A DNA stretch of 64,000 nucleotides from Falsiroseomonas frigidaquae (GTDB lineage Bacteria > Pseudomonadota > Alphaproteobacteria > Acetobacterales > Acetobacteraceae): contig NZ_JAAVTX010000001.1 in assembly GCF_012163145.1 (NCBI RefSeq), positions 1 to 64,000 on the forward strand, read 5' to 3'. A model generated the notes under the pieces. That model saw only the letters and a list, made by a program, of their open reading frames with translations. It was not told the DNA's origin and did no database searches. Positions 1-64,000 of the stretch are shown here, in pieces (the first letter of the stretch is position 1; each line of letters starts with the position of its first letter). The position numbers and the translations under genes were made by a program.

Positions 1-235
1 CGCCACTTGCAACCCCGCCTTCCCAGCGAACCGATCAGAACCGTGTGGCTCGTCGTCGGTGGCGGGCTTCTACGGCCCACAACGCACACTGTCAACGGAC
101 CGACATGCGTACCGTCACATGGCTGCCATAACCACAGCGGCGGTTGCATCGGCCAGCATGCTCAGCACGGGCCGCCGAGGTGCCAACGCCTGCCGCAGTC
201 CCCCGAGTCTCCCCCTCCCCCGCCTCGATCCGCCC

Positions 236-679
236 TCAAGGAGCCGGCGCCTCGAGCTCCTTCAGCAATGCCTGTAATTGCCGGTTCTGTTCCTCCAGCC
301 CCGGCAGGACCCGGCCCAGGCGCTGGCCCAGCATCTCATTGAGGCAACCGCACCGCTGCAGCAGCCCGCGGCCGCTCTCGGTCAGCCAGACCTGCACCAC
401 CCTTTCGTTGTCCCGGGCACGGCGCCGGTCGACCAGGCCGGCCTCCTCCATCCGCTTGACCAGCGGCGTGATCGTGCTGGACTCCAGCGCCAGGCGCTGC
501 GCGATGACGCCAATCGGCCGGCCATCCTCCTCACCCAGCGCATTCAGTACCAGGTACTGCGGGTAGGTCAGGCCCAGTTCATCCAGCAGCGGCTTGTAGC
601 TGCGGTTTACCGCCATGTTCAGGCGATAGAGCGTGAAGCAGATCTGCTGGTCGAGCGGGAAAGGCGGCGTGACGGGCAT
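236..679 (-). CDS. MarR-family regulator, OhrR (peroxide-sensing) type
   Basis: A 147-residue winged-helix regulator. Residues 10-45 (DQQICFTLY, then LLDELGLTYPQYLVL) match the OhrR branch of MarR proteins, including the N-terminal reactive cysteine (Cys14) which in OhrR senses organic hydroperoxides. The wing region LTPLVKRMEEAGLV-like stretch and an RxxDxR segment (RRRARDNERVV) are the usual DNA-binding part. The start has GGAG five bases upstream. It is divergent from an alpha/beta hydrolase, and two copies of a composite inverted repeat lie between the two starts, the expected arrangement for autoregulation. No ohr gene is next to it, so the OhrR role is inferred from the cysteine and sequence only; another MarR ligand class remains possible. 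Confidence 0.85.
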   Translation of the reverse strand: MPVTPPFPLDQQICFTLYRLNMAVNRSYKPLLDELGLTYPQYLVLNALGEEDGRPIGVIAQRLALESSTITPLVKRMEEAGLVDRRRARDNERVVQVWLTESGRGLLQRCGCLNEMLGQRLGRVLPGLEEQNRQLQALLKELEAPAP

Positions 680-710
680 CGGTGCTCCGGGCGTGCAATA
701 GAAGCTTCAT

Positions 711-730
711 GCGATAAAGGATGTCGCGAT
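711..730. promoter_or_regulatory. Probable OhrR/MarR operator, copy 1
   Basis: GCGATAA-N4-TGTCGCGAT, matching the copy at 779-798 in all 16 non-spacer bases. It sits 32-51 bases upstream of the regulator start, in the place of its promoter. Assignment to the adjacent regulator is inference from position and duplication. Confidence 0.55.
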
Positions 731-773
731 CATTTTCTACTGGACAAGGCCCTGGCCAGTGGATAGATCTGGC

Positions 774-798
774 TTATCGCGATAATCATTGTCGCGAT
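774..798. promoter_or_regulatory. Probable OhrR/MarR operator, copy 2
   Basis: Contains the perfect 12-base palindrome TTATCGCGATAA (774-785) overlapping the composite element GCGATAA-N4-TGTCGCGAT (779-798). The centres of the two TCGCGA cores are 15 bases apart. It abuts the first possible ATG (801) of the hydrolase, so the transcript probably starts at or after it, which argues for a downstream translation start (816 or 960). Confidence 0.6.
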
Positions 799-815
799 AA
801 ATGAAAGCACCGCCC

Positions 816-1790
816 ATGACCCCCACCTCCCGCCGGCACATCCTCCTCGGCAGCGCGGTTCTGGCCGCCGCTCCCCTCGAGGCGGGTGCCCGGCTCGTGG
901 GTGGGAGTTCCCCTTCCCTCACCCTGCAGCCTTCGTCCTCCGTCAAAAGGAACCCGACCATGAGCAGCGACAGCTTCAACACCCAGGATGGCACGCGAAT
1001 CTTCTTCAAGGATTGGGGTACCGGTCAGCCCATCGTCTTCCACCATGGCTGGCCGCTCAGCAGCGACGACTGGGACGCCCAGATGCTGTTCTTCCTGGAC
1101 AAGGGCTTCCGCGTCATCGCCCATGACCGCCGCGGCCATGGCCGCTCCGCCCAGACCGCCACCGGCAATGAGATGGACACCTATGCCGCCGACGTCGCGG
1201 ATCTGGCACGGCATCTGGACCTGCGCGACGCCGTGCATATCGGCCATTCCACCGGTGGCGGCGAGGTTGCCCGCTACGTCGCGCGCCATGGCAAGGACCG
1301 CGTCGCGAAGGCGGTGCTGATCGGCGCCGTGCCCCCCGTGATGGTGCAGAGCGAGAAGAACCCGGGCGGCCTGCCCCTCGAGGTCTTCGACGGCTTCCGC
1401 GCCGCCCTTGTCGCGAACCGCGCGCAGTTCTTCCGCGACATCCCGGCTGGCCCCTTCTACGGCTACAACCGCCCGGGCGCGCAGGCCTCCCAGGGCGTCA
1501 TCGACAATTGGTGGCGCCAGGGCATGATGGGCGGCGCCAAGCCGCATTACGACTGCATCACGGCCTTCTCCGAGACCGACTTCACCGAGGATCTGAAGGC
1601 GATCGAGGTGCCGACGCTGGTGATGCATGGCGAGGACGACCAGATCGTCCCGATCGCCAACTCGGCGCGGCTCGCGACGCCGCTGCTGAAGCACGGCACG
1701 CTGAAGACCTACTCCGGCCTTTCGCACGGCATGGCCACCACCCATGCGGCGCTGATCAACGCCGACCTCCTCGCCTTCATCAAGTCCTGA
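816..1790 (+). CDS. Alpha/beta hydrolase, non-haem chloroperoxidase/esterase type
   Basis: Alpha/beta hydrolase fold of the cofactor-free haloperoxidase/arylesterase group. Visible are the oxyanion region [12 protein letters not shown], the nucleophile elbow GHSTGG, the acid in HGEDDQIVP and the catalytic histidine in LSHGMATTH. The core begins at an ATG at 960 with AAGGAA seven bases upstream and gives 276 residues, the normal family length. The frame is open further upstream and encodes a twin-arginine-like leader ([16 protein letters not shown]), so a Tat-exported form starting at 816 is given here; the cytoplasmic form from 960 is equally possible. It is divergent from the OhrR-like regulator and probably controlled by it. 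Confidence 0.8.
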
Positions 1791-1923
1791 CCGCGCAACC
1801 CGGTCCGGCCCCGCGCCGGACCGGGATAGCCGGAGCACCGCCACGCAGTCGCCTGCCCGAGGCGCCGGTCCCCCGCGACCCGCCTTCGAGGCCGCACGCC
1901 ACAGCATCCGAAGGAACCTTGCC

Positions 1924-2727
1924 ATGAATGAGACCCGCCGCACCGTCATCGCCGCGGTTGCCGCCACAGCCGTCCTGCCGGTGGCGCTCCAGGCCCAGCC
2001 GGCCGGTGCCCCTGCACCGGATGCCCAGGCCCGGCCCGTCCGCAACGTCGTGCTCGTGCATGGCGCCTTCGCGGACGGGTCCGGCTGGCGCGGCGTCCAT
2101 GATCGGCTGACGCAGCGCGGCTATCGCGTCACCATCGTGCAGAACCCGCTGACCTCCCTGGCCGACGACGTCGCCGCCGCCAGGCGCGCTCTCGACCGGC
2201 TGGATGGCCCGGCGATCCTGGTCGGCCATAGCTGGGGCGGAACCGTCATCACCGAGGCGGGCGTCGACGCGAAGGTCGCCGGCCTCGTCTATGTCTCCGC
2301 CCTCTCGCCCGACGCCGGCGAAACGACGGCGCAGCAATATGAAGGCTTCGTCACGCCGCCCGAATTCGTCCTCGACATCCATGGCGACGGCTTCGGCTTC
2401 TTGAAGCCGGAGAACTTCAAGGCCGGCTTCGCCGCCGATACCAGCGATGCGGATGCGGCCTTCATGCGCGACTCGCAGGTGCCGATCGCCATGTCGGTCT
2501 TCGGCACGAAGCTGACGAACGCCGCCTGGCGGACCAGGCCGAGCTGGGCGGTGATCGCCACGGATGACAAGGCGTTCGACCTTCGCATGCTGCGCCACAT
2601 GGCACGCCGCATCGGCGCCAAGGTGACGGAGGTCCCGGCCAGCCACGCCGTCTTCATGACCCAGCCGCAGGTGGTGGCGGATGTGATCGAGGAGGCCGCA
2701 AGGGAGGCCTCGCGCGCAGCCCGCTGA
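1924..2727 (+). CDS. Secreted alpha/beta hydrolase (salicylate-esterase/EstC-like)
   Basis: 267 residues with an N-terminal export signal (ETRRTVIAAVAATAVLPVALQAQ) that could be Tat or Sec. The mature part starts VVLVHGAFADGSGWR, has the nucleophile elbow GHSWGG, and ends with a conserved histidine in SHAVFMTQP. This is the pattern of small esterases of the EstC/methyl-salicylate-esterase group. It follows the other hydrolase by 133 bases in the same direction and precedes a BenE-type permease, which hints at release and uptake of aromatic acids from esters. The substrate is not determinable from sequence. Start: ATG with GGAACC eight bases upstream. Confidence 0.82.
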   Translation: MNETRRTVIAAVAATAVLPVALQAQPAGAPAPDAQARPVRNVVLVHGAFADGSGWRGVHDRLTQRGYRVTIVQNPLTSLADDVAAARRALDRLDGPAILVGHSWGGTVITEAGVDAKVAGLVYVSALSPDAGETTAQQYEGFVTPPEFVLDIHGDGFGFLKPENFKAGFAADTSDADAAFMRDSQVPIAMSVFGTKLTNAAWRTRPSWAVIATDDKAFDLRMLRHMARRIGAKVTEVPASHAVFMTQPQVVADVIEEAAREASRAAR

Positions 2728-2859
2728 TCCCAAGGGCCCTGGGCGACCCGTCGCCTTGACCGGCGCGGCAGGCGGCGCTGAAGGTTCCGCTTGCCGCATG
2801 CTTCCGAAAGCGCCTCCGCCCGGCCGGGCCATGCCGCATCGTGACCAGAGGACCAGCCC

Positions 2860-4035
2860 ATGCCCCGCGCCTTTCCACCACCCACGGCATTGTCCTCGGC
2901 CTTCCTGGCCGCGCTGATCGGCTTCGGCGGCACCGTGCCGCTTGTCGTGCAGGCATTGCGCGGCCTGGGTGCATCGGTCGAGCAGACCGGGTCCGCCGTC
3001 ACCGCGCTTTGCCTGGGCATCGGGCTCGCGGGCATCGCGCTGTCCGCCCGCCTTCGGATGCCCGTCGTGCTCGCCTGGTCCACGCCCGGGGCCGCCTTGC
3101 TGGGGGCGGCCACGCCGGGCCTGTCCTGGCCGACGACGATCGGCGTCTTTCTCGCCGCCTCCCTGATGATGATGACGCTGGGCCTTGTCCCCGTGCTCGG
3201 GCGCCTGGCGGAACGGATTCCCCCGGCGATCGCCTCCGCCATGCTCGCGGGCGTGTTGCTGCCCTTCTGCCTCGCGCTTTTCCGCATAGCGGGGGTGGAC
3301 CCGCTGCTCGTCATGGTCCTGCTCGTGGTCTTCATCGCGGCACGGCGGCGCGTGCCACTCTATGCGCTGCTCATCGCGCTGGGCGCTGGAATCGCACTGA
3401 CGCTGCTGCGCGGCGACCTTGCCGGGCTGCCCGCGGGCGCGACCTTCGGCGCACTGATCGCTACGGCGCCGGCTTTCGATGTCAACGCCATCCTCAGCAT
3501 CGGCCTGCCGCTGTTCGTCGTGACACTGGTGTCGCAGAACCTTCCCGGCCTCGTGGTGCTGAAGGCCGCGGGCTACGAGGCGAAGGCGGCGCCGCTGCTG
3601 ATCGGCACCGGTCTCGCCAGCGCGGCCGCGGCGCCGTTCGGCGCGCATGCGGTGAACCTGGCCGCGATCACGGCCGCCATCTGCACCAGCGAGGAAGCGC
3701 ACCCGGATCATGACCGGCGCTGGACCGTCGGGGTCATCTATGGCGGCTTCTACCTTCTGCTCGCCCTTTTCGCGCCCGGCCTGGTGCGGCTGTTCCTGGC
3801 GCTTCCGCCATCGGTTATCGCCGCATTGACCGGCCTGGCGCTGATTCCCGCCCTGACAGGGGCGATCGAGGCGATGCTGGGGCCGAACCAGAACCGCGAC
3901 CCGGCCATGCTCACCTTCCTGGCCACCGCCTCGGGTCTCACCCTGTACGGCCTGGGTGCCGCCTTCTGGGGACTGGCCGCCGGCTTTGCCGCGCTCGCCA
4001 TCCGGGTATGGCTGAAACCGCATCGCGCCCGCTGA
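2860..4035 (+). CDS. benE: BenE-type benzoate/H+ symporter
   Basis: 391 residues, almost entirely hydrophobic, with about 11-12 membrane segments. The family signature is present: AWSTPGAALL in the first third and GAHAVNLAAITAAICTSEEAHPD in the C-terminal half. BenE proteins take up benzoate or related aromatic acids by proton symport in the inner membrane. It lies 132 bases after the secreted esterase in the same direction, so ester cleavage outside and aromatic acid uptake is a reasonable reading, although no benzoate dioxygenase genes are in view. Substrate specificity is inference. Confidence 0.85.
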   Translation: MPRAFPPPTALSSAFLAALIGFGGTVPLVVQALRGLGASVEQTGSAVTALCLGIGLAGIALSARLRMPVVLAWSTPGAALLGAATPGLSWPTTIGVFLAASLMMMTLGLVPVLGRLAERIPPAIASAMLAGVLLPFCLALFRIAGVDPLLVMVLLVVFIAARRRVPLYALLIALGAGIALTLLRGDLAGLPAGATFGALIATAPAFDVNAILSIGLPLFVVTLVSQNLPGLVVLKAAGYEAKAAPLLIGTGLASAAAAPFGAHAVNLAAITAAICTSEEAHPDHDRRWTVGVIYGGFYLLLALFAPGLVRLFLALPPSVIAALTGLALIPALTGAIEAMLGPNQNRDPAMLTFLATASGLTLYGLGAAFWGLAAGFAALAIRVWLKPHRAR

Positions 4036-4135
4036 GCCGCGCCGGGCGACGATTGAAGGTGCCCAGGACAGCGCCCGTTTCGTAGAGCGGCACAGGCCGC
4101 GTTATATGACAGGTTTGATCCTGATCGGAGTGGGC

Positions 4136-4993
4136 ATGGCCAAGAAAGCGGAGGAGCCGGCCGAGCTGGGCCTGAGCCTCGTCACGGTGCGCCGGACCTT
4201 GGCGGTGATCGAGATGCTGGCGGATTCCGATACCGGCATGTCGCTGTCCGACATCGCGCGACGGCTCGACGTCAACAAGAACATCGCGCTGCGCATTCTC
4301 ATGACGCTGGAGGAGGAGAACTACCTCTACCGGCACGCGGAGAGTAAATTCTACTTCGTCGGATTCAAGGTCAGCAACCTCGGCCTGCGCGTGCTGTCGC
4401 GCAACCGCCTGCTGGGCCAGTGCCAGCCGGTCCTGCGGCAATTGGCGGATACTTGCGGCGAATTGGTGCTGTTCTCGGTCCTCGACCACGGCCAGCCGCG
4501 CTGGGTGATGGCGGCGGTGGGCCGGCGCCAGAGGCTGCAGATCGACCCGGTCACGCCAATGGCCCCACATGCAACGGCCACCGGCAAGGCCTGGCTTTCC
4601 ACCCTGCCGGACGCGCAGGTGGCGCAGATCGTCGAAGGCAAGCTCGAGCCGCTGACCCCCTTTACCGTCACGACGCTGGAGGCATTGCTGGCGCAGCTCG
4701 CGGAAATCCGCCGCACCGGCCTCGCCCTGAGCAACCAGGAGAACGAGGCCGGCATCGCCGCCATCGCCACGCCGATCTGGGCCGGGGCGGACGCCGCGGA
4801 GGCCGGGGCGCGCCGTTGCGTCGGCTTCGTCAGCATCACCGCCCCCGTATCCCGCGCCACGCCGGAGGATTTCCGGCGCTTCGGTGGGCTGGTGCGCGAC
4901 TGTGCCGCGCGGCTCGGCGATGCCTGGCCCTTGCCCGAGGCCGATTCCTTCGCCCCCAGCCAGAACCTGATGCCGCATGGCCTGATCCTCTGA
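4136..4993 (+). CDS. IclR-family transcriptional regulator
   Basis: 285 residues. The N-terminal helix-turn-helix (LADSDTGMSLSDIARRLDVNKNIALRILMTLEEENYL) is followed by an IclR effector domain with HATATGKAWLS and a C-terminal cysteine-containing VGFVSITAPVS segment. The ATG at 4136 has CGGAG five bases upstream and is preferred to an ATG 30 bases earlier. It stands just before a same-strand run of Bug receptor, GST, BKACE and MBL-fold genes (5106-9621), which it likely controls in response to the imported acid. The effector is unknown. Confidence 0.88.
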   Translation: MAKKAEEPAELGLSLVTVRRTLAVIEMLADSDTGMSLSDIARRLDVNKNIALRILMTLEEENYLYRHAESKFYFVGFKVSNLGLRVLSRNRLLGQCQPVLRQLADTCGELVLFSVLDHGQPRWVMAAVGRRQRLQIDPVTPMAPHATATGKAWLSTLPDAQVAQIVEGKLEPLTPFTVTTLEALLAQLAEIRRTGLALSNQENEAGIAAIATPIWAGADAAEAGARRCVGFVSITAPVSRATPEDFRRFGGLVRDCAARLGDAWPLPEADSFAPSQNLMPHGLIL

Positions 4994-5105
4994 ACCGTTG
5001 ACCGGCGGCTTCGCACCGGATTAGGGTAACGTCGTTATCCATAAACGGCGGTGAGCGCCGCCGATCGCCCGGCGCAAAGACCGGGCGAGGCACGGGGGAC
5101 GGACC

Positions 5106-6074
5106 ATGAGGAATTGGGCGCGCACCACAATGGTGTTCGCGGCGCTGCTGGCCGCGCTGCACAGCCTGCCGGCCGCGGCACAGGCGAATTGGGATCCGGG
5201 GCGGTCGGTCCGCATCATCATCGGCTTCGGCGCCGGCGGCACCACGGATGTCATTGGCCGCGCCGTCGCCAAGGTGATCGAGAACCAGCGCGGCTGGACC
5301 GTGATCACGGAGAACAAGGGCGGCGCCGGCGGCACCATCGCCGCGGCCGAGATCCGCAACATCCGGCCGGATGGCATGACCATCGGCCTGTTCTCCACCT
5401 CGGTCTTCGGCCTCGATCCCTATATCTCGGAACGCCCGCGCTACGCGCCGGAGGATTTCGACTATCTCGGCACCATCGGCTCCATCGAATACGCGCTGGT
5501 CGCCGGACGCGCGGGCCCGATCAGCGACATCGCCAGCATGGTCGCGACCGCCCGCTCGCGCGGCTTCATCACGCTGAGCGCGACGGGCCGTCTGCAGGAA
5601 CTGGTGGCCGGCCGGATGGCGCGGCAATTCGGCATCGAGATCATCTCCGTGCAGACGCGGGGTTCCGCGGAATCGCTGCAACTCGTGCTCGGCGGCCATG
5701 CCGATGTGACGATCTCGGGCGGCGTGCATGTGCCGGCCGTGCTGTCCGGCGATGTCCGCTCGATCGGCGCGATCACCGATGCGCGGCACGCCTATGCGCC
5801 GGATGTGCCGACGCTGCGCGAGCAGGGCGTGGACATCTCGCTGCGCAACTTCTTCATGTATGCCGGCCCGCGCAACCTGCCGCCGGAGATCCGTGCGACC
5901 TGGGAGGCGGCGATCGAACAGGCGGTGGCCTCGCCGGAAGTCGCCCGCGCCGCGCAGCAGGCCTACAGCACCCGCGGCAACCTGGGTGGCGCCGCCTCGG
6001 CCGAGGAAATCCGCACGCAGTCGGTGCTGTGGCGCCGCTGGATCGCCGAGGCCGCGCAGCCTGCGGCACGGTGA
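5106..6074 (+). CDS. Bug-type TTT solute-binding protein
   Basis: 322 residues with a Sec signal peptide ending near residue 26 (AAAQA). Family motifs are IIIGFGAGGTTDVIGRA and VITENKGGAGGTI at the start of the mature chain. Bug proteins bind carboxylated organic molecules in the periplasm, classically for TctAB-type tripartite carriers. As is usual, no TctA/TctB genes are adjacent. It opens a run of catabolic genes and overlaps or nearly abuts the following GST gene. The ligand cannot be read from sequence but should relate to the BKACE enzyme downstream. Confidence 0.88.
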   Translation: MRNWARTTMVFAALLAALHSLPAAAQANWDPGRSVRIIIGFGAGGTTDVIGRAVAKVIENQRGWTVITENKGGAGGTIAAAEIRNIRPDGMTIGLFSTSVFGLDPYISERPRYAPEDFDYLGTIGSIEYALVAGRAGPISDIASMVATARSRGFITLSATGRLQELVAGRMARQFGIEIISVQTRGSAESLQLVLGGHADVTISGGVHVPAVLSGDVRSIGAITDARHAYAPDVPTLREQGVDISLRNFFMYAGPRNLPPEIRATWEAAIEQAVASPEVARAAQQAYSTRGNLGGAASAEEIRTQSVLWRRWIAEAAQPAAR

Positions 6075-6085
6075 CGCACGCGGTG

Positions 6086-6120
6086 CCACCGGCCCCGATC
6101 CCACCGGCCCCGATCCCACA
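6086..6120 (+). repeat. Tandem 15-bp repeat before the GST start
   Basis: Two exact copies of CCACCGGCCCCGATC (6086-6100 and 6101-6115) plus a partial third. In the GST frame it would encode a Pro-rich PPAPI repeat, and it lies between the Bug stop codon and the likely GST start, so it is probably untranslated or in a short leader. Confidence 0.7.
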
Positions 6121-6136
6121 GGTATGCGGATTGCAG

Positions 6137-6748
6137 ATGATGCGGCTGTTCTGGTCCTCACGCTCCCCCTTCGCGCGCAAGGTGATGGTGGCAGCGCATG
6201 AGCTGGGCATGGCAGACTGCATCACGCCGGAGCGCGTCGTGGTCTCCGCCACCGAGGGCAATCCGCAGGTGATGGCGCATAACCCGCTGGGCCAGATCCC
6301 GACGCTGCTGCTGGCCGATGGCAGCGCCCTGTTCGATTCCGCCGTCATCCTCGAATGGCTGGACTCGCAGCACGGCGCGCATCGCCTGCTGCCCGCCGAC
6401 GCGGCGCGGCGCTTTGCCGTGCTGCGCCTGCAATCGCTGGGCGACGGCATCATGGAGAACTCCATCCGGCGACTGGGCGAGCATCAGCGCGGCCCGCTCG
6501 GCTCGCCACCCCATGCCGCCGCCCAGGCGTCCCGGATCGCCTGCACGCTGGACCGGCTGGAGCGGGAGGCGGAGGCGCTGGAGGTGGTGACCGCCGGCAG
6601 CATCGCCATCGCCTGCGCCCTCGCGCATCTCGATTTCCGGCATGCCGGACTGCAATGGCGCAACGGGCGACCGGCCCTCGATGCCTGGCATGCCCGCTTC
6701 ACCGAACGTCCCGCGATGCGCGCCACAGCCTATCGCGACGAACACTGA
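6137..6748 (+). CDS. Glutathione S-transferase family protein
   Basis: 203 residues. The N-terminal thioredoxin-like domain starts MMRLFWSSRSPFARKVMVAAHELG, followed by NPLGQIPTLLLADGSALFDSAVILEWL, which is the glutathione-binding cis-Pro and SAV region, then an all-helical C-terminal domain with LDAWHARFTERPA. A GTG at 6071 overlapping the Bug stop would add 22 proline-rich residues, so the ATG at 6137 is preferred although its ribosome binding site is weak. It sits inside a Bug-BKACE operon, where GST-fold proteins often act as isomerases or dehalogenases; that is inference. Confidence 0.82.
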   Translation: MMRLFWSSRSPFARKVMVAAHELGMADCITPERVVVSATEGNPQVMAHNPLGQIPTLLLADGSALFDSAVILEWLDSQHGAHRLLPADAARRFAVLRLQSLGDGIMENSIRRLGEHQRGPLGSPPHAAAQASRIACTLDRLEREAEALEVVTAGSIAIACALAHLDFRHAGLQWRNGRPALDAWHARFTERPAMRATAYRDEH

Positions 6749-6779
6749 CCCGCATATCGTACAACCGAAGGAACGCCAC

Positions 6780-7703
6780 GTGGCCAAGCCGAAGAAGAAC
6801 GTCATCATCACCTGCGCCGTGACCGGTGCGACGCTCACGCCCTCCATGTCGCCGCATCTGCCGGTGACGGCGGAGCAGATGATCTCCCAATCCGTCGAGG
6901 CCGCCCAGGCCGGCGCCGCCATCCTGCATTTCCACGCGCGCGATCCGAAGGATGGCCGCCCCACCAACGATCCCGCCATCTGGAAGAGCTTCATCCCGCA
7001 GGTGCGCGCGCAATGCGACGCGGTGATCAACATGTCCTGCTCGATGGGCAACACCGCGGAGGATCGCGCCTCCGCCGCCCTGGTGATGCGGCCGGAGATC
7101 GCGACGGTGATCGTGGGCTCGATGAACTACGGCCGCTTCAAGAAGGCGCAGGACCAGGGCACCACGGAATTCCAACATGAGTGGGAAAGGGAATTCTACG
7201 GCCCCGCCTCGCACCACATCGTCACCCAGAACACCTTCGCCAAGATCGACCGGCTGATCGACATCTTCCTGGAGCAGGGATTCCTGATGGAGTTCGAATG
7301 CTACGATGTCGGGCACCTCTACATCCTCGAACATCATCTGAAGACGAAGAAGCTGCCGCAGCCGATCATCGTGCAGTTCCTCACCGGCATCCTCGGCGGC
7401 ATCCCGTCCGACATCGATCATCTGCTGCACATGAAGCGCACGACGGAACGGCTGTTCGGGGAGGAGACGGTGATCTTCACCCACGGCACCGGCCCCGACA
7501 ACATGCGGGCCGCCGCCTATGGCGCGTTGATGGGCACCAATGTCCGCATCGGGCAGGAGGACAACGTCACCGAGCGCCCCGGCCGGCTGTTCAAGTCGAA
7601 TGCCGAGCAGGTGCAGAAGATCCGCCGCATCCTGGAGGAGTTCGACATCGGCATCGCGACGCCGCAGGAGGCGCGCCAGCGCCTCGGCCTGCCGACACCC
7701 TGA
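6780..7703 (+). CDS. BKACE (DUF849) beta-keto acid cleavage enzyme
   Basis: 307 residues, starting at a GTG with GAAGGA seven bases upstream. The sequence has the hallmarks of the BKACE/Kce TIM-barrel family: ITCAVTGATLTPSMSPHLPV at the N-terminus, the zinc-binding HFHARDPKDGRPT (HxH) motif, and a C-terminal NVRIGQEDN segment. Members condense a beta-keto acid with acetyl-CoA and cleave it, giving an aceto-acetate and a CoA thioester. The family covers many substrates, so the actual beta-keto acid is unknown. It is flanked by a Bug receptor and GST upstream and an MBL-fold hydrolase and second Bug receptor downstream. Confidence 0.88.
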   Translation: MAKPKKNVIITCAVTGATLTPSMSPHLPVTAEQMISQSVEAAQAGAAILHFHARDPKDGRPTNDPAIWKSFIPQVRAQCDAVINMSCSMGNTAEDRASAALVMRPEIATVIVGSMNYGRFKKAQDQGTTEFQHEWEREFYGPASHHIVTQNTFAKIDRLIDIFLEQGFLMEFECYDVGHLYILEHHLKTKKLPQPIIVQFLTGILGGIPSDIDHLLHMKRTTERLFGEETVIFTHGTGPDNMRAAAYGALMGTNVRIGQEDNVTERPGRLFKSNAEQVQKIRRILEEFDIGIATPQEARQRLGLPTP

Positions 7704-7704
7704 G

Positions 7705-8616
7705 ATGGACAGGCCGGAGACAGGCGCGGAAGTGATGCGGCAGGTGGCCGGCGTGTTCCACCGCCGCGTCGGCGATATCCACGTCACGGCGCTGCATGAC
7801 GGGCACCAGGACGTGGCGATGAGCACCGTGCTCGGCATCCCGGCCGAGGACGCGGCGGCGATGCTGCACGCCGCCTTCCGGCCGGTGCCGCGGCGCACCG
7901 CGGTGAACGCCTTCCTGATCCGCCATGGTGGCCGCATCGCGTTGATCGATACCGGCTGCGGGCCCGCCAGGCCGACGGTCGGCTTCCTGGCCGCCAACCT
8001 CGCCGCTGCCGGCATCGCCCCCTCGCAGGTGGACACGGTGCTGATGACGCATCTGCACCCCGACCATTTCGGCGGGCTTTCGGACGGCCAGGGCAAGGCG
8101 CATTTCCCCGCGGCGGAGCTTTGCCTGCACGCGGATGAACATGCCTACTGGCACGATGATTCCGCGATGATGCGGGTGGCGGACCCGGCCCGCCGCCAGC
8201 TTTTCTTCGGCGATGCCCGCGCCCGGCTGGCGCCCTACCGCGACCGCACGCGGCTGTTCACCGGCGGCGAGGTCTTCCCCGGCGTCACCGCCGTGCCGTT
8301 GCCGGGACACACACCGGGCCATACCGGCTTCCTGGTCGCCTCGGGGGATGCGTCGCTGCTGATCTGGGGCGACATCGTGCATGTGCAGGAACTGCAGGTA
8401 CCGCGGCCCGAGGTCACCATGCTGGTCGATGTGGATCCGGTCCAGGCGCAGCAGACGCGACGCCGGCTGTTCGACCGGGTGGCGGCGGATCGCCAGGCGG
8501 TCGCCGGCATGCATCTGCACTTTCCCGCCCTGGCGCATCTGTCACGCGATGGCGATTCCTATCGGCTGGTGCCCGACGCCTGGACACTCGACCTGCACGG
8601 CGATGCGCCGCGCTGA
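7705..8616 (+). CDS. MBL-fold metallohydrolase
   Basis: 303 residues starting one base after the BKACE stop (TGAG-ATG), so it is almost certainly cotranscribed. The metal centre is complete: THLHPDHFGG (HxHxDH), a later PGHTPGHTG histidine, and WGDIVH. Family resemblance is to the lactonase/quorum-quenching AiiA-like and Bug-associated hydrolases, which open lactones or thioesters. In this operon it could hydrolyse a lactone or CoA ester made around the BKACE step; that is inference. Confidence 0.85.
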   Translation: MDRPETGAEVMRQVAGVFHRRVGDIHVTALHDGHQDVAMSTVLGIPAEDAAAMLHAAFRPVPRRTAVNAFLIRHGGRIALIDTGCGPARPTVGFLAANLAAAGIAPSQVDTVLMTHLHPDHFGGLSDGQGKAHFPAAELCLHADEHAYWHDDSAMMRVADPARRQLFFGDARARLAPYRDRTRLFTGGEVFPGVTAVPLPGHTPGHTGFLVASGDASLLIWGDIVHVQELQVPRPEVTMLVDVDPVQAQQTRRRLFDRVAADRQAVAGMHLHFPALAHLSRDGDSYRLVPDAWTLDLHGDAPR

Positions 8617-8637
8617 ACCCTTCTGGGAGGAACCAAG

Positions 8638-9621
8638 ATGCTGAAGAGGCGAATCCTTGTCACATCCACCGCCGCAACCGCGGCCCTGCTCGCGGCGCCG
8701 CACGCATGGGCGCAGCCACGCGGCGCCGACCAGACGGTGCGGATCATCGTGCCCTTCCCCCCGGGCGGCCCGGCGGACATCGTCGGCCGGCTGCTCGCAC
8801 GCGCGCTGACCGGGCAGCTCGGCCAGACCTTCGTGGTCGAGAACCGGGCGGGCGCCGGCGGCGTCATCGGCATCGAGGCCGTGGCCCGGGCGCGGCCGGA
8901 CGGCACCACGCTGGGCATCGGCAGCAGCGGCGCGCTGTCGGTCCTGCCGAACCTGATGCCGCGCATGCCCTACCAGGTCGAGCGCGACATCCAGCCCATC
9001 TCGCTCGCCATCTCCGTGCCGCAGGTGCTGGCGGTGCATCCCTCGGTGCAGGCCCGCAGCGTCGCCGAGCTGGTGGCGCTGGCGCGGCGCCAGCCGGGCA
9101 CCCTCGCCTTCGCCTCCTCCGGCAGCGGCAACTCGCTGCATCTGGCGGCGGAGCTGTTTCGCGCCCGCGCCGGGGGGATCGAGCTGATGCATGTGCCCTA
9201 TCGCGGCGCGGCGCCGGCGGTGACGGACCTTATCGCCGGACAGGTGCAGCTGATGTTCGGCGACGTGCCGGTGATGCTGCCGCATGTGCAATCCGGTGCC
9301 ATCCGGGCGCTGGCCGTCACCGCCGCCGAGCGGTCCCCGGCCTTGCCCGATGTGCCGACCATGGCCGAGGCGGGGGTCAACGGCGTGGAGTCGGAAAGCT
9401 ACTACGGGCTGATCGGGCCCACGGGCATGCCGGCGGAACGCGTCGCGGAACTGCACCGCGCGGTGCGGAACGCCCTGCAGGACCCGGCGACGCGCCAGCC
9501 CCTGCTGGACCAGGGCGGCCGCCTCATCGGCAGTTCCCCGGAGGAATTCGCCGCGCATATCCGGCGGGAGGGCGAGAAATGGGCCGAGGTGATCCGCTTC
9601 TCGGGCGCGCGGCTCGAGTGA
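8638..9621 (+). CDS. Bug-type TTT solute-binding protein
   Basis: 327 residues. A signal peptide (MLKRRILVTSTAATAALLAAPHAWA) precedes VRIIVPFPPGGPADIVGRLL and VVENRAGAGGVIGIEAVARA, the two conserved ligand-site loops of the family. A ribosome binding site, GGGAGGAA, lies just before the ATG. It is the second Bug gene of the 5106-9621 group, so the same pathway may use two related ligands. Confidence 0.9.
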   Translation: MLKRRILVTSTAATAALLAAPHAWAQPRGADQTVRIIVPFPPGGPADIVGRLLARALTGQLGQTFVVENRAGAGGVIGIEAVARARPDGTTLGIGSSGALSVLPNLMPRMPYQVERDIQPISLAISVPQVLAVHPSVQARSVAELVALARRQPGTLAFASSGSGNSLHLAAELFRARAGGIELMHVPYRGAAPAVTDLIAGQVQLMFGDVPVMLPHVQSGAIRALAVTAAERSPALPDVPTMAEAGVNGVESESYYGLIGPTGMPAERVAELHRAVRNALQDPATRQPLLDQGGRLIGSSPEEFAAHIRREGEKWAEVIRFSGARLE

Positions 9622-9759
9622 GCCGCGAACCGCGCCCCACCGATGGCGCGGATCGCTCCGGGGGTGCGGGATCAGGAGGGCCGCGTGCGCCGACGCGCAG
9701 TTGCGACCCTCTGCCAGGCAGGGCTACCAAGCGCCTGTCGCGCGGCATGAGGAGCGCAG

Positions 9760-10490
9760 ATGGTACGCCTTGCGCAGCTGCTGGGGCCGGTCCTGGGAGC
9801 AGCCGGATTGCTGGCCACCCTGGCGACGCCGGTGGCTGCCAACCCGGCATCGCCCCCGTCATCGCCCCCGGCATCCACCGCCTGCGCCTCCGCAATCGCA
9901 GCCGTCGAGCCCGCATCCGGCCTGCCACCCGGGCTGCTGTTCGCCATTGCCCTGGTCGAGACCGGGCGCGCGACGCCGGGCGGCGGCGGCATGCAGCCCT
10001 GGCCCTGGTCCTGGAATGCCGCGGGCGCAGTGGCGTGGCCAGGAACAGGGCGGCGGCGGTGGCCGCCGTGGCCGCCCTGCGGGCCGGCGGCGTCGCATCC
10101 ATCGATGTGGGTTGCATGCAGATCAACCTGCTGCACCATCCGGACGCCTTCGCCGACCTGCACGAGGCCTTCGATCCGGTCGCCAATGTTCGCTACGCCG
10201 CGGCCTTCCTGTCGCGGCTGCGGGCGGGGCTGCCGGACTGGGAGGCGGCCATCCGGCGCTACCATTCCGGAAACGCCGCCCGCGGTGACGCCTACCGGCG
10301 ACGCGTCGCCATGGCCCAGCTGGGCCAGGCCTGGCGCGGCGGCACGCCGGCCGCCGCGTCGATCGAACTGCCGGGCCGCAGCCTCTGCGCGCCGGGTGCC
10401 CGGCTTGTCCTGGTTCTCCGCGGCAGTCCGGACCCGCGCATCCGGCGACGCGCCGCCCGCATGGTCTGCCTGGCGCCGCCCCGGCGCTGA
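9760..10490 (+). pseudogene. Lytic transglycosylase, frameshifted
   Basis: A transglycosylase SLT-type gene in two frames. The first frame has a good AGGAG site, a signal peptide (LGAAGLLATLATPVAAN), and the catalytic glutamate in IALVETGRA, then PWPWSWNAAG. The rest (RNRAAAVAAVAALRAGGV, then IDVGCMQINLLHHPDAFADL and YHSGN) continues in the frame one base back, reached near 10020-10040. Joined, the product would be about 242 residues and would look complete. Either a base was lost in this GC-rich stretch and the gene is recently inactivated, or the base is a sequencing error. Programmed slippage is unlikely because no slippery heptamer is seen. Confidence 0.8.
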
Positions 10491-10511
10491 GGGCTGGACC
10501 CTCTGCCGCCG

Positions 10512-11906
10512 TCAGGCACCCAACCGCCGCGCCAGTTCGAACAGCAGCGCCTCGCTGCCATGGCTGCCGACCAGTTGCACCCCGATCGGGCGGCCATCGG
10601 GATGCGGCTGGCCCGGCACGGTCAGCCCCGGCCAGCCCATCGCGTTCACCCAGGTGGCGAAGACATTCTGGGCGCGCGCATGGCCGGGCTGGCCATCGAT
10701 GAAGGCCGGGAATTCCCGCTCCACCGGCCAGGCCGGCGCCGCCGCGCTCGGCAGCAGCAGCGCGTCATGCGCGCCCCAGCGCGCGGAGACATCGGCGCGG
10801 AAGGCGGCGAGCGCGTCCAGCGCCTCGACATATTCGGTGGCCGTCATGGTCGCGCCGCGCGCCGCCATGGGCTTCAGGGACTCGCTCGCTTCCGCCTCCC
10901 AGCGCTCCGGGAAGCGGGCGGCCATGCGGGCGACGCCGACGGCGGTCAGCACGCCCCAGATGGCGCGCAGCGCCGCCAGGTCATAGGGGATTGTGCAGGG
11001 CACCACCTCGCAGCCCTCCGCCGCGAGGCGGGATGCCGCCTCCGCCACCGCCTGCCGCACCTCCGCGTCCACCAATTCCCCCTCGATGGCGGCGCACCAG
11101 CCCACGCGCAGGCGGCGGCCCGGCCCGGCCGGCTCCTCCGGCGGCAGGCGCAGGGAGGTCGGATCGCGCGCATCCGGCCCGGCCACCGCGCCATAAAGCA
11201 GGCGCAGATCCGCCAGCGTCGCCGCGATCAGCCCCACCGCCTGGAAATCCAGCGCCATCGGCGGGAAGCCGTGCCGGCGCGCGATCCGCCCATTGCTGGG
11301 CCGCAGCCCGACCAGCCCGGTATAGCCCGCGGGCAATCGGGTGGAGCCGCCGGCATCGGTCGCCACCGACAGCGGCACCATCCCCGCCGCGATCGCCGCC
11401 ACCGCGCCGCCACTCGACCCGCCGGGCGTCAGCGCCGGGTTCAGCGGGTTGCGGGTATGGCCGGTGAGCGGGCTGAAGCAGCGGCCGGACAGGGCGAATT
11501 CCGGCGTGCTGGTCTTGCCGACGATCACGGCACCGGCGGCGCGCAGCCGCTCCACCACGATATCGTCCTGTGCCGGCACGAAATCGGCGAAGAAGCGGCT
11601 GCCCCAGCGCGCGGGCATCCCCGCGACATGCAGATTGTCCTTCACGCTGACCGGCACACCATCCAGCGGCCCCAGCGCCGCGCCGGCACGGTGCCGCGCG
11701 GCCGATGCGGCGGCCGCCATCGCCGCGCCATCCGGGTCCAGATGCGCCCAGGCATGCAGGGTGCCGTCCAGCGCCGCGATGCGGTCCAGGCAGGTTCGCA
11801 GCAACGCCTCAGGCGTCGTCGTGCCAGCGGCCAGGCTTGCGGCCATCTCGGCCGCCGTGTCGCGGGGGAACAGGGTTGGGGCCATCATGCTATCCTTGTC
11901 CATCAT
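10512..11906 (-). CDS. Amidase, amidase-signature family
   Basis: 464 residues with the complete Ser-cisSer-Lys triad: lysine in VSVKDNLHVAG, cis-serine in TPGGSSGGAVAA and nucleophile in TDAGGSTRLPA. Enzymes of this family hydrolyse carboxamides to acid and ammonia; the range is wide and the substrate is unknown. The start ATG overlaps the stop of the upstream IclR gene (ATGA), with GAGG about seven bases ahead, so translation is coupled. The pair is divergent from a Bug receptor and a cyclase-family hydrolase, suggesting uptake and stepwise hydrolysis of an amide-bearing acid. Confidence 0.88.
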   Translation of the reverse strand: MMDKDSMMAPTLFPRDTAAEMAASLAAGTTTPEALLRTCLDRIAALDGTLHAWAHLDPDGAAMAAAASAARHRAGAALGPLDGVPVSVKDNLHVAGMPARWGSRFFADFVPAQDDIVVERLRAAGAVIVGKTSTPEFALSGRCFSPLTGHTRNPLNPALTPGGSSGGAVAAIAAGMVPLSVATDAGGSTRLPAGYTGLVGLRPSNGRIARRHGFPPMALDFQAVGLIAATLADLRLLYGAVAGPDARDPTSLRLPPEEPAGPGRRLRVGWCAAIEGELVDAEVRQAVAEAASRLAAEGCEVVPCTIPYDLAALRAIWGVLTAVGVARMAARFPERWEAEASESLKPMAARGATMTATEYVEALDALAAFRADVSARWGAHDALLLPSAAAPAWPVEREFPAFIDGQPGHARAQNVFATWVNAMGWPGLTVPGQPHPDGRPIGVQLVGSHGSEALLFELARRLGA

Positions 11907-12757
11907 CGTATCGCCTCGGCATCCTGCAGGGCGGATCGCGCCAGGATCGCCGCCAGCGCCGCCGCTTCCCGCAGCAGCAGCCGGGCCACCCGTTCCAGCC
12001 GCGGCGGCGCCAGGCGCTCGGAGATCGCAACCACCGAAAGGGATGCCGCCGGCAGGCCACGCAGCGCCGGCAGGCCACGCAGCGCCGGCAGCGGCACCGG
12101 GACGGCCACGCCGCGATAGCGCGCCACGAAACGGCCGGTGCTGACCGAAAAACGATCGCGCCGCGCCTGTGCCAGCGCCTCCCGTACCCTGGTCTCGGTC
12201 AGGCGGTAGCGCGGGTAACGCGCGGCATTGCCGGCCAGCGCGGCCTCGGCCTCCGCCGCCGGCAGCCCGGCCAGCACCGCCAATGCCCCGGCGCCGACAC
12301 CAAGCGGCCGCCGGTTGCCGATCTCCAGCGGCAGGGCCTTGATCGGGAAACCCCCCTCGCAGCGATCCAGGCACAGCGCGTCCGGCCCGCTGCGGATGGT
12401 GAGATAGGCGCTGTCGCCGCTCTGTTCCGCCAGCCGCTCCAGGCTCGGCCGGCACAGCGCCCGCAGGTCGAGCCGGGGTGCGGCGGCGAGGCCCAGTTCG
12501 TACAGCAGCGGTCCCGGCCGGTAGGTCCGCTCCGCGACCTCCTGCGCCAGCATCTGCTCGGCGACCAGGGCCTGCAGCATGCGGTGCGCCGTGGGGCGCG
12601 CCAGCCCGGTTGCCGCGGCCAGCGCACCAAGCGAGGCGCCCTGGCCGCGCGCGGCCACGATCTCCCGCAGCAGCGCGGCCACGCGGTGGATGGTCTGCGC
12701 GCCGTCGCGCGGCAGGGGCGCGGCGGCGAGGCTGGCGGTGGTCAGATCAGAGTCCAC
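11903..12757 (-). CDS. IclR-family transcriptional regulator
   Basis: 284 residues from the GTG at 12757, which has GGGAG nine bases upstream; the open frame extends to 12841 but without a better start. The helix-turn-helix (GASLGALAAATGLARPTAHRMLQALVAEQML) and IclR effector domain (LCLDRCEGGFPIKALPLEIGNRRPLGVGAG-type stretch) are clear. Within the effector domain an 18-base tandem duplication produces a repeated LPALRG. It is translationally coupled to the amidase and its promoter faces the Bug gene, so it should regulate both arms. Confidence 0.85.
   Translation of the reverse strand: MDSDLTTASLAAAPLPRDGAQTIHRVAALLREIVAARGQGASLGALAAATGLARPTAHRMLQALVAEQMLAQEVAERTYRPGPLLYELGLAAAPRLDLRALCRPSLERLAEQSGDSAYLTIRSGPDALCLDRCEGGFPIKALPLEIGNRRPLGVGAGALAVLAGLPAAEAEAALAGNAARYPRYRLTETRVREALAQARRDRFSVSTGRFVARYRGVAVPVPLPALRGLPALRGLPAASLSVVAISERLAPPRLERVARLLLREAAALAAILARSALQDAEAIR
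12048..12091 (-). repeat. 18-bp tandem repeat inside the IclR gene
   Basis: GCCGGCAGGCCACGCAGC occurs at 12048-12065 and 12066-12083, followed by eight bases of a third copy. It is in frame and adds six residues (a repeated LPALRG) in the effector domain of the regulator. Confidence 0.75.
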
Positions 12758-12922
12758 AATACGGAACTCCCGATTGCGCAGTTTGGCTTCGACCGCGAGC
12801 ATACACGGCAACAAGGTTGGCGGTGGTCCAGGGGTCCACATGGTGGACTCTTCAGCGCCCCGCCCCCGCCGTTAAGGAAGCAGCCCGTCGCTCGGCCCAA
12901 CTCGGACCGGGAGATCCTCACC

Positions 12923-13912
12923 ATGCCTCACCCTCGTCGCACCACCCTCACCCGCCGTGGCCTGCTGGTGGCCGCCGGCGCCCTGGCCGCGGGAACCACC
13001 CAGGCCCAGGGCCAGGGCTACCCGAACCGCCCATTGCGGCTGATCGTGCCCTTCCCGCCGGCCGGCGCCGCCGATGTCATGTCCCGCGTGGTCGCGGAGG
13101 CCGCCCGCGCCGCCTTCGGCCAGAATGTCGTGGTCGAGAACCGCTCCGGCGGCGGCGGCACCATCGGCACCGAGGCGGTGATGCGCAGCGCGCCGGATGG
13201 CTACACCCTGCTGATGGCCAACCAGTCCACCCATTCCGTCAACCCGGAGATCCGCGAGAACCCGGGCCTCGACCCAGTGGCGATGGTGCCGATCGCCTCG
13301 GTCGGGAATGTCGCGCAGGTGCTGTATGTCCGGCCCGGCCTCGCGGCACGTTCGGTGCCGGAGCTCATCGCCCTGGCCAAGGCCAGTCCGGGCCAGCTGA
13401 CCTACGGCACCGCCGGCATCGGCACCGGCGGGCACCTGGCCATGATGCTGCTGGAAGCCCATGCGGGCATCGAGCTGAACCACATCCCCTTCCGCGGCAC
13501 GGCCCCCTCCACCGCCGCGGTGCTGGCCGGGCAGGTGGACATGATGATCGACACGATGCCGACCGCCCTGCCGCACATCGAGAACAATGCCGTGCGGCCG
13601 ATCGCCGTCACCACCACCACGCGCCATGCCCGGCTGCCGCAGGTGCCTTCCCTGACCGAGGCCGGCTTCAACGACTATGAGGCGGTGCTGTATTATGCGC
13701 TGTACGCCCCGCCCGGCACGCCGGATGGCATCGCGGCACGGCTGGGCGAGGGCTTCGAGACAACCGTCGCGCAGCCCGCCGTGGCGCAGCGCCTGAACGA
13801 GATGGGATGCGACCCGCTTCCCGTGCCACGCGCCGGGCTCGGCGCGCATGTCGCCGCCGACCGGGCCCGCTGGCGCGCGGTGATCCGCCGTGCCGGCATC
13901 CGTATCACCTGA
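12923..13912 (+). CDS. Bug-type TTT solute-binding protein
   Basis: 329 residues. The leader is twin-arginine-like (LTRRGLLVAAGALAAGTTQA), so export may be by Tat. The ligand loops are RLIVPFPPAGAADVMSR and VVVENRSGGGGTIGTEAV. Start: ATG with GGGAG upstream. It is divergent from the IclR-amidase pair and 20 bases ahead of a cyclase-family gene, with which it forms an operon. Its ligand is likely the substrate of the cyclase or amidase. Confidence 0.9.
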   Translation: MPHPRRTTLTRRGLLVAAGALAAGTTQAQGQGYPNRPLRLIVPFPPAGAADVMSRVVAEAARAAFGQNVVVENRSGGGGTIGTEAVMRSAPDGYTLLMANQSTHSVNPEIRENPGLDPVAMVPIASVGNVAQVLYVRPGLAARSVPELIALAKASPGQLTYGTAGIGTGGHLAMMLLEAHAGIELNHIPFRGTAPSTAAVLAGQVDMMIDTMPTALPHIENNAVRPIAVTTTTRHARLPQVPSLTEAGFNDYEAVLYYALYAPPGTPDGIAARLGEGFETTVAQPAVAQRLNEMGCDPLPVPRAGLGAHVAADRARWRAVIRRAGIRIT

Positions 13913-13932
13913 ACCCAGGAGGAAACCCCACC

Positions 13933-14622
13933 ATGGAATTCGTCGACCTGAGCCGCGAGATCTTCCATCGCACGCAGACCCACCCCTCCCACCCCCCGGT
14001 GGTGATGACGGTGTGGAACGACCATTCGGAGCCGAAGCGCGCCGGCAACACCACCTTCACCAGCAAGGCGCTGTCCATCGCCTTCAGCGACCATGCCGGC
14101 ACGCATGTCGATGCCCCGGTGCATTTCGACCCGCGCCCCGATGCGCTGTCGATCGACCAGGTGCCGCTGGAGAAGTTCTACACCTCCGCCTTCTGCATCG
14201 ACCTGTCGCACCTGCCGCTGAAGACCGCGGCAACGCTGGAGGAGTTGCAGGCGGCGGTGGCGAAGTCGGGCGAGACGATCCGCGCCGGCGATACGGTGCT
14301 GATCCACATGGCCACCAATGACAGGCTGCTGGGCAAGCCTGGCTATGCGCATGACTTCCCCGGCCTGTCGCTGCCGGCGATCCATTGGCTGGCGGACCAG
14401 GGCATCGGCATGTTCGGGGTGGAGGCGATCAGCCCGGCGCCGGAGGGGGAGCCGAACTTCCAGGCGCATATGGCCTGCGCCGAGCGGGGCATCACCCACA
14501 TGGAATGCCTGGCCAACCTGGACAAGCTGCTGGGTCGCGGCCGCTTCACCTTCATCGGCTTCCCGCTGCGCATCCGCGGCGGCACCGCGAGCCCGATCCG
14601 CGCGGTGGCGATGTTCGCCTGA
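13933..14622 (+). CDS. Cyclase-family metal-dependent hydrolase (kynurenine-formamidase-like)
   Basis: 229 residues with the family metal-binding motif HAGTHVDAPVHF (HxGTHxDxPxHF) and a C-terminal IGFPLRIRGGTASPIRAV segment. The cyclase fold covers arylformamidases and isatin or lactam hydrolases. The ribosome binding site AGGAGGAAA is strong. It is cotranscribed with the Bug receptor before it and opposite an amidase, so this locus probably degrades an amide or formamide of a carboxylic acid. The true substrate is not evident. Confidence 0.85.
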   Translation: MEFVDLSREIFHRTQTHPSHPPVVMTVWNDHSEPKRAGNTTFTSKALSIAFSDHAGTHVDAPVHFDPRPDALSIDQVPLEKFYTSAFCIDLSHLPLKTAATLEELQAAVAKSGETIRAGDTVLIHMATNDRLLGKPGYAHDFPGLSLPAIHWLADQGIGMFGVEAISPAPEGEPNFQAHMACAERGITHMECLANLDKLLGRGRFTFIGFPLRIRGGTASPIRAVAMFA

Positions 14623-15063
14623 CCGGCGGGGCGGCGGCAGGATCGGCGCATGGCCGGCCTGCCGCCCCCAGGGCAAGTGCCTGAGTAGACAGTGTCGGTA
14701 TGCCTGCGTGGCGTTGCAGCGGCGCAGGTAACCGCCCGGGCCACGGCCCCTGGGTCACCAAGGTCGCATGCTGATGGCGGAGGAGTTCCCAGGGCCGTCC
14801 GAATGGCGGTCGCGGCCAACCGCGGGCTGCGAAACGAGACGCACCCGCGCCGTCAAGCCCTGAAGGGTCGCGGCATCCTGCGCGAATCCGCACGACCGGC
14901 ACCACCGCCAGCGCGAACAGGCTGCGCTGCGGCATCGCGCCCCACGAGTCCGGCGAGAAGGCCGGAGGCATAGGCGATCCGCGGACATCCCAGGCAGACA
15001 GCTGTCATTAATAAATCTCCCATACTTGTGATCAACCAGATCGACCTGCACGGAGATTTGTTC
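14623..15063. other. Intergenic region, no supported gene
   Basis: About 440 bases between the cyclase gene and the globin-coupled chemoreceptor. Several frames are open because of GC content but none has a recognisable product or ribosome binding site. The last 60 bases (TCATTAATAAATCTCC onward) are distinctly AT-richer than their surroundings and probably hold the promoter of the chemoreceptor gene. Confidence 0.5.
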
Positions 15064-16407
15064 ATGATTCCTGTCGGGACGCGCGATCGCCGATTGCTGG
15101 CATTCGGGATCGAAAGCCAGCATCTTCAGTGCCTCAGGTTGCACGCTGCCTCCACGCGCCGCCTTCTGCCCGCTGTGCTGCTTCAAAGCGCCGCATCGTT
15201 CGTGCAGTGGCCGGAGATTCACACGGCCCTTCAGGTGCCTGCGGTCAGCGACGTCCGTTCCCAGCACTGGATGCGGGTCGTCGGAGGCGAAGTGGAAGAT
15301 GGCTTCGCCGCATCGGCTCGAAGCCTGGCGACCGCCTTCTATGATCACGGCGTGCCAGGCTACGCAATGGCCATCTGCCATTCCGCCGTGACCAGCGGCA
15401 TCGCCGCGACGCTCACCAGCGCGCCCATTCGAAGCTGGCCGTTCGGACGAGGCAGCGGGGATTTCAAAGGCGTCCCGCTGCTCGCGGAGGCGCTCGGCAA
15501 GGTGGCCTGGCTCGACCTGGAGGTTCTCCTCGAGACCTATGCGGAGGTGGAAAAGGCACGCCGGGAGTCGGCCCAGCGCCAGATCAAGCATTTCCAGCAT
15601 CGCATCCAGTCGGTCGCCAAGACGGTCGGATCCTGCGCGACGTCTGTCGAGCAGAATGCGAAGACCCTTTCCTGGTCCGTACACCAGACAAGCCAGAAGG
15701 CCACCGACGCCCGCGACGCGTCGGTGGAGGCCTCGGAGAACGTCCGTTCGGTGGTCGGCGCAGCCGAGCATCTCTCGGCCACCATCGGCGAAGTTGCGCA
15801 ATAGGTGACATTGGCTACGAACGTCGCAGTTCAGGCCAACAGCAGCGCGAAGGCAGCGGAGAGCCGCATCCACTCGCTCCGCGACTCGGCCGAGCGCATC
15901 GGCCGCGTCGTCGTGTTGATCGAGGCGATCGCATCCCAGACCAACCTTCTCGCCCTGAACGCGACCATCGAGGCTGCCCGCGCGGGTGATGCGGGCAAGA
16001 GCTTTGCGGTCGTCGCCAATGAGGTGAAGGTGCTGGCCACCCAGACCGCCCGGGCGACCAGGGAGATCGCAGATCAGATCTCCGCAATCCAGTCGACAAC
16101 GCGAGAGGTCGTCTCGGCCGTGGCTGAGATCGGCACCGTGATCGGCGAGATGGACGGCATATCAGGCGCCATCGCGATCTCGGTCGAGCAGCAACGATCG
16201 GCGACCCTGGGAATCGCCGACCATGTCGGTCGCGTCGCCAGCAATGCCCGTCAGGTCGCCGACGATATCGGCAGCGTGAGCGATGCGGCCGTGCAGTCAG
16301 GCAGTGCAGCCAGCGGGATGCTCGGCATCGCATCGGATCTGGCAGGCCAGGCGGCACAACTCGATCAGGCGGTGTCGGAACTGCTGGCGCAAAGCCAGGC
16401 GGCCTGA
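15064..16407 (+). pseudogene. Globin-coupled (HemAT-like) methyl-accepting protein, interrupted by one TAG
   Basis: One continuous reading frame of 447 codons with a single TAG at 15802-15804. Before it is a protoglobin-like sensor domain (about residues 5-165, with FYDHGVPGYAM as the likely proximal-histidine region and a terminal LDLEVLLETYAEVEKA helix) and the start of a coiled coil. After it is the core MCP signalling hairpin, [20 protein letters not shown], then [20 protein letters not shown]. No membrane segments, as in soluble HemAT. The context GCG-CAA-TAG-GTG fits a CAG to TAG change within an expected EVAQQV. The ATG at 15064 has GGAG eight bases ahead. A GTG right after the TAG could restart the signalling half. 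It is followed 18 bases later by a diguanylate cyclase. Confidence 0.8.
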
Positions 16408-16425
16408 GGCAAGGGAAGTCCGCAG

Positions 16426-18159
16426 ATGGATAGCTGCATATGTGATGCGCTCGATTGGCAGCATGCGGTCGCCGACCGAAGCGTCGTCGACGCAATCTCC
16501 CGCTCCATGGCGCTTGTCGAGTTCACGCTCGATGGCACCGTCATCTCCGCCAACGAGAATTTTCTGCGGCTGATGGGGTATCGCGCCGCGGAGGTCCAGG
16601 GACACCCACACACCATGTTTCTGGATCCCGCCCAGATCCATGCCGCGGAGTATGCGGCGTTCTGGAACAGGTTGCGGCTGGGCGAATTCATCCAGGCGGA
16701 GTTCTGCCGCCGGGCCAAGGACGGCCGCGAAGTCTGGCTGCAGGCCAGCTACAATCCTGTTCTGGATGCGGCAGGCCAGCCCTACAAGGTGGTGAAGATG
16801 GCGACCGATGTCACGCTGGAACGCCAAAGCGCCGCCGGCTATCGCGGCATGGTCGAGGCGATCTCCCGCTCCACCGGCCTGGTGGAGTTCACCCTCGACG
16901 GCACCATCGTCTGCGCGAACAGCATATTCCTCGAGACGATGGGCTACAGTGAGTCTGAGATCCGCGGCCGGCATCACCGCCTTTTCGTCGACCCGGCCGA
17001 GGCGGCCGCGCCCGCCTACAACTCCCTCTGGGATCGGCTGCGGGCCGGCGAGTTCGTGCAGACGGAATTCCGGCGCCTGGGCAAGGGCGGGCGCGAAGTC
17101 TGGCTTCAGGCCAGCTACAATCCCATCTTCGATGCGGCCGGCCACCCGCAGAAGGTGATGAAGATCGCCACGGACGTGACCGCCGACCGGCAGGGGGCCG
17201 CGGACCACCGTGGCATCATCGAGGCGATTTCACGCTCTACCGCGCTCATCGAGTTTCAACCCAATGGAACCATCATCTCGGCCAACGACAAGCTGCTCAA
17301 GCTGCTGGGGTATGAATTCTCGGAGGTGCGCGGCCGGCATCACCGCATGCTGATCGATCCCGTCGAGGCCGCCACGCCCGAATATGCCGCATTCTGGGAC
17401 CGCCTTCGGGCGGGCGAATTCGTCCAGCGCGAATTCCGGCGCCTGGCCAAGGGCGGACAGGAAGTCTGGCTGCAGGCCAGCTACAACCCGATTTTCGACG
17501 CAGCAGGCAGGACGCACAAGATCCTGAAGATCGCCACGGACATCACCGACACGGTGCATCAGCGGCAGTCGACGGCCCGGCTGGCGTCGCTGGATGCCCT
17601 GACCGGGCTTGCCAACCGCCGCAGCTTCGATGATCGACTGCATCAGGAATGCCGCCGGCTGACCCGCTCCCATTCCTCGCTTTCGCTTGTCCTGATCGAT
17701 GTCGACCGCTTCAAGAACTACAACGATCTCTATGGCCATCCCAAAGGCGATCGCTGCCTGGGCATGGTTGCCGAAGCGCTTCGCCGCGGCCTGCAACGGT
17801 CGTCCGACTTCGTCGCGCGCTATGGCGGCGAGGAGTTCGCCATGATCCTGCCGGATACCGATACGCTCGGCGCGGTGGATCTCGCGGAGCGCGTGCGTGG
17901 CGTCATCGAGCGCCTGGACCTGCTGCATGCCGGCAACCCGCCTTTCGGGATGGTCACGGCGAGCATCGGCGTTGCCACGTCGCACGCATTCGAAGCGATG
18001 GAGGACATCAGCCAGATCCTGCTGCAGCGGGCCGATGCTGCCCTTTACCGAGCCAAGGATGGCGGCCGCAACCGCGTCTGCGGCAGTACCGGCGAGCATC
18101 CAGACCAGGCAGCGAAGGGCTCTGAGATCCAGGCCCTGACGGAATTGCGGCCCGGATGA
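16426..18159 (+). CDS. Diguanylate cyclase with three repeated PAS domains
   Basis: 577 residues. Three PAS-PAC units follow each other at exactly 122-residue spacing (nucleotides 16492, 16858 and 17224), each with AISRS, DGT-IxxN, WLQASYNP and KxATD elements, so they arose by internal duplication. The GGDEF domain begins with DALTGLANRRSFDDRL and has the active-site motif RYGGEEF, with an intact inhibitory-site RxxD (RSSD) just upstream. It should make cyclic di-GMP in response to whatever the PAS units bind. No EAL domain, no membrane segments. It lies 18 bases after the globin-coupled chemoreceptor gene, suggesting an oxygen- or redox-related input. Confidence 0.92.
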   Translation: MDSCICDALDWQHAVADRSVVDAISRSMALVEFTLDGTVISANENFLRLMGYRAAEVQGHPHTMFLDPAQIHAAEYAAFWNRLRLGEFIQAEFCRRAKDGREVWLQASYNPVLDAAGQPYKVVKMATDVTLERQSAAGYRGMVEAISRSTGLVEFTLDGTIVCANSIFLETMGYSESEIRGRHHRLFVDPAEAAAPAYNSLWDRLRAGEFVQTEFRRLGKGGREVWLQASYNPIFDAAGHPQKVMKIATDVTADRQGAADHRGIIEAISRSTALIEFQPNGTIISANDKLLKLLGYEFSEVRGRHHRMLIDPVEAATPEYAAFWDRLRAGEFVQREFRRLAKGGQEVWLQASYNPIFDAAGRTHKILKIATDITDTVHQRQSTARLASLDALTGLANRRSFDDRLHQECRRLTRSHSSLSLVLIDVDRFKNYNDLYGHPKGDRCLGMVAEALRRGLQRSSDFVARYGGEEFAMILPDTDTLGAVDLAERVRGVIERLDLLHAGNPPFGMVTASIGVATSHAFEAMEDISQILLQRADAALYRAKDGGRNRVCGSTGEHPDQAAKGSEIQALTELRPG

Positions 18160-18214
18160 CGGTGGCACGCCCCGCTTCCGGATCGGGCAGCCTCGCTTCC
18201 CTGCCGTAAACGGC

Positions 18215-18895
18215 TCAGGTCTTGCACCACATCCGCATCAGGTTGTGGTAGCAGGCGGTCAGGCCCAGCACGCTGGGATGGTCATCAGGCACCGCCATCC
18301 GCATCTGGATGATCGACATGTCCATCTCGAACATCAGGCGGCGCTGCCGGTCGTCGTCGATCATCGACTGGGTCCAGAAGAAGGACGCCCACCGGCTGCC
18401 GCGCGTCACCGGGTTGACGCGGTGCAGGCTGGTCGCCGGGTAGATCACCATGTCACCGGCCGGCAGCTTCACGGACTGCGCGCCATAGGTGTCCTCGACC
18501 ACCAGCTCGCCGCCCTCATATTCCTCGGGCGGCGTGAGAAACAGCGTGGAGGACACGTCCGTCCGCATGCGGCCGCCGCCCGGCAGGGCACGTATCGCGT
18601 TGTCGACATGGGTGTCGAAGGTCATGCCCACATCGTAGCGGTTGAACATCGGCGGATAGACGCGCAGCGGCAGCACGGCGGAGGCAAACAGCGGGCTGCG
18701 GTTGATCGCCCGCAGCACCACCTCCCCCAATTGGCGCGAGGCGGCGGAGTTTTCCGGCACCTGCAGGTTGAGCTTCACCTTGGCGGATTGCTCGCCCGCG
18801 GTGGCGCGGCCATCCACCCAATCGGCGCTTTCCAGCCTCTGCCGGCACTGTGCGACCTCCTCGGCCGTCAGCACGTTCGGGATATGCACCAGCAT
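18215..18895 (-). CDS. piuC: PKHD-type Fe(II)/2-oxoglutarate hydroxylase PiuC/YbiX
   Basis: 226 residues, exactly the usual length, starting at an ATG with GGAGGAGA six bases upstream. The double-stranded beta-helix iron ligands are HxD in [10 protein letters not shown] and the distal histidine in [13 protein letters not shown], whose arginine binds 2-oxoglutarate. In enterobacteria and pseudomonads this gene follows the catecholate receptor gene (fiu-ybiX, piuA-piuC) and is iron-repressed; the same arrangement is seen here, 105 bases downstream of the receptor. Its substrate is not firmly known in any organism. Confidence 0.92.
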
Positions 18896-19000
18896 CGCGA
18901 TTCTCCTCCGCTGCCGCAGCCTATTCCGCCGCCGGCGTGGGGCCGGCAAGCGGAAAGGCGGCGCCGGGCCGCGCGGCCCGGTGGCCCTGGACCCGTGCGA

Positions 19001-21250
19001 TCAGAAGTTGGTGGACAGCGTCATGGTGACCGCCCGCCCGGTCCCCAGCGCGGCGCGGCCGCTGGAGACGTGGGTGTAGTTGCGGTGGTCGGTCAGGTTG
19101 TAGCCGTTCACGCGCAGCAGCAGGTTCTGGTTGAGGCGGTGTGAAACGAAGGCGTCGAGCGAGAAGCTCTCCGGCACTTCCTGGCTGTTGGCGGCATTCA
19201 GGAAGATCCGGCTCGCCCAGGTGACACCGCCGCCGACCGTCAGGTTCAGCTTCTGGCCCTGGTTGAATTCATAGGCGGTCCACAGCGCGGCCGATTGCTC
19301 CGGCACCAGCTGGATCGGCTTGCCGACATTGGCGGGCGTGGTGGAACGCGTCGTCTCGCTGTCGGTGTAGCTGTAGCGCGCATTCAGCGTCCAGGCGGGG
19401 GTGATGCTGCCGGTCGCGCCGATGTCGATGCCGCGCACTTCCTGCCGGTCGCCCGATGTGAAGGTGGCGCCGGTCAGCGCATCGGTCTCCGTCGCGTTGT
19501 TCTTGGTGATCTGGTAGGCGGCCGCGCTCAGGCCCAGCCTTCCGCCGAGGAAGGCACCGCGTGCGCCGATCTCGTAGATGTCGTTCCGCTCCGGCTCGAG
19601 CTGGGTGTTGTTGACATTGGCCTGGCCCGGCTGCGTGGCGAAGTTGGAGCCCGGCGCGAAGGAGGACTGCGCGTAGGAGAAGTAGAAGGTGTAGTCGCGC
19701 GTCGGCTCCCAGATCACGGCGCCGCGCGGATCGACGAAGCTGTTGTCGGCATTCAGCTCGGTCGGTGACACGCCCGGGCCGAAGGCCTGATAGTCCGTCT
19801 GGAAGCGGTTCCAGCGTACGCCGCCAAGGACGGAGAGTTGCGGCGTCAGCCACAGCCGTTCGCTGGCGAAGACGCCGACGGCGGTGGTCTGCGCGCGGCG
19901 CGTGGCATTCGCCGCGGTCGAGCGCGTGTAGCTGTAGGAGGTATCGTTGTCGGGCTCGAAGAAGTTGCCGCGGAAGGCCGATCGGTCGGCGCCGTAGCTG
20001 TAGCCGGTGCGCTCGAAATCCTCGTACCAGCCATCTACGCCCACCGTCGCCTCATGCCGCAGCGAGCCGGTGTTGAAGCGCGCCACCGCGGTGGTCACGT
20101 TCTGCACGCCCCAGGTGCTGGAATCATAGGGCGATCCCGCGCCGGAGTAGGTGTATCCGGGCGTTCCGGTACGATTGAAGAAGCCGGTCGCACAATCCGC
20201 GGTGCAGCCGATGATGCTGTAGCTGAAGGACCGGTCCTGGATGCCCGCGCGCGTGTCGTTGTAGATGGTCAGCCAGTCCGTCGCCCGGTGTTGCAGGCGC
20301 GCGGTGAGGCGGTCCACCGTCGTCTTGTCGCGGTCATTCGGCGTGCCGAGCCAGGTGCGGCGGTCCAGGCCATACTCCGTGATCGGGCGGCCGACGGTGG
20401 CGCCGGGGCGCGTCAGGACCGGCACGCCGGTGTCGGTCGGCTCGTCATACTGGTAGTGCAGGTATTCCAGCGTGAAGGTGGTGTCGGTGCCCAGGCCGAA
20501 GGCGATGGAGGGCGCGATGCCCCAGCGCTCGCCCCACGGCATGTCCCGGCCGGCGAGCCGCGAAGTCTGGCCCATCAGGTTCAGGCGCACCGCCGCCGTG
20601 TCGCTGATCTGGTAGTTGCCATCGACGGTCGAGCGGAAGAACGGCCCCATGCCGGCGGTGGCATCTGCGTTGAAGGAATTGCCGAGGCGCGCGGTGCGGC
20701 TCACCACGTTCACCGTGCCTCCCGCGGAACCGGCGCCGAAGGTCTGGCCGGACGGGCCGAGCAGCGCCTGGACTTCCTCGAAGGTGAAGGCATCGCGGCG
20801 GAAGGTGCCGAAATCACGCAGGCCGTCCACATACAGGTCGTTCTGCGCGTTGAAGCCGCGGATGCGGATCTGGTCGCCATTGACGCCGCCATTGCCCTCA
20901 CCGACCGAGGAGGTGATGCCGGGCACGTTGCGCAGTGCCTGCTCCAGCGTGGTCACGTTCTGCTGCTGCAGCACTTCCCGCGGCACCACCTGGATGGTCT
21001 GCGGAATGCTCTGGATCGGCCCTGACAGGCGGCCGAGGCCGGTCTCGCCGCGCAGCGTATTTTCCGGCCGGTCGCCGACCACGCTGATCCCCGGCAGGCG
21101 CACCGCCTGGCTGGCTTCCGGCTCGGCCTGCGCCTGCGGCGAGGTCGCGGTCTGGGCCGAGGCGCCGCCACCCAGCATCATGCCCGCCGCGAGGCTGGCA
21201 CCGAAGGCCGTGTTGGATACGATCATGCGCAAGGTGGGCTTGGCGGTCAT
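19001..21250 (-). CDS. fiu: TonB-dependent catecholate siderophore receptor (Fiu-type)
   Basis: 749 residues. A signal peptide ends near ASAQT, a TonB-box-like segment (LPGISVVGD) follows, then the plug domain (SIPQTIQVVPREVLQQQN, NVPGITSSVGEGNGG, DQIRIRGFNAQNDLYVDGLRD) and a 22-strand barrel ending in the C-terminal phenylalanine (LSTNF). The plug is closest to Fiu/PiuA-type receptors for monomeric and linear catecholates. The ATG at 21250 has GGGGAG about eight bases upstream; a GTG directly before it is also possible. It is followed by piuC and preceded by a Fur-box-like site at 21315-21333, and it faces a siderophore assembly operon. Confidence 0.93.
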   Translation of the reverse strand: MTAKPTLRMIVSNTAFGASLAAGMMLGGGASAQTATSPQAQAEPEASQAVRLPGISVVGDRPENTLRGETGLGRLSGPIQSIPQTIQVVPREVLQQQNVTTLEQALRNVPGITSSVGEGNGGVNGDQIRIRGFNAQNDLYVDGLRDFGTFRRDAFTFEEVQALLGPSGQTFGAGSAGGTVNVVSRTARLGNSFNADATAGMGPFFRSTVDGNYQISDTAAVRLNLMGQTSRLAGRDMPWGERWGIAPSIAFGLGTDTTFTLEYLHYQYDEPTDTGVPVLTRPGATVGRPITEYGLDRRTWLGTPNDRDKTTVDRLTARLQHRATDWLTIYNDTRAGIQDRSFSYSIIGCTADCATGFFNRTGTPGYTYSGAGSPYDSSTWGVQNVTTAVARFNTGSLRHEATVGVDGWYEDFERTGYSYGADRSAFRGNFFEPDNDTSYSYTRSTAANATRRAQTTAVGVFASERLWLTPQLSVLGGVRWNRFQTDYQAFGPGVSPTELNADNSFVDPRGAVIWEPTRDYTFYFSYAQSSFAPGSNFATQPGQANVNNTQLEPERNDIYEIGARGAFLGGRLGLSAAAYQITKNNATETDALTGATFTSGDRQEVRGIDIGATGSITPAWTLNARYSYTDSETTRSTTPANVGKPIQLVPEQSAALWTAYEFNQGQKLNLTVGGGVTWASRIFLNAANSQEVPESFSLDAFVSHRLNQNLLLRVNGYNLTDHRNYTHVSSGRAALGTGRAVTMTLSTNF

Positions 21251-21314
21251 CACTCAACTCCCCTGAGTCGCGGGGCGCGGATGCACTCCCGACGGGCGGG
21301 CGGAGCATTCATGC

Positions 21315-21333
21315 AATTAAGAGTCATTCGCAA
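21315..21333. promoter_or_regulatory. Fur-box-like site upstream of the TonB receptor
   Basis: AATTAAGAGTCATTCGCAA, about 65 bases before the receptor start. It shares the CATTCGCAA core with the site at 31554-31574 and TTCGCA with those at 22596 and 25066. Assignment to Fur is by similarity to the family consensus and by the iron-related genes it precedes. Confidence 0.5.
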
Positions 21334-21416
21334 GGACACTTCGTAACACGACGCCGCTTCAGGGCGCGGACCGGCGCGGGTGTGACATTCCAGCAACGTC
21401 GAAGCGCCGCATCCTG

Positions 21417-22514
21417 CTAGCGGCCCGTCCAGATGATGCGCGGGCCGATATCGCCCAGCGCGCGGCAGCCGGTCAGCGCCATCGCCACCTCGAACTCGCC
21501 GCGCAGGATCTGCACCGCATGCGCGACCCCGGCGGGGCCCGCCACCGCCAGGGCGAAGACATAGGGCCGGCCGATCATCACCGCCGCGGCACCCAGCGCC
21601 AGCGCCTTCAGCACGTCGGTGCCCCGGCGGATGCCGCCATCCACGATCAGCGGAACTTGCCCGCGGACGGCGGCGGCGATCGCCGGCAGGATCTCGATGG
21701 TCGCGGGCTGCGAATCCAGCACCCGCCCGCCATGGTTGGAGACGATCAGCCCATCCGCCCCTTCCCGGATGGCGCGTTCCGCATCCTCCGGCGCCGTGAT
21801 TCCCTTGACCAGCAGCGGCAGCTTCGTCGTCGCGCGCAGCCGGGCGAAATCTTCCCAGCGCGCGCCGCTGTCGATGAAGCCGCCGAACACCAGGCTTTCC
21901 CCCAGCCCTGCACGCGGCATCGGCCCGGGCCGCGCGCCGCGCAGATGTACGGCCTCCCCCAGCAGCGCGGGCGTCACGCCGGCGCGCTGTTCGCGGTTGC
22001 GGAAGCCGCTGACCGGCGCGTCAGCGGTCACGACGATGGCCTGCGCCCCCGCCCGTTCCGCGCGCGCCAGCAGCGCCCGGGTGAAGTCGCGGTCATGTTG
22101 CATGTAGAGCTGGAACCAGAAGCGCCCCCTGGCCGCAGCGGCGATCTCCTCGACCGGGCAATCGGCCTCCGTGCTGACAACCAGGCAGGCCCGCGCGCCG
22201 GCCGCGCCGACGGCGGTGGCGATCTCTGCCTGCGGGCAGGCCAGGCGCTGATGCGCCACCGGGGCGAGCAGGATTGGGTGCTCGAAATGCGCGCCGAACA
22301 GCGTCTGCCCGGTGCCGCCACCGCGCAGATCCGCCAGCACGCGGCCCTGGAGCCGGATCGCGTCATAGGCCGCGCGGTTGTGACGCAGGGTCAGCTCATC
22401 CGCCGCGCCACCGGCGACATAGGCCCAGGCCGCGGCCGTCATCCGCGTCTCGGCATGGCGTTCGTAATCGGCGAGCGAGACGGCATCCGCCGGGATCTGG
22501 AAGGCGTCGGACAT
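21417..22514 (-). CDS. FMN-dependent alpha-hydroxy-acid oxidase/dehydrogenase
   Basis: 365 residues of the glycolate oxidase/lactate dehydrogenase/mandelate dehydrogenase family. Seen are AWAYVAGGAADELTLRHN, the FMN site PILLAPVAHQRL, QLYMQHDR, the catalytic SNHGGRVLDSQP histidine-arginine region, DGGIRRGTDVLKALALGA and GRPYVFALA at the end. These enzymes oxidise 2-hydroxy acids to 2-oxo acids. It is divergent from the M20 hydrolase across a Fur-box-like site, placing it in the iron island. No siderophore pathway with this step is obvious; oxidation of a hydroxy acid precursor or carbon source under iron stress are possibilities. Confidence 0.88.
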   Translation of the reverse strand: MSDAFQIPADAVSLADYERHAETRMTAAAWAYVAGGAADELTLRHNRAAYDAIRLQGRVLADLRGGGTGQTLFGAHFEHPILLAPVAHQRLACPQAEIATAVGAAGARACLVVSTEADCPVEEIAAAARGRFWFQLYMQHDRDFTRALLARAERAGAQAIVVTADAPVSGFRNREQRAGVTPALLGEAVHLRGARPGPMPRAGLGESLVFGGFIDSGARWEDFARLRATTKLPLLVKGITAPEDAERAIREGADGLIVSNHGGRVLDSQPATIEILPAIAAAVRGQVPLIVDGGIRRGTDVLKALALGAAAVMIGRPYVFALAVAGPAGVAHAVQILRGEFEVAMALTGCRALGDIGPRIIWTGR

Positions 22515-22595
22515 GGCGCATCCTTAATGTCGGCGCGTCCGGCGGACCGGCGGAACCCATGGCTTTGTGCTTGCCGATCCGGCCAACTGCAAGTA

Positions 22596-22617
22596 GCACG
22601 CATTATTATTCGCATTA
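22596..22617. promoter_or_regulatory. Fur-box-like site between the oxidase and M20 genes
   Basis: GCACGCATTATTATTCGCAT, directly upstream of the M20 hydrolase start and 80-100 bases upstream of the divergent oxidase. The 14-base core ATTATTATTCGCAT is identical to the one at 25066-25092. It could control both directions. Confidence 0.55.
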
Positions 22618-22633
22618 CCCGGTGACCTGCCCC

Positions 22634-23848
22634 GTGGACACCCCGCTTCCTGCCCTGCTTGCACGCCACGAGGCCGAGCTGACGGAAATCCGTCACGACC
22701 TGCACCGTCACCCCGAACTCGGCTTCCAGGAAAGCCGCACCGCGGCGCTGGTCGCGGCGAAGCTGCGCGGCTGGGGCATTGCGGTGACGGAGGGCATCGC
22801 CCGCACCGGCGTGGTCGGCACCCTGCATGGCCGGCGCGGCCCCGGCGGGGGGAGGATCGGCGCCATCGCGCTGCGCGCCGACATGGACGCCCTGCCGATC
22901 CAGGAGGCGACGGGTGCCGCCCATGCCTCCGCCACGCCCGGGGTGATGCATGCCTGCGGGCATGACGGGCACACCGCCATGCTGCTGGGCGCGGCGCGCC
23001 ACCTGGCGGAGCATCCGGATTTCCACGGCACCGTGCATTTCATCTTCCAGCCGGCCGAGGAAGGCCTGGCCGGTGGCCGGCTGATGATCGAGGAAGGCCT
23101 GTTCGATCGCTTCCCCGCCGATGCCGTCTTCGGCCTGCACAACGAGCCGGGCCTGGCGCTGGGCCGCTTCGGGCTGCGCGCCGGGCCGATGCTGGCCAAT
23201 GTCGATGGCTGGTCGGTGCGCTTCCGCGGCACCGGCGGCCATGGCGCCGTGCCACACCGCGCCACAGACCCAACCCAGCCCATGGCGCAGTTCATCGGCA
23301 CGCTGCAGAGCGTGATCGGCCGCAACATCCCGGCCGGCCAGACCGCCGTGCTCAGCATCGGCCACGTTGCCGGCGGCGATGCGCGGGCGCCGAATGTGAT
23401 CCCCGCGGAGGTCTTCGTCTCCGGCACCGGCCGTTCCTTCCTGCCCGCGGCGCGGGAGGTGATGGAACGCCGGCTGCGCGAACTCGCCGCCGGCTGCGCC
23501 ATGGCGCATGGCTGCACGGTGGAGGTCGACTACCAGCACGGCTATCCGGCCCTGGTGAACACGCCGGCGGAGGTCCGGCTGGCCGCCCGCGCCGCCGCGG
23601 CGGTGGCGGGGCGCGATGCGGTGGATGACAATTATCCGCCGATCACCGCCGGCGAGGATTTCGCCTATATGCTGCAGCAGCGGCCCGGCGCCTTCATGCT
23701 GGCGGGCAACGGCTTCGCGCCGGATGGCAGCTACCACCACGTCCACACGCCGCATTTCGACTTCAATGACCGGCTGCTGCCGCTCGGCGCGGCCTACTGG
23801 GTCAGCCTGGTCGCGCACGCCCTGGGCGATGCGATGCGCGAGGGATGA
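22634..23848 (+). CDS. M20D amidohydrolase (hippurate-hydrolase/aminoacylase type)
   Basis: 404 residues from a GTG at 22634 (another GTG lies 12 bases upstream; neither has a clear Shine-Dalgarno site, so a nearly leaderless message is possible). The metal centre is intact: MHACGHDGHTAM, PAEEG, LHNEPG and the late HTPHFDFND histidine. M20D enzymes cleave N-acyl amino acids such as hippurate and indole-acetyl amino acids. Because the gene sits directly under a Fur-box-like site and is coupled to an exporter and the aryl-serine assembly genes, cleavage of the aryl-serine amide of the siderophore is an attractive role, but this is inference. Confidence 0.85.
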   Translation: MDTPLPALLARHEAELTEIRHDLHRHPELGFQESRTAALVAAKLRGWGIAVTEGIARTGVVGTLHGRRGPGGGRIGAIALRADMDALPIQEATGAAHASATPGVMHACGHDGHTAMLLGAARHLAEHPDFHGTVHFIFQPAEEGLAGGRLMIEEGLFDRFPADAVFGLHNEPGLALGRFGLRAGPMLANVDGWSVRFRGTGGHGAVPHRATDPTQPMAQFIGTLQSVIGRNIPAGQTAVLSIGHVAGGDARAPNVIPAEVFVSGTGRSFLPAAREVMERRLRELAAGCAMAHGCTVEVDYQHGYPALVNTPAEVRLAARAAAAVAGRDAVDDNYPPITAGEDFAYMLQQRPGAFMLAGNGFAPDGSYHHVHTPHFDFNDRLLPLGAAYWVSLVAHALGDAMREG

Positions 23849-25068
23849 CGGAGGGCACCCCGGCGGAGGACACTCCGGCCGCGCGCGACCCGGTCCTGCC
23901 GGTGCTGATGGTGGCGGTGTTCTGCGGCAGCCTGGCGATGATGGCCTTCGTGGCGCTGATCGGCCCGGTGGCGCGCGTCGCCGGGTTGCAGCCCTGGCAG
24001 GCCGGGCTGGCCGTCACAGCATCCGGCGTCGCCTGGATGCTGGGCGCGCGGCCCTGGGGGCGGGCGAGCGACCGCCATGGCCGTCGCGCCGTGCTGCTGG
24101 CCGGCGCGCTCGGCTTCACCCTGGCCTATTGGGCGCTGTGCCTGTTCATCGATGCGATGCTGCGCTGGCAGGTGCCGGTGACGCTCGCCTTCCTCGGCCT
24201 GGTGGCCGGGCGGGCGCTGGTCGGCGGCGCCTATGCCGCCATCCCGGCCGCCGGCATGGCGCTGATCGCGGACCGTACCGAACCCGCAAAGCGGGCCCAG
24301 GCGATGGCGCGGCTCGGCACCGGCAGCGGTGCCGGGCTGGTCGCCGGCCCGGCGCTGGCCGCGCTGCTGGTGCCCTATGGGCTGAGCGTGCCGCTGATCG
24401 CCACCGCCGCGCTGCCGCTGCTCGCCTGCCTCGCCTTGTGGTGGCTGATCCCCGCCACGCCGCCGAAGCCGAGCCCGCCCCGGCGGCGGCTGAAGCTGAC
24501 CGACCGCCGGCTGCGCCAGCCACTGGCGATCGGCTTCAGCGCCATGTTCAGCGTCTCCATCGCGCAGGTCAGCATCGGCTTCTTTGCGATGGACCGGCTA
24601 GGCCTGCCGCCGGAGGATGCGGCGCGTGCAGCCGGCACCGCGCTGATGATGGTGGGCATCGCGCTGGTGCTGTCGCAATCCGTGGCGGCGCGCTGGCGCA
24701 TCGCGCCGGAGCGGATGATCCGCCTGGGCGCGCTGGCGGCGGCGCTGGGCTTCGGCAGCGTGGTGCTGGCAAGCCAGGCCTGGATGCTCGCCGCCTGCTA
24801 CTTCGTCGCAGCGCTCGGCATGGGCTGGGTCTTCCCGGCCTTCTCGGCGATGACCGCCAATGCGGTGGAGCCCGGCGAGCAGGGTGCGGCGGCGGGCGCG
24901 GCGGGGGCGGCGCAGGGCCTCGGCATGGTGGTCGGGCCGGTGGCGGGCACGCTGCTTTATGCGGTGGCGCCGGCGCTGCCCTATGTGCTCGCCAGCGCGC
25001 TGCTGCTCGGCGTCTCACTGCCGCTGTGGCGGCAGGCGCGCGACCCGCTTGCCGTTCCGTCCGCGTGA
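23845..25068 (+). CDS. MFS transporter, probable siderophore exporter
   Basis: 407 residues with about 12 membrane segments and the loop 2-3 MFS motif (GRASDRHGRRAVLLAGA). It overlaps the stop of the M20 gene by four bases (ATGA), so the two are translationally coupled. The size and position, between the M20 gene and the ligase-NRPS operon, fit an EntS-like exporter of the catecholate product. Drug or precursor transport cannot be excluded from sequence. Confidence 0.82.
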   Translation: MTEGTPAEDTPAARDPVLPVLMVAVFCGSLAMMAFVALIGPVARVAGLQPWQAGLAVTASGVAWMLGARPWGRASDRHGRRAVLLAGALGFTLAYWALCLFIDAMLRWQVPVTLAFLGLVAGRALVGGAYAAIPAAGMALIADRTEPAKRAQAMARLGTGSGAGLVAGPALAALLVPYGLSVPLIATAALPLLACLALWWLIPATPPKPSPPRRRLKLTDRRLRQPLAIGFSAMFSVSIAQVSIGFFAMDRLGLPPEDAARAAGTALMMVGIALVLSQSVAARWRIAPERMIRLGALAAALGFGSVVLASQAWMLAACYFVAALGMGWVFPAFSAMTANAVEPGEQGAAAGAAGAAQGLGMVVGPVAGTLLYAVAPALPYVLASALLLGVSLPLWRQARDPLAVPSA

Positions 25069-25092
25069 TATATAATGATTATTATTCGCATC
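25066..25092. promoter_or_regulatory. Fur-box-like site upstream of the siderophore assembly operon
   Basis: A 27-base AT-rich block, beginning TGATATATAATGATTATTAT and ending in TTCGCATC, in an otherwise very GC-rich region. The TAATGATTATTATT part resembles the classic Fur consensus and could overlap a -10 element (TATAAT at 25071-25076). It starts right at the MFS stop codon and lies 70 bases before the ligase start. Confidence 0.65.
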
Positions 25093-25162
25093 TGCTGACG
25101 CACGCGCCGCCAGATGCTCTCTCTGCCCCTCGGGCAGGCGCCGTTTGGACGGGTGATCTGCC

Positions 25163-26800
25163 GTGCTCCCACTGAAACAGGTCTGGCCCGCCGAAGCCGC
25201 CACCCGCTACCGGGCCGCCGGCCACTGGCGGGGCGAGACCTTCCCCGGCTTCCTGCGCCAACGCGCCGCCGCGCATCCCGGCGCCCTTGCCATCATCGGC
25301 GGCACGCAGCGCTGGAGCTACGCCGAGCTGCAGGCCCGCGCCGAGGCCGCCGCCGCCGGCTTTTTGGCGCTCGGCCTGCGACCGGGCGACCGCGTGGTCG
25401 TGCAGCTGGGGAACATCCCCGAATTCTTCACGGCGGTGTTCGGCCTGTTCCGCGCCCAGATGGTCCCGGTCTATGCGCTGCCGGCGCATCGCCAGACGGA
25501 GATCAGCCACTTCCTCCGCAAATCCGAGGCTGCCGGCTATATCTGCGCCGATCGCGGCCCGGATGGCTTCGACTACCGCGCACTGGCGCGGGACCTGCGC
25601 GCGGCCGTCCCCGCGCTGCGCCATGCGGTGGTGGTGGGCGATGCAGCGGAGTTCACGCCCTTCGAGCAGCTCGATGGCAACCGTGCCGCGCTGCCGGGCG
25701 ACCCGGACCCTGCCGCCGTCGCCTTCCTGCAGATATCCGGCGGCACCACGGGCCTGTCGAAGCTGATCCCGCGCACGCATGACGACTACATCTACAGCTT
25801 CCGCGCCAGCAACGAGATCTGCGGCGTCACGCAGGACAGCGTGCACCTGATCGCCCTGCCGGCGGCGCACAACTTCCCGATGAGCTCGCCCGGCCACATG
25901 GGCACGCTGCATGCCGGCGGCCGCGTGGTGCTCAGCCCCTCCCCCGCGCCCGATGTCGCCTTCCCGCTGATCGCGCGGGAACGGGTGACCATCAGCGGCC
26001 TGGTGCCGCCGCTGGCGCTGCTATGGGCCGAGGCGGCGCCACGCACGCCGCACGACCTGTCGAGCCTGGAGGTGCTGCTGGTCGGCGGCGCCAAGCTGAC
26101 CCCGGAAGCGGCGCGGCGGGTGCAGGATGCGCTGCCCTGCAAGCTGCAACAGGTGTTCGGCATGGCCGAGGGCCTGGTGAACTACACGCGCCTGGACGAT
26201 CCCGATGCGCTCGTGCTGGAAACCCAGGGCCGGCCGATCAGCGCGGATGACGAGGTGCTGATCCTGGACGATCTGGGCCGCCCCGTGCCGGAAGGCGAGG
26301 CCGGGCACCTGCTGGCGCGCGGGCCCTACACCATCCGCGGCTACCACAATGACGAGGCCGCCAATGCGCGGTCCTTCACGCCGGATGGATTCTACCGCAC
26401 CGGCGACATCGTGAAGCGAACGCCGGAGGGCTACCTGGTGGTGCAGGGCCGCGCCGGCGACCACATCAACCGCGCCGGCGAGAAGATCTCCGCCGAGGAG
26501 ATCGAGGATCATCTCCTCGCCCATCCCAACGTCTTCGACGCGGCGGTGGTCTCCGTACCGGATGAATTCCTCGGCGAGCGGAGCTGCGCCTTCATCATCC
26601 CGCGTGGCGACAAGCCGCGCGCCGTGGCGCTGAAGACCTGGATGCGCGGCCGCGCCATCGCGGAGTTCAAGGTTCCCGACCAGATCGTTCTGGTCGAGGC
26701 CTTCGAGACCACGGCCGCCGGCAAGATCAGCCGCAAGGAATTGCGCGCCCGCCTGCGCGCCCGGCTGCTGGCCGAGGAATCCGGGCAGCAAGCGGATTGA
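25163..26800 (+). CDS. entE: 2,3-dihydroxybenzoate-AMP ligase (EntE/DhbE-like)
   Basis: 545 residues, the normal length for stand-alone aryl-acid adenylating enzymes. Core motifs: [19 protein letters not shown] (A3), [18 protein letters not shown] (A5), [24 protein letters not shown] and the C-terminal lysine in TAAGKISRK. Aryl-pocket residues read HNFPMSSPG and GLVNYTR: the serine and valine at DhbE positions 240 and 337 predict dihydroxybenzoate rather than salicylate, which has Cys and Leu. It loads the aryl group on the carrier protein encoded 13 bases downstream. Start is a GTG; its ribosome binding site is weak. Confidence 0.92.
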
Positions 26801-26813
26801 GGGAGTGTGCCCC

Positions 26814-27060
26814 GTGATGCAGGCGAAGCGGCCCTGGACGCATGCGCGCATGCGCGCCGACCTGGCTCGCGCGGTACGGATTCCGCCCGATGAGCTGGAG
26901 GACGGCGACAACCTGATCGACCTCGGCCTGGATTCCATGCGCGCGATGACCCTGCTGACCCGCTGGGCGGAGGATGGGCTGCAGCTGGAACTCGCCGCCG
27001 TGGCCGAGAAGACGACGCTCGGCGCCTGGTGGTCGCTGGCGGAGCGGGCGCTGCAACGCG

Positions 27061-27068
<8 letters not shown>
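26814..27068 (+). CDS. Free-standing aryl carrier protein
   Basis: About 84 residues: a four-helix carrier domain with the phosphopantetheine site LGLDSMRAMTL. In enterobactin and bacillibactin systems this domain is fused to isochorismatase (EntB/DhbB); here it stands alone. GGGAG lies eight bases before the GTG at 26814 (ATG at 26817 is the alternative). It is between the aryl ligase and the NRPS and overlaps the NRPS start by eight bases, so it is the obvious acceptor for the ligase and aryl donor to the condensation domain. Confidence 0.85.
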
Positions 27069-30968
<3,900 letters not shown>

Positions 30969-30972
<4 letters not shown>

Positions 30973-31559
30973 AGCCGATGCAATGGCGCGACACGCTCGA
31001 ACGCTACGGCCAGGTGACGCGGCTGCTGCATTGGGGCATGGCGGCGATCCTGCTGTGGCAGATCACCGGCATGGCGCTGCGCCTGGTCCTCGGGCGCACG
31101 CCGCTGATGGCGTTCTGGGTCGGCACGCACCAGTCGGTCGGCACCGTGCTGCTGCTGCTGATCCTGCTGCGCCTGCTCTGGGCCTGGATCAACCGTGGCC
31201 GTCGGCCGGCGCAGCCAAGATCCTGGGCAGGTCGCGCGGCGCGGCTCGGCCATGGCGCTTTGTACGGCCTGATGCTCCTCATCCCGTCCCTGGCCCTGCT
31301 GCGGGCATTCGGCAACGGCCGAGGCTACGCCTTCTTCGGCCATCAGGTCGTGCCGCGCGGCGGCCCGCGCATCGACTGGATGTCGGCACCGGCGGACCTG
31401 CTGCATGGCCGGCTCGCCTGGCTGCTGCTGGCGCTGATCCTCGGCCACGTGCTGATGGTCGTGCTGCATCACTTCATCTGGCGCGACGGCACGTTGCGGC
31501 GGATGGCGGGCCGGATGAGGGGCCGGATGGCGGATTGCCAGGACCAGATTAGCGGTTGA
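30969..31559 (+). CDS. Cytochrome b561-family membrane protein
   Basis: 196 residues with four membrane segments and haem-ligand histidines in the first (VTRLLHWGMAAILLW), second (VGTHQSVGTVLLLL) and last (LGHVLMVVLHHFIW) helices, the pattern of prokaryotic cytochrome b561. GTG at 30969 overlaps the NRPS stop (GTGA); ATG at 30978 is an alternative. Placement as the last gene of a siderophore operon suggests electron delivery to ferric siderophore or to a periplasmic step, which is inference. Such proteins otherwise serve respiratory or superoxide-related electron transfer. Confidence 0.82.
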
Positions 31560-31574
31560 TAATCATTCGCAACA
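31554..31574. promoter_or_regulatory. Fur-box-like site upstream of the YncE-like gene
   Basis: GTTGATAATCATTCGCAACA, overlapping the cytochrome stop codon and 33-53 bases before the next start. TGATAATCATT is a strong partial match to the Fur consensus, and CATTCGCAA recurs at 21315-21333. Confidence 0.6.
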
Positions 31575-31606
31575 CAGACCACCGACCGCATAGGAAGGCT
31601 TCCCCC

Positions 31607-32695
31607 ATGGCCAGAGATCCCTCGCGCCCCCCCGCCGGGCACCCCGCCCCGTCGCGGCGCCACCTGCTGGCGCTGATGGGCACCGGCCTCGCAGCCTCCG
31701 TGCTGCGCCCGCGCCTCGCCCTGGCGGCGCCCGCGGTGGAAAAGACCGTGCAGCCGGGCGCCGGCCTGTACGAGATCGTGGTCAGCTCCACCACCGGCCT
31801 CGTCCATGTCGCCAGCGTCGGCAAGCGTGGCGAGAACGCCGCGAAGATCCTGGGTCTCGACCCGCGGACGCTGGAGACGAAATCCAGCATCGAGCTGGGC
31901 GCCGAGGCCGCCTTTGGCATGGGCGTGAATGATCGCCGCGGCCTGCTGCTCGGCACCGCGACGCGCAGCGGTGCCCTGCTGGTGATCGATGCCCGCAGCG
32001 GCACCGTCCGCGCCCGCATCGCGGAGGGCGAGCGCGCCCATGTCCGCCAGGTGATCGCCGATGAGGCGAATGACCGGGCCTTCGTCACGGTGTTCGGCGG
32101 ACGTGGCCGGCCCAGCGCGATCTGGGTCGCCGATACCGCCACCAACGCCATGGCCACCGTCATCACCGAAGGCCTCGATGGCGGCATCATCGGTGCGGCA
32201 TACGACCCGGCCGGCGACCGGCTGTTCGCCACGGCGCTGCAGTCGAACGAGATCGTCGAGGTCAGCCTGGCACGCAAGGCGGGCATCCGGCGCTTTGCAT
32301 CGGGCGGCGAGGGTCCGATCAACATCGTCCATGACGCCACCAGCGGCCGGCTGTTCTGCGCCAACCAGAAGACCGGCACGCTGACGGTGCTGAACGCCGC
32401 GTCGGGCGAGCTGGTGAAGGCGATCGAGACCGGTGCGGGCGCGCTGGGCGTGACGCTGTCGGCGGATGGCGCGCTGGCCTATGTGGCCAACCGCCAGGCC
32501 GGCACGGTGAGCGTGGTCGATACGCGCGGCCTCGTGGTGGTCGCCAACCTCGCCACCGGCACCCATCCGAACACCGTCGCCGTCGATCGCCGCACCGGCC
32601 TGGCCTATGTCAGCAACAAGGCCCGTTCCGCGCCGCGTGGACAGCCGCCGGTCGAGGATCCGAACGGCGATACCGTGAGCCTCATCCGCATCTGA
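31607..32695 (+). CDS. YncE/YVTN-family beta-propeller protein, Tat-exported
   Basis: 362 residues. The leader SRRHLLALMGTGLAASVLRP followed by ALAAPA is a classical twin-arginine signal. The mature chain is a seven-bladed propeller with repeats such as VNDRRGLLLGTATRSGALLVIDA and ADGALAYVANRQAGTVSVVD. E. coli YncE, the best-known relative, is a periplasmic protein repressed by Fur and encoded beside a TonB receptor; here a Fur-box-like site precedes the gene at the end of the siderophore island. The start has AGGAAGG eight bases upstream. Molecular function is unknown for the family. Confidence 0.88.
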   Translation: MARDPSRPPAGHPAPSRRHLLALMGTGLAASVLRPRLALAAPAVEKTVQPGAGLYEIVVSSTTGLVHVASVGKRGENAAKILGLDPRTLETKSSIELGAEAAFGMGVNDRRGLLLGTATRSGALLVIDARSGTVRARIAEGERAHVRQVIADEANDRAFVTVFGGRGRPSAIWVADTATNAMATVITEGLDGGIIGAAYDPAGDRLFATALQSNEIVEVSLARKAGIRRFASGGEGPINIVHDATSGRLFCANQKTGTLTVLNAASGELVKAIETGAGALGVTLSADGALAYVANRQAGTVSVVDTRGLVVVANLATGTHPNTVAVDRRTGLAYVSNKARSAPRGQPPVEDPNGDTVSLIRI

Positions 32696-32876
32696 CAATG
32701 CCGTAGCGCGGCGGCGGGCCGGACCAGGCTCGTCGCCGCGGCTCCTCTGACGGGGCATGCCGGCCGCGTCTTTACGCCGCCCTTACGCGCGCGGCCCGTC
32801 ATTCGAATGGCCCCTTTGCGCATCACGGGCCGATGCTCCGCTCGCCCGGGCCCCTTCCGCCCGGGAGGGAGCCACC

Positions 32877-32960
32877 ATGCTTGATGTTCTTCTCATCGCC
32901 CTCGGCCTCGGCGCCTTCGCGCTGATGGCCCTCTATGCCCGCGCCAGCGCCTGGGTCTGA
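32877..32960 (+). CDS. 27-residue membrane peptide upstream of kdpF
   Basis: Encodes a single hydrophobic helix (MLDVLLIALGLGAFALMALY followed by ARASAWV). GGGAGG lies about eight bases before the ATG. It ends seven bases before kdpF and resembles small proteins often found at the head of kdp operons. Function unknown; it may be a second KdpF-like stabilising peptide. Confidence 0.6.
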   Translation: MLDVLLIALGLGAFALMALYARASAWV

Positions 32961-32967
32961 CGCCGCC

Positions 32968-33057
32968 ATGCTGGACCTCATCCTAGGCGGCGCCGTCGCG
33001 CTCGGCCTGCTCGGCTATCTCCTGTGGGCGCTGCTGCGTCCGGAGGATCTGCGATGA
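32968..33057 (+). CDS. kdpF: KdpF, small subunit of the K+-transporting ATPase
   Basis: 29 residues with one membrane helix ([20 protein letters not shown] then ALLRPEDLR). The length, the helix and the terminal LLRPE are typical of KdpF, which stabilises the KdpABC complex. Its stop overlaps the kdpA start (ATGA) and the GGAGG preceding kdpA lies within its last codons. Confidence 0.88.
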
Positions 33058-34739
33058 CCCTGATCGGCTGGGCGCAGATCGCCCTGCTTCTCACCCTCGT
33101 GCTCGCCACCGCCGTGCCGCTCGGCCGCTATATCGCGGCGGTGGCGGAGGGGCGCGTGCGAATCCTGCACCCCATCGAGGCGGTGCTGTACCGCGCCGCC
33201 GGCGTGGACCCGGCGCAGGGCATGGGCTGGCAGCGTTATGTCCTGGCCATGCTGGCGCTGAACGCGGCGGGCTTCCTGCTGCTGTACGTGCTGCTGCGCG
33301 CGCAGGCATGGCTGCCGCTGAATCCGCAGGGCCTGCCGGGGCTTTCGCCATGGCTCGCCTTCAACACCGCCATCAGCTTCGTCACCAACACCAATTGGCA
33401 GGCCTATAGCGGCGAGACGGCGATGTCGCATTTCAGCCAGATGGCGGGCCTCGCGGTGCAGAACTTCCTTTCCGCCGCCACCGGCATCGCCCTGGCCCTG
33501 GCGCTGACGCGCGCGCTGGCGGCCGGGGGCGTGCAGGCGCTGGGGAATTTCTGGGCGGACCTGGTGCGGATCACGCTGTACCTGCTGCTGCCGCTGACCC
33601 TGCTGCTGGCGCTGCTGCTGGTGGCGCAGGGCGTGCCGCAGACGCTGACCGGTGCCGCCGCCATTGAGGGCGGCGGCGCCATCCCCCTCGGACCCGCCGC
33701 CTTCCAGGTCGCCATCAAGCAGCTCGGCACCAATGGCGGCGGCTTCTTCGGCGTGAACTCGGCGCATCCGCTGGAAAATCCCACGGCCATCGCCAACCTG
33801 GCGCAGCTCTGGGCCATTCTCGTCATTCCCTTCGCGCTCACGCTGACCTTCGGGCGCATGGTTGGCGACCGGCGCCAGGGCTGGGCGCTGTTCGCGGTGA
33901 TGATGGTCTTCGTCATCGCCGGCACCGCACTGACCTACGCGGCGGAAGCCGCCGGCAATCCGCCGCACATCGCCGCCGGTCTGAACCCCGCCGATGGCAA
34001 CATGGAGGGCAAGGAGGTGCGGCACGGCATCGCCATGTCGGCGCTGTGGGCCGTGGCCACCACCGGCGCGTCCAATGGCAGCGTGAACGCCATGCATGAC
34101 AGCTTCACGCCGCTGGGCGGCCTGGTGCCGATGTTCCTGATCCAGCTTGGCGAGGTGCTGCCCGGCGGCGTCGGCTCCGGCCTGTACGGCATGCTGATCT
34201 TCGTGCTGCTGGCGGTGTTCGTCGCCGGGCTGATGGTGGGGCGAACGCCCGAGTATCTCGGCAAGAAGATCCAGGCGCGGGAGGTGAAGCTGGCGATGCT
34301 GGCGGTGCTGGTGGTGCCGGCCTGCGTGCTCGGCTTCAGCGCGCTGGCCGCCCTGCTGCCGGTGGCGCTGGCCAGCGTGCAGGATGCCGGGCCGCACGGG
34401 CTTTCGGAGATCCTCTACGCCTATTCCTCGGCGGCGGGGAACAACGGCTCCGCCTTCGCCGGCTTCGGCGCCGATACGCCCTTCATGAACACCACGCTCG
34501 GCATCGCCATGCTGCTCGGCCGCTACGCCATCATCGTGCCGGTGCTGGCGATCGCCGGCAGCCTGGCGGCCAAGCCACGCGCCCCGGCGTCTTCCGGCAG
34601 CTTCCCGACGCATGGGCCGCTGTTCGTCGGGCTGCTCTGCGGCGTCATCCTGATCCTGGGCGGGCTGCAATTCCTGCCCGCGCTCTTCCTCGGCCCCATC
34701 GCGGAGCAGTTCGCGCTGCTGGCCGGCCAGACCTTCTGA
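33054..34739 (+). CDS. kdpA: KdpA, K+-binding channel subunit
   Basis: 561 residues. All four pseudo-symmetric selectivity loops are visible: [37 protein letters not shown] and [11 protein letters not shown]. KdpA forms the high-affinity potassium pathway in the inner membrane. It overlaps kdpF by four bases and is followed five bases later by kdpB. Confidence 0.97.
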
Positions 34740-34744
34740 GGCAA

Positions 34745-36769
34745 ATGGACATGCTCACAAACGCCCAGGCGCCGGGCCGGCCGCTGCTGGCCCGCGCCTT
34801 CGGGGACGCCGTGCGGAAGCTCAATCCCGCGCAGCTCATCCGCAACCCGGTGATCTTCGTGACGGAGGTGGTCTCCATCCTCGTCACGCTGCTCGCGATC
34901 CTCGCCGCCTTTCGCGGCGATCGCTGGGGCTTCCAGGCCGGCATCGCCGCCTGGCTCTGGCTGACCGTGCTGTTCGCCACCTTCGCCGAGGCGATCGCCG
35001 AGGGCCGCGGCCGGGCGCGCGCCGAAAGCCTGCGCCGCGCCCGCGGCGAGGCGCGCGCGAAGCTGCTGCTCCGCGCCGATGATCGCAGCCTGTGGCAGCC
35101 GCGCGATGCCGCCGAGCTGCGCGAGGGCGAGATCATCCTGGTCGAGGCCGGGGACCTGATCCCCGCCGATGGCGAGGTCATCCAGGGCATCGCCAGCGTG
35201 AACGAGGCCGCCGTCACCGGCGAAAGCGCGCCCGTCATCCGCGAATCCGGCGGCGACCGCAGCGCCGTCACCGGCGGCACCACGCTGGTCTCGGACTGGC
35301 TGGTGGTGCGCGTCACCGCGGCGCCCGGCAACAGCTTCATGGACCGCATGATCGCGCTGGTCGAAGGGGCCTCGCGCCAGAAGACACCGAACGAGATCGC
35401 GCTGGATATCCTGCTGGCCGGCATGACCATCGTGTTCCTCATCGCGGTGGCGAGCATCGTCGGCATGGCCAGCTTCCACGCGACGCCGCCATCCGTGCCG
35501 GTGCTGGCCGCGCTGCTGGTCACGCTGATCCCGACCACCATCGGCGGGCTGCTGTCGGCCATCGGCATTGCCGGCATGGACCGGCTGGTGCGCTTCAACA
35601 TCGTCGCCACCTCGGGCCGCGCGGTGGAGGCGGCGGGCGATGTGGATGTGCTGCTGCTGGACAAGACCGGCACCATCACGCTCGGCAACCGCCAGGCCGC
35701 CAGCTTCCTGCCCGCACCCGGCGTGACGGAACGCGACCTGGCGGAGGCCGCGGTGCTCGCCTCATTGGCCGACGAGACGCCGGAGGGTCGCTCGATCCTG
35801 GTGCTGGCGCGGGATCGCCACGGCATCGTGGCGGAGCCGGTGCCGCCGGACGCCGCCATCATCCCCTTCACCGCGCAGACCCGCCTCTCCGGGCTGGACC
35901 TGCCCGGCCGCGGGCGCTTCCGCAAGGCGGCGGCCGATCGCATGGCGGCGGAAACCCCGGCCGCGCTGGCCGAGGCGGTGGCGCGCATCGCCCGCGCCGG
36001 TGCCACGCCGCTGGTGGTGGCGCGGGACGGCCAGGTGCTCGGCGCCATCGCGCTGAAGGACATCATCAAGCCCGGCATCCGCGAACGCTTCGACGCGCTG
36101 CGCCGCATGGGCATCCGCACCGTCATGGTCACCGGCGACAACCGCCTGACCGCCGCCGCCATCGCCGCCGAGGCGGGCGTCGATGATTTCCTGGCGGAAG
36201 CCACGCCGGAGGACAAGCTCGGCTACATCCGCGGCGCCCAGGCGGAGGGACGGCTGGTGGCGATGGCCGGTGACGGCACCAACGACGCGCCCGCCCTCGC
36301 CCAGGCCGATGTCGGGCTGGCGATGCAGACCGGCACCCAGGCGGCACGCGAGGCCGGCAACATGGTGGATCTCGACAGCGACCCGACCAAGCTGATCGAG
36401 GTGGTGGAGATCGGCAAGCAGCTGCTGATCACCCGCGGCGCGCTGACCACTTTTTCCATCGCCAATGACGTGGCCAAGTATTTTGCGATCCTGCCCGCAA
36501 TCTTCGTCGCGCAGTATCCGGGGCTGGCGGCGCTGAACGTGATGGGGCTCGCCAGCCCCGAATCCGCCATCCTGTCCGCCGTCATCTTCAACGCGCTGAT
36601 CATCGTGGCGCTGGTGCCGCTGGCGCTGCGCGGCGTCGGCCGGGCGGGGCTGGGCGCGGGCGCGCTGCTGCGGCGGAACCTGCTGGTCTATGGGCTGGGA
36701 GGGCTGGTGGTGCCCTTCCTCGGCATCAAGGCCATCGACCTTTGTCTCACCCTGCTGGGGATCGTCTGA
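34745..36769 (+). CDS. kdpB: KdpB, P-type ATPase subunit
   Basis: 674 residues. The phosphorylation site is [13 protein letters not shown] (Asp near residue 305); the actuator motif is VTGESAPV; the hinge is [18 protein letters not shown]. It powers potassium uptake through KdpA. ATG codons at 34745 and 34751 are both possible starts. kdpC follows three bases after its stop. Confidence 0.97.
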
Positions 36770-36772
36770 ACC

Positions 36773-37300
36773 ATGTGGACCTTGCTGCGCCCCGCCCTGG
36801 TGATGCTGGGCGGCTTCACCCTGCTGCTCGGCCTGATCGTGCCGCTCGGCTTCACCGGAATCGCACAGGTGCTGTTCCCCCAGGCGGCGAATGGCAGCCT
36901 GGTCGTCCAGGATGGGCAGGTGGTCGGCTCCGACCTCATCGCCCGCCGCCTGGAAGGCGCGGCGTGGTTCCAGCCGCGGCCCTCCGGCAGCGATGCCGGC
37001 GCGGCGCCGAGCAATCTCGGCCCGACCAGCGCCGCGCTGCTGGACGCGGTGCGCGCGCGGGCAGACGGCGGGCGCGCCGTGCCGGCCGATGCCGCGACGG
37101 CCTCGGGTTCGGGCCTCGACCCGCATGTCAGCCCGGCAAACGCCGCGCTGCAGGCGGCGCGCGTGGCCGCGGCACGCGGCTTGCCGCTGGCGCAGCTGCA
37201 GGCGCTGGTGGAACGCCACACGGAAGGCCGCGCGCTGGGCCTGCTGGGCGAACCGCGCGTCAATGTGCTGCGGCTGAACCTCGCCTTGGGGGCCCCCTGA
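36773..37300 (+). CDS. kdpC: KdpC, K+-transporting ATPase subunit C
   Basis: 175 residues: one N-terminal membrane helix (LVMLGGFTLLLGLIVPLGF), then GIAQVLFPQAANGSLV, GSDLIARRLEGAAWFQPRPS and the family's DPHVSPANAALQAARVAAARG and LGEPRVNVLRLNLAL segments. It completes kdpFABC in one tight operon with the two-component genes kdpDE. Confidence 0.96.
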   Translation: MWTLLRPALVMLGGFTLLLGLIVPLGFTGIAQVLFPQAANGSLVVQDGQVVGSDLIARRLEGAAWFQPRPSGSDAGAAPSNLGPTSAALLDAVRARADGGRAVPADAATASGSGLDPHVSPANAALQAARVAAARGLPLAQLQALVERHTEGRALGLLGEPRVNVLRLNLALGAP

Positions 37301-37317
37301 CCCCAGACTGGAAGGCG

Positions 37318-40110
37318 ATGCCCACGCCCCGCGACCCGGACCGCCCCAACCCCGATGCGCTGCTGGCCCTGGCGGCGCGGGAGGGGCGCGGGCGGCTCAA
37401 GGTGTTCCTCGGCGCTGCCCCGGGTGTCGGCAAGACGCATGAGATGCTGGCCGAGGCGCGCCGCCGCCGCGCCGGCGGCGCCGATGTCCTGGCCGGCATC
37501 ATCGAGGCGCATGGCCGCGCCGAGACCATCGCGCAGATCGGCGACCTGCCCCTGCTGCCGCGCGCCCGCCTGATGCATCGCGGCCAGGTGCTCGAGGAAT
37601 TCGATATCGACGGCGCCCTGGCCCGCCGCCCCGGCATCCTGCTGCTGGACGAGCTCGCCCACAGCAACGCCCCCGGCAGTCGCCACCCGAAGCGCTGGCA
37701 GGATGTGGAGGAGCTGCGCGACGCCGGCATCGAGGTCTGGACCACGATGAACGTCCAGCACCTGGAAAGCCTGTCCGACACGGTGGCGCGGATCGCCGGC
37801 ATCCGCGTGGCGGAGACGGTGCCCGACGCCGTGCTGGCCGGCGCGGACGCGGTGGAGCTGATCGACATCCCGCCCGCCGAGCTGCTGGAGCGGATGCGCC
37901 AGGGCAAGATCTACCAGCCCGACCAGGCGGCCCGCGCGATGCGCGGCTTCTTCCGCGAGGGCAACCTGGCCGCGTTGCGGGAGATGGCGCTGCGCCGCAC
38001 CGCCGAACGGGTGGATGCCGACGTCACCGGCTACATGCGCGCCAACGCCATCGCCGGCCCCTGGCCCGCCGGCGACCGGGTGCTGGCCCTGCTCGGCGCC
38101 GATGCCTCGGCCGAAACGGTGGTACGCCAGGGCCGCCGCATCGCCGATGCGCTGCGTGCGCCGCTGGTGGTGCTGCATGTCGAGCGGCCCGGCGCGGTGG
38201 ATGCGGCGGACCCCGCCCCCGCGCTGCGCCTGGCGGAGGAGCTGGGCGCGGAGGTCGAGACGGTGGTGGCGAACGACCTGCCGGGCGCCATCCTGGCCCA
38301 GGCGCGGTCGCGCAATGCCTCGCACATCGTCATCGGGCGCGGCCAGCCCGGCTTCTGGCGGCGCCGGCTGGGGCGGACCCTCTCGGCCACGTTGGCGCGC
38401 CGCGCCACCGATTTCACCCTGCACATCGTGCCCGGGCCGGTGGCCCAGGGACGCGCCAGGCCCGCGGCCCCGGCCGCATCGCCGGCCACGCTGCCGCCCT
38501 GGCTGGGCTGGCTCGCCGTGCCGGCCGCCATCGCCCTGGTGGTGGCGCTCGGCCATGGCGCGGCGGGGCTGCTGCCCGAGCGCACGCTGGGCATGGTGTT
38601 CCTCGCCATGGTGGTGGCGCTGGCCGCCCTCCTCGGGCCGTGGCACGCCGCCGCGGGGGCCGCGCTGGGCTTCCTCGCCTGGAACTTCTTCTTCCTGGAA
38701 CCGCGCTACACGCTGGAACTGCAGGATGGCGCGGACCTGATCGGCCTCGGGGCCTTCGCCGCCGTGGCGCTGCTGCTGGCCGGCACCACGGGAAGGCTGG
38801 GCCGATCCGTGCGGGCGGCGCGGGCGCGGATGCTGGCGCTGCGCCGGCTGGTGGAATTCAGCCGCCGCCTGGGCGGACCGGGCGGCCTGCCGGAGCTGCT
38901 GCCCGCGGTGGCGGAGGAAGCCGCGCGGGTCGCCGGCGTGCCCGCCGTGGTGGTGATGCCGCTGGAGCCGCTGCTGGCCCATGCGGCGGAGCCGCAGCTG
39001 CCGAATGCGGCGGAGCCGCTGCAGAGCCACGCGGCGGAGCCGCTGCTGGCCCATCCGGCGGAGCCGCTGCTGGCCGGCTCGGCGCCGGAGCCGGTGCTGG
39101 CCGGCTCGGCGCCGGAGCCGGTGCTGCGGGCCGCCATGCCCGTCACCATGGACCTCGACGAGACGGCGATGGCCGCGGCGCGCTGGGCGCTGGCACAGGG
39201 TCGCCGCGCCGGCCGCGCGACGGACACGTTGCCGGGTTCGGCCTGGCAGTTCCGCCCGATGCGGACCGCGCGTGGCGTTGTCGGCCTGGTCGGCGTGAAG
39301 CTGGATGACCGGGCCGAGGCCCTGACGGGGGAGACCGACAAGGCGCTGACCGCGCTGCTGGACCAGGCAGCCGTCGCGATCGAGCGGGCGCAGTTGATGG
39401 AGCGCGAGGCCCGTGGCGCCGCCCGGGCCGAGACCGAGCAGTTGCGCACGGCGCTGCTGACCTCGCTCGGCCACGACCTCCGCACCCCGCTGACCTCCAT
39501 CCGCGGCGCGCTCGGCACGCTGCGCGAATCCGGCGAGGCTCTGCCGGCGGAGACCCGTGCCGACCTGCTGCTGGCCGCGGAGGAGGAGACGGCGCGGCTG
39601 TCACGCTACCTGGCGAACATCCTGGACATGGTGCGGATCGAGCATGGCGAGATCGCACCGCGCCGGGAGCCGGTGAACATCCCCGACGCGCTGGACGTCG
39701 CCGCCGGCCGCGCCCGGCGCATGACGCGGCGCGAGATCACGGTCACGGTGCCGGAGCGGCTGGCCGAACCGCAGCTGGATCCCGGGCTGCTGGACCAGAT
39801 CCTGGGCAATCTGCTGGACAACGCCCTGAAATTCTCCGAGGGCGCGGTGCGCCTTGCCGCCTGGCGGGACGGGCATGAGATCGCCATCGGGGTGGAGGAT
39901 GACGGGGTGGGCATCGCGGCCGAGGATCTGCACCGGGTGTTCGACCCGTTCTTCCGGGTGACCCGCACCGATCGCGTGGCCGCCGGCACCGGACTGGGTC
40001 TCGCCATCTGCCGCGGCCTGGCGCAGGCGATGGGTGGGCGGATCGCCGCCGAGAGCCCGATTGGTCCCGCCGGCCGTGGCACCCGCATCACGCTGCGCTT
40101 CCCGGCATGA
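37318..40110 (+). CDS. kdpD: KdpD, turgor/K+ sensor histidine kinase
   Basis: 930 residues. KdpD N-terminal domain with Walker A (GAAPGVGKTHEMLAEA) and DELAHSNAPGSRHPKRW; a Usp-like domain (about 240-370); four membrane helices of DUF4118 (about 390-490); a GAF-like domain; HisKA with LGHDLRTPLTSIRG (His near 719) and a HATPase with NLLDNALKFSEG, DDGVGI and TGLGLAICRG. Unusual is an Ala/Pro/Glu-rich tandem repeat of 54 residues (38965-39126) inside the GAF region, which makes the protein about 35 residues longer than usual. It starts 17 bases after kdpC and overlaps kdpE by four bases. Confidence 0.96.
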   Translation: MPTPRDPDRPNPDALLALAAREGRGRLKVFLGAAPGVGKTHEMLAEARRRRAGGADVLAGIIEAHGRAETIAQIGDLPLLPRARLMHRGQVLEEFDIDGALARRPGILLLDELAHSNAPGSRHPKRWQDVEELRDAGIEVWTTMNVQHLESLSDTVARIAGIRVAETVPDAVLAGADAVELIDIPPAELLERMRQGKIYQPDQAARAMRGFFREGNLAALREMALRRTAERVDADVTGYMRANAIAGPWPAGDRVLALLGADASAETVVRQGRRIADALRAPLVVLHVERPGAVDAADPAPALRLAEELGAEVETVVANDLPGAILAQARSRNASHIVIGRGQPGFWRRRLGRTLSATLARRATDFTLHIVPGPVAQGRARPAAPAASPATLPPWLGWLAVPAAIALVVALGHGAAGLLPERTLGMVFLAMVVALAALLGPWHAAAGAALGFLAWNFFFLEPRYTLELQDGADLIGLGAFAAVALLLAGTTGRLGRSVRAARARMLALRRLVEFSRRLGGPGGLPELLPAVAEEAARVAGVPAVVVMPLEPLLAHAAEPQLPNAAEPLQSHAAEPLLAHPAEPLLAGSAPEPVLAGSAPEPVLRAAMPVTMDLDETAMAAARWALAQGRRAGRATDTLPGSAWQFRPMRTARGVVGLVGVKLDDRAEALTGETDKALTALLDQAAVAIERAQLMEREARGAARAETEQLRTALLTSLGHDLRTPLTSIRGALGTLRESGEALPAETRADLLLAAEEETARLSRYLANILDMVRIEHGEIAPRREPVNIPDALDVAAGRARRMTRREITVTVPERLAEPQLDPGLLDQILGNLLDNALKFSEGAVRLAAWRDGHEIAIGVEDDGVGIAAEDLHRVFDPFFRVTRTDRVAAGTGLGLAICRGLAQAMGGRIAAESPIGPAGRGTRITLRFPA
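38965..39126 (+). repeat. In-frame tandem repeat within kdpD
   Basis: Seven imperfect units beginning with Glu-Pro: four of 24 bases (EPLLAHAA-like), two of 27 bases (EPLLAGSAP and EPVLAGSAP) and a partial one. The two 27-base units are nearly identical at the DNA level. Confidence 0.88.
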
Positions 40111-40796
40111 CCGCGCCGCGGGTCCTGGTGGTGGATGACGAACCGCAGATCCACCGTTTCCTGAAGCCGGCGCTGGAGGCCGCCGGCCTGGCGGTGCTGC
40201 GCGCCGAGACCGGCGCCGAGGCGCTGCGCCTGGTGGCGACGCAGGCGCCGGCGCTGGTCCTGCTCGACCTCGGATTGCCGGACATGGATGGCCAGGCGGC
40301 GCTGGTCCGGCTGCGCGCCTTCAGCGCCGTGCCGGTCATCATCGTCTCGGCGCGGGACCGGGAGGCGGAGAAGGTGCAGGCGCTGGATGCCGGCGCCGAT
40401 GATTATGTGGAGAAGCCCTTCGCCCTGGCGGAGCTGCTGGCCCGCATCCGCGCCGCGCTGCGGCGGGTGGCGGGGCCGGAGGCGAAGCTGGACCCGGTGC
40501 TGCGCTCCGGCCCGCTGGAGATCGATTTCCCGCGCCGCACCGCCCGGCTGGATGGGCAGGCGCCGATGCACCTGACGCCACGGGAATGGGACCTGCTGGC
40601 GGCGCTGGCGCGGGCGGGGGATGGGCGGGTGGTGACGCAGCGCCACCTGCTCGCCACCGTCTGGGGTGCCGCGCATGTCGAGGATACGCAGTACCTGCGG
40701 GTCTACATCGCGCAGCTGCGCCAGAAGCTGGGCGACGCCGCCTGGCTGATCCGCACCGAGCCCGGCGTGGGGTACCGGTTCGGCGCGGAACGGTAG
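40107..40796 (+). CDS. kdpE: KdpE, response regulator of kdp
   Basis: 229 residues: receiver domain with acidic pair VDDE, phosphoacceptor in LVLLDLGLPDMDG and lysine in DYVEKPF, then an OmpR-type winged helix (LTPREWDLLAALARAGDGRVV, ending TEPGVGYRFGAER). It overlaps kdpD (ATGA) and is expected to activate kdpFABC when phosphorylated. Confidence 0.96.
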   Translation: MTAPRVLVVDDEPQIHRFLKPALEAAGLAVLRAETGAEALRLVATQAPALVLLDLGLPDMDGQAALVRLRAFSAVPVIIVSARDREAEKVQALDAGADDYVEKPFALAELLARIRAALRRVAGPEAKLDPVLRSGPLEIDFPRRTARLDGQAPMHLTPREWDLLAALARAGDGRVVTQRHLLATVWGAAHVEDTQYLRVYIAQLRQKLGDAAWLIRTEPGVGYRFGAER

Positions 40797-40811
40797 CGGC
40801 CGGCGGGTTGA

Positions 40812-41987
40812 TCAGCTGGAGGGGGCGGAAACCGCAGGCGGCAGCGTGGCGACGAAGCGGAACCGCCCGCCATCCGGCCATTCCGGCACCAGCGCGCCAC
40901 CGCGCAGCAGCGTCGCCAGGATCCGCATGCCCAGGCCGCGGCCTCGCACCTGGTCATAGCCCTCCGGCGGTCCCTCCCCGCCATCCTCGACCACCAGCGT
41001 CCCGGTCCCGTCGAGTGCCGCGATGTCCAGGCGGATCAGCACGCCGCCCCGGCCATATTTGAACGCGTTGGTCACCAGCTCCGTCACCACCAGGCCGAGC
41101 GTGGTCACACGATCCCCGTCCCAGACGGCCATCTCGCCCAGGGCGGTCAGCTCCAGCTCCAGCGGCCGGCCGCCCTCGCCGACGCCGAGCGAATTGCGCA
41201 GATCCTCCACCAGCCCGCGGAGATAGGTGCCGACCGAGACCTGGCCGATGGCCGGGCCCGAGAACAGGCGTTCATGCACCGCGCCGATGGTCATGATGCG
41301 CCGCGCTGCCTGTTCCAGCTGCAGCCGCGCCTCCGGGTCCTCGACCTCACGCAGTTGCAGGCGCAGAAGGGTCTGGGCGATCTGCAGGCTGTTCTTGACC
41401 CGGTGATGCGCCTCCCGCGTCAGCAGGTCGCGGTCGCGGCGGTCACGGTCCCGGTCGATCGCCAGGCCGACGACATTGGCCAACGCCTGGAGGAAATCCA
41501 CGTCGCTTTCGGAAAAATCCTCGGAGGGGTCGCGGCTGTCTACCTCCAGCACGCCGAAGGGCGGCGCGCCGGCCTCGCCGCGGATCAGCACGTTCACGGC
41601 GCGGCGGACGCCGTGCTCCACCATCAGCCGGGGCGTGCGGAAGCGCCCTTCCCCGCCCAGGTGGTTGGAGATCACCGGCGCACCGGTCCGCAGCGCGAAG
41701 CCGGCGGGGGATTCGAGATCCGTGCCGAAGCGCACCACGCCGATCACATCGGAGCGCCAACCGACGCCGGCGACGATCTTCAGCGCGCCCTCCGCCGGGA
41801 TGTGCTGCAGCACCTTGGCCAGGCTGGTCCCCAGCCCCTCGGCGGCGATCCGCGAGGCCTCCTGCAACAGCTCCTTCAGCCCCTGGCCGCGCAGCGCCTC
41901 CCGCCCGAAGGCCGAGATCAGCTGCTGCTGGCGCAGGCGGGTGTAGAGTTCACCGCCGCCTTCGGTCCGTATGCCGGCCGACATCAT
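40812..41987 (-). CDS. GAF-domain sensor histidine kinase (HisKA_2 type)
   Basis: About 391 residues. A GAF domain (roughly 20-190, with APVISNHLGGEGRF and FGVLEVDSRDPSEDFSESD) is followed by the HisKA_2 box REAHHRVKNSLQIAQTLLRL and an HATPase with VVTELVTNAFKYGRGG and GRGLGMRI. These kinases usually control general stress or light responses in alphaproteobacteria. It is convergent with kdpE. The start is uncertain: two adjacent ATGs at 41987 and 41984 lack a good Shine-Dalgarno site and the frame is open to 42095. No cognate regulator is adjacent. Confidence 0.82.
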   Translation of the reverse strand: MMSAGIRTEGGGELYTRLRQQQLISAFGREALRGQGLKELLQEASRIAAEGLGTSLAKVLQHIPAEGALKIVAGVGWRSDVIGVVRFGTDLESPAGFALRTGAPVISNHLGGEGRFRTPRLMVEHGVRRAVNVLIRGEAGAPPFGVLEVDSRDPSEDFSESDVDFLQALANVVGLAIDRDRDRRDRDLLTREAHHRVKNSLQIAQTLLRLQLREVEDPEARLQLEQAARRIMTIGAVHERLFSGPAIGQVSVGTYLRGLVEDLRNSLGVGEGGRPLELELTALGEMAVWDGDRVTTLGLVVTELVTNAFKYGRGGVLIRLDIAALDGTGTLVVEDGGEGPPEGYDQVRGRGLGMRILATLLRGGALVPEWPDGGRFRFVATLPPAVSAPSS

Positions 41988-42121
41988 CTGCAACCCATGA
42001 TGATTTCGAATCGATCCCGTAGCACAACCCGATGTTGCGCTGCGTGCTGTTCCTTCCCATGCCGGCGTGCCGTGGGGCAAGCCGCGGCGGCGCAACGGTT
42101 CCCGCGACTTTGTAACAGACG

Positions 42122-43009
42122 CTACCAGAACAGCCGGGATGGCGTCTCAACCAGGATGCGCGCGCGATCCTCGGCGCGGGGGGTCCAGTCCTGGAACAGG
42201 TCGAGCAGCGCCCCATCATCCGGCATGATCGCGGCCGGGATCGAGGTGTGCGGCCAGTCGGTCCCCCACAGCAGCCGTTCCGGATTGGCGGCCAGCAGCG
42301 CGTCATGGAAGGGCCGCGCATCCGGGTAGTCGGGGAAGCGGTCGGACAGTCGATAGGCGCCGGAGAGCTTCACATGCGCCAGCCCCTCCCCCACCAGCCG
42401 CAGCAGCGCCTGGAAGCCGGGATCGGCAATGCCCTGCGCCGCCGGCACCGCCAGCATGTGGTCGATCACCACCGGCATCTCCTCCGCGATGGCGGCGAGA
42501 TCGGCGGCAATGGCCGGCAGGCGGCGATGGTCGCAGAACACCTGCACCACCCAGCCGAGGTCGCGCATCACGCCGCGGAAATGCGGCAGCGCCTCCAGCC
42601 CCACGCCGCGGACATAGCCGGGCGGCGCCATGTGTTCATGGAAGCGCAGTCCGCGCATGCCGAGGCGGTGCCAGTCGCGCAGCGTCTCCGGGGCGATCCG
42701 CGTATCGGTGATGGCGATGGCCCGCAGCCGGTCGGGCGCGCGTTCCAGCGCATCCAGCAGCACGGCATTGTCGAAGCCATGCGCGTTGCCCTGCACCAGC
42801 AGGCCGCGCGCCAGGCCGAGGCGATCCAGCAACGCCAGATACGCCTCCACCGGCGCGTCGGGCGGCGTGTAGCCGCGGCCCTCGGCATAGGGGAAGCGCG
42901 CCTCCGGCCCGAACAGATGCGCATGCGCATCCACCGCCCCAGGCGGCGGCGCGATGCGCGGCCGGCGCGGCAGCGCCACCGGCCCGGCGATGCGCGGCGG
43001 TTTGGCCAT
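42122..43009 (-). CDS. Amidohydrolase-family TIM-barrel hydrolase (LigI/PDC-lactonase-like)
   Basis: 295 residues. Metal and substrate motifs: VDAHAHLFGPEARFPY at the N-terminus, LRFHEHMAPP, VFCDHRRLP, VIDHMLAVPA and the late LLWGTDWPHTSIP. This is the pattern of the amidohydrolase_2 group around 2-pyrone-4,6-dicarboxylate lactonase. The ATG at 43009 is preferred because the phosphatase gene ends eight bases upstream. Substrate likely a lactone of an aromatic-degradation pathway, inferred only from family. Confidence 0.82.
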   Translation of the reverse strand: MAKPPRIAGPVALPRRPRIAPPPGAVDAHAHLFGPEARFPYAEGRGYTPPDAPVEAYLALLDRLGLARGLLVQGNAHGFDNAVLLDALERAPDRLRAIAITDTRIAPETLRDWHRLGMRGLRFHEHMAPPGYVRGVGLEALPHFRGVMRDLGWVVQVFCDHRRLPAIAADLAAIAEEMPVVIDHMLAVPAAQGIADPGFQALLRLVGEGLAHVKLSGAYRLSDRFPDYPDARPFHDALLAANPERLLWGTDWPHTSIPAAIMPDDGALLDLFQDWTPRAEDRARILVETPSRLFW

Positions 43010-43017
43010 GCGGGGCG

Positions 43018-43593
43018 TCAGTCCTCCGGCGCCAGCAGCGCCGGGGTGATGCGCCATGCGGTGGCCTCCGCCGCCGGCGGCTCCATCCACAAAGGCAGGG
43101 CGTTGGGCGTGCGGACATTCGCCTCCAGCCCCGCCGCCTGGCGCAGCGCACGGAACAGCGCGCCATGCGCCACCACCAGCACCGGCCCGGGCAGCGCGAT
43201 GGCGCGGTTCACAGCGCGCACCGCCCGTTCGCGCAGCACGGCGAAGCTTTCCGCGCCATCCGGCGTATAGTCGCCGGCGATCCAGTCATCGTACCAATCG
43301 CCCATCGGCAGCCCTTCCTGGCTGCCGAAATTCACCTCCGCCAGGTCCTCGTCCAGGCTCACCGGCAGGCCAAGCGTGGCCGCCGCGACCTCCGCCGTAT
43401 GCCGGGCCCGCAGCAGGGGGGAAGCTACGATGCTGGCGATTGGAACCGGCGCCAGGGTGCGGGCGGCGCGTTCCGCCTGCGCCCGGCCGACATGGTTCAG
43501 CGGGATGTCCGTGCGGCCCTGGGACAGGCCCTGGGCGTTCCAGTCCGTCTCGCCATGGCGCAGGAACCAGAAGGGGGTGGGGTGCAGCGTCAT
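43018..43593 (-). CDS. Histidine phosphatase family protein
   Basis: 191 residues with the phosphohistidine motif FLRHGETDWNAQG, the second arginine-histidine region (SPLLRARHTAEVAA) and the late VVAHGALFRAL histidine. Family members are phosphatases for phosphoglycerate, sugar phosphates, cobalamin or others; the substrate cannot be assigned. It is eight bases ahead of the LigI-like gene in the same direction. Confidence 0.85.
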   Translation of the reverse strand: MTLHPTPFWFLRHGETDWNAQGLSQGRTDIPLNHVGRAQAERAARTLAPVPIASIVASPLLRARHTAEVAAATLGLPVSLDEDLAEVNFGSQEGLPMGDWYDDWIAGDYTPDGAESFAVLRERAVRAVNRAIALPGPVLVVAHGALFRALRQAAGLEANVRTPNALPLWMEPPAAEATAWRITPALLAPED

Positions 43594-43615
43594 GGCGCGG
43601 GGGTATCCGCCGGCC

Positions 43616-44239
43616 TTAAGCCGGCAGACCTTCCTGCTGCAGGGCGCGCTGCACGGCCGGGCGGGCCAGCATGGCGTCCAGGTGCTTCGCCAGGTGCGAG
43701 GGCAACGTCATGCCCGAGCGCCGCGTCGCCCAGTATTCAACGAAGAACAGCGCCGCATCCGCCACGGAATAGCCCGAGGCCAGCACATAGGTGCCGCCGG
43801 TCCAGTTCTTCTCCAGCGTTTCGAAGTACTTGGCGGCCAGCGCCTTGCCCTGTTCCACAACCTTGGGCTGGTCCTCCTCCCGCGGGGTGAAGTTGGCGGC
43901 GCGGAACTGGCGGGTGAAGCCCTGCGGGTGGATGGTGCCGCAGACATAGTCCAGCATTTCCAGGCAGCGGGTCTCGGCCTCGAAATCCGTCGGCATCAGG
44001 CCGGCCTCGGGGTTCGACTTGCCGAGCCACCAGGCAATGACCGGGAATTCCGTCAGCACCCGGCCATCGCCCCGGTCGAGCGCCGGCACCTTCGACTTCG
44101 GGTTCACCGCCAAGAATTCCGGCTTGTGCTGCGCGCCATCCTTCAGCGCCACCGGCGACAGCTCATACGGCTTGCCGATCTCCTCGAGGATCACGTGGAT
44201 GCCGAGCGAGCAGGCGCCTGGGGAGTAGTACAGCTTCAT
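43616..44239 (-). CDS. Glutathione S-transferase (beta class, GstA-like)
   Basis: 207 residues. The sequence MKLYYSPGACSLGIHVILEE is characteristic of bacterial beta-class GSTs, with the active-site cysteine in PGACS and the glutathione loop KVPALDRGDGRVLTEFPVIAWWL. The C-terminal domain has the N-capping YVLASGYSVADAALF motif. The ATG at 44239 is the family start. Role: conjugation or peroxide detoxification in the cytoplasm. Confidence 0.9.
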   Translation of the reverse strand: MKLYYSPGACSLGIHVILEEIGKPYELSPVALKDGAQHKPEFLAVNPKSKVPALDRGDGRVLTEFPVIAWWLGKSNPEAGLMPTDFEAETRCLEMLDYVCGTIHPQGFTRQFRAANFTPREEDQPKVVEQGKALAAKYFETLEKNWTGGTYVLASGYSVADAALFFVEYWATRRSGMTLPSHLAKHLDAMLARPAVQRALQQEGLPA

Positions 44240-44360
44240 GGACGCGGTCTCCGGATGACGGGGGAGACTACGCACAGCCCGGGGAAGGCGTCACCCCCTT
44301 GGCCTCACCTCGCCCACGTGGAAACCTGAACGGGCCCAACAGCTCGGAGGAGAAAGCCCC

Positions 44361-45794
44361 ATGGCGGAGAAGCTGCTGATCGCGAACGGCCTGGTGGTCA
44401 CCATGGACCCCGCGCGCCGCGTCATCGAGGACGGCGCGGTGCTGGTGCAGGACGGGCGCATCGCCGCCATCGGCAGCACCGCCGAGCTGCGCGCCGCGCA
44501 TCCGGGCACGGCGGAGATCGACGCCGCCGGCAAGGCGGTGCTGCCCGGGCTGATCGATGCCCATGCCCATGCCGGGCACACGCTGGTGAAGACGCTGGGC
44601 GGCGGCGATGGCGCGCGCTGGACGGAGTCGGTGGAAGCCATCTACCCGCGCGGCGCCACGCCCGAATTCTGGGGCGCCGATGGCGCGCTGGCGGCGCTGG
44701 AACGGCTGAAGGCCGGCGTCACCACCGGCCTGTCCATCTTCGGCGCCTATGGCTCCCGCACCGACGATGCCGCGCATGCCGAGGCGCATGCCAAAGGCTA
44801 TCGCCGTATCGGCATCCGCAGCGTGCTCTGCCCCGGCGTCTCCCCGCCGCCCTACCCGAACCGCTTCCTGGAATGGGATGGCGCGACGAACCGGGAGCGG
44901 GAGATCGGGCTGCAGGACCAGCTCGATGTCTGCGCCACGCTGATCGACCGGCTGCATGGCGCGGGTGATGGCCTGACGCGCATCATGCTCTGCGCGCCGG
45001 TCGGCTACCCCGGCCGGCATGGCGTGACGCCGGAGACGGCTGCGATCTACCCGGAGGTGGCGAAGCAGGTGCGCGCCCTGTCCCGCGCCCGCGGTGTCGG
45101 CTTCACGCAGGATGGCCACAAGGGCGGCACGGTGCGTGACGCCATGGAGCAGGGCATCCTGGGCCCGGACGCGCTGCTGTCGCACTGCATCGACCTGGCG
45201 GAGGACGAGATCCGCAGCATCGCGGAGACCGGCACAAGGGTGGCGCACAACCCCTCCGCCAATATGTCCATCATCGGCCGCTGCCCGGCGATCGAGCTGA
45301 TGGACGCCGGCGCCACCGTCGCCATCTGCTCCGACGGCACCGCGCCGGATCGCAGCTTCGACATGTTCCGCCACATGACCCAGGCGATGCACTACCACCG
45401 CCGGCATTTCCGCGATGCCAAGGTGCTGCCGCCCGGCAAGGCGCTGGAGATGATCACCTGCGATGCCGCGAAGGCGCTGGGCCTGCAGGACGAGATCGGC
45501 AGCCTGGAGGCCGGCAAGCGCGCCGACATCACGCTGGTGGACCTGCACAAGCCGCATCTGTGGCCCGGCGACATGCCGCTGTACCGCCTGGTCTGCTTCG
45601 CCGTCGGCTCGGATGTGGACACCGTTCTGGTCGGCGGCCGCGTGGTGATGCAGGGCCGCGTCGTGCGGGATGTGGAGGAGGAGGCGGTGATGGAGGCGGC
45701 GACGCGGGAGATCGGCCTCGCCCTCGCGCGCACCGGGCTCCAGCACATGACGGCGACGCCCCCCGGCTTCTGGGGCGCCACGCGCTACGGCTGA
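44361..45794 (+). CDS. Amidohydrolase (SAH/chlorohydrolase-deaminase family)
   Basis: 477 residues. The metal site includes HAHAGHTLVK near residue 60, TQDGHKGG, LLSHCIDL and AICSDGTAPDRSFD. It belongs to the ATZ/TRZ-type group of deaminases and dechlorinases acting on N-heterocycles such as adenosyl-homocysteine, guanine or triazines. Start: strong GGAGGAGAAAG site. It is divergent from the GST gene and its end overlaps the convergent hybrid kinase by ten bases. The substrate is unknown. Confidence 0.85.
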   Translation: MAEKLLIANGLVVTMDPARRVIEDGAVLVQDGRIAAIGSTAELRAAHPGTAEIDAAGKAVLPGLIDAHAHAGHTLVKTLGGGDGARWTESVEAIYPRGATPEFWGADGALAALERLKAGVTTGLSIFGAYGSRTDDAAHAEAHAKGYRRIGIRSVLCPGVSPPPYPNRFLEWDGATNREREIGLQDQLDVCATLIDRLHGAGDGLTRIMLCAPVGYPGRHGVTPETAAIYPEVAKQVRALSRARGVGFTQDGHKGGTVRDAMEQGILGPDALLSHCIDLAEDEIRSIAETGTRVAHNPSANMSIIGRCPAIELMDAGATVAICSDGTAPDRSFDMFRHMTQAMHYHRRHFRDAKVLPPGKALEMITCDAAKALGLQDEIGSLEAGKRADITLVDLHKPHLWPGDMPLYRLVCFAVGSDVDTVLVGGRVVMQGRVVRDVEEEAVMEAATREIGLALARTGLQHMTATPPGFWGATRYG

Positions 45795-48187
45795 TCCTGC
45801 CCGATCCGGGACCGGGATGGCGCCGTGTCCAGCAATTGCCGGACGGCATCCGCCAGTTCGGCCAGGCGATACGGCTTCGGCAGCAGCAGGAAGCCGCAAT
45901 CCAGGTCGCCCGGTTCCGGCGCCGCATTGGCCTGGTAGCCGGAGGTGAACAGCACCCGCAGCGCGGGCCGCAGCGCGGCGGCCCGGCGGGCCAGCTGGTG
46001 GCCGTTCAGCCGGCCCGGCATGACGATGTCGGTGAACAGCAGGTCAACCGACGCATCCCGCTGCAGCACCTCCAGCGCCGCCTCGCCGTTCGCCGCCGGC
46101 AGCACCTCGTAGCCCAGCCGCTGCAGCTGCGCCGTCGCGGTGCGGCGCAAGGATGCATCATCCTCCACCAGCAGCACCCGTCCCCGGCCGGAGGCCAGCA
46201 CCGTCGGCGCCTCCGGCTCCACCACCTCCGGCGCCTGCTCGGAGCGCGGCAGGTACAGGGTCACCGCGGTGCCCCTGCCCGGCTCGGTGGCGATGCGGAC
46301 ATGGCCGCGGGACTGGCTGACGAAACCGAACACCATGCTGAGGCCGAGCCCGCTGCCCTTGCCGAAGGCTTTGGTGGTGAAGAACGGCTCGAAGGCGCGG
46401 GAGGCGACCTCGGGCGGCATCCCCGCCCCGGTATCGGTGACGGTGATGACGACGTAGTCGCCCGGCGGCACGTCCAGCCCGGCTTCCGCCAGCGCCGCGC
46501 GGTCGAGGCAGGCAGTCGCGATCCGCAGCCGGCCGCCCAGCGGCATGGCGTCCCGCGCATTGATGCACAGGTTCAGCACCGCATTCTCAAGCTGCGCCCC
46601 GTCGATCACCGCCGGCGCCTCGCCCCGGCTGAGCGAGAAGGCGACCTCGACCGGCGGGCCGATCAGGCGGCGCAGCAGATCCTCCATGTTGCGGAGCAGA
46701 CGGTTCACGTCGACCACCTTCGGCGCCAGCGGGTGCAGCCGGGCGAAGGCCAGCAGCCGCCCGGTGAGGTCCGCGCCGCGCTCCGCCGCCGCCAGGATGA
46801 TCTCGAGATTGCTGCGGGAGGCGTCGTCCAGCGCCAGTTCCTCCATCATCAGCTCCGCATTGCCGATGATGACGGCGAGCAAATTGTTGAAATCATGCGC
46901 CACGCCGCCGGTCAGATTGCCCAGCGCATCCAGCCGCTGCGCCTGGCGCAGCTGTTCTTCCAGCGCGCGCTGGCGGGTGATGTCCACCATGCTGCCGACC
47001 ATGCGCAGGCCCACCCCATCCGCATCGCGGAGCAGGAAGCCGCGGTCGGAGACCAGCGCGATGCTGCCATCCGCCTTGCGGAAGCGGTATTCGGCCTGCC
47101 AGGGTTCGGTATCCGCGATCGCCGCCTTGCGGGAAGCGGTGACGGCCTCCCGCTCCTCCGGCACCACCAGCCGGGACCACCAGCCCAGCCCCGGCAGCGG
47201 CTCCGGCACCACATGCCCGAACTGGCGGGTCATCTCCTCGCTCCACCAGACCTGCCCGGTGTCGAGGTCCCAGTCCCAGACGATCTCGGCCGTCGCGCCG
47301 GCCACAAGGCGGAAGCGCTGCTCGTTCAGCGCGATCTGCTCCGCATCCAGCAGTCGCCGCAGCAGCGGTCGCAGCGCGCTGCCCAGCCCCATCAGCATCT
47401 CGGCCAGCGCCGGCAGGACCCGTGGGCCGGGGCCGAATCCGACGCTGAAGGCGTAGCGGGCCTCCCCAAGCGAGAGCGGCGTGACGATCTGCGAGACGAT
47501 GCGCTGCTCGACGGACAGGCTGATCGCCGGGTATTGCCGCCGGATCGATTCGTCGACCCGCGGCACCACGCACTGCTCGCCGCTGGCCGCCACCTTGCCG
47601 CACAGCGAATTGTCCACCCGCACATCGATCCGCCGCAGATGATCGAGATACGCCGCCGTCAGCTCCGGCGTGCTGGCCTGGCCGGCGACGAGGTGCATGT
47701 GCCTGCCATCCGGACCCAGCCGGAAGAACAGGCACAGCATCGAGTCGGTCGCGGCGCGCAGTTCCGCCATGGCCCTGTCGACGGCCAGCGAGAAGCTCGG
47801 CGCATCCACCACCAGCCGCAGCAGCCGCTCGCGCAGCGCCAGGGCCGCGATGTCCTGCTGATGCTCCAGCGCCGCCACCGCCGTGGCCGCGAGATCCTCC
47901 AGCAGGGCATGCTCGGAAGCGGAAAATGGCTCCCGCGGCGCCGCGTCGCGCAGCCAGAGGGTTCCGAGCAGATGGCCGTCGCGGCCATGCAGGGGCCAGA
48001 TCTGCTGGAAGCCGGAGGTGGCGCCCGCCTCGGTCACCGACTCGCTGCCGAGGGTAATCCCGGCCTCCTCGACGCCAAGGCAGATGCGCGCGAGACGACC
48101 GATGCGCGCCAGCGCCTGGCCCAGGATGAGAGTGGAGTCGCGAGCCGTTTCCACCACGAGTTGCGCTTTGACCTCCGATGCATCCAA
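45785..48187 (-). CDS. Hybrid sensor histidine kinase/response regulator
   Basis: 800 residues, soluble. Two GAF-like regions (about 1-110 and 120-290), a PAS-PAC domain (about 310-420, with WDWDLDTGQVWWSEE and EYRFRKADGSIALV), HisKA with GGVAHDFNNLLAVIIGN (His near 430), HATPase with NLCINARDAM and GSGLGLSMVFGF, and a C-terminal receiver with VEDDASLRR, LLFTDIVMPG and a lysine in LLPKPY. This NtrB-like hybrid layout is frequent in Acetobacteraceae and Rhizobiales. It overlaps the convergent amidohydrolase by ten bases. Signal and output partners are unknown. Confidence 0.9.
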   Translation of the reverse strand: MDASEVKAQLVVETARDSTLILGQALARIGRLARICLGVEEAGITLGSESVTEAGATSGFQQIWPLHGRDGHLLGTLWLRDAAPREPFSASEHALLEDLAATAVAALEHQQDIAALALRERLLRLVVDAPSFSLAVDRAMAELRAATDSMLCLFFRLGPDGRHMHLVAGQASTPELTAAYLDHLRRIDVRVDNSLCGKVAASGEQCVVPRVDESIRRQYPAISLSVEQRIVSQIVTPLSLGEARYAFSVGFGPGPRVLPALAEMLMGLGSALRPLLRRLLDAEQIALNEQRFRLVAGATAEIVWDWDLDTGQVWWSEEMTRQFGHVVPEPLPGLGWWSRLVVPEEREAVTASRKAAIADTEPWQAEYRFRKADGSIALVSDRGFLLRDADGVGLRMVGSMVDITRQRALEEQLRQAQRLDALGNLTGGVAHDFNNLLAVIIGNAELMMEELALDDASRSNLEIILAAAERGADLTGRLLAFARLHPLAPKVVDVNRLLRNMEDLLRRLIGPPVEVAFSLSRGEAPAVIDGAQLENAVLNLCINARDAMPLGGRLRIATACLDRAALAEAGLDVPPGDYVVITVTDTGAGMPPEVASRAFEPFFTTKAFGKGSGLGLSMVFGFVSQSRGHVRIATEPGRGTAVTLYLPRSEQAPEVVEPEAPTVLASGRGRVLLVEDDASLRRTATAQLQRLGYEVLPAANGEAALEVLQRDASVDLLFTDIVMPGRLNGHQLARRAAALRPALRVLFTSGYQANAAPEPGDLDCGFLLLPKPYRLAELADAVRQLLDTAPSRSRIGQDQP

Positions 48188-48296
48188 TCGATCACCTATT
48201 CAGCACTCTCACGCGCAGAGGTGAACCGTGGTGGCGACAGGTAAGGCAAATTAGCCTGACCGTGATCGAAGGGACGCAGAGATGCGGGCTCGGAAC

Positions 48297-48341
48297 AAAA
48301 AAAGGGCCGGATCGCTGCATGGCTGCAGCAATCCGGCCCTT
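48297..48341 (-). terminator. Rho-independent terminator of glnA
   Basis: On the minus strand an 11-base perfect stem (AAGGGCCGGAT with ATCCGGCCCTT), an 18-base loop that itself can pair (GCTGC/GCAGC), and a run of seven T. It lies 77-121 bases beyond the glnA stop, in the right orientation. Confidence 0.88.
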
Positions 48342-48417
48342 GAAACGATTCGCAGGCGCCTAGCCTGCCGATCGGCCGGCGGCCCCCGCAAGGGTGCCGC
48401 CGGCCGACCGGGTCGGG

Positions 48418-49857
48418 TCAGACGGAGTAGTACATCTCGAACTCGACCGGGTGCGGCGTGTGCTCGAACTTGTACACTTCGCTCCACTTCAGCTCGATAT
48501 AGCTCTCGATCTGGTCCTTGGTGAAGACGTCGCCGGCCAGCAGGAACTCGTGGTCGGCGGCGAGCGCACCGAGCGCCTCACGCAGCGACCCGCACACGGT
48601 CGGGATGCCCTTCAGCTCCTCCGGCGGCAGGTCGTACAGGTCCTTGTCCATGGCATCGCCCGGATGGATCTTGTTCTTGATGCCATCGAGGCCAGCCATC
48701 AGCATGGCGGAGAAGGCGAGGTAGGGGTTCGCACCCGGATCCGGGAAGCGGACCTCGACGCGCTTGGCCTTCGGGCTCGTCGCATACGGGATGCGGCAGG
48801 AAGCGGACCGGTTGCGGGCCGAATAGGCCAGCAGCACGGGGGCCTCGAAGCCCGGGATCAGGCGCTTGTAGGAATTGGTGGTCGGGTTGGTGAAGGCATT
48901 CAGCGCCTTGGCGTGCTTGATGATGCCGCCGATGTAGTACAGCGCCATCTCGGACAGGTCGGCATAGCCGTTGCCCGCGAACATCGGCTTGCCGGCCTTC
49001 CAGATCGACTGGTGCACATGCATGCCGCTGCCGTTGTCGCCGTAGATCGGCTTCGGCATGAAGGTCGCGGTCTTGCCGTAGCTGTGGGCCACGTTGTGCA
49101 CGCAGTACTTGTAGATCTGCATGTGGTCGGCCTGCATGACCATCGGGCCGAACTTGGTGCCGAGCTCATGCTGGGACTGCGCCACCTCGTGGTGATGCTT
49201 CTCGATCGCCAGGCCCATCTCGCCCATGGTCGACAGCATCTCGGCGCGCAGGTCGCCCTCGCTGTCCACCGGCGCGACCGGGAAGTAGCCGCCCTTGACC
49301 ACCGGGCGGTGGCCCATGTTGCCCTCGGGGTAGTCCTTCAGGCTGGCGCCCGGACCCTCGATGCTGTCGAGCTGGTAGATGCCGTAGTTGCCGCCGGTGC
49401 CGAACTTCACGTTGTCGAACACGAAGAACTCGGCCTCCGGGCCGAAGAACGCCGTGTCACCGATGCCGGTGGACTTCAGGTAGGCCTCGGCGCGCTTCGC
49501 CGTGCTGCGCGGGTCGCGCGAGTACATCTGGCCCGTGGAAGGCTCCACGATGTCGCAGAACAGGATCATCTGCGGCTTGGCCGCGAAGGGATCCATCACC
49601 GCCGTCGCCGGGTCCGGCATCAGGATCATGTCGGACTCGTTGATCGCCTTCCAGCCGGCGATCGAGGAGCCATCGAACATGATGCCGTCGGCGAACACGT
49701 CCTCATCGATCGTGGAGACGTGCTGCGCGGTGTGCTGCCACTTGCCGCGCGGGTCGGTGAAACGGAAATCGACGTATTCGACGCTGTGCTCCTTGATCAT
49801 TTCCATGACCTTGGAGACGGCGGCGTTGCTGCCCCCGGCTGCCGGCTTCTTCGCCAT
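48418..49857 (-). CDS. glnA: Glutamine synthetase type I
   Basis: 479 residues starting at MAKKPAAGG (the frame is open further upstream but without a start site). Motifs: FDGSSIAGW, the ATP-site [29 protein letters not shown], and the adenylylation tyrosine in [10 protein letters not shown]. Makes glutamine from glutamate and ammonia; activity should be tuned by adenylylation. It is preceded on the same strand by glnB, 208 bases upstream, the classical alphaproteobacterial glnBA arrangement. The 208-base spacer could hold a second promoter. Confidence 0.97.
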
Positions 49858-50065
49858 CGTGTGCGGTCCTGTGCCTTTGTTCGTCCCGGTCCCATTGCCG
49901 CGCGACGGGGACCGGCCCCCGCCACGCGCCCGGATGGTGCCGCCACCCCCACAAGGGGGCGCCGCGGCCATCCGGCCAGCCTTCCCCGGCGCGATCGCCG
50001 GTCCGGCCCGTCTTTACCCGCCATGCCCGGGGGTCTTGAAACCCTGGGGCCCGGCGGATCGGATA

Positions 50066-50759
<694 letters not shown>

Positions 50760-51953
50760 GTGAAGCCCCAGAACGACCTGCTCTCCGCCACCGGGACCAC
50801 CATCTTCACGGTGATGTCGGCACTCGCCACCGAACACGGCGCCATCAACCTCGGCCAGGGCTTCCCGGATTATGACGGGCCGGAGGATGTGATCGAGGCC
50901 GCGGCCGCCGCGCTGAAGGATGGCCGCAACCAATATCCGCCGATGTCCGGCCACCCGGACCTCCGCCAGGCCGTCGCCGCCCATAACCGCCGCTTCTACG
51001 GGCTGGAGGTGGACCCGAATGCCGAGGTCATCGTCACCTCCGGCGCGACGGAGGCGATCACCGCCTGCCTGATGGCGGTGCTGAACCCCGGCGATGAATG
51101 CGTGCTGATCGAGCCGCTCTACGACACCTACCTGCCGGTGGTGAAGCTGCTGGGCGCGATCCCCAAGCTGGTGCGCCTGACCCCGCCGAAATGGGAACTG
51201 CCGCGCGCCGAACTGGCCGCGGCCTTCGGGCCGAAGACCAAGGCGGTGCTGCTCAACACCCCGATGAACCCCACCGGCAAGGTTTTTACCAGCGCCGAGC
51301 TCGCTTTCATTGCCGACTTGATCGAGCGGCACGACTGCTACGCGATCTGCGACGAGGTGTACGAACACCTCACCTTCGACGGCTGGAAGCACATCCCGCT
51401 GATGACCCTGCCGCGGATGCGCGAGCGCTGCATGCGAATCGGCTCCGCGGGCAAGACCTTCAGCCTGACCGGCTGGAAGATCGGCTATGTCACCTGCGAC
51501 CGCAGCCTGGCCGGCAACGTCACCAAGGCGCACCAGAACCTGACCTTCACCACCCCGCCCAACCTGCAACGGGGCATCGCGGTGGGCCTGGCCAAGCCGG
51601 ATTCCTACTTCGAGGGCCTGTCCACCAGCCTGCAGGCGAAGCGGGACCGGCTGGCGGCGGGGCTGGCGCGACTCGGCTTCGGCGTGCTGCCGACCCAGGG
51701 CAGCTACTTCATCACCACCGACTTCCGCCCGCTCGGCTTCAACGGTGACGACGTAGCCTTCTGCCGCACCCTGACGGTGGAGGCGAAGGTCACCGCCATC
51801 CCCGTGACGGCCTTCTACGCCTCCGCCGATGCCCCCAGCCACTATGCCCGCTTCGCCTTCTGCAAGGGCGATGCGGTGCTGGATGAGGCGCTGGCGCGAA
51901 TGGAGACCTGGCTGGCCAGCAGGACCGGCGAAGCCCGCGTGGCCGCCGGCTGA
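50760..51953 (+). CDS. PLP-dependent aminotransferase (class I/II, MetB-transaminase-like)
   Basis: 397 residues from a GTG with GAGA just upstream. Fold type I motifs: NLGQGFPDYDGPEDV, SGATEAITACLMAVLNPGDE, the NTPMNPTGKVF loop, the YAICDEVYEHL aspartate and the PLP lysine in SAGKTFSLTGWKIGY. The sequence is closest to the YbdL/kynurenine-aminotransferase group, which act on methionine or aromatic amino acids. The cytidine deaminase begins two bases after its stop, so they are cotranscribed. Confidence 0.9.
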   Translation: MKPQNDLLSATGTTIFTVMSALATEHGAINLGQGFPDYDGPEDVIEAAAAALKDGRNQYPPMSGHPDLRQAVAAHNRRFYGLEVDPNAEVIVTSGATEAITACLMAVLNPGDECVLIEPLYDTYLPVVKLLGAIPKLVRLTPPKWELPRAELAAAFGPKTKAVLLNTPMNPTGKVFTSAELAFIADLIERHDCYAICDEVYEHLTFDGWKHIPLMTLPRMRERCMRIGSAGKTFSLTGWKIGYVTCDRSLAGNVTKAHQNLTFTTPPNLQRGIAVGLAKPDSYFEGLSTSLQAKRDRLAAGLARLGFGVLPTQGSYFITTDFRPLGFNGDDVAFCRTLTVEAKVTAIPVTAFYASADAPSHYARFAFCKGDAVLDEALARMETWLASRTGEARVAAG

Positions 51954-51955
51954 CC

Positions 51956-52372
51956 ATGGACCCGGCCGCCCTGCTGGACGCGGCGGAGGTGGCCCGCGCC
52001 CGGGCGCATGCGCCCTATTCCGGCTTCCGGGTGGGTGCCGCGCTGCTGTGCGAGGACGGCAGCATCCAGCCGGGCTGCAACGTCGAGAACGCCAGCTACG
52101 GCGCCACCATCTGCGCCGAGCGCGTGGCGGTCGGCACCGCCATCGCCGCCGGCCATCGGCGGTTCCGGGCGATCGCTATCGCGGGCCCCGCCGGGGTGGC
52201 GCTTTCGCCCTGCGGCATCTGCCGCCAGGTGCTTGCCGAATTCTCCCCGGATGGCGGGCTGCGGGTGGTGATGCGTGCCGCGGATGGCACGGCCCGCGAA
52301 ACCACCCTCGCTGCCCTGTTGCCGGAGGCTTTCGGCGCCGCCGATCTCGCCAAGACCCATCCCCCCGGTTGA
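51956..52372 (+). CDS. cdd: Cytidine deaminase
   Basis: 138 residues, the homotetrameric small form. The zinc site and catalytic glutamate are in CNVENASYGATICAERVAV (with CAE) and PCGICRQVL. Converts cytidine and deoxycytidine to uridines in pyrimidine salvage. Starts two bases after the aminotransferase. Confidence 0.95.
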   Translation: MDPAALLDAAEVARARAHAPYSGFRVGAALLCEDGSIQPGCNVENASYGATICAERVAVGTAIAAGHRRFRAIAIAGPAGVALSPCGICRQVLAEFSPDGGLRVVMRAADGTARETTLAALLPEAFGAADLAKTHPPG

Positions 52373-52433
52373 CGCGACCACCCGCCTCGCCGTATCACCC
52401 GCCGCCCGGGCGGTTGCCCGGAAAGTGGCGTGT

Positions 52434-52507
52434 GGCGGTCGTAGCTCAGCTGGTAGAGCGCCAGGTTGTGGTCTTGGATGTCGCGGGTTCGAGCCCCGTC
52501 GATCGCC
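52434..52507 (+). tRNA. tRNA-His (anticodon GTG)
   Basis: A full cloverleaf: acceptor GCGGTCG pairing with CGATCGC (one G-T pair), D arm GCTC/GAGC, anticodon stem CCAGG/CTTGG with loop TTGTGGT (GTG at 52468-52470) and a T arm with GGTTCGAGCC. The extra G at position -1 pairs with C73, the identity element of histidine tRNA. The CCA tail is not fully encoded. Confidence 0.97.
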
Positions 52508-52538
52508 CATTCGCCCACACGTCCAGGAAAACAACCAC

Positions 52539-53324
52539 ATGCAGATCCGCCTCGATGGCCACACCGCCCTGATCACCGGGGGGTCCAAGGGCCTCGGCCT
52601 TGCGATTGCCGAGAGCTATGTCGAATCGGGCGCCGCCGTGGCGCTGGTCGCCCGCGGCGCGGAAGCGCTGGAAGCCGCCAAGGCGCGGATCACGGGGAAA
52701 TTCCAGGGCGCCCGGGTCGCCGCCATCGCCGCCGATGTCGGCACCGCCGAGGGCTGCGCCCGCGCCGCGGCACAGGCCGCGTCAGAGCTCGGCCCGGTCG
52801 ACATCCTGGTGAACAATGCCGGCACCAGCCAGCGCGGCCCCTTCATGGAGGTGGATGACGCGCTGTGGCAGGCCGATCTCGACCTGAAGCTGTTCGCCGC
52901 CATCCGCCTGACCCGCGCCGTCTGGCCCGGCATGCAGGCGCGCGGCTGGGGCCGCATCATCAATGTGCTGAACATCGGCGCCAAGGCGCCGGCGGCCGGC
53001 GGCGCCCCCACCGCCGTCTCCCGCGCCGCGGGCATGGCGCTGACCAAGATCCTGGCCGGCGAGGGCGCACCGCACGGCATCCTGGTGAACGGCATGCTGG
53101 TCGGCATCATCGAGAGCGACCAATGGGTGCGCCGCCACGCCGCCGACCCGCGCGGCATCTCCTGGGAAGACTGGAAGGCGGAGCAGGGCAAGGCGGTGCC
53201 GATGGGCCGCATCGGCAAGGCCGAGGAATTCGCCGCCATGGCCACCTTCCTCGCCTCCGACCAGGGCGGCTACGTCACCGGCACGGCCATCAACGTCGAT
53301 GGCGGGCGCAGCCCCGTCGTCTGA
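52539..53324 (+). CDS. Short-chain dehydrogenase/reductase-fold protein lacking the usual YxxxK
   Basis: 261 residues. The Rossmann motif TGGSKGLGLAIAE, NNAG (VNNAGTSQRGP) and a C-terminal GGYVTGTAINVDGG are typical of classical SDRs. At the catalytic site the usual Tyr-x3-Lys is replaced: the segment reads PTAVSRAAGMALTK, so no tyrosine is present and arginine takes the lysine place. The protein may be a non-catalytic SDR or use another acid. Start 31 bases after tRNA-His; AGGAAAA lies about seven bases upstream. Confidence 0.85.
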   Translation: MQIRLDGHTALITGGSKGLGLAIAESYVESGAAVALVARGAEALEAAKARITGKFQGARVAAIAADVGTAEGCARAAAQAASELGPVDILVNNAGTSQRGPFMEVDDALWQADLDLKLFAAIRLTRAVWPGMQARGWGRIINVLNIGAKAPAAGGAPTAVSRAAGMALTKILAGEGAPHGILVNGMLVGIIESDQWVRRHAADPRGISWEDWKAEQGKAVPMGRIGKAEEFAAMATFLASDQGGYVTGTAINVDGGRSPVV

Positions 53325-53336
53325 TATCCTGCCCGC

Positions 53337-54017
53337 ATGGCCATCCTCGTCATCCTCGGCGGCATCCTGCTGCTGGCCCTGATCTTCGGGCCGCAGCTCT
53401 GGGTGCGGCATGTGCTGCATGTGGCGCAGGCGGAGCGGGGCGACCTGCCCGGCACCGGCGGGGAGTTGGCCCGCCACCTGCTGGATGAGGCCGATCTGCG
53501 CCATGTGCAGGTGGAGGAATCGGAAGCCGGCGACCACTACGACCCCGGCGCCGGCGTGGTGCGCCTGACGCCGCCGCATTTCGCCGGCCGCTCCATCGCC
53601 GCGGTGGCGGTGGCGGCGCATGAGGTCTCGCACGCCGTGCAGCATGCGCGGGGGGAGCCGGGCTTCCGCCGGCGCATGGCGCTGATCCAGGCGATCGCGC
53701 CGCTCGACCGCATCGGGCAGCTTCTGCTGCTGTCGATGCCGCTGGTCTTCATCGCGGTGCGGTCGCCTGCCCTGCTGGCGTTCCAACTCGCCTTGGTGGT
53801 GCTGCTCTTCGCCGGGCGGCTGGCGGTGCATGCGGTGACGCTGCCGGTGGAGATGGATGCGAGCTTCGGCAAGGCGCTGCCGGTGCTGGAGCGCGGCGGC
53901 TACCTGGCCGCCGCCGACCTGCCCAAGGCCCGCCGCGTGCTGCGCGCCGCGGCACTGACCTATGTGGCGGCGGGGCTGATGACGCTGATCAACGCGGTGC
54001 GCTGGTTCCGGCCGTAA
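53337..54017 (+). CDS. Neutral zinc metallopeptidase, YugP-like
   Basis: 226 residues. N-terminal membrane helix (ILVILGGILLLALIFG), the zinc motif VAAHEVSHAVQHARGE (HExxH) and two to three more membrane segments after it. Family members are membrane proteases of unknown substrate. Starts 12 bases after the SDR gene, so probably cotranscribed. Confidence 0.88.
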   Translation: MAILVILGGILLLALIFGPQLWVRHVLHVAQAERGDLPGTGGELARHLLDEADLRHVQVEESEAGDHYDPGAGVVRLTPPHFAGRSIAAVAVAAHEVSHAVQHARGEPGFRRRMALIQAIAPLDRIGQLLLLSMPLVFIAVRSPALLAFQLALVVLLFAGRLAVHAVTLPVEMDASFGKALPVLERGGYLAAADLPKARRVLRAAALTYVAAGLMTLINAVRWFRP

Positions 54018-54070
54018 ATCATGGCCCTCAGGCGCCGGGCGCGGCCTCCGGCCGCTTGGCTCGCCGCATA

Positions 54071-54113
54071 GGCGGCGGGCGCCGTTCGCCGCCTCGGCCA
54101 GCTGGGCTGGCCG
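54071..54113. terminator. Hairpins between convergent genes, possible terminator
   Basis: Two adjacent GC-rich stems, GGCGGCG with CGCCGCC (54071-54093) and CGGCCAGC-TGG-GCTGGCCG (54095-54113), between the converging metallopeptidase and aspartate dehydrogenase genes. No T run follows, so this is only a weak terminator candidate. Confidence 0.35.
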
Positions 54114-54137
54114 CAGGTCGCGCGGAAATGGTTGCCC

Positions 54138-54947
54138 TCAGCTGCCCACCTTCAACGTGCTGGTCAGGCCGCGCAGGCAGGCCAGGATCGACAGCGGGGT
54201 GATCTTGCCGGTGCGGGGGTTCTCCTCGCTCGGCACGTTCTCGATGGTCATGGTCAGGCGCGCACTGGCCGCCTCCACGCGAATCGTGTGGGTGTTGCGG
54301 GTCACGGTGGTATCCGCCCAGATCTGCACCGTCGTCCGCTCCGGCCCGATGCCTGCCAGGGCGAGCGCGGCGGCCACATTCACATTGGCCGGGAAGCCCT
54401 GGGCCGCGTCGAAGGCGTTGCCCTTGAAGATCAGGGTCGGCGTGGTGATCGCCGCCACGTCGATGCCGTGCTGGTCCAGATAGGGCGCGCCCACCAAGCC
54501 ACGCGGCGGCTTGCGCGTCTCGATGGTGACGGAGCTCACCTCCCCTTCCGCCGCGGCCCGCACCGCATCCAGCCCGAGCAGCGCGCCAGTCGGCACGATG
54601 ATGCGTGCGCCGGTTTCCCGCGCCCGCGCCACCAGATGCATGCGCGGCAGCAGCGCACCGCAGGAGGACGGCACGAAGATGCGCCCGGCCTCGATCGCGG
54701 CCACGGCGACCTGCTCGAAGATCGCCGCCGGCGCGGCCTCCACCACCACATCGGCCTGCGCCAGTTCCGCCAGGGACACCAGCGCCGGCGGGGTGCGGAA
54801 GCCGGCCAAGTTGGCGCGCGCCTTGTCCTGGTCCCGCGCCGCGACGGCCACCAGGCGCAGCCCCTCCACCCCCGCATCCAGCGCGCGGGCCAGGTGCAGG
54901 CCGATGGCGCCGAGGCCAGCGATTGCGACGGTCAGTTCACGTGCCAT
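54138..54947 (-). CDS. nadX: Aspartate dehydrogenase
   Basis: 269 residues starting MARELTVAIAGLGAIGLHLA (Rossmann). Diagnostic segments are VVEAAPAAIFEQ, VPSSCGALLP, KGNAFDAAQGFPANVNVAAALALAG and ENVPSEENPRTGKITPLS, all typical of NadX-type aspartate dehydrogenase, which oxidises L-aspartate to iminoaspartate/oxaloacetate with NAD(P). It is the last gene of a minus-strand set with an aspartoacylase-like hydrolase, an ArgE-like deacetylase and a Bug receptor, so catabolic use of aspartate is more likely than NAD synthesis. Confidence 0.9.
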   Translation of the reverse strand: MARELTVAIAGLGAIGLHLARALDAGVEGLRLVAVAARDQDKARANLAGFRTPPALVSLAELAQADVVVEAAPAAIFEQVAVAAIEAGRIFVPSSCGALLPRMHLVARARETGARIIVPTGALLGLDAVRAAAEGEVSSVTIETRKPPRGLVGAPYLDQHGIDVAAITTPTLIFKGNAFDAAQGFPANVNVAAALALAGIGPERTTVQIWADTTVTRNTHTIRVEAASARLTMTIENVPSEENPRTGKITPLSILACLRGLTSTLKVGS

Positions 54948-55009
54948 GTGCGGCCCCCAAGCTTTGCGATCCCGGCTCGGGGCTACAGCAAGACCGGCCG
55001 GGAGGAAAC

Positions 55010-55984
55010 CTACCCCTCGAAGCGAGCCAGCCGCACCGCCGTGTGGCCGCGCATGGCGTGCGGGCTGGGCATCACCAGCAGGCAATCATCATGCGGGGTC
55101 CGCACCTCCACCTCCCCATCCAGGGCGATCAGCGTGTTGCGGCGCGGCACCACCTCCCCACCCCGGAAGTCGCGCAGGAAGGTGAAGCCGCTGGTGGCTG
55201 CCGTCACCGTGCGCGTCACCCGCGCCAGGCGCCCGGCGGGCGGCGCCGAATCCGGCGGCAGGGCCGCATCCGGCGCCGCCATGCCGAGCTGGCGCAGCAG
55301 CCGGGCGGCGCTGTGTTCCATCTGCGCCAGCGTGTCCTTCTGCCAATGCGACCCGGCCTCCAGCAGCAGGGCGGTGCCACCATCGCGGAAGCGGGCATGG
55401 TCGATCAGCCGCAGCCCGGCGGCATGGCCATCATCCGCCACCACCAGCGGCGGCGTGCCCAGGTCCTGGCCCAGCCGTCGCGCCGCCGCCCCCGGCCCGG
55501 ACAGGAACAGCGGGTCCGAGGGCCAGAGCATGGAATGCAGGTCCAGCAGCACATCCGCCTGCGCCACCACCGGCAGCAGCGCGCGCGCCCGCTCCAGCTC
55601 CACGGATCGCCGCCCGCTGGCGAGCAGCGCCGGCGCCCAGATGCGGTTCAGATCCTCGTCCACGAAGCGGCTGGCGGTGGGGTCGGCCGGATCGAAGCGT
55701 TCCAGCGCCGCCAGGTTGCCGAAGACCAGGGTCAGCGTGCCGCGCCGAGGCCGCACCCCATCGCGCAGCCAGCGCGCCAGCAGCAGCGCGCCGGCAATCT
55801 CATTGCCATGCACCGCCGCCGAGACCACCAGATGCGGCCCCGCCTCCGCCGCCGCGAAGCGCCACACCCCCGGCAGCCCGGCATTGCCGGCGCGCCAGGG
55901 GCCGATCTCCGGCTGCGGCAGATGCACGGTCAGCGGCGGCAGGCCGGCCAGCGCGGCGGTCCCGGACAGGGGCGGAGGCGTCAC
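55010..55984 (-). CDS. Succinylglutamate desuccinylase/aspartoacylase-family zinc hydrolase
   Basis: 324 residues from a GTG at 55984 that overlaps the stop of the upstream ArgE-like gene (GTGA). M14-type zinc site: SAAVHGNEIAG (HxxE) and LLDLHSMLW (His), with DEDLNRIW between. The family includes AstE and aspartoacylase, which release aspartate or glutamate from their N-acyl forms. The gene context with aspartate dehydrogenase supports N-acyl-aspartate or a similar substrate. Confidence 0.86.
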   Translation of the reverse strand: MTPPPLSGTAALAGLPPLTVHLPQPEIGPWRAGNAGLPGVWRFAAAEAGPHLVVSAAVHGNEIAGALLLARWLRDGVRPRRGTLTLVFGNLAALERFDPADPTASRFVDEDLNRIWAPALLASGRRSVELERARALLPVVAQADVLLDLHSMLWPSDPLFLSGPGAAARRLGQDLGTPPLVVADDGHAAGLRLIDHARFRDGGTALLLEAGSHWQKDTLAQMEHSAARLLRQLGMAAPDAALPPDSAPPAGRLARVTRTVTAATSGFTFLRDFRGGEVVPRRNTLIALDGEVEVRTPHDDCLLVMPSPHAMRGHTAVRLARFEG

Positions 55985-57141
55985 GCCGCCATCCTGTCGC
56001 CGAGCCTGTCGAGGAAGGCGCAGCAGGCTTCGAGTTCGGACCGGGCGATCCATTCCTCCGGCTGGTGCGCCTGCGCCACGTCGCCCGGGCCGCAGACCAG
56101 GGTGGCGATGCCGGCATCCTGGAACACGCCCGCCTCCGTCGCGAAGGGCATCCGCCCCACCGGCCCCACCGCGCCGCAATCCTGCGCCAGGGCGACCAGC
56201 GGATGCGCGGCATCCAGGCTCAGCGCCGGCGCCAGGCAGCGCGGGCGGATGCGGAATGCGGCCTCCGGCGCGCGGGCCTGCAGATCGGGCAGCAGCACCT
56301 CGCGGGCGTAATCGGCCAGCGCATCCCGCACCGATTCCGCCGAATCGCCGGGCACGGCGCGCACCTCGAAGACGAATTCGGCGAAGTCGGGGACGATGTT
56401 GAGGATGCTGCCGGCGCGGAAGGTGCCGGTATGGACAGTGGTATGGGGCGGCTCGAAGCCTTCCGCCCGGCGGCCCTCCGCCGCGAAGTGGCGCGCCTTC
56501 GCCTTCAGGAAGGCCACCGCCTCCGCCGCCGCCTCCAGCGCATTGGCGGTGCGGTGCGCCTGGCTGGAATGGCCGGTGCGGCCGGTCACCTCCACTTCCC
56601 AGGAGGCATAGCCCTTATGTGCCACCACGGGCGCCATGCGGCTCGGCTCCCCCACGATGCACAGCGCCGGCGGCGGGCCGTGCTTCGCCAGGCTGTCCAC
56701 CAGCAGCGGGGCACCGGCGAAGGTGGTCTCCTCGTCGAAGGACAGGCAGAGATGGATCGGCCGCGCCAGCTTGCGCGCGGCGAGGCCCGGCACCGCCGCC
56801 ATGACGCAGGCCCAGAAGCCCTTCATGTCCACCGTGCCGCGCGCGGTCAGCCGTCCGTTCGCCTCGCGCAGGGTAAAGGGGTCCGCCGCCCAGTCCTGGC
56901 CCTCCACCGGTACGCAATCGGCATGTGCCGACAGCGCCACGCCGCCGGCCACCGCGGGCCCGATCACCGCATGCAGCGCCGCCTTCTGGCCCGTGGCGTC
57001 CGGCACCAGCCGGGATGCCACGCCATGGCTGGCGAGTTCGGCCTGTACGAATTGCACCAGGCCGAGGTTGCTGCGCGCGCTGGTCGTATCGAAGGCCACC
57101 AGTCGCGCGAGCATCCCGACCACGTCGGTTTCCGCCGCCAT
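55981..57141 (-). CDS. argE: ArgE/DapE-family deacylase (acetylornithine deacetylase-like)
   Basis: 386 residues of the M20A family: VALSAHADCVPVEGQDW (zinc His and Asp), RGTVDMKGF, SFDEETTFAG (catalytic acid and ligand), VGEPSRMAPVVAHKG and a late GDVAQAHQPEEW histidine. The sequence fits acetylornithine deacetylase, but operon context (Bug receptor upstream, aspartoacylase-like and aspartate dehydrogenase downstream) argues for a catabolic N-acyl amino acid substrate. Confidence 0.87.
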   Translation of the reverse strand: MAAETDVVGMLARLVAFDTTSARSNLGLVQFVQAELASHGVASRLVPDATGQKAALHAVIGPAVAGGVALSAHADCVPVEGQDWAADPFTLREANGRLTARGTVDMKGFWACVMAAVPGLAARKLARPIHLCLSFDEETTFAGAPLLVDSLAKHGPPPALCIVGEPSRMAPVVAHKGYASWEVEVTGRTGHSSQAHRTANALEAAAEAVAFLKAKARHFAAEGRRAEGFEPPHTTVHTGTFRAGSILNIVPDFAEFVFEVRAVPGDSAESVRDALADYAREVLLPDLQARAPEAAFRIRPRCLAPALSLDAAHPLVALAQDCGAVGPVGRMPFATEAGVFQDAGIATLVCGPGDVAQAHQPEEWIARSELEACCAFLDRLGDRMAA

Positions 57142-57213
57142 CCGCGAGAATCTCCCTTGCCTTCACTCTATACGGCACGGGAACGGGCGCAAATCCGGGC
57201 CAATACCGTGTCT

Positions 57214-58173
57214 CTACTGGGCCAGGCCGAGGTCGCGCAGCACGGTCCGGTTCATCTCGCTTTCGGCGGCGAAGCGGGTGCGGAAGGCGGCGCCGGGCAG
57301 GTAGCGCGGCACCGCGTTCAGCCGCTCGGCCGCCTGGCGGAAGCTGTCGCTGGCCACCGCGCTGGCGCAGGCCCGCTCCAGCGCCGCGGCGGCCGCATCC
57401 GGCATGCCGGCCGGCCCGACCAGCCCGCCGGCGGAGCTGCCCTCGATCGGGTGGCCGAGCTCCGCCACCGTCGGCACCTGCGGCAGCGCCGTCATCCGTT
57501 CGGCGCCGAACACCGCCAGCATGGGCAGGTTGTTGTTGGTGGGGATCGAGGGGCTTTCGACGAAGACCTGGATCTGCCCGCCTAGTGCCGCGGTGGCCAT
57601 CGGCCCGGCGCCGGTGAAGGGCACATGCAGCCCATCCACCCCCGCCGCCTTCAGCAGCGCCGCCATCAGGATGTGCTGCGTGCTGCCCTGGCCGGGCGAG
57701 CCATAGACCAGCGCCTCCTTCCCCGATTTCGCGTGGGCGATCATGCCGGCGAAATCCTGGAACGGCGCGCCGCGCCCGGCCACCAGCACCTGAGGGTTGT
57801 CATAGACCAGGCAGACGAAGCGGAAGCTGTTCAGCGCGTAGGACAAGGATTGCAGATGCGGCTGCGCCGTCAGCGGGTTGTTCGGCGACATGCCGATCGT
57901 GTAGCCATCGGCCGCCGCGCGGGCGACCTGCGCATCGCCGATGGTACCCGCCGCGCCGCCGCGGTTGACGATCACCACGGTCTGGCCGAGCATCCGGCTG
58001 AGTTCAGGCTGCAGGGCGCGGGCCATCAGGTCCGTATTGCCACCGGGCGGATAGGGCACGACCATCTGCACCGGGCGGGACGGGTAGCTGTCCTGCGCCC
58101 AGGCGCCGCCGGTATTCACTTGATGGGCCACGGCCAGCAGCAGCCCGAAGGCCAGGGCAATCTTGGTCTTCAT
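57214..58173 (-). CDS. Bug-type TTT solute-binding protein
   Basis: 319 residues. Signal peptide (MKTKIALAFGLLLAVAHQVN...AWAQ), then VQMVVPYPPGGNTDLMARAL and VVIVNRGGAAGTIGDAQVAR. First gene of the minus-strand group ending in nadX, 72 bases ahead of the ArgE-like gene. Its ligand is probably the acylated dicarboxylic amino acid consumed by the operon, which is inference. Confidence 0.9.
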   Translation of the reverse strand: MKTKIALAFGLLLAVAHQVNTGGAWAQDSYPSRPVQMVVPYPPGGNTDLMARALQPELSRMLGQTVVIVNRGGAAGTIGDAQVARAAADGYTIGMSPNNPLTAQPHLQSLSYALNSFRFVCLVYDNPQVLVAGRGAPFQDFAGMIAHAKSGKEALVYGSPGQGSTQHILMAALLKAAGVDGLHVPFTGAGPMATAALGGQIQVFVESPSIPTNNNLPMLAVFGAERMTALPQVPTVAELGHPIEGSSAGGLVGPAGMPDAAAAALERACASAVASDSFRQAAERLNAVPRYLPGAAFRTRFAAESEMNRTVLRDLGLAQ

Positions 58174-58256
58174 GTTGGTTCCCCCGAGTGATCTTCTTCT
58201 CGGGGAACGCTTGCCCGCAGGGCCCGGCCGGTCAAGGCCGCCGCGGCGTGGCGAGG

Positions 58257-59006
58257 TCAGCGGGCGGCGCGGGCTTCCGCCACCAGCCGCTCCAGCGTCG
58301 GCAGGTCCACCGCGCCGGGCACCAGGGTGCGGCCGATCACCATGGCGGGCGTGCCCTCGATGCCCAGCGACTGGGCCAGCGCCATGTTCCCCTGGATGCG
58401 CTCCGCCACCGCCGGGTCGTCCATGTCCCGCCGCAGCCGCGCCCAGTCCAGCCCCGCGCGCTCAGCCTGCTGCCGCAGCACAGGCTCCGTCGGCTCGCCG
58501 CGCAGCGCCATCAGCGCGTCGTACAGCCGGCCATAGCCACCCTGCCGCTGCGCCGCGAGCAAGGCGCGGGAGGCGAGCACGCTGTTCGGGCCGAGGATCG
58601 GCAGATCCTTCATCACCACGCGCAGGTTGGGGTCGCGGCGGATCAGCGCCTCCATCGTCGGATGCAGCTGCTTGCAGTAGCCGCAGCGGGCATCGAAGAA
58701 CTCCACCAGGGTCACGTCGCCCTGCGGGTTGCCCTTCACCGGGTCCGCCGCATCGCGGAACAGCGCGGCCTCCTGCGCGCCGATCGCGTCGCGCTGCGCC
58801 GTGGCGCGGGCAGCCTGCTCGGCGGCCTCCAGCCCGCCAATGGCGTCGCGCAGGATGGTCGGGTCCTGGCGCAGCGCCTGGCGCAGGATCTCAACGATCT
58901 CGGCGCGCTGGGCGGAGGTGAAGCCCTGGGTCCAGCCCGTGACAGGCAGGGCCAGGGCCAGCAGCAGGGCCGCGGCCCGGATCATTCGGCGCATCTGTGT
59001 CCTCAT
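58257..59006 (-). CDS. DsbA-family thiol-disulfide oxidoreductase
   Basis: 249 residues. Signal peptide (MIRAAALLLALALPVTGWTQG), an N-terminal helical region, then a thioredoxin fold with EFFDARCGYCKQLHP (CGYC) and GTPAMVIGRTLVPG cis-proline loop. This is the Com1/ScsC-like branch of periplasmic DsbA proteins. Its ATG overlaps the stop of the M48 protease upstream (ATGA), so the two are translationally coupled. Confidence 0.9.
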   Translation of the reverse strand: MRTQMRRMIRAAALLLALALPVTGWTQGFTSAQRAEIVEILRQALRQDPTILRDAIGGLEAAEQAARATAQRDAIGAQEAALFRDAADPVKGNPQGDVTLVEFFDARCGYCKQLHPTMEALIRRDPNLRVVMKDLPILGPNSVLASRALLAAQRQGGYGRLYDALMALRGEPTEPVLRQQAERAGLDWARLRRDMDDPAVAERIQGNMALAQSLGIEGTPAMVIGRTLVPGAVDLPTLERLVAEARAAR

Positions 59007-60409
59007 CGGCGTTGCGGCAGGTTCTCGGGCTGGGCGGCGTTGCGCAGGTCCTGCGCCCGCAGCCGCTGCGGGCCGGCGGGCAGCGCCTCGGCGGCGCGGG
59101 TGGCCAGCGTCCGGGCGCTGCGCGGGTCGCCCAGCAGCAGCGCCTCCTCCGCCAAGGCGAGGTCGGCCTGCGGCATGTTGCCCAGCCTGCCCTGCGCCAC
59201 GGCCATCTGGCGCCAGACGAAGGGGCTCTCGCGCTCCGTCCGCAAGGTCGCCTCCAGCTCCTTCACCGCCTCACGCAGCTGGGCGGGCTGGCCGAGCTCG
59301 ATCAGCACGCGGGCATGGCTCAGGCGGATCATCGGCTCATCCGGGGCCAGCCGGGCGGCACGGGCATAGGGCGCCAGCGCCTCCGCCGGGCGATGGCCCT
59401 CGAACAGGATCTGGCCCTTGAGTTCGTTCAGCCAGGGGCTGTTCGGCGCCTCCGCGATCAGCCCATCCACCATCGCCACCGCCTCCGGGATGCGGCCGGA
59501 GCGGAATTGCGCGATGGTCCGTGCGTAGCGGGCCGGGGCGGAGGCATCGCTCGCAGGATAGCGGCGCCAGGTCATGGCGGGCGGGTCGATGAAGCCATCC
59601 AGCTTCGCCCGCACCATGGCAAAGCTCTCCTCGAAGCCCGGCGGGGGCGGCGCATTGGCGTGGCGGGACCGGGCGATATGCTCGCGGGCGAATTCCAGCC
59701 GGTCGCGGGACAGCGGGTGGGTGCGGAAATACGGGTCCTGCCTGCCGACCGCGAGCAGTTCCTGTTCCAGCAGCTTCTCCAGCAGCGACTCCATGCCGCG
59801 GGAGGACCAGCCGAGCCGGTCCAGATAGGTTACCGCCGCCTGGTCCGCGGATTGTTCCTGGCTGCGGGTGAAGGCGTAGAATTCGCCCATGGCGCTGGCC
59901 TGGCCGCCCAGCATGCCGGCCATCAGGGCGCCCGACTGGCCCGAGGCCGCGGCCGCCGCGCCGCCCAGCAGCATGGCGGCGACGGAGCGCAGCATGGCCG
60001 CGCGCATCTCATCCGGCAGCCGCGCCAGGTGGCCGCCGGCGATGTGGCCGGTCTCATGCGCCAGCACGCCGATCAACTCCCGCACCGATCCGGCCTGCTG
60101 GATCAGGCCGGTGTGGATGAACAGCCGGTTGCCGGTGCTGACGAAGGCGTTTATGGCGCGGTTCTGGATCAGCGTGATCCGAACCAGTCCGGGATCCACG
60201 CCCGCCGTGCGGAACAGCGGGTGGGACAGGCGGCGGACCAGGTTTTCGGTCTCCGCATCCCGGATGGTGACGATCCGCTGCGAGGCCGACTGCGCCGCGG
60301 CCATTCCGGGGGCGACCAGCGCGACGAGAAGGGCGAGGACGACCAGGATGACGACCAGCTTGGTGCCGGGGATCGAGCCGGTGGGCGAGAAGGCCATGGA
60401 GCGCGACAT
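59003..60409 (-). CDS. M48-family metalloprotease with C-terminal TPRs (BepA-like)
   Basis: 468 residues. Membrane or signal segment (LVVILVVLALLVALVAPGMAAAQ), zinc site VLAHETGHIAGGHLARL, third ligand in RSQEQSADQAAVTYLDRLG, and TPR helices in the last 180 residues. BepA-type periplasmic proteases act on outer-membrane protein assembly. The coupling with a DsbA-like protein fits envelope quality control. The start overlaps the start codon of the divergent GGT-like gene; ATG at 60397 is an alternative. Confidence 0.9.
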   Translation of the reverse strand: MSRSMAFSPTGSIPGTKLVVILVVLALLVALVAPGMAAAQSASQRIVTIRDAETENLVRRLSHPLFRTAGVDPGLVRITLIQNRAINAFVSTGNRLFIHTGLIQQAGSVRELIGVLAHETGHIAGGHLARLPDEMRAAMLRSVAAMLLGGAAAAASGQSGALMAGMLGGQASAMGEFYAFTRSQEQSADQAAVTYLDRLGWSSRGMESLLEKLLEQELLAVGRQDPYFRTHPLSRDRLEFAREHIARSRHANAPPPPGFEESFAMVRAKLDGFIDPPAMTWRRYPASDASAPARYARTIAQFRSGRIPEAVAMVDGLIAEAPNSPWLNELKGQILFEGHRPAEALAPYARAARLAPDEPMIRLSHARVLIELGQPAQLREAVKELEATLRTERESPFVWRQMAVAQGRLGNMPQADLALAEEALLLGDPRSARTLATRAAEALPAGPQRLRAQDLRNAAQPENLPQRR

Positions 60410-61883
60410 GGCGCCCAGCCTAGCGCGATCGGCGCCCTCGGCCCACCCCGAGGCTTGTAACGCCCGCCGCCCCACACGCGGCTTCGCCGCGATGGCCCTG
60501 CTGCCGGTGCTGGCCGCTTGCGGTGGGCTGGATGGGGTGACGACGGCCGGGCCCGAGATCGGGCAGGATGGCTTCGTGCGCGGCTTCCTCGGCGGCGTCG
60601 CGGCGGAGGAACCACGTGCGGCGCTGATCGCCCGCAACGTGCTCGCGGCCGGCGGTTCGGCGGCGGATGCGGCGGTGGCGGCCGGATTCGCACTGTCCGT
60701 CACCCTGCCGTCGCGCGCCGGACTCGGCGGCGGCGGCGCCTGCCTGCTGTATGTGCCGAGCCGCAACGAGGTCGAGGCCATCGTCTTCCCGCCCGGCCCG
60801 CGCGCCGCGGTGCCGGCCGGTGCCGACCGCCCGGCCGCCGTGCCGCTGATGGCGCGCGGCCTGTTCGCCCTGCATGCCCGCGCCGGCCGCCGGCCTTTCG
60901 AGGAGTTGATCGCCCCGGCCGAGCAGGCCGCGCGCTTCGGCACCGAGGTCAGCCGCGCCTTCGCCGCCGACATCGCCGCCGTCGCCGGGCCGCTGTTCGC
61001 CGACCCGGGCGCCGCCGCCGCCTTCGCCGGTCCCGGCGGCCAGCCGCTGGCCTCCGGCGCGCGGATGACCCAGGCGGATCTCGGCAGCACCCTGGCGACG
61101 CTGCGGACCGCCGGCGTCGGCGACCTGCACCAGGGCGCGCTGGCCCGGCGCATGGAGGAAACCTCCCGCGCCGCCGGCGGCATGCTGACTGTGCCTGAAA
61201 TGCGGGAGGCGGTGCCACAGGTGGTGCCGGCGCTGCAGGCGAGCCTGGGCAATGACGTGGTGTCCTTCCTGCCGCCGCCGGCCGATGGCGGGCTGGCCGC
61301 CGCCGCCGCCTTCGCCGCGCTGCAGACCGGCACCGCCGCGCCGGCCGCCGCCGCGCGGGGCGAGGCGGTGGCCGCCGCCTGGCGCGCGCGCGGCGGTGCG
61401 CCGATGACGCTGCTGGCCGCCGCCGACCTGCCGGCCGCCGGGCTGGGGATGCTGCCGGCCTCCACCGGGCTCGCGGTGTTCGACCGCGAGGGCATGGCGG
61501 TGACCTGCGCCTTCACCATGAACAATCTGTTCGGCACCGGGCGCATCGCCCCGGGCACCGGCGTGCTGCTGGCCGCGGCGCCGGGCATCGGCCAGGTGCA
61601 GCCGGCGCTGCTCTCGGCCGGGCTGGTGCACAGCCCCAACCTGCGCGCCTTCCGCGCCGCCGCCGCCGGCAGCGGCCAGCAGGCGGCGCCGATGGCGGTG
61701 GCGCTGCCGCTGTCCCAGGTGATGCGCGGCGTCGCCGCGGCGCAGGCAGCCGGCCTGGCGCCGGAGCCGGGCCGCACCCAGCTGCTGTCCTGCCCGCGCT
61801 ACCTGCCGGGGGATTCCACGACCTGCCAGGCGGCAACGGACCCGCGCGGCGCCGGCCTCGCCGTGGGCGCGGTGGACCCATGA
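60408..61883 (+). CDS. Gamma-glutamyltransferase-like lipoprotein, altered active site
   Basis: 491 residues from an ATG with GGAG six bases upstream; a later ATG at 60492 leaves too short a signal. The leader ARRPTRGFAAMALLPVLAAC ends in a lipobox (LAAC). The body follows GGT ([52 protein letters not shown]) but is shorter than typical GGT. The autocatalytic Thr-Thr-His-x-Ser motif appears as STGLAVFD, so classic processing may be lost. Possible roles: a divergent amidohydrolase or an inactive family member. Confidence 0.8.
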   Translation: MAPSLARSAPSAHPEACNARRPTRGFAAMALLPVLAACGGLDGVTTAGPEIGQDGFVRGFLGGVAAEEPRAALIARNVLAAGGSAADAAVAAGFALSVTLPSRAGLGGGGACLLYVPSRNEVEAIVFPPGPRAAVPAGADRPAAVPLMARGLFALHARAGRRPFEELIAPAEQAARFGTEVSRAFAADIAAVAGPLFADPGAAAAFAGPGGQPLASGARMTQADLGSTLATLRTAGVGDLHQGALARRMEETSRAAGGMLTVPEMREAVPQVVPALQASLGNDVVSFLPPPADGGLAAAAAFAALQTGTAAPAAAARGEAVAAAWRARGGAPMTLLAAADLPAAGLGMLPASTGLAVFDREGMAVTCAFTMNNLFGTGRIAPGTGVLLAAAPGIGQVQPALLSAGLVHSPNLRAFRAAAAGSGQQAAPMAVALPLSQVMRGVAAAQAAGLAPEPGRTQLLSCPRYLPGDSTTCQAATDPRGAGLAVGAVDP

Positions 61884-61887
61884 TCGC

Positions 61888-61960
61888 ATGGCGCTGAAGG
61901 TTGGCCTGAGCGCATGGCGCTGAAGATTGGCAAAAGCGCATGGCGCTGAAGATTGGACGG
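61888..61960 (+). repeat. Three tandem 26-bp copies of a gene start
   Basis: The sequence GCATGGCGCTGAAG-TTGG recurs with ATG at 61888, 61914 and 61940. The spacing of 26 bases is not a multiple of three, so only the last ATG opens the aminotransferase. The two upstream copies each encode an 11-residue peptide (MALKVGLSAWR and MALKIGKSAWR), and each ends on a TGA within the next copy. Confidence 0.9.
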
Positions 61961-63109
61961 GGGGCGGAAGCGCCGCCCTTCCTGGTGATGGACGTGATCG
62001 CGGCCGCCAATGCGCGCGCCGCCAGCCTGCCCGCCGGCGCCCCCGGCGTGCTGCGGATGGAGGTCGGCCAGCCTGGCAACGGCGCGCCGCGCGGGGCGGA
62101 GGAAGCCGCCATCCGCGCGCTGCAGTCGCGCCGGCCGATGGGCTATACGGAGGCCTTCGGCCTCGCCTCGCTGCGCGCCCGCATCGCCCGGCACTACCAG
62201 GACAGCTACGGCGTGACGGTGGCGCCGGCACGGATCGCGGTGACGGTGGGGGCCTCCGGCGCCTTTCCGCTGGCCTTCCTGGCGGCCTTCGACGTGGGCG
62301 ACCGCATCGCCATGGCGGCGCCCTTCTACCCGCCCTATGCCAATATCCTGACCACGCTCGGCATGGTGCCGCAGCTGCTGGCCTGCGATGCCGGCACCCG
62401 CTTCCAGCCGACGCTGGCGATGCTGGAGAAGCTGGACCCGCTGCCCGCCGGGCTGATCGTCGCCAGCCCCTGCAACCCGGCCGGCACGATGCTGGCGCCG
62501 GAGGAACTGGCCGCCATCGCCCGCTGGTGCCACGCGAACGGGGTGCGGCTGGTCTCGGACGAGATCTATCACGGGCTGTCCTGGGGCACCGTCGCCGAGA
62601 GCTCCGCGGCGGCGTTCAGCGACAGCGCCATCGTGGTGAACAGCTTCTCCAAGTATTTCTGCATGACCGGCTGGCGGATCGGCTGGCTGCTGCTGCCGGA
62701 GGATCTGTGCCGGCCGGTGGAATGCCTGGCGCAGAACCTGTTCATCAGCGCGCCCCACATCGCCCAGGTCGCCGCCGAGGCCGCCTTCGACTGCACGGCG
62801 GAGCTGGAGGCGAACAAGGACGGCTACCGCCGCGCCCGCGCCGCCCTGCTGGAAGGCCTGCCGCAGGCCGGCTTCGACCGTATCGCCGCCGCCGATGGCG
62901 CCTTCTACCTGTGGTGCGACATCGGGCACCTCAGCAATGACAGCCTGGATTTCTGCGCCCGGATGCTGGAGGGCGCCGATATCGCCGCCTCCGCAGGCGT
63001 CGATTTCGACCGTGAACGCGGCCACCGCTTCCTGCGCTTCAGCTATTGCGGGGCGGAAGCGGAGATGGTGCAGGCGCCGGCGCGGCTGAAGGCCTGGCTG
63101 CGGCGCTGA
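61940..63109 (+). CDS. PLP-dependent aminotransferase, class I/II
   Basis: 389 residues. Motifs: MEVGQPGNGAPRGAEEAAI, TVGASGAFPLAFLAAF, ASPCNPAGTMLAPEEL, LVSDEIYHGLSWG and the PLP lysine in NSFSKYFCMTGWRIGW, with the C-terminal arginine RFLRFSYCG. Substrate probably an aspartate- or aromatic-type amino acid; not resolvable. The start lies in the third copy of a tandem repeat and has no Shine-Dalgarno site of its own, so translation may depend on coupling through the overlapping short upstream frames. Confidence 0.88.
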   Translation: MALKIGRGAEAPPFLVMDVIAAANARAASLPAGAPGVLRMEVGQPGNGAPRGAEEAAIRALQSRRPMGYTEAFGLASLRARIARHYQDSYGVTVAPARIAVTVGASGAFPLAFLAAFDVGDRIAMAAPFYPPYANILTTLGMVPQLLACDAGTRFQPTLAMLEKLDPLPAGLIVASPCNPAGTMLAPEELAAIARWCHANGVRLVSDEIYHGLSWGTVAESSAAAFSDSAIVVNSFSKYFCMTGWRIGWLLLPEDLCRPVECLAQNLFISAPHIAQVAAEAAFDCTAELEANKDGYRRARAALLEGLPQAGFDRIAAADGAFYLWCDIGHLSNDSLDFCARMLEGADIAASAGVDFDRERGHRFLRFSYCGAEAEMVQAPARLKAWLRR

Positions 63110-63113
63110 AACC

Positions 63114-63584
63114 CTACGGGATTTCCCGGATCAGCGCCGCCAACTGGTCGATGGCGGTGCCCCAACCCTGCTGGAACCCCAGTTCGTCATGCCGGCGGCT
63201 ATCGGCCGCGTTCCGGTGCAGCACACGGGCGGCATAGCGGGTGCCATCCGCCTCGGCCGCGAAGCTGATGATGGCGGTCAGCGCCAGCCATGGCTCCGTC
63301 GGCCGCCAGCCCTCGGCCAGGGTCGTCGTCCATACCAGCCGCTGCTCCGGGATGATGTCGAGGAAGCAGGCCTCGACATGCGGCTTGAAGTCCCCTTCCC
63401 CCTCGCGCATCCGCGTCTCGAAGCCACCGCCGGGGCGCAGGTCCAGCTTGATGACCTTGCATTCGATCGGCCGGGGTATCCACCACCGCGCCAGATGCTC
63501 CGGCCTGCTCCAGGCCTTCCAGACCTTGGCCGGCGCGGCGTTGATGAAGCGGGAGATCGACAATTCGTTGCTGGCGGTGGTCAT
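63114..63584 (-). CDS. AHSA1/SRPBCC-domain protein
   Basis: 156 residues: SISRFINAAPAKVWKAWSRPEHLARWW at the N-terminus, GGGFETRM and the C-terminal ELGFQQGWGTAIDQLAALI helix are typical of the Aha1-like SRPBCC fold with a hydrophobic ligand cavity. Its ATG overlaps the stop of the ArsR gene (ATGA). Such ArsR-AHSA1 pairs are common and appear to form a regulated unit of unknown ligand. Confidence 0.9.
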   Translation of the reverse strand: MTTASNELSISRFINAAPAKVWKAWSRPEHLARWWIPRPIECKVIKLDLRPGGGFETRMREGEGDFKPHVEACFLDIIPEQRLVWTTTLAEGWRPTEPWLALTAIISFAAEADGTRYAARVLHRNAADSRRHDELGFQQGWGTAIDQLAALIREIP

Positions 63585-63925
63585 GCGGCATCGTCCTCCG
63601 ACATCTCGTTTTCCACATAGGCGGCAAGCCGATCGGTGCTGGCCCGCCAGAGCGCAAGCTGTTCGGCGAGCCACGCCTCCGTCTCCAACAGACGCTCCGG
63701 CCGGATGCGGCAGGTGCGGATGCGGCCCTGCTTCTCGGTCACGATCAGCCTGCTGTCCTCCAGCACGCGCAGATGCTTGAGGAAGGCGGGCAGCCCCATG
63801 GCGAAGGGTTGGGCGAGCTGCTTGACCGGCGCAGGGCCCGACATCAGGCGCGTGACCACGGCCCGCCGGGTCCGGTCGGCGAGCGCATGGAAGGCCGCGT
63901 CGAAGCCGGAAGCATGGTTCTCCAT
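63581..63925 (-). CDS. ArsR-family transcriptional regulator
   Basis: 114 residues. Winged helix with HALADRTRRAVVTRLMSGPAPVKQLAQPFAMGLPAFLKHLRVLEDSRLI in order (seen in pieces), without the metal-binding cysteines of ArsR proper. ATGs at 63925, 63937 and 63961 are possible; 63925 fits the family N-terminus MENHASGFDAAFHALADRTR. Directly upstream of and coupled to the AHSA1 gene, which it should control. Confidence 0.88.
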   Translation of the reverse strand: MENHASGFDAAFHALADRTRRAVVTRLMSGPAPVKQLAQPFAMGLPAFLKHLRVLEDSRLIVTEKQGRIRTCRIRPERLLETEAWLAEQLALWRASTDRLAAYVENEMSEDDAA

Positions 63926-64000
63926 CCGGCGAACCATAGCCCTCAGTTCGCCGATCGGCAAACCATCATGCGACGCCGAGGGGAGTCCCCCAGCCGCTGC

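What the first reader, a model, noticed from the sequence alone, without database searches (positions are those of the whole stretch)
18215..32695. Iron-regulated catecholate siderophore island without dihydroxybenzoate synthesis genes
Seen: Fiu-type receptor, PiuC, MFS exporter, DHB-AMP ligase, aryl carrier, EntF-like NRPS, cytochrome b561 and a YncE-like protein in about 14.5 kb, with four similar Fur-box-like sites. Known: enterobactin-type pathways need EntC, EntB isochorismatase and EntA to make 2,3-dihydroxybenzoate. None is in the window, and no MbtH-like or Sfp-type gene is present either. Inference: the organism either has these elsewhere or takes up a catechol from outside and condenses it with serine, which would be a precursor-dependent siderophore system.
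Basis: partly seen in the sequence, partly recalled or inferred. Interest (0 to 1): 0.82.

Follow-up and report, generated by a model that had tools for sequence, protein, structure and literature searches.

The report
Siderophore assembly line lacking its precursor
This bacterium keeps an apparently working gene set that joins dihydroxybenzoate to serine to make an iron-scavenging molecule, but it seems to have lost the known genes for making dihydroxybenzoate, so it probably has to obtain that building block from its surroundings.

Summary
The genome (6.08 Mb draft, 97.9% complete) has one chorismate-binding enzyme, TrpE, and no isochorismate synthase or EntA. A gap is unlikely: seven Acetobacteraceae genomes with this locus type all lack EntC and EntA, while the nine examined with the sister locus type have both. 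The seven ligases form one clade, are under purifying selection and keep DHB-type pocket motifs, so the cluster lost DHB synthesis and stayed in use. Two candidate supply genes go with the loss: an M20D amidohydrolase in 5 of 7, and in 5 of 7 an ABC importer whose binding protein, among structures of known ligand, is closest to hydroxybenzoate-binding proteins. In 299 Acetobacteraceae genomes that importer occurs in four, all of this type; where unlinked, it still has a Fur-like box. The window genome has the amidohydrolase but not the importer. Best reading: precursor-dependent DHB-serine siderophore assembly, with the amidohydrolase freeing DHB from imported DHB-serine. Precursor dependence is supported by comparison; the amidohydrolase's role is inferred; nothing was tested at the bench.

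The parts
18215..18949 (-). PKHD-type Fe(II)/2-oxoglutarate hydroxylase (PiuC/YbiX); true start probably inside the ORF
   Evidence: NF003975, 355 bits
19001..21253 (-). Fiu-like TonB-dependent ferric catecholate receptor
   Evidence: best NCBIfam match is the Fiu model, 358 bits, below its equivalog cut-off of 686
21314..21335 (+). Fur-like site before the receptor gene
21417..22514 (-). FMN-dependent alpha-hydroxyacid dehydrogenase; role unknown; also beside the catecholate loci of L018 and L060
22596..22617 (+). Fur-like site about 16 bases before the likely GTG start of the M20-MFS operon
22634..23848 (+).
   Evidence: start judged by eye
23845..25068 (+). MFS transporter, proposed exporter; start overlaps the M20 stop
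25072..25093 (+). Fur-like site before the ligase-carrier-synthetase operon
25163..26800 (+). 2,3-dihydroxybenzoate-AMP ligase (EntE/DhbE type)
26805..27068 (+). free-standing aryl carrier protein
27061..30972 (+). EntF-like synthetase C-A-T-TE; adenylation code read by eye as serine (DVWHFSLVDK, code recalled)
30969..31559 (+). cytochrome b561
   Evidence: start judged by eye
31553..31574 (+). Fur-like site before the YncE-like gene
31556..32695 (+). YncE-like beta-propeller; start probably 31607

Best explanation
A precursor-dependent catecholate siderophore system. The ligase loads 2,3-dihydroxybenzoate (DHB) onto the aryl carrier, the synthetase joins it to serine and its thioesterase releases DHB-serine oligomers or the trilactone, and the MFS protein exports the product, all under iron control. 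DHB is not made in the cell but obtained from outside. In the window's version the likely supply step is the M20D amidohydrolase (no signal peptide seen by eye, so cytoplasmic), which would split DHB-serine or a similar DHB-amino acid brought in through the Fiu-like receptor into DHB and serine, ready for reassembly. In related genomes a benzoate-type ABC importer supplies free hydroxybenzoate instead or as well. Shown by computation: gene content, loss of EntC and EntA, selection, clade structure, co-occurrence of the candidate supply genes, Fur-like sites. Inferred: substrate of the M20 enzyme, ligand of the importer, product structure, direction of the MFS protein, dependence on outside DHB.
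Against: No experiment. The genomes are drafts as far as shown, and L018 is from a MAG. The window genome lacks the ABC importer, and 2 of 7 lack the M20 gene, so neither supply gene is universal. The importer also sits beside the ligase in three Alcaligenaceae loci whose genomes have EntC (L064, L067, L068), so having it does not imply precursor dependence. M20 enzymes are common (8 at E<=1e-60 in this genome) and their substrates cannot be read from sequence. The sites before the M20 operons of L018, L020 and L127 score 13.7-14.7, within the chance range (null mean 12.0, maximum 20.6), and L019 has none directly before it. Fiu in that paper did not transport monomeric ferric DHB or DHB-serine. 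A DHB pathway of unknown enzymes would not have been seen.
Confidence: 0.68

Rival explanations
1. The cell makes DHB by an unknown or non-homologous route (for example hydroxylation of salicylate or another aromatic acid), so the pathway is complete but with new enzymes.
For: Only known families were searched. A 2026 eLife paper lists novel chelator biosynthesis as one option for such clusters (PMC12971057, passages).
Against: The recurrent neighbours that I identified at these loci are an importer, an esterase, siderophore uptake genes and an amidohydrolase. This is weak: the shared gene families were not all annotated, and unlinked genes were not surveyed.
Confidence: 0.14
2. The ligase uses another aryl acid (salicylate, 3,4-dihydroxybenzoate or a plant hydroxybenzoate), imported from outside, and the product is not enterobactin-like.
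For: The ligands named for the importer's closest structures are 4-hydroxybenzoate and vanillate, not 2,3-DHB.
Against: Pocket motifs are unchanged from the sister loci that carry DHB synthesis genes and nearly so from DhbE.
Confidence: 0.1
3. A decaying remnant: DHB synthesis was lost first and the remaining genes are on their way out.
For: EntA, EntB and EntC, three of the six classical functions EntA-F, are missing.
Against: Purifying selection on ligase, synthetase and M20 (ligase dS 0.46-0.94 between the window and the other six), no internal stops in the synthetase stretches of 16 Acetobacteraceae loci, one clade of seven genomes that has diversified since the loss.
Confidence: 0.06
4. 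An ordinary split enterobactin locus whose entCBA genes fall in assembly gaps.
For: Draft genome, 97.9% complete.
Against: The same absence of EntC and EntA in seven of seven genomes of the clade, with presence in nine of nine sister genomes.
Confidence: 0.02

Closest known systems
Enterobactin biosynthesis (EntA-F)
   Same: DHB-AMP ligase, aryl carrier, C-A-T-TE synthetase with serine code, Fiu-like receptor, Fur-like sites
   Different: No EntC or EntA and no EntB-like protein found in the genome; carrier is free-standing; no MbtH; M20D amidohydrolase in an operon with a Fur-like site
Sister locus of other Acetobacteraceae (YncE-EntC-EntE-EntB-carrier-EntF-EntA-esterase; L028, L131-L138)
   Same: Ligase (73-76% identity), carrier and synthetase in the same core order
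   Different: Has the DHB synthesis genes and a PF00756 esterase; lacks the M20 gene at the locus and the ABC importer genome-wide
Equibactin of Streptococcus equi (PMC3672683, passages)
   Same: Aryl-acid siderophore synthetase for which the aryl acid had to be added (salicylate, in defined medium)
   Different: Salicylate, thiazoline-type synthetase, Gram-positive mobile element; no aryl-acid importer or amidohydrolase mentioned in the passages I saw
Hydroxybenzoate-binding proteins of R. palustris ABC importers (4evq, 4evs, 4ey3, 4eyg, 4f06)
   Same: Closest ligand-known structures to the importer of the related loci
   Different: Serve aromatic catabolism (recalled); here beside siderophore genes with Fur-like sites; absent from the window genome

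Membership tests
Enterobactin-type biosynthesis | Isochorismate synthase (EntC) | tested here: not met
   Only TrpE in PF00425; TIGR00543 best 180.7 bits, on that TrpE, cut-off 224.75
Enterobactin-type biosynthesis | Isochorismatase (EntB) | tested here: not met
   11 isochorismatase-family hits; 8 of 11 compared with EntB of L028: best significant 31% identity against 81% for a true one; the 3 weakest hits were not compared
Enterobactin-type biosynthesis | 2,3-dihydro-DHB dehydrogenase (EntA) | tested here: not met
   TIGR04316 best 156.8 bits, cut-off 300; sister genomes 308-328
Enterobactin-type biosynthesis | DHB-AMP ligase | tested here: met
   693 bits to TIGR02275, below its 723.55 cut-off, as are 6 of the 9 sister-type ligases that have entCBA; DhbE-like pocket stretches
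Enterobactin-type biosynthesis | C-A-T-TE synthetase activating serine | tested here: met
   Domains; code motifs located; code positions recalled and read by eye
Enterobactin-type biosynthesis | Sfp/EntD-type phosphopantetheinyl transferase | tested here: met
   221-aa protein elsewhere in the genome with PF01648 and an Sfp-class N-terminal domain; below the cut-offs of the NCBIfam equivalogs
Precursor-dependent siderophore system (equibactin-like) | No aryl-acid synthase in the genome but intact assembly genes | tested here: met
Precursor-dependent siderophore system (equibactin-like) | Siderophore made only when the aryl acid is supplied | not testable with these tools
   needs growth and mass spectrometry
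M20D aminoacylase/hippurase | Family profile over its cut-off | tested here: met
   TIGR01891 339.7 bits, cut-off 153.75; nearest solved YxeP, IAA-amino acid hydrolase homologue, an M20 peptidase, N-acyl-glutamine aminoacylase
M20D aminoacylase/hippurase | Hydrolysis of an N-aroyl amino acid such as DHB-serine | not testable with these tools
   enzyme assay needed

The most novel reading that the evidence does not exclude
A siderophore recycler: these bacteria import other microbes' catecholates or their DHB-serine fragments, cut the amide bond with a dedicated M20D amidohydrolase (or import free DHB through a dedicated iron-regulated hydroxybenzoate importer), and rebuild their own siderophore from the recovered DHB, making siderophore synthesis obligately dependent on neighbours.
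Probability: 0.42. Interest if true: 0.82.

Novelty: new variant of a known kind. Interest (0 to 1): 0.66.

Why it matters
A 2026 survey reported ten siderophore clusters whose genomes hold no chelator pathway and left open whether they are fragments, use outside precursors or use new chemistry (PMC12971057, passages). Here is a clade of seven genomes in which the precursor pathway is gone, the assembly genes are under selection, and specific candidate supply genes go with the loss. That turns the question into a simple test with named strains such as Roseomonas rosea DSM 14916 and Pararoseomonas indoligenes SG15. If true, siderophore synthesis can be an auxotrophy, a form of cross-feeding distinct from plain siderophore piracy; and mining rules that require EntA and EntC, as that survey's do, would miss such producers.

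Tried and rejected
Absence of MbtH and Sfp as a clue: rejected. MbtH is missing in 16 of 16 genomes tested, nine with EntC and EntA included; an Sfp-class enzyme exists elsewhere in the genome. Most of the 16 genomes show only one PF01648 protein, so how their carriers are primed is open.

Importer as exclusive mark of EntC-less loci: rejected, since L064, L067 and L068 have it beside the ligase and EntC in the genome.

TRAP importer in Rhodobacteraceae: suggestive only. It lies near the ligase in L044, L056, L066 and L075. One search tested 4 of 7 EntC-less against 0 of 5 (p 0.07), counting L044; dropping L044, whose genome G304 has an EntA-like protein at 299 bits and may only have a gap, leaves 3 of 6 against 0 of 5. 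L046, one of the five, has a shortened locus. The closest solved protein to the L056 binding protein is 4paf (E 3e-71, next 1e-27); its title is cut before the ligand, which I recall as 3,4-dihydroxybenzoate. The L056 model is weak (pLDDT 62).

Eleven non-Acetobacteraceae genomes lacked EntC over the cut-off, but G307 and G310 have EntA over the cut-off and G304 nearly so, so only eight count as lacking both; their completeness is not given.

M20 beside other catecholate loci (L027, L029, L034, L035, L058): not counted as evidence; those proteins belong to other M20 clades. The nearest outside relative of the M20 clade, in G016 (64-65% identity), lies next to a Peripla_BP_2 protein whose best model is a siderophore-binding one, below its cut-off, and has no Fur-like site.

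BenE-type benzoate transporter at 2860-4035 as the DHB importer: not pursued; 15 kb away, beside an IclR-type regulator, and none of the top-scoring Fur-like hits of the window lies there.

Literature: ten searches used. Passages seen: PMC3219685 (carries entA, entB and entC, so no precedent), PMC12971057, PMC11800396 (siderophore degradation), PMC3672683 (12 of 34 places). Abstract seen: PMC11005823. All others: listing only. No title or abstract start in the listings proposes an M20 enzyme or a hydroxybenzoate importer for siderophore precursor supply; the library holds open-licence papers only. One search returned unrelated papers.

Rows left out: G085, G214, G046, G251 and G126 (ligases 41-46% identical to the window's) were not placed in either locus type; G085 carries dhbA, B and C beside its ligase. 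L072's genome is not held. L026 and the 4-kb loci L098-L117 were not. Sixteen mostly actinobacterial rows were left out of the ligase tree (75 rows kept). In one search at most five candidates per genome were scored.
Full report
What is there. The window lies in a 6.08 Mb draft genome (19 contigs, 97.9% complete) of Acetobacteraceae or close kin (judged from named relatives). Between 18215 and 32695 are, in order: PiuC-type hydroxylase (-), Fiu-like receptor (-), FMN-dependent hydroxyacid dehydrogenase (-), M20D amidohydrolase (+), MFS transporter (+), DHB-AMP ligase (+), aryl carrier (+), EntF-like C-A-T-TE synthetase (+), cytochrome b561 (+) and YncE-like protein (+). M20 and MFS overlap by four bases, carrier and synthetase by eight, synthetase and b561 by four, with starts judged by eye. 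Four Fur-like sites precede the receptor, the M20-MFS pair, the ligase operon and the YncE gene.

Is DHB synthesis elsewhere? Not that I could find. PF00425, which covers isochorismate, anthranilate and salicylate synthases (recalled), finds one protein, TrpE by profile (561 bits, cut-off 517.7). TIGR00543 gives 180.7 bits against a cut-off of 224.75, on that same place. EntA: best of 71 hits 156.8 bits, cut-off 300. Isochorismatase family: 11 hits, of which 8 were compared with a sister-locus EntB; best 31% identity, while a true one gives 81%.

Is that a gap? Ligase loci were collected from named genomes (80 loci, the best of more) and from 299 genomes of the family. Two types appear. Type I: YncE-EntC-ligase-EntB-carrier-synthetase-EntA-esterase, nine genomes (G303=G205, G293, G107, G269, G162, G016, G102, G236, G159). 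Type II: ligase-carrier-synthetase without EntC, EntB or EntA, seven genomes (G000; G299 = L018; G202=G300 = L019, Roseomonas sp. SXEYE001; G301 = L020, Pararoseomonas indoligenes; G003=G302 = L021, Roseomonas rosea; G239 = L127; G011 = L128). Equal signs between G handles mark identical coordinates. EntC over the cut-off: 0 of 7 type II, 9 of 9 type I. The type II genomes have one PF00425 protein each, G239 two, none over the EntC cut-off; only that of G000 was checked to be TrpE. EntA over the cut-off: 0 of 7 and 9 of 9. In the ligase tree the seven form one supported clade (100/96) next to the nine (100/99), with EntC-carrying lineages around them, so one loss is the simplest reading.

Is the rest still used? 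Between the window and the other type II genomes pN/pS is 0.20-0.30 for the ligase, 0.33-0.44 for the synthetase, 0.26-0.38 for M20 and 0.31-0.62 for the short carrier. No internal stop lies in the synthetase stretches of 16 loci; the one stop in the L019 ligase stretch is at residue 542 of 543, the natural end. Ligase pocket stretches are identical in types I and II and close to DhbE. The synthetase's adenylation code, read by eye at recalled positions, is DVWHFSLVDK, the serine code (recalled). Of the four motifs used to check relatives, VFCSGEAL was not matched in 11 of 19 rows; the condensation motif HHxxxDG of the window reads HHxxxDA in the nine type I rows; and the carrier motif was not found by my pattern in L127 and L128. 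I did not follow these up.

Every type II genome has at least one of the two: window and G301 the M20 only, G003 and G011 the importer only, G299, G202 and G239 both.

Wider pattern. Outside the family, 11 of the searched genomes with a ligase lacked EntC over the cut-off; eight of these also lacked EntA. Three of the six Rhodobacteraceae-type genomes among the eight carry a TRAP binding-protein gene near the ligase (L056, L066, L075), none of five EntC-positive ones does; not significant. The ABC importer also stands before the ligase in four Alcaligenaceae loci, three of them with EntC in the genome. So the importer goes with DHB siderophore loci in two families, and within Acetobacteraceae only with the EntC-less kind.

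How it works, most likely. E. coli Fiu binds ferric DHB, DHB-serine and their dimer and trimer forms, and transports the dimer complex Fe(DHB-serine)2, not the monomers (PMC11005823, abstract). I propose: import of catecholate fragments, amide cleavage by M20D to DHB and serine, reactivation by the ligase, reassembly, export. Relatives add or substitute direct uptake of free DHB. Shown: gene facts, losses, co-occurrence. Inferred: all substrates and directions.

Known or new? Outside supply of the aryl acid has been reported for equibactin, where salicylate was required in defined medium (PMC3672683, passages). A 2026 survey found ten clusters with no chelator pathway in the genome and listed outside precursors among three options (PMC12971057, passages). 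A clade-wide loss of DHB synthesis paired with candidate supply genes did not appear in the titles and abstract starts listed by my searches. I rate it a new variant of a known kind.

Noticed in passing
window 27084-27169: A 27-base unit repeated 3.1 times in frame at the start of the synthetase's condensation domain (PLTAAQGG repeats), suggesting recent expansion.
   Followed up: no
window 2860-4035: BenE-type benzoate transporter (353 bits) 15 kb upstream of the locus; could be a further aromatic acid importer.
   Followed up: partly
window 21417-22514; L018:5158-6246; L060:17202-18284: FMN-dependent hydroxyacid dehydrogenase beside catecholate loci in three loci, one with EntC (L060); role unknown.
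   Followed up: no
L018:7521-8522, L019:8860-9828: A TctC/Bug-type binding protein gene between M20 and MFS or ligase in two EntC-less loci.
   Followed up: no
L044, L056, L066, L075: DctP-type TRAP binding protein near catecholate loci of Rhodobacteraceae; closest solved protein to the L056 copy is 4paf (SPO1773).
   Followed up: partly
L181:5509-7989: In G016 (EntC-positive) the nearest relative of the M20 clade is divergent from a siderophore-type periplasmic binding protein gene.
   Followed up: partly
L028, L131-L138 against L018-L021, L127, L128: The condensation domain motif reads HHxxxDA in the nine type I synthetases but HHxxxDG in the window.
   Followed up: no
window 33024-36769: KdpA by profile, followed by an E1-E2 ATPase (KdpB by position): a kdp potassium transport operon directly downstream.
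   Followed up: partly
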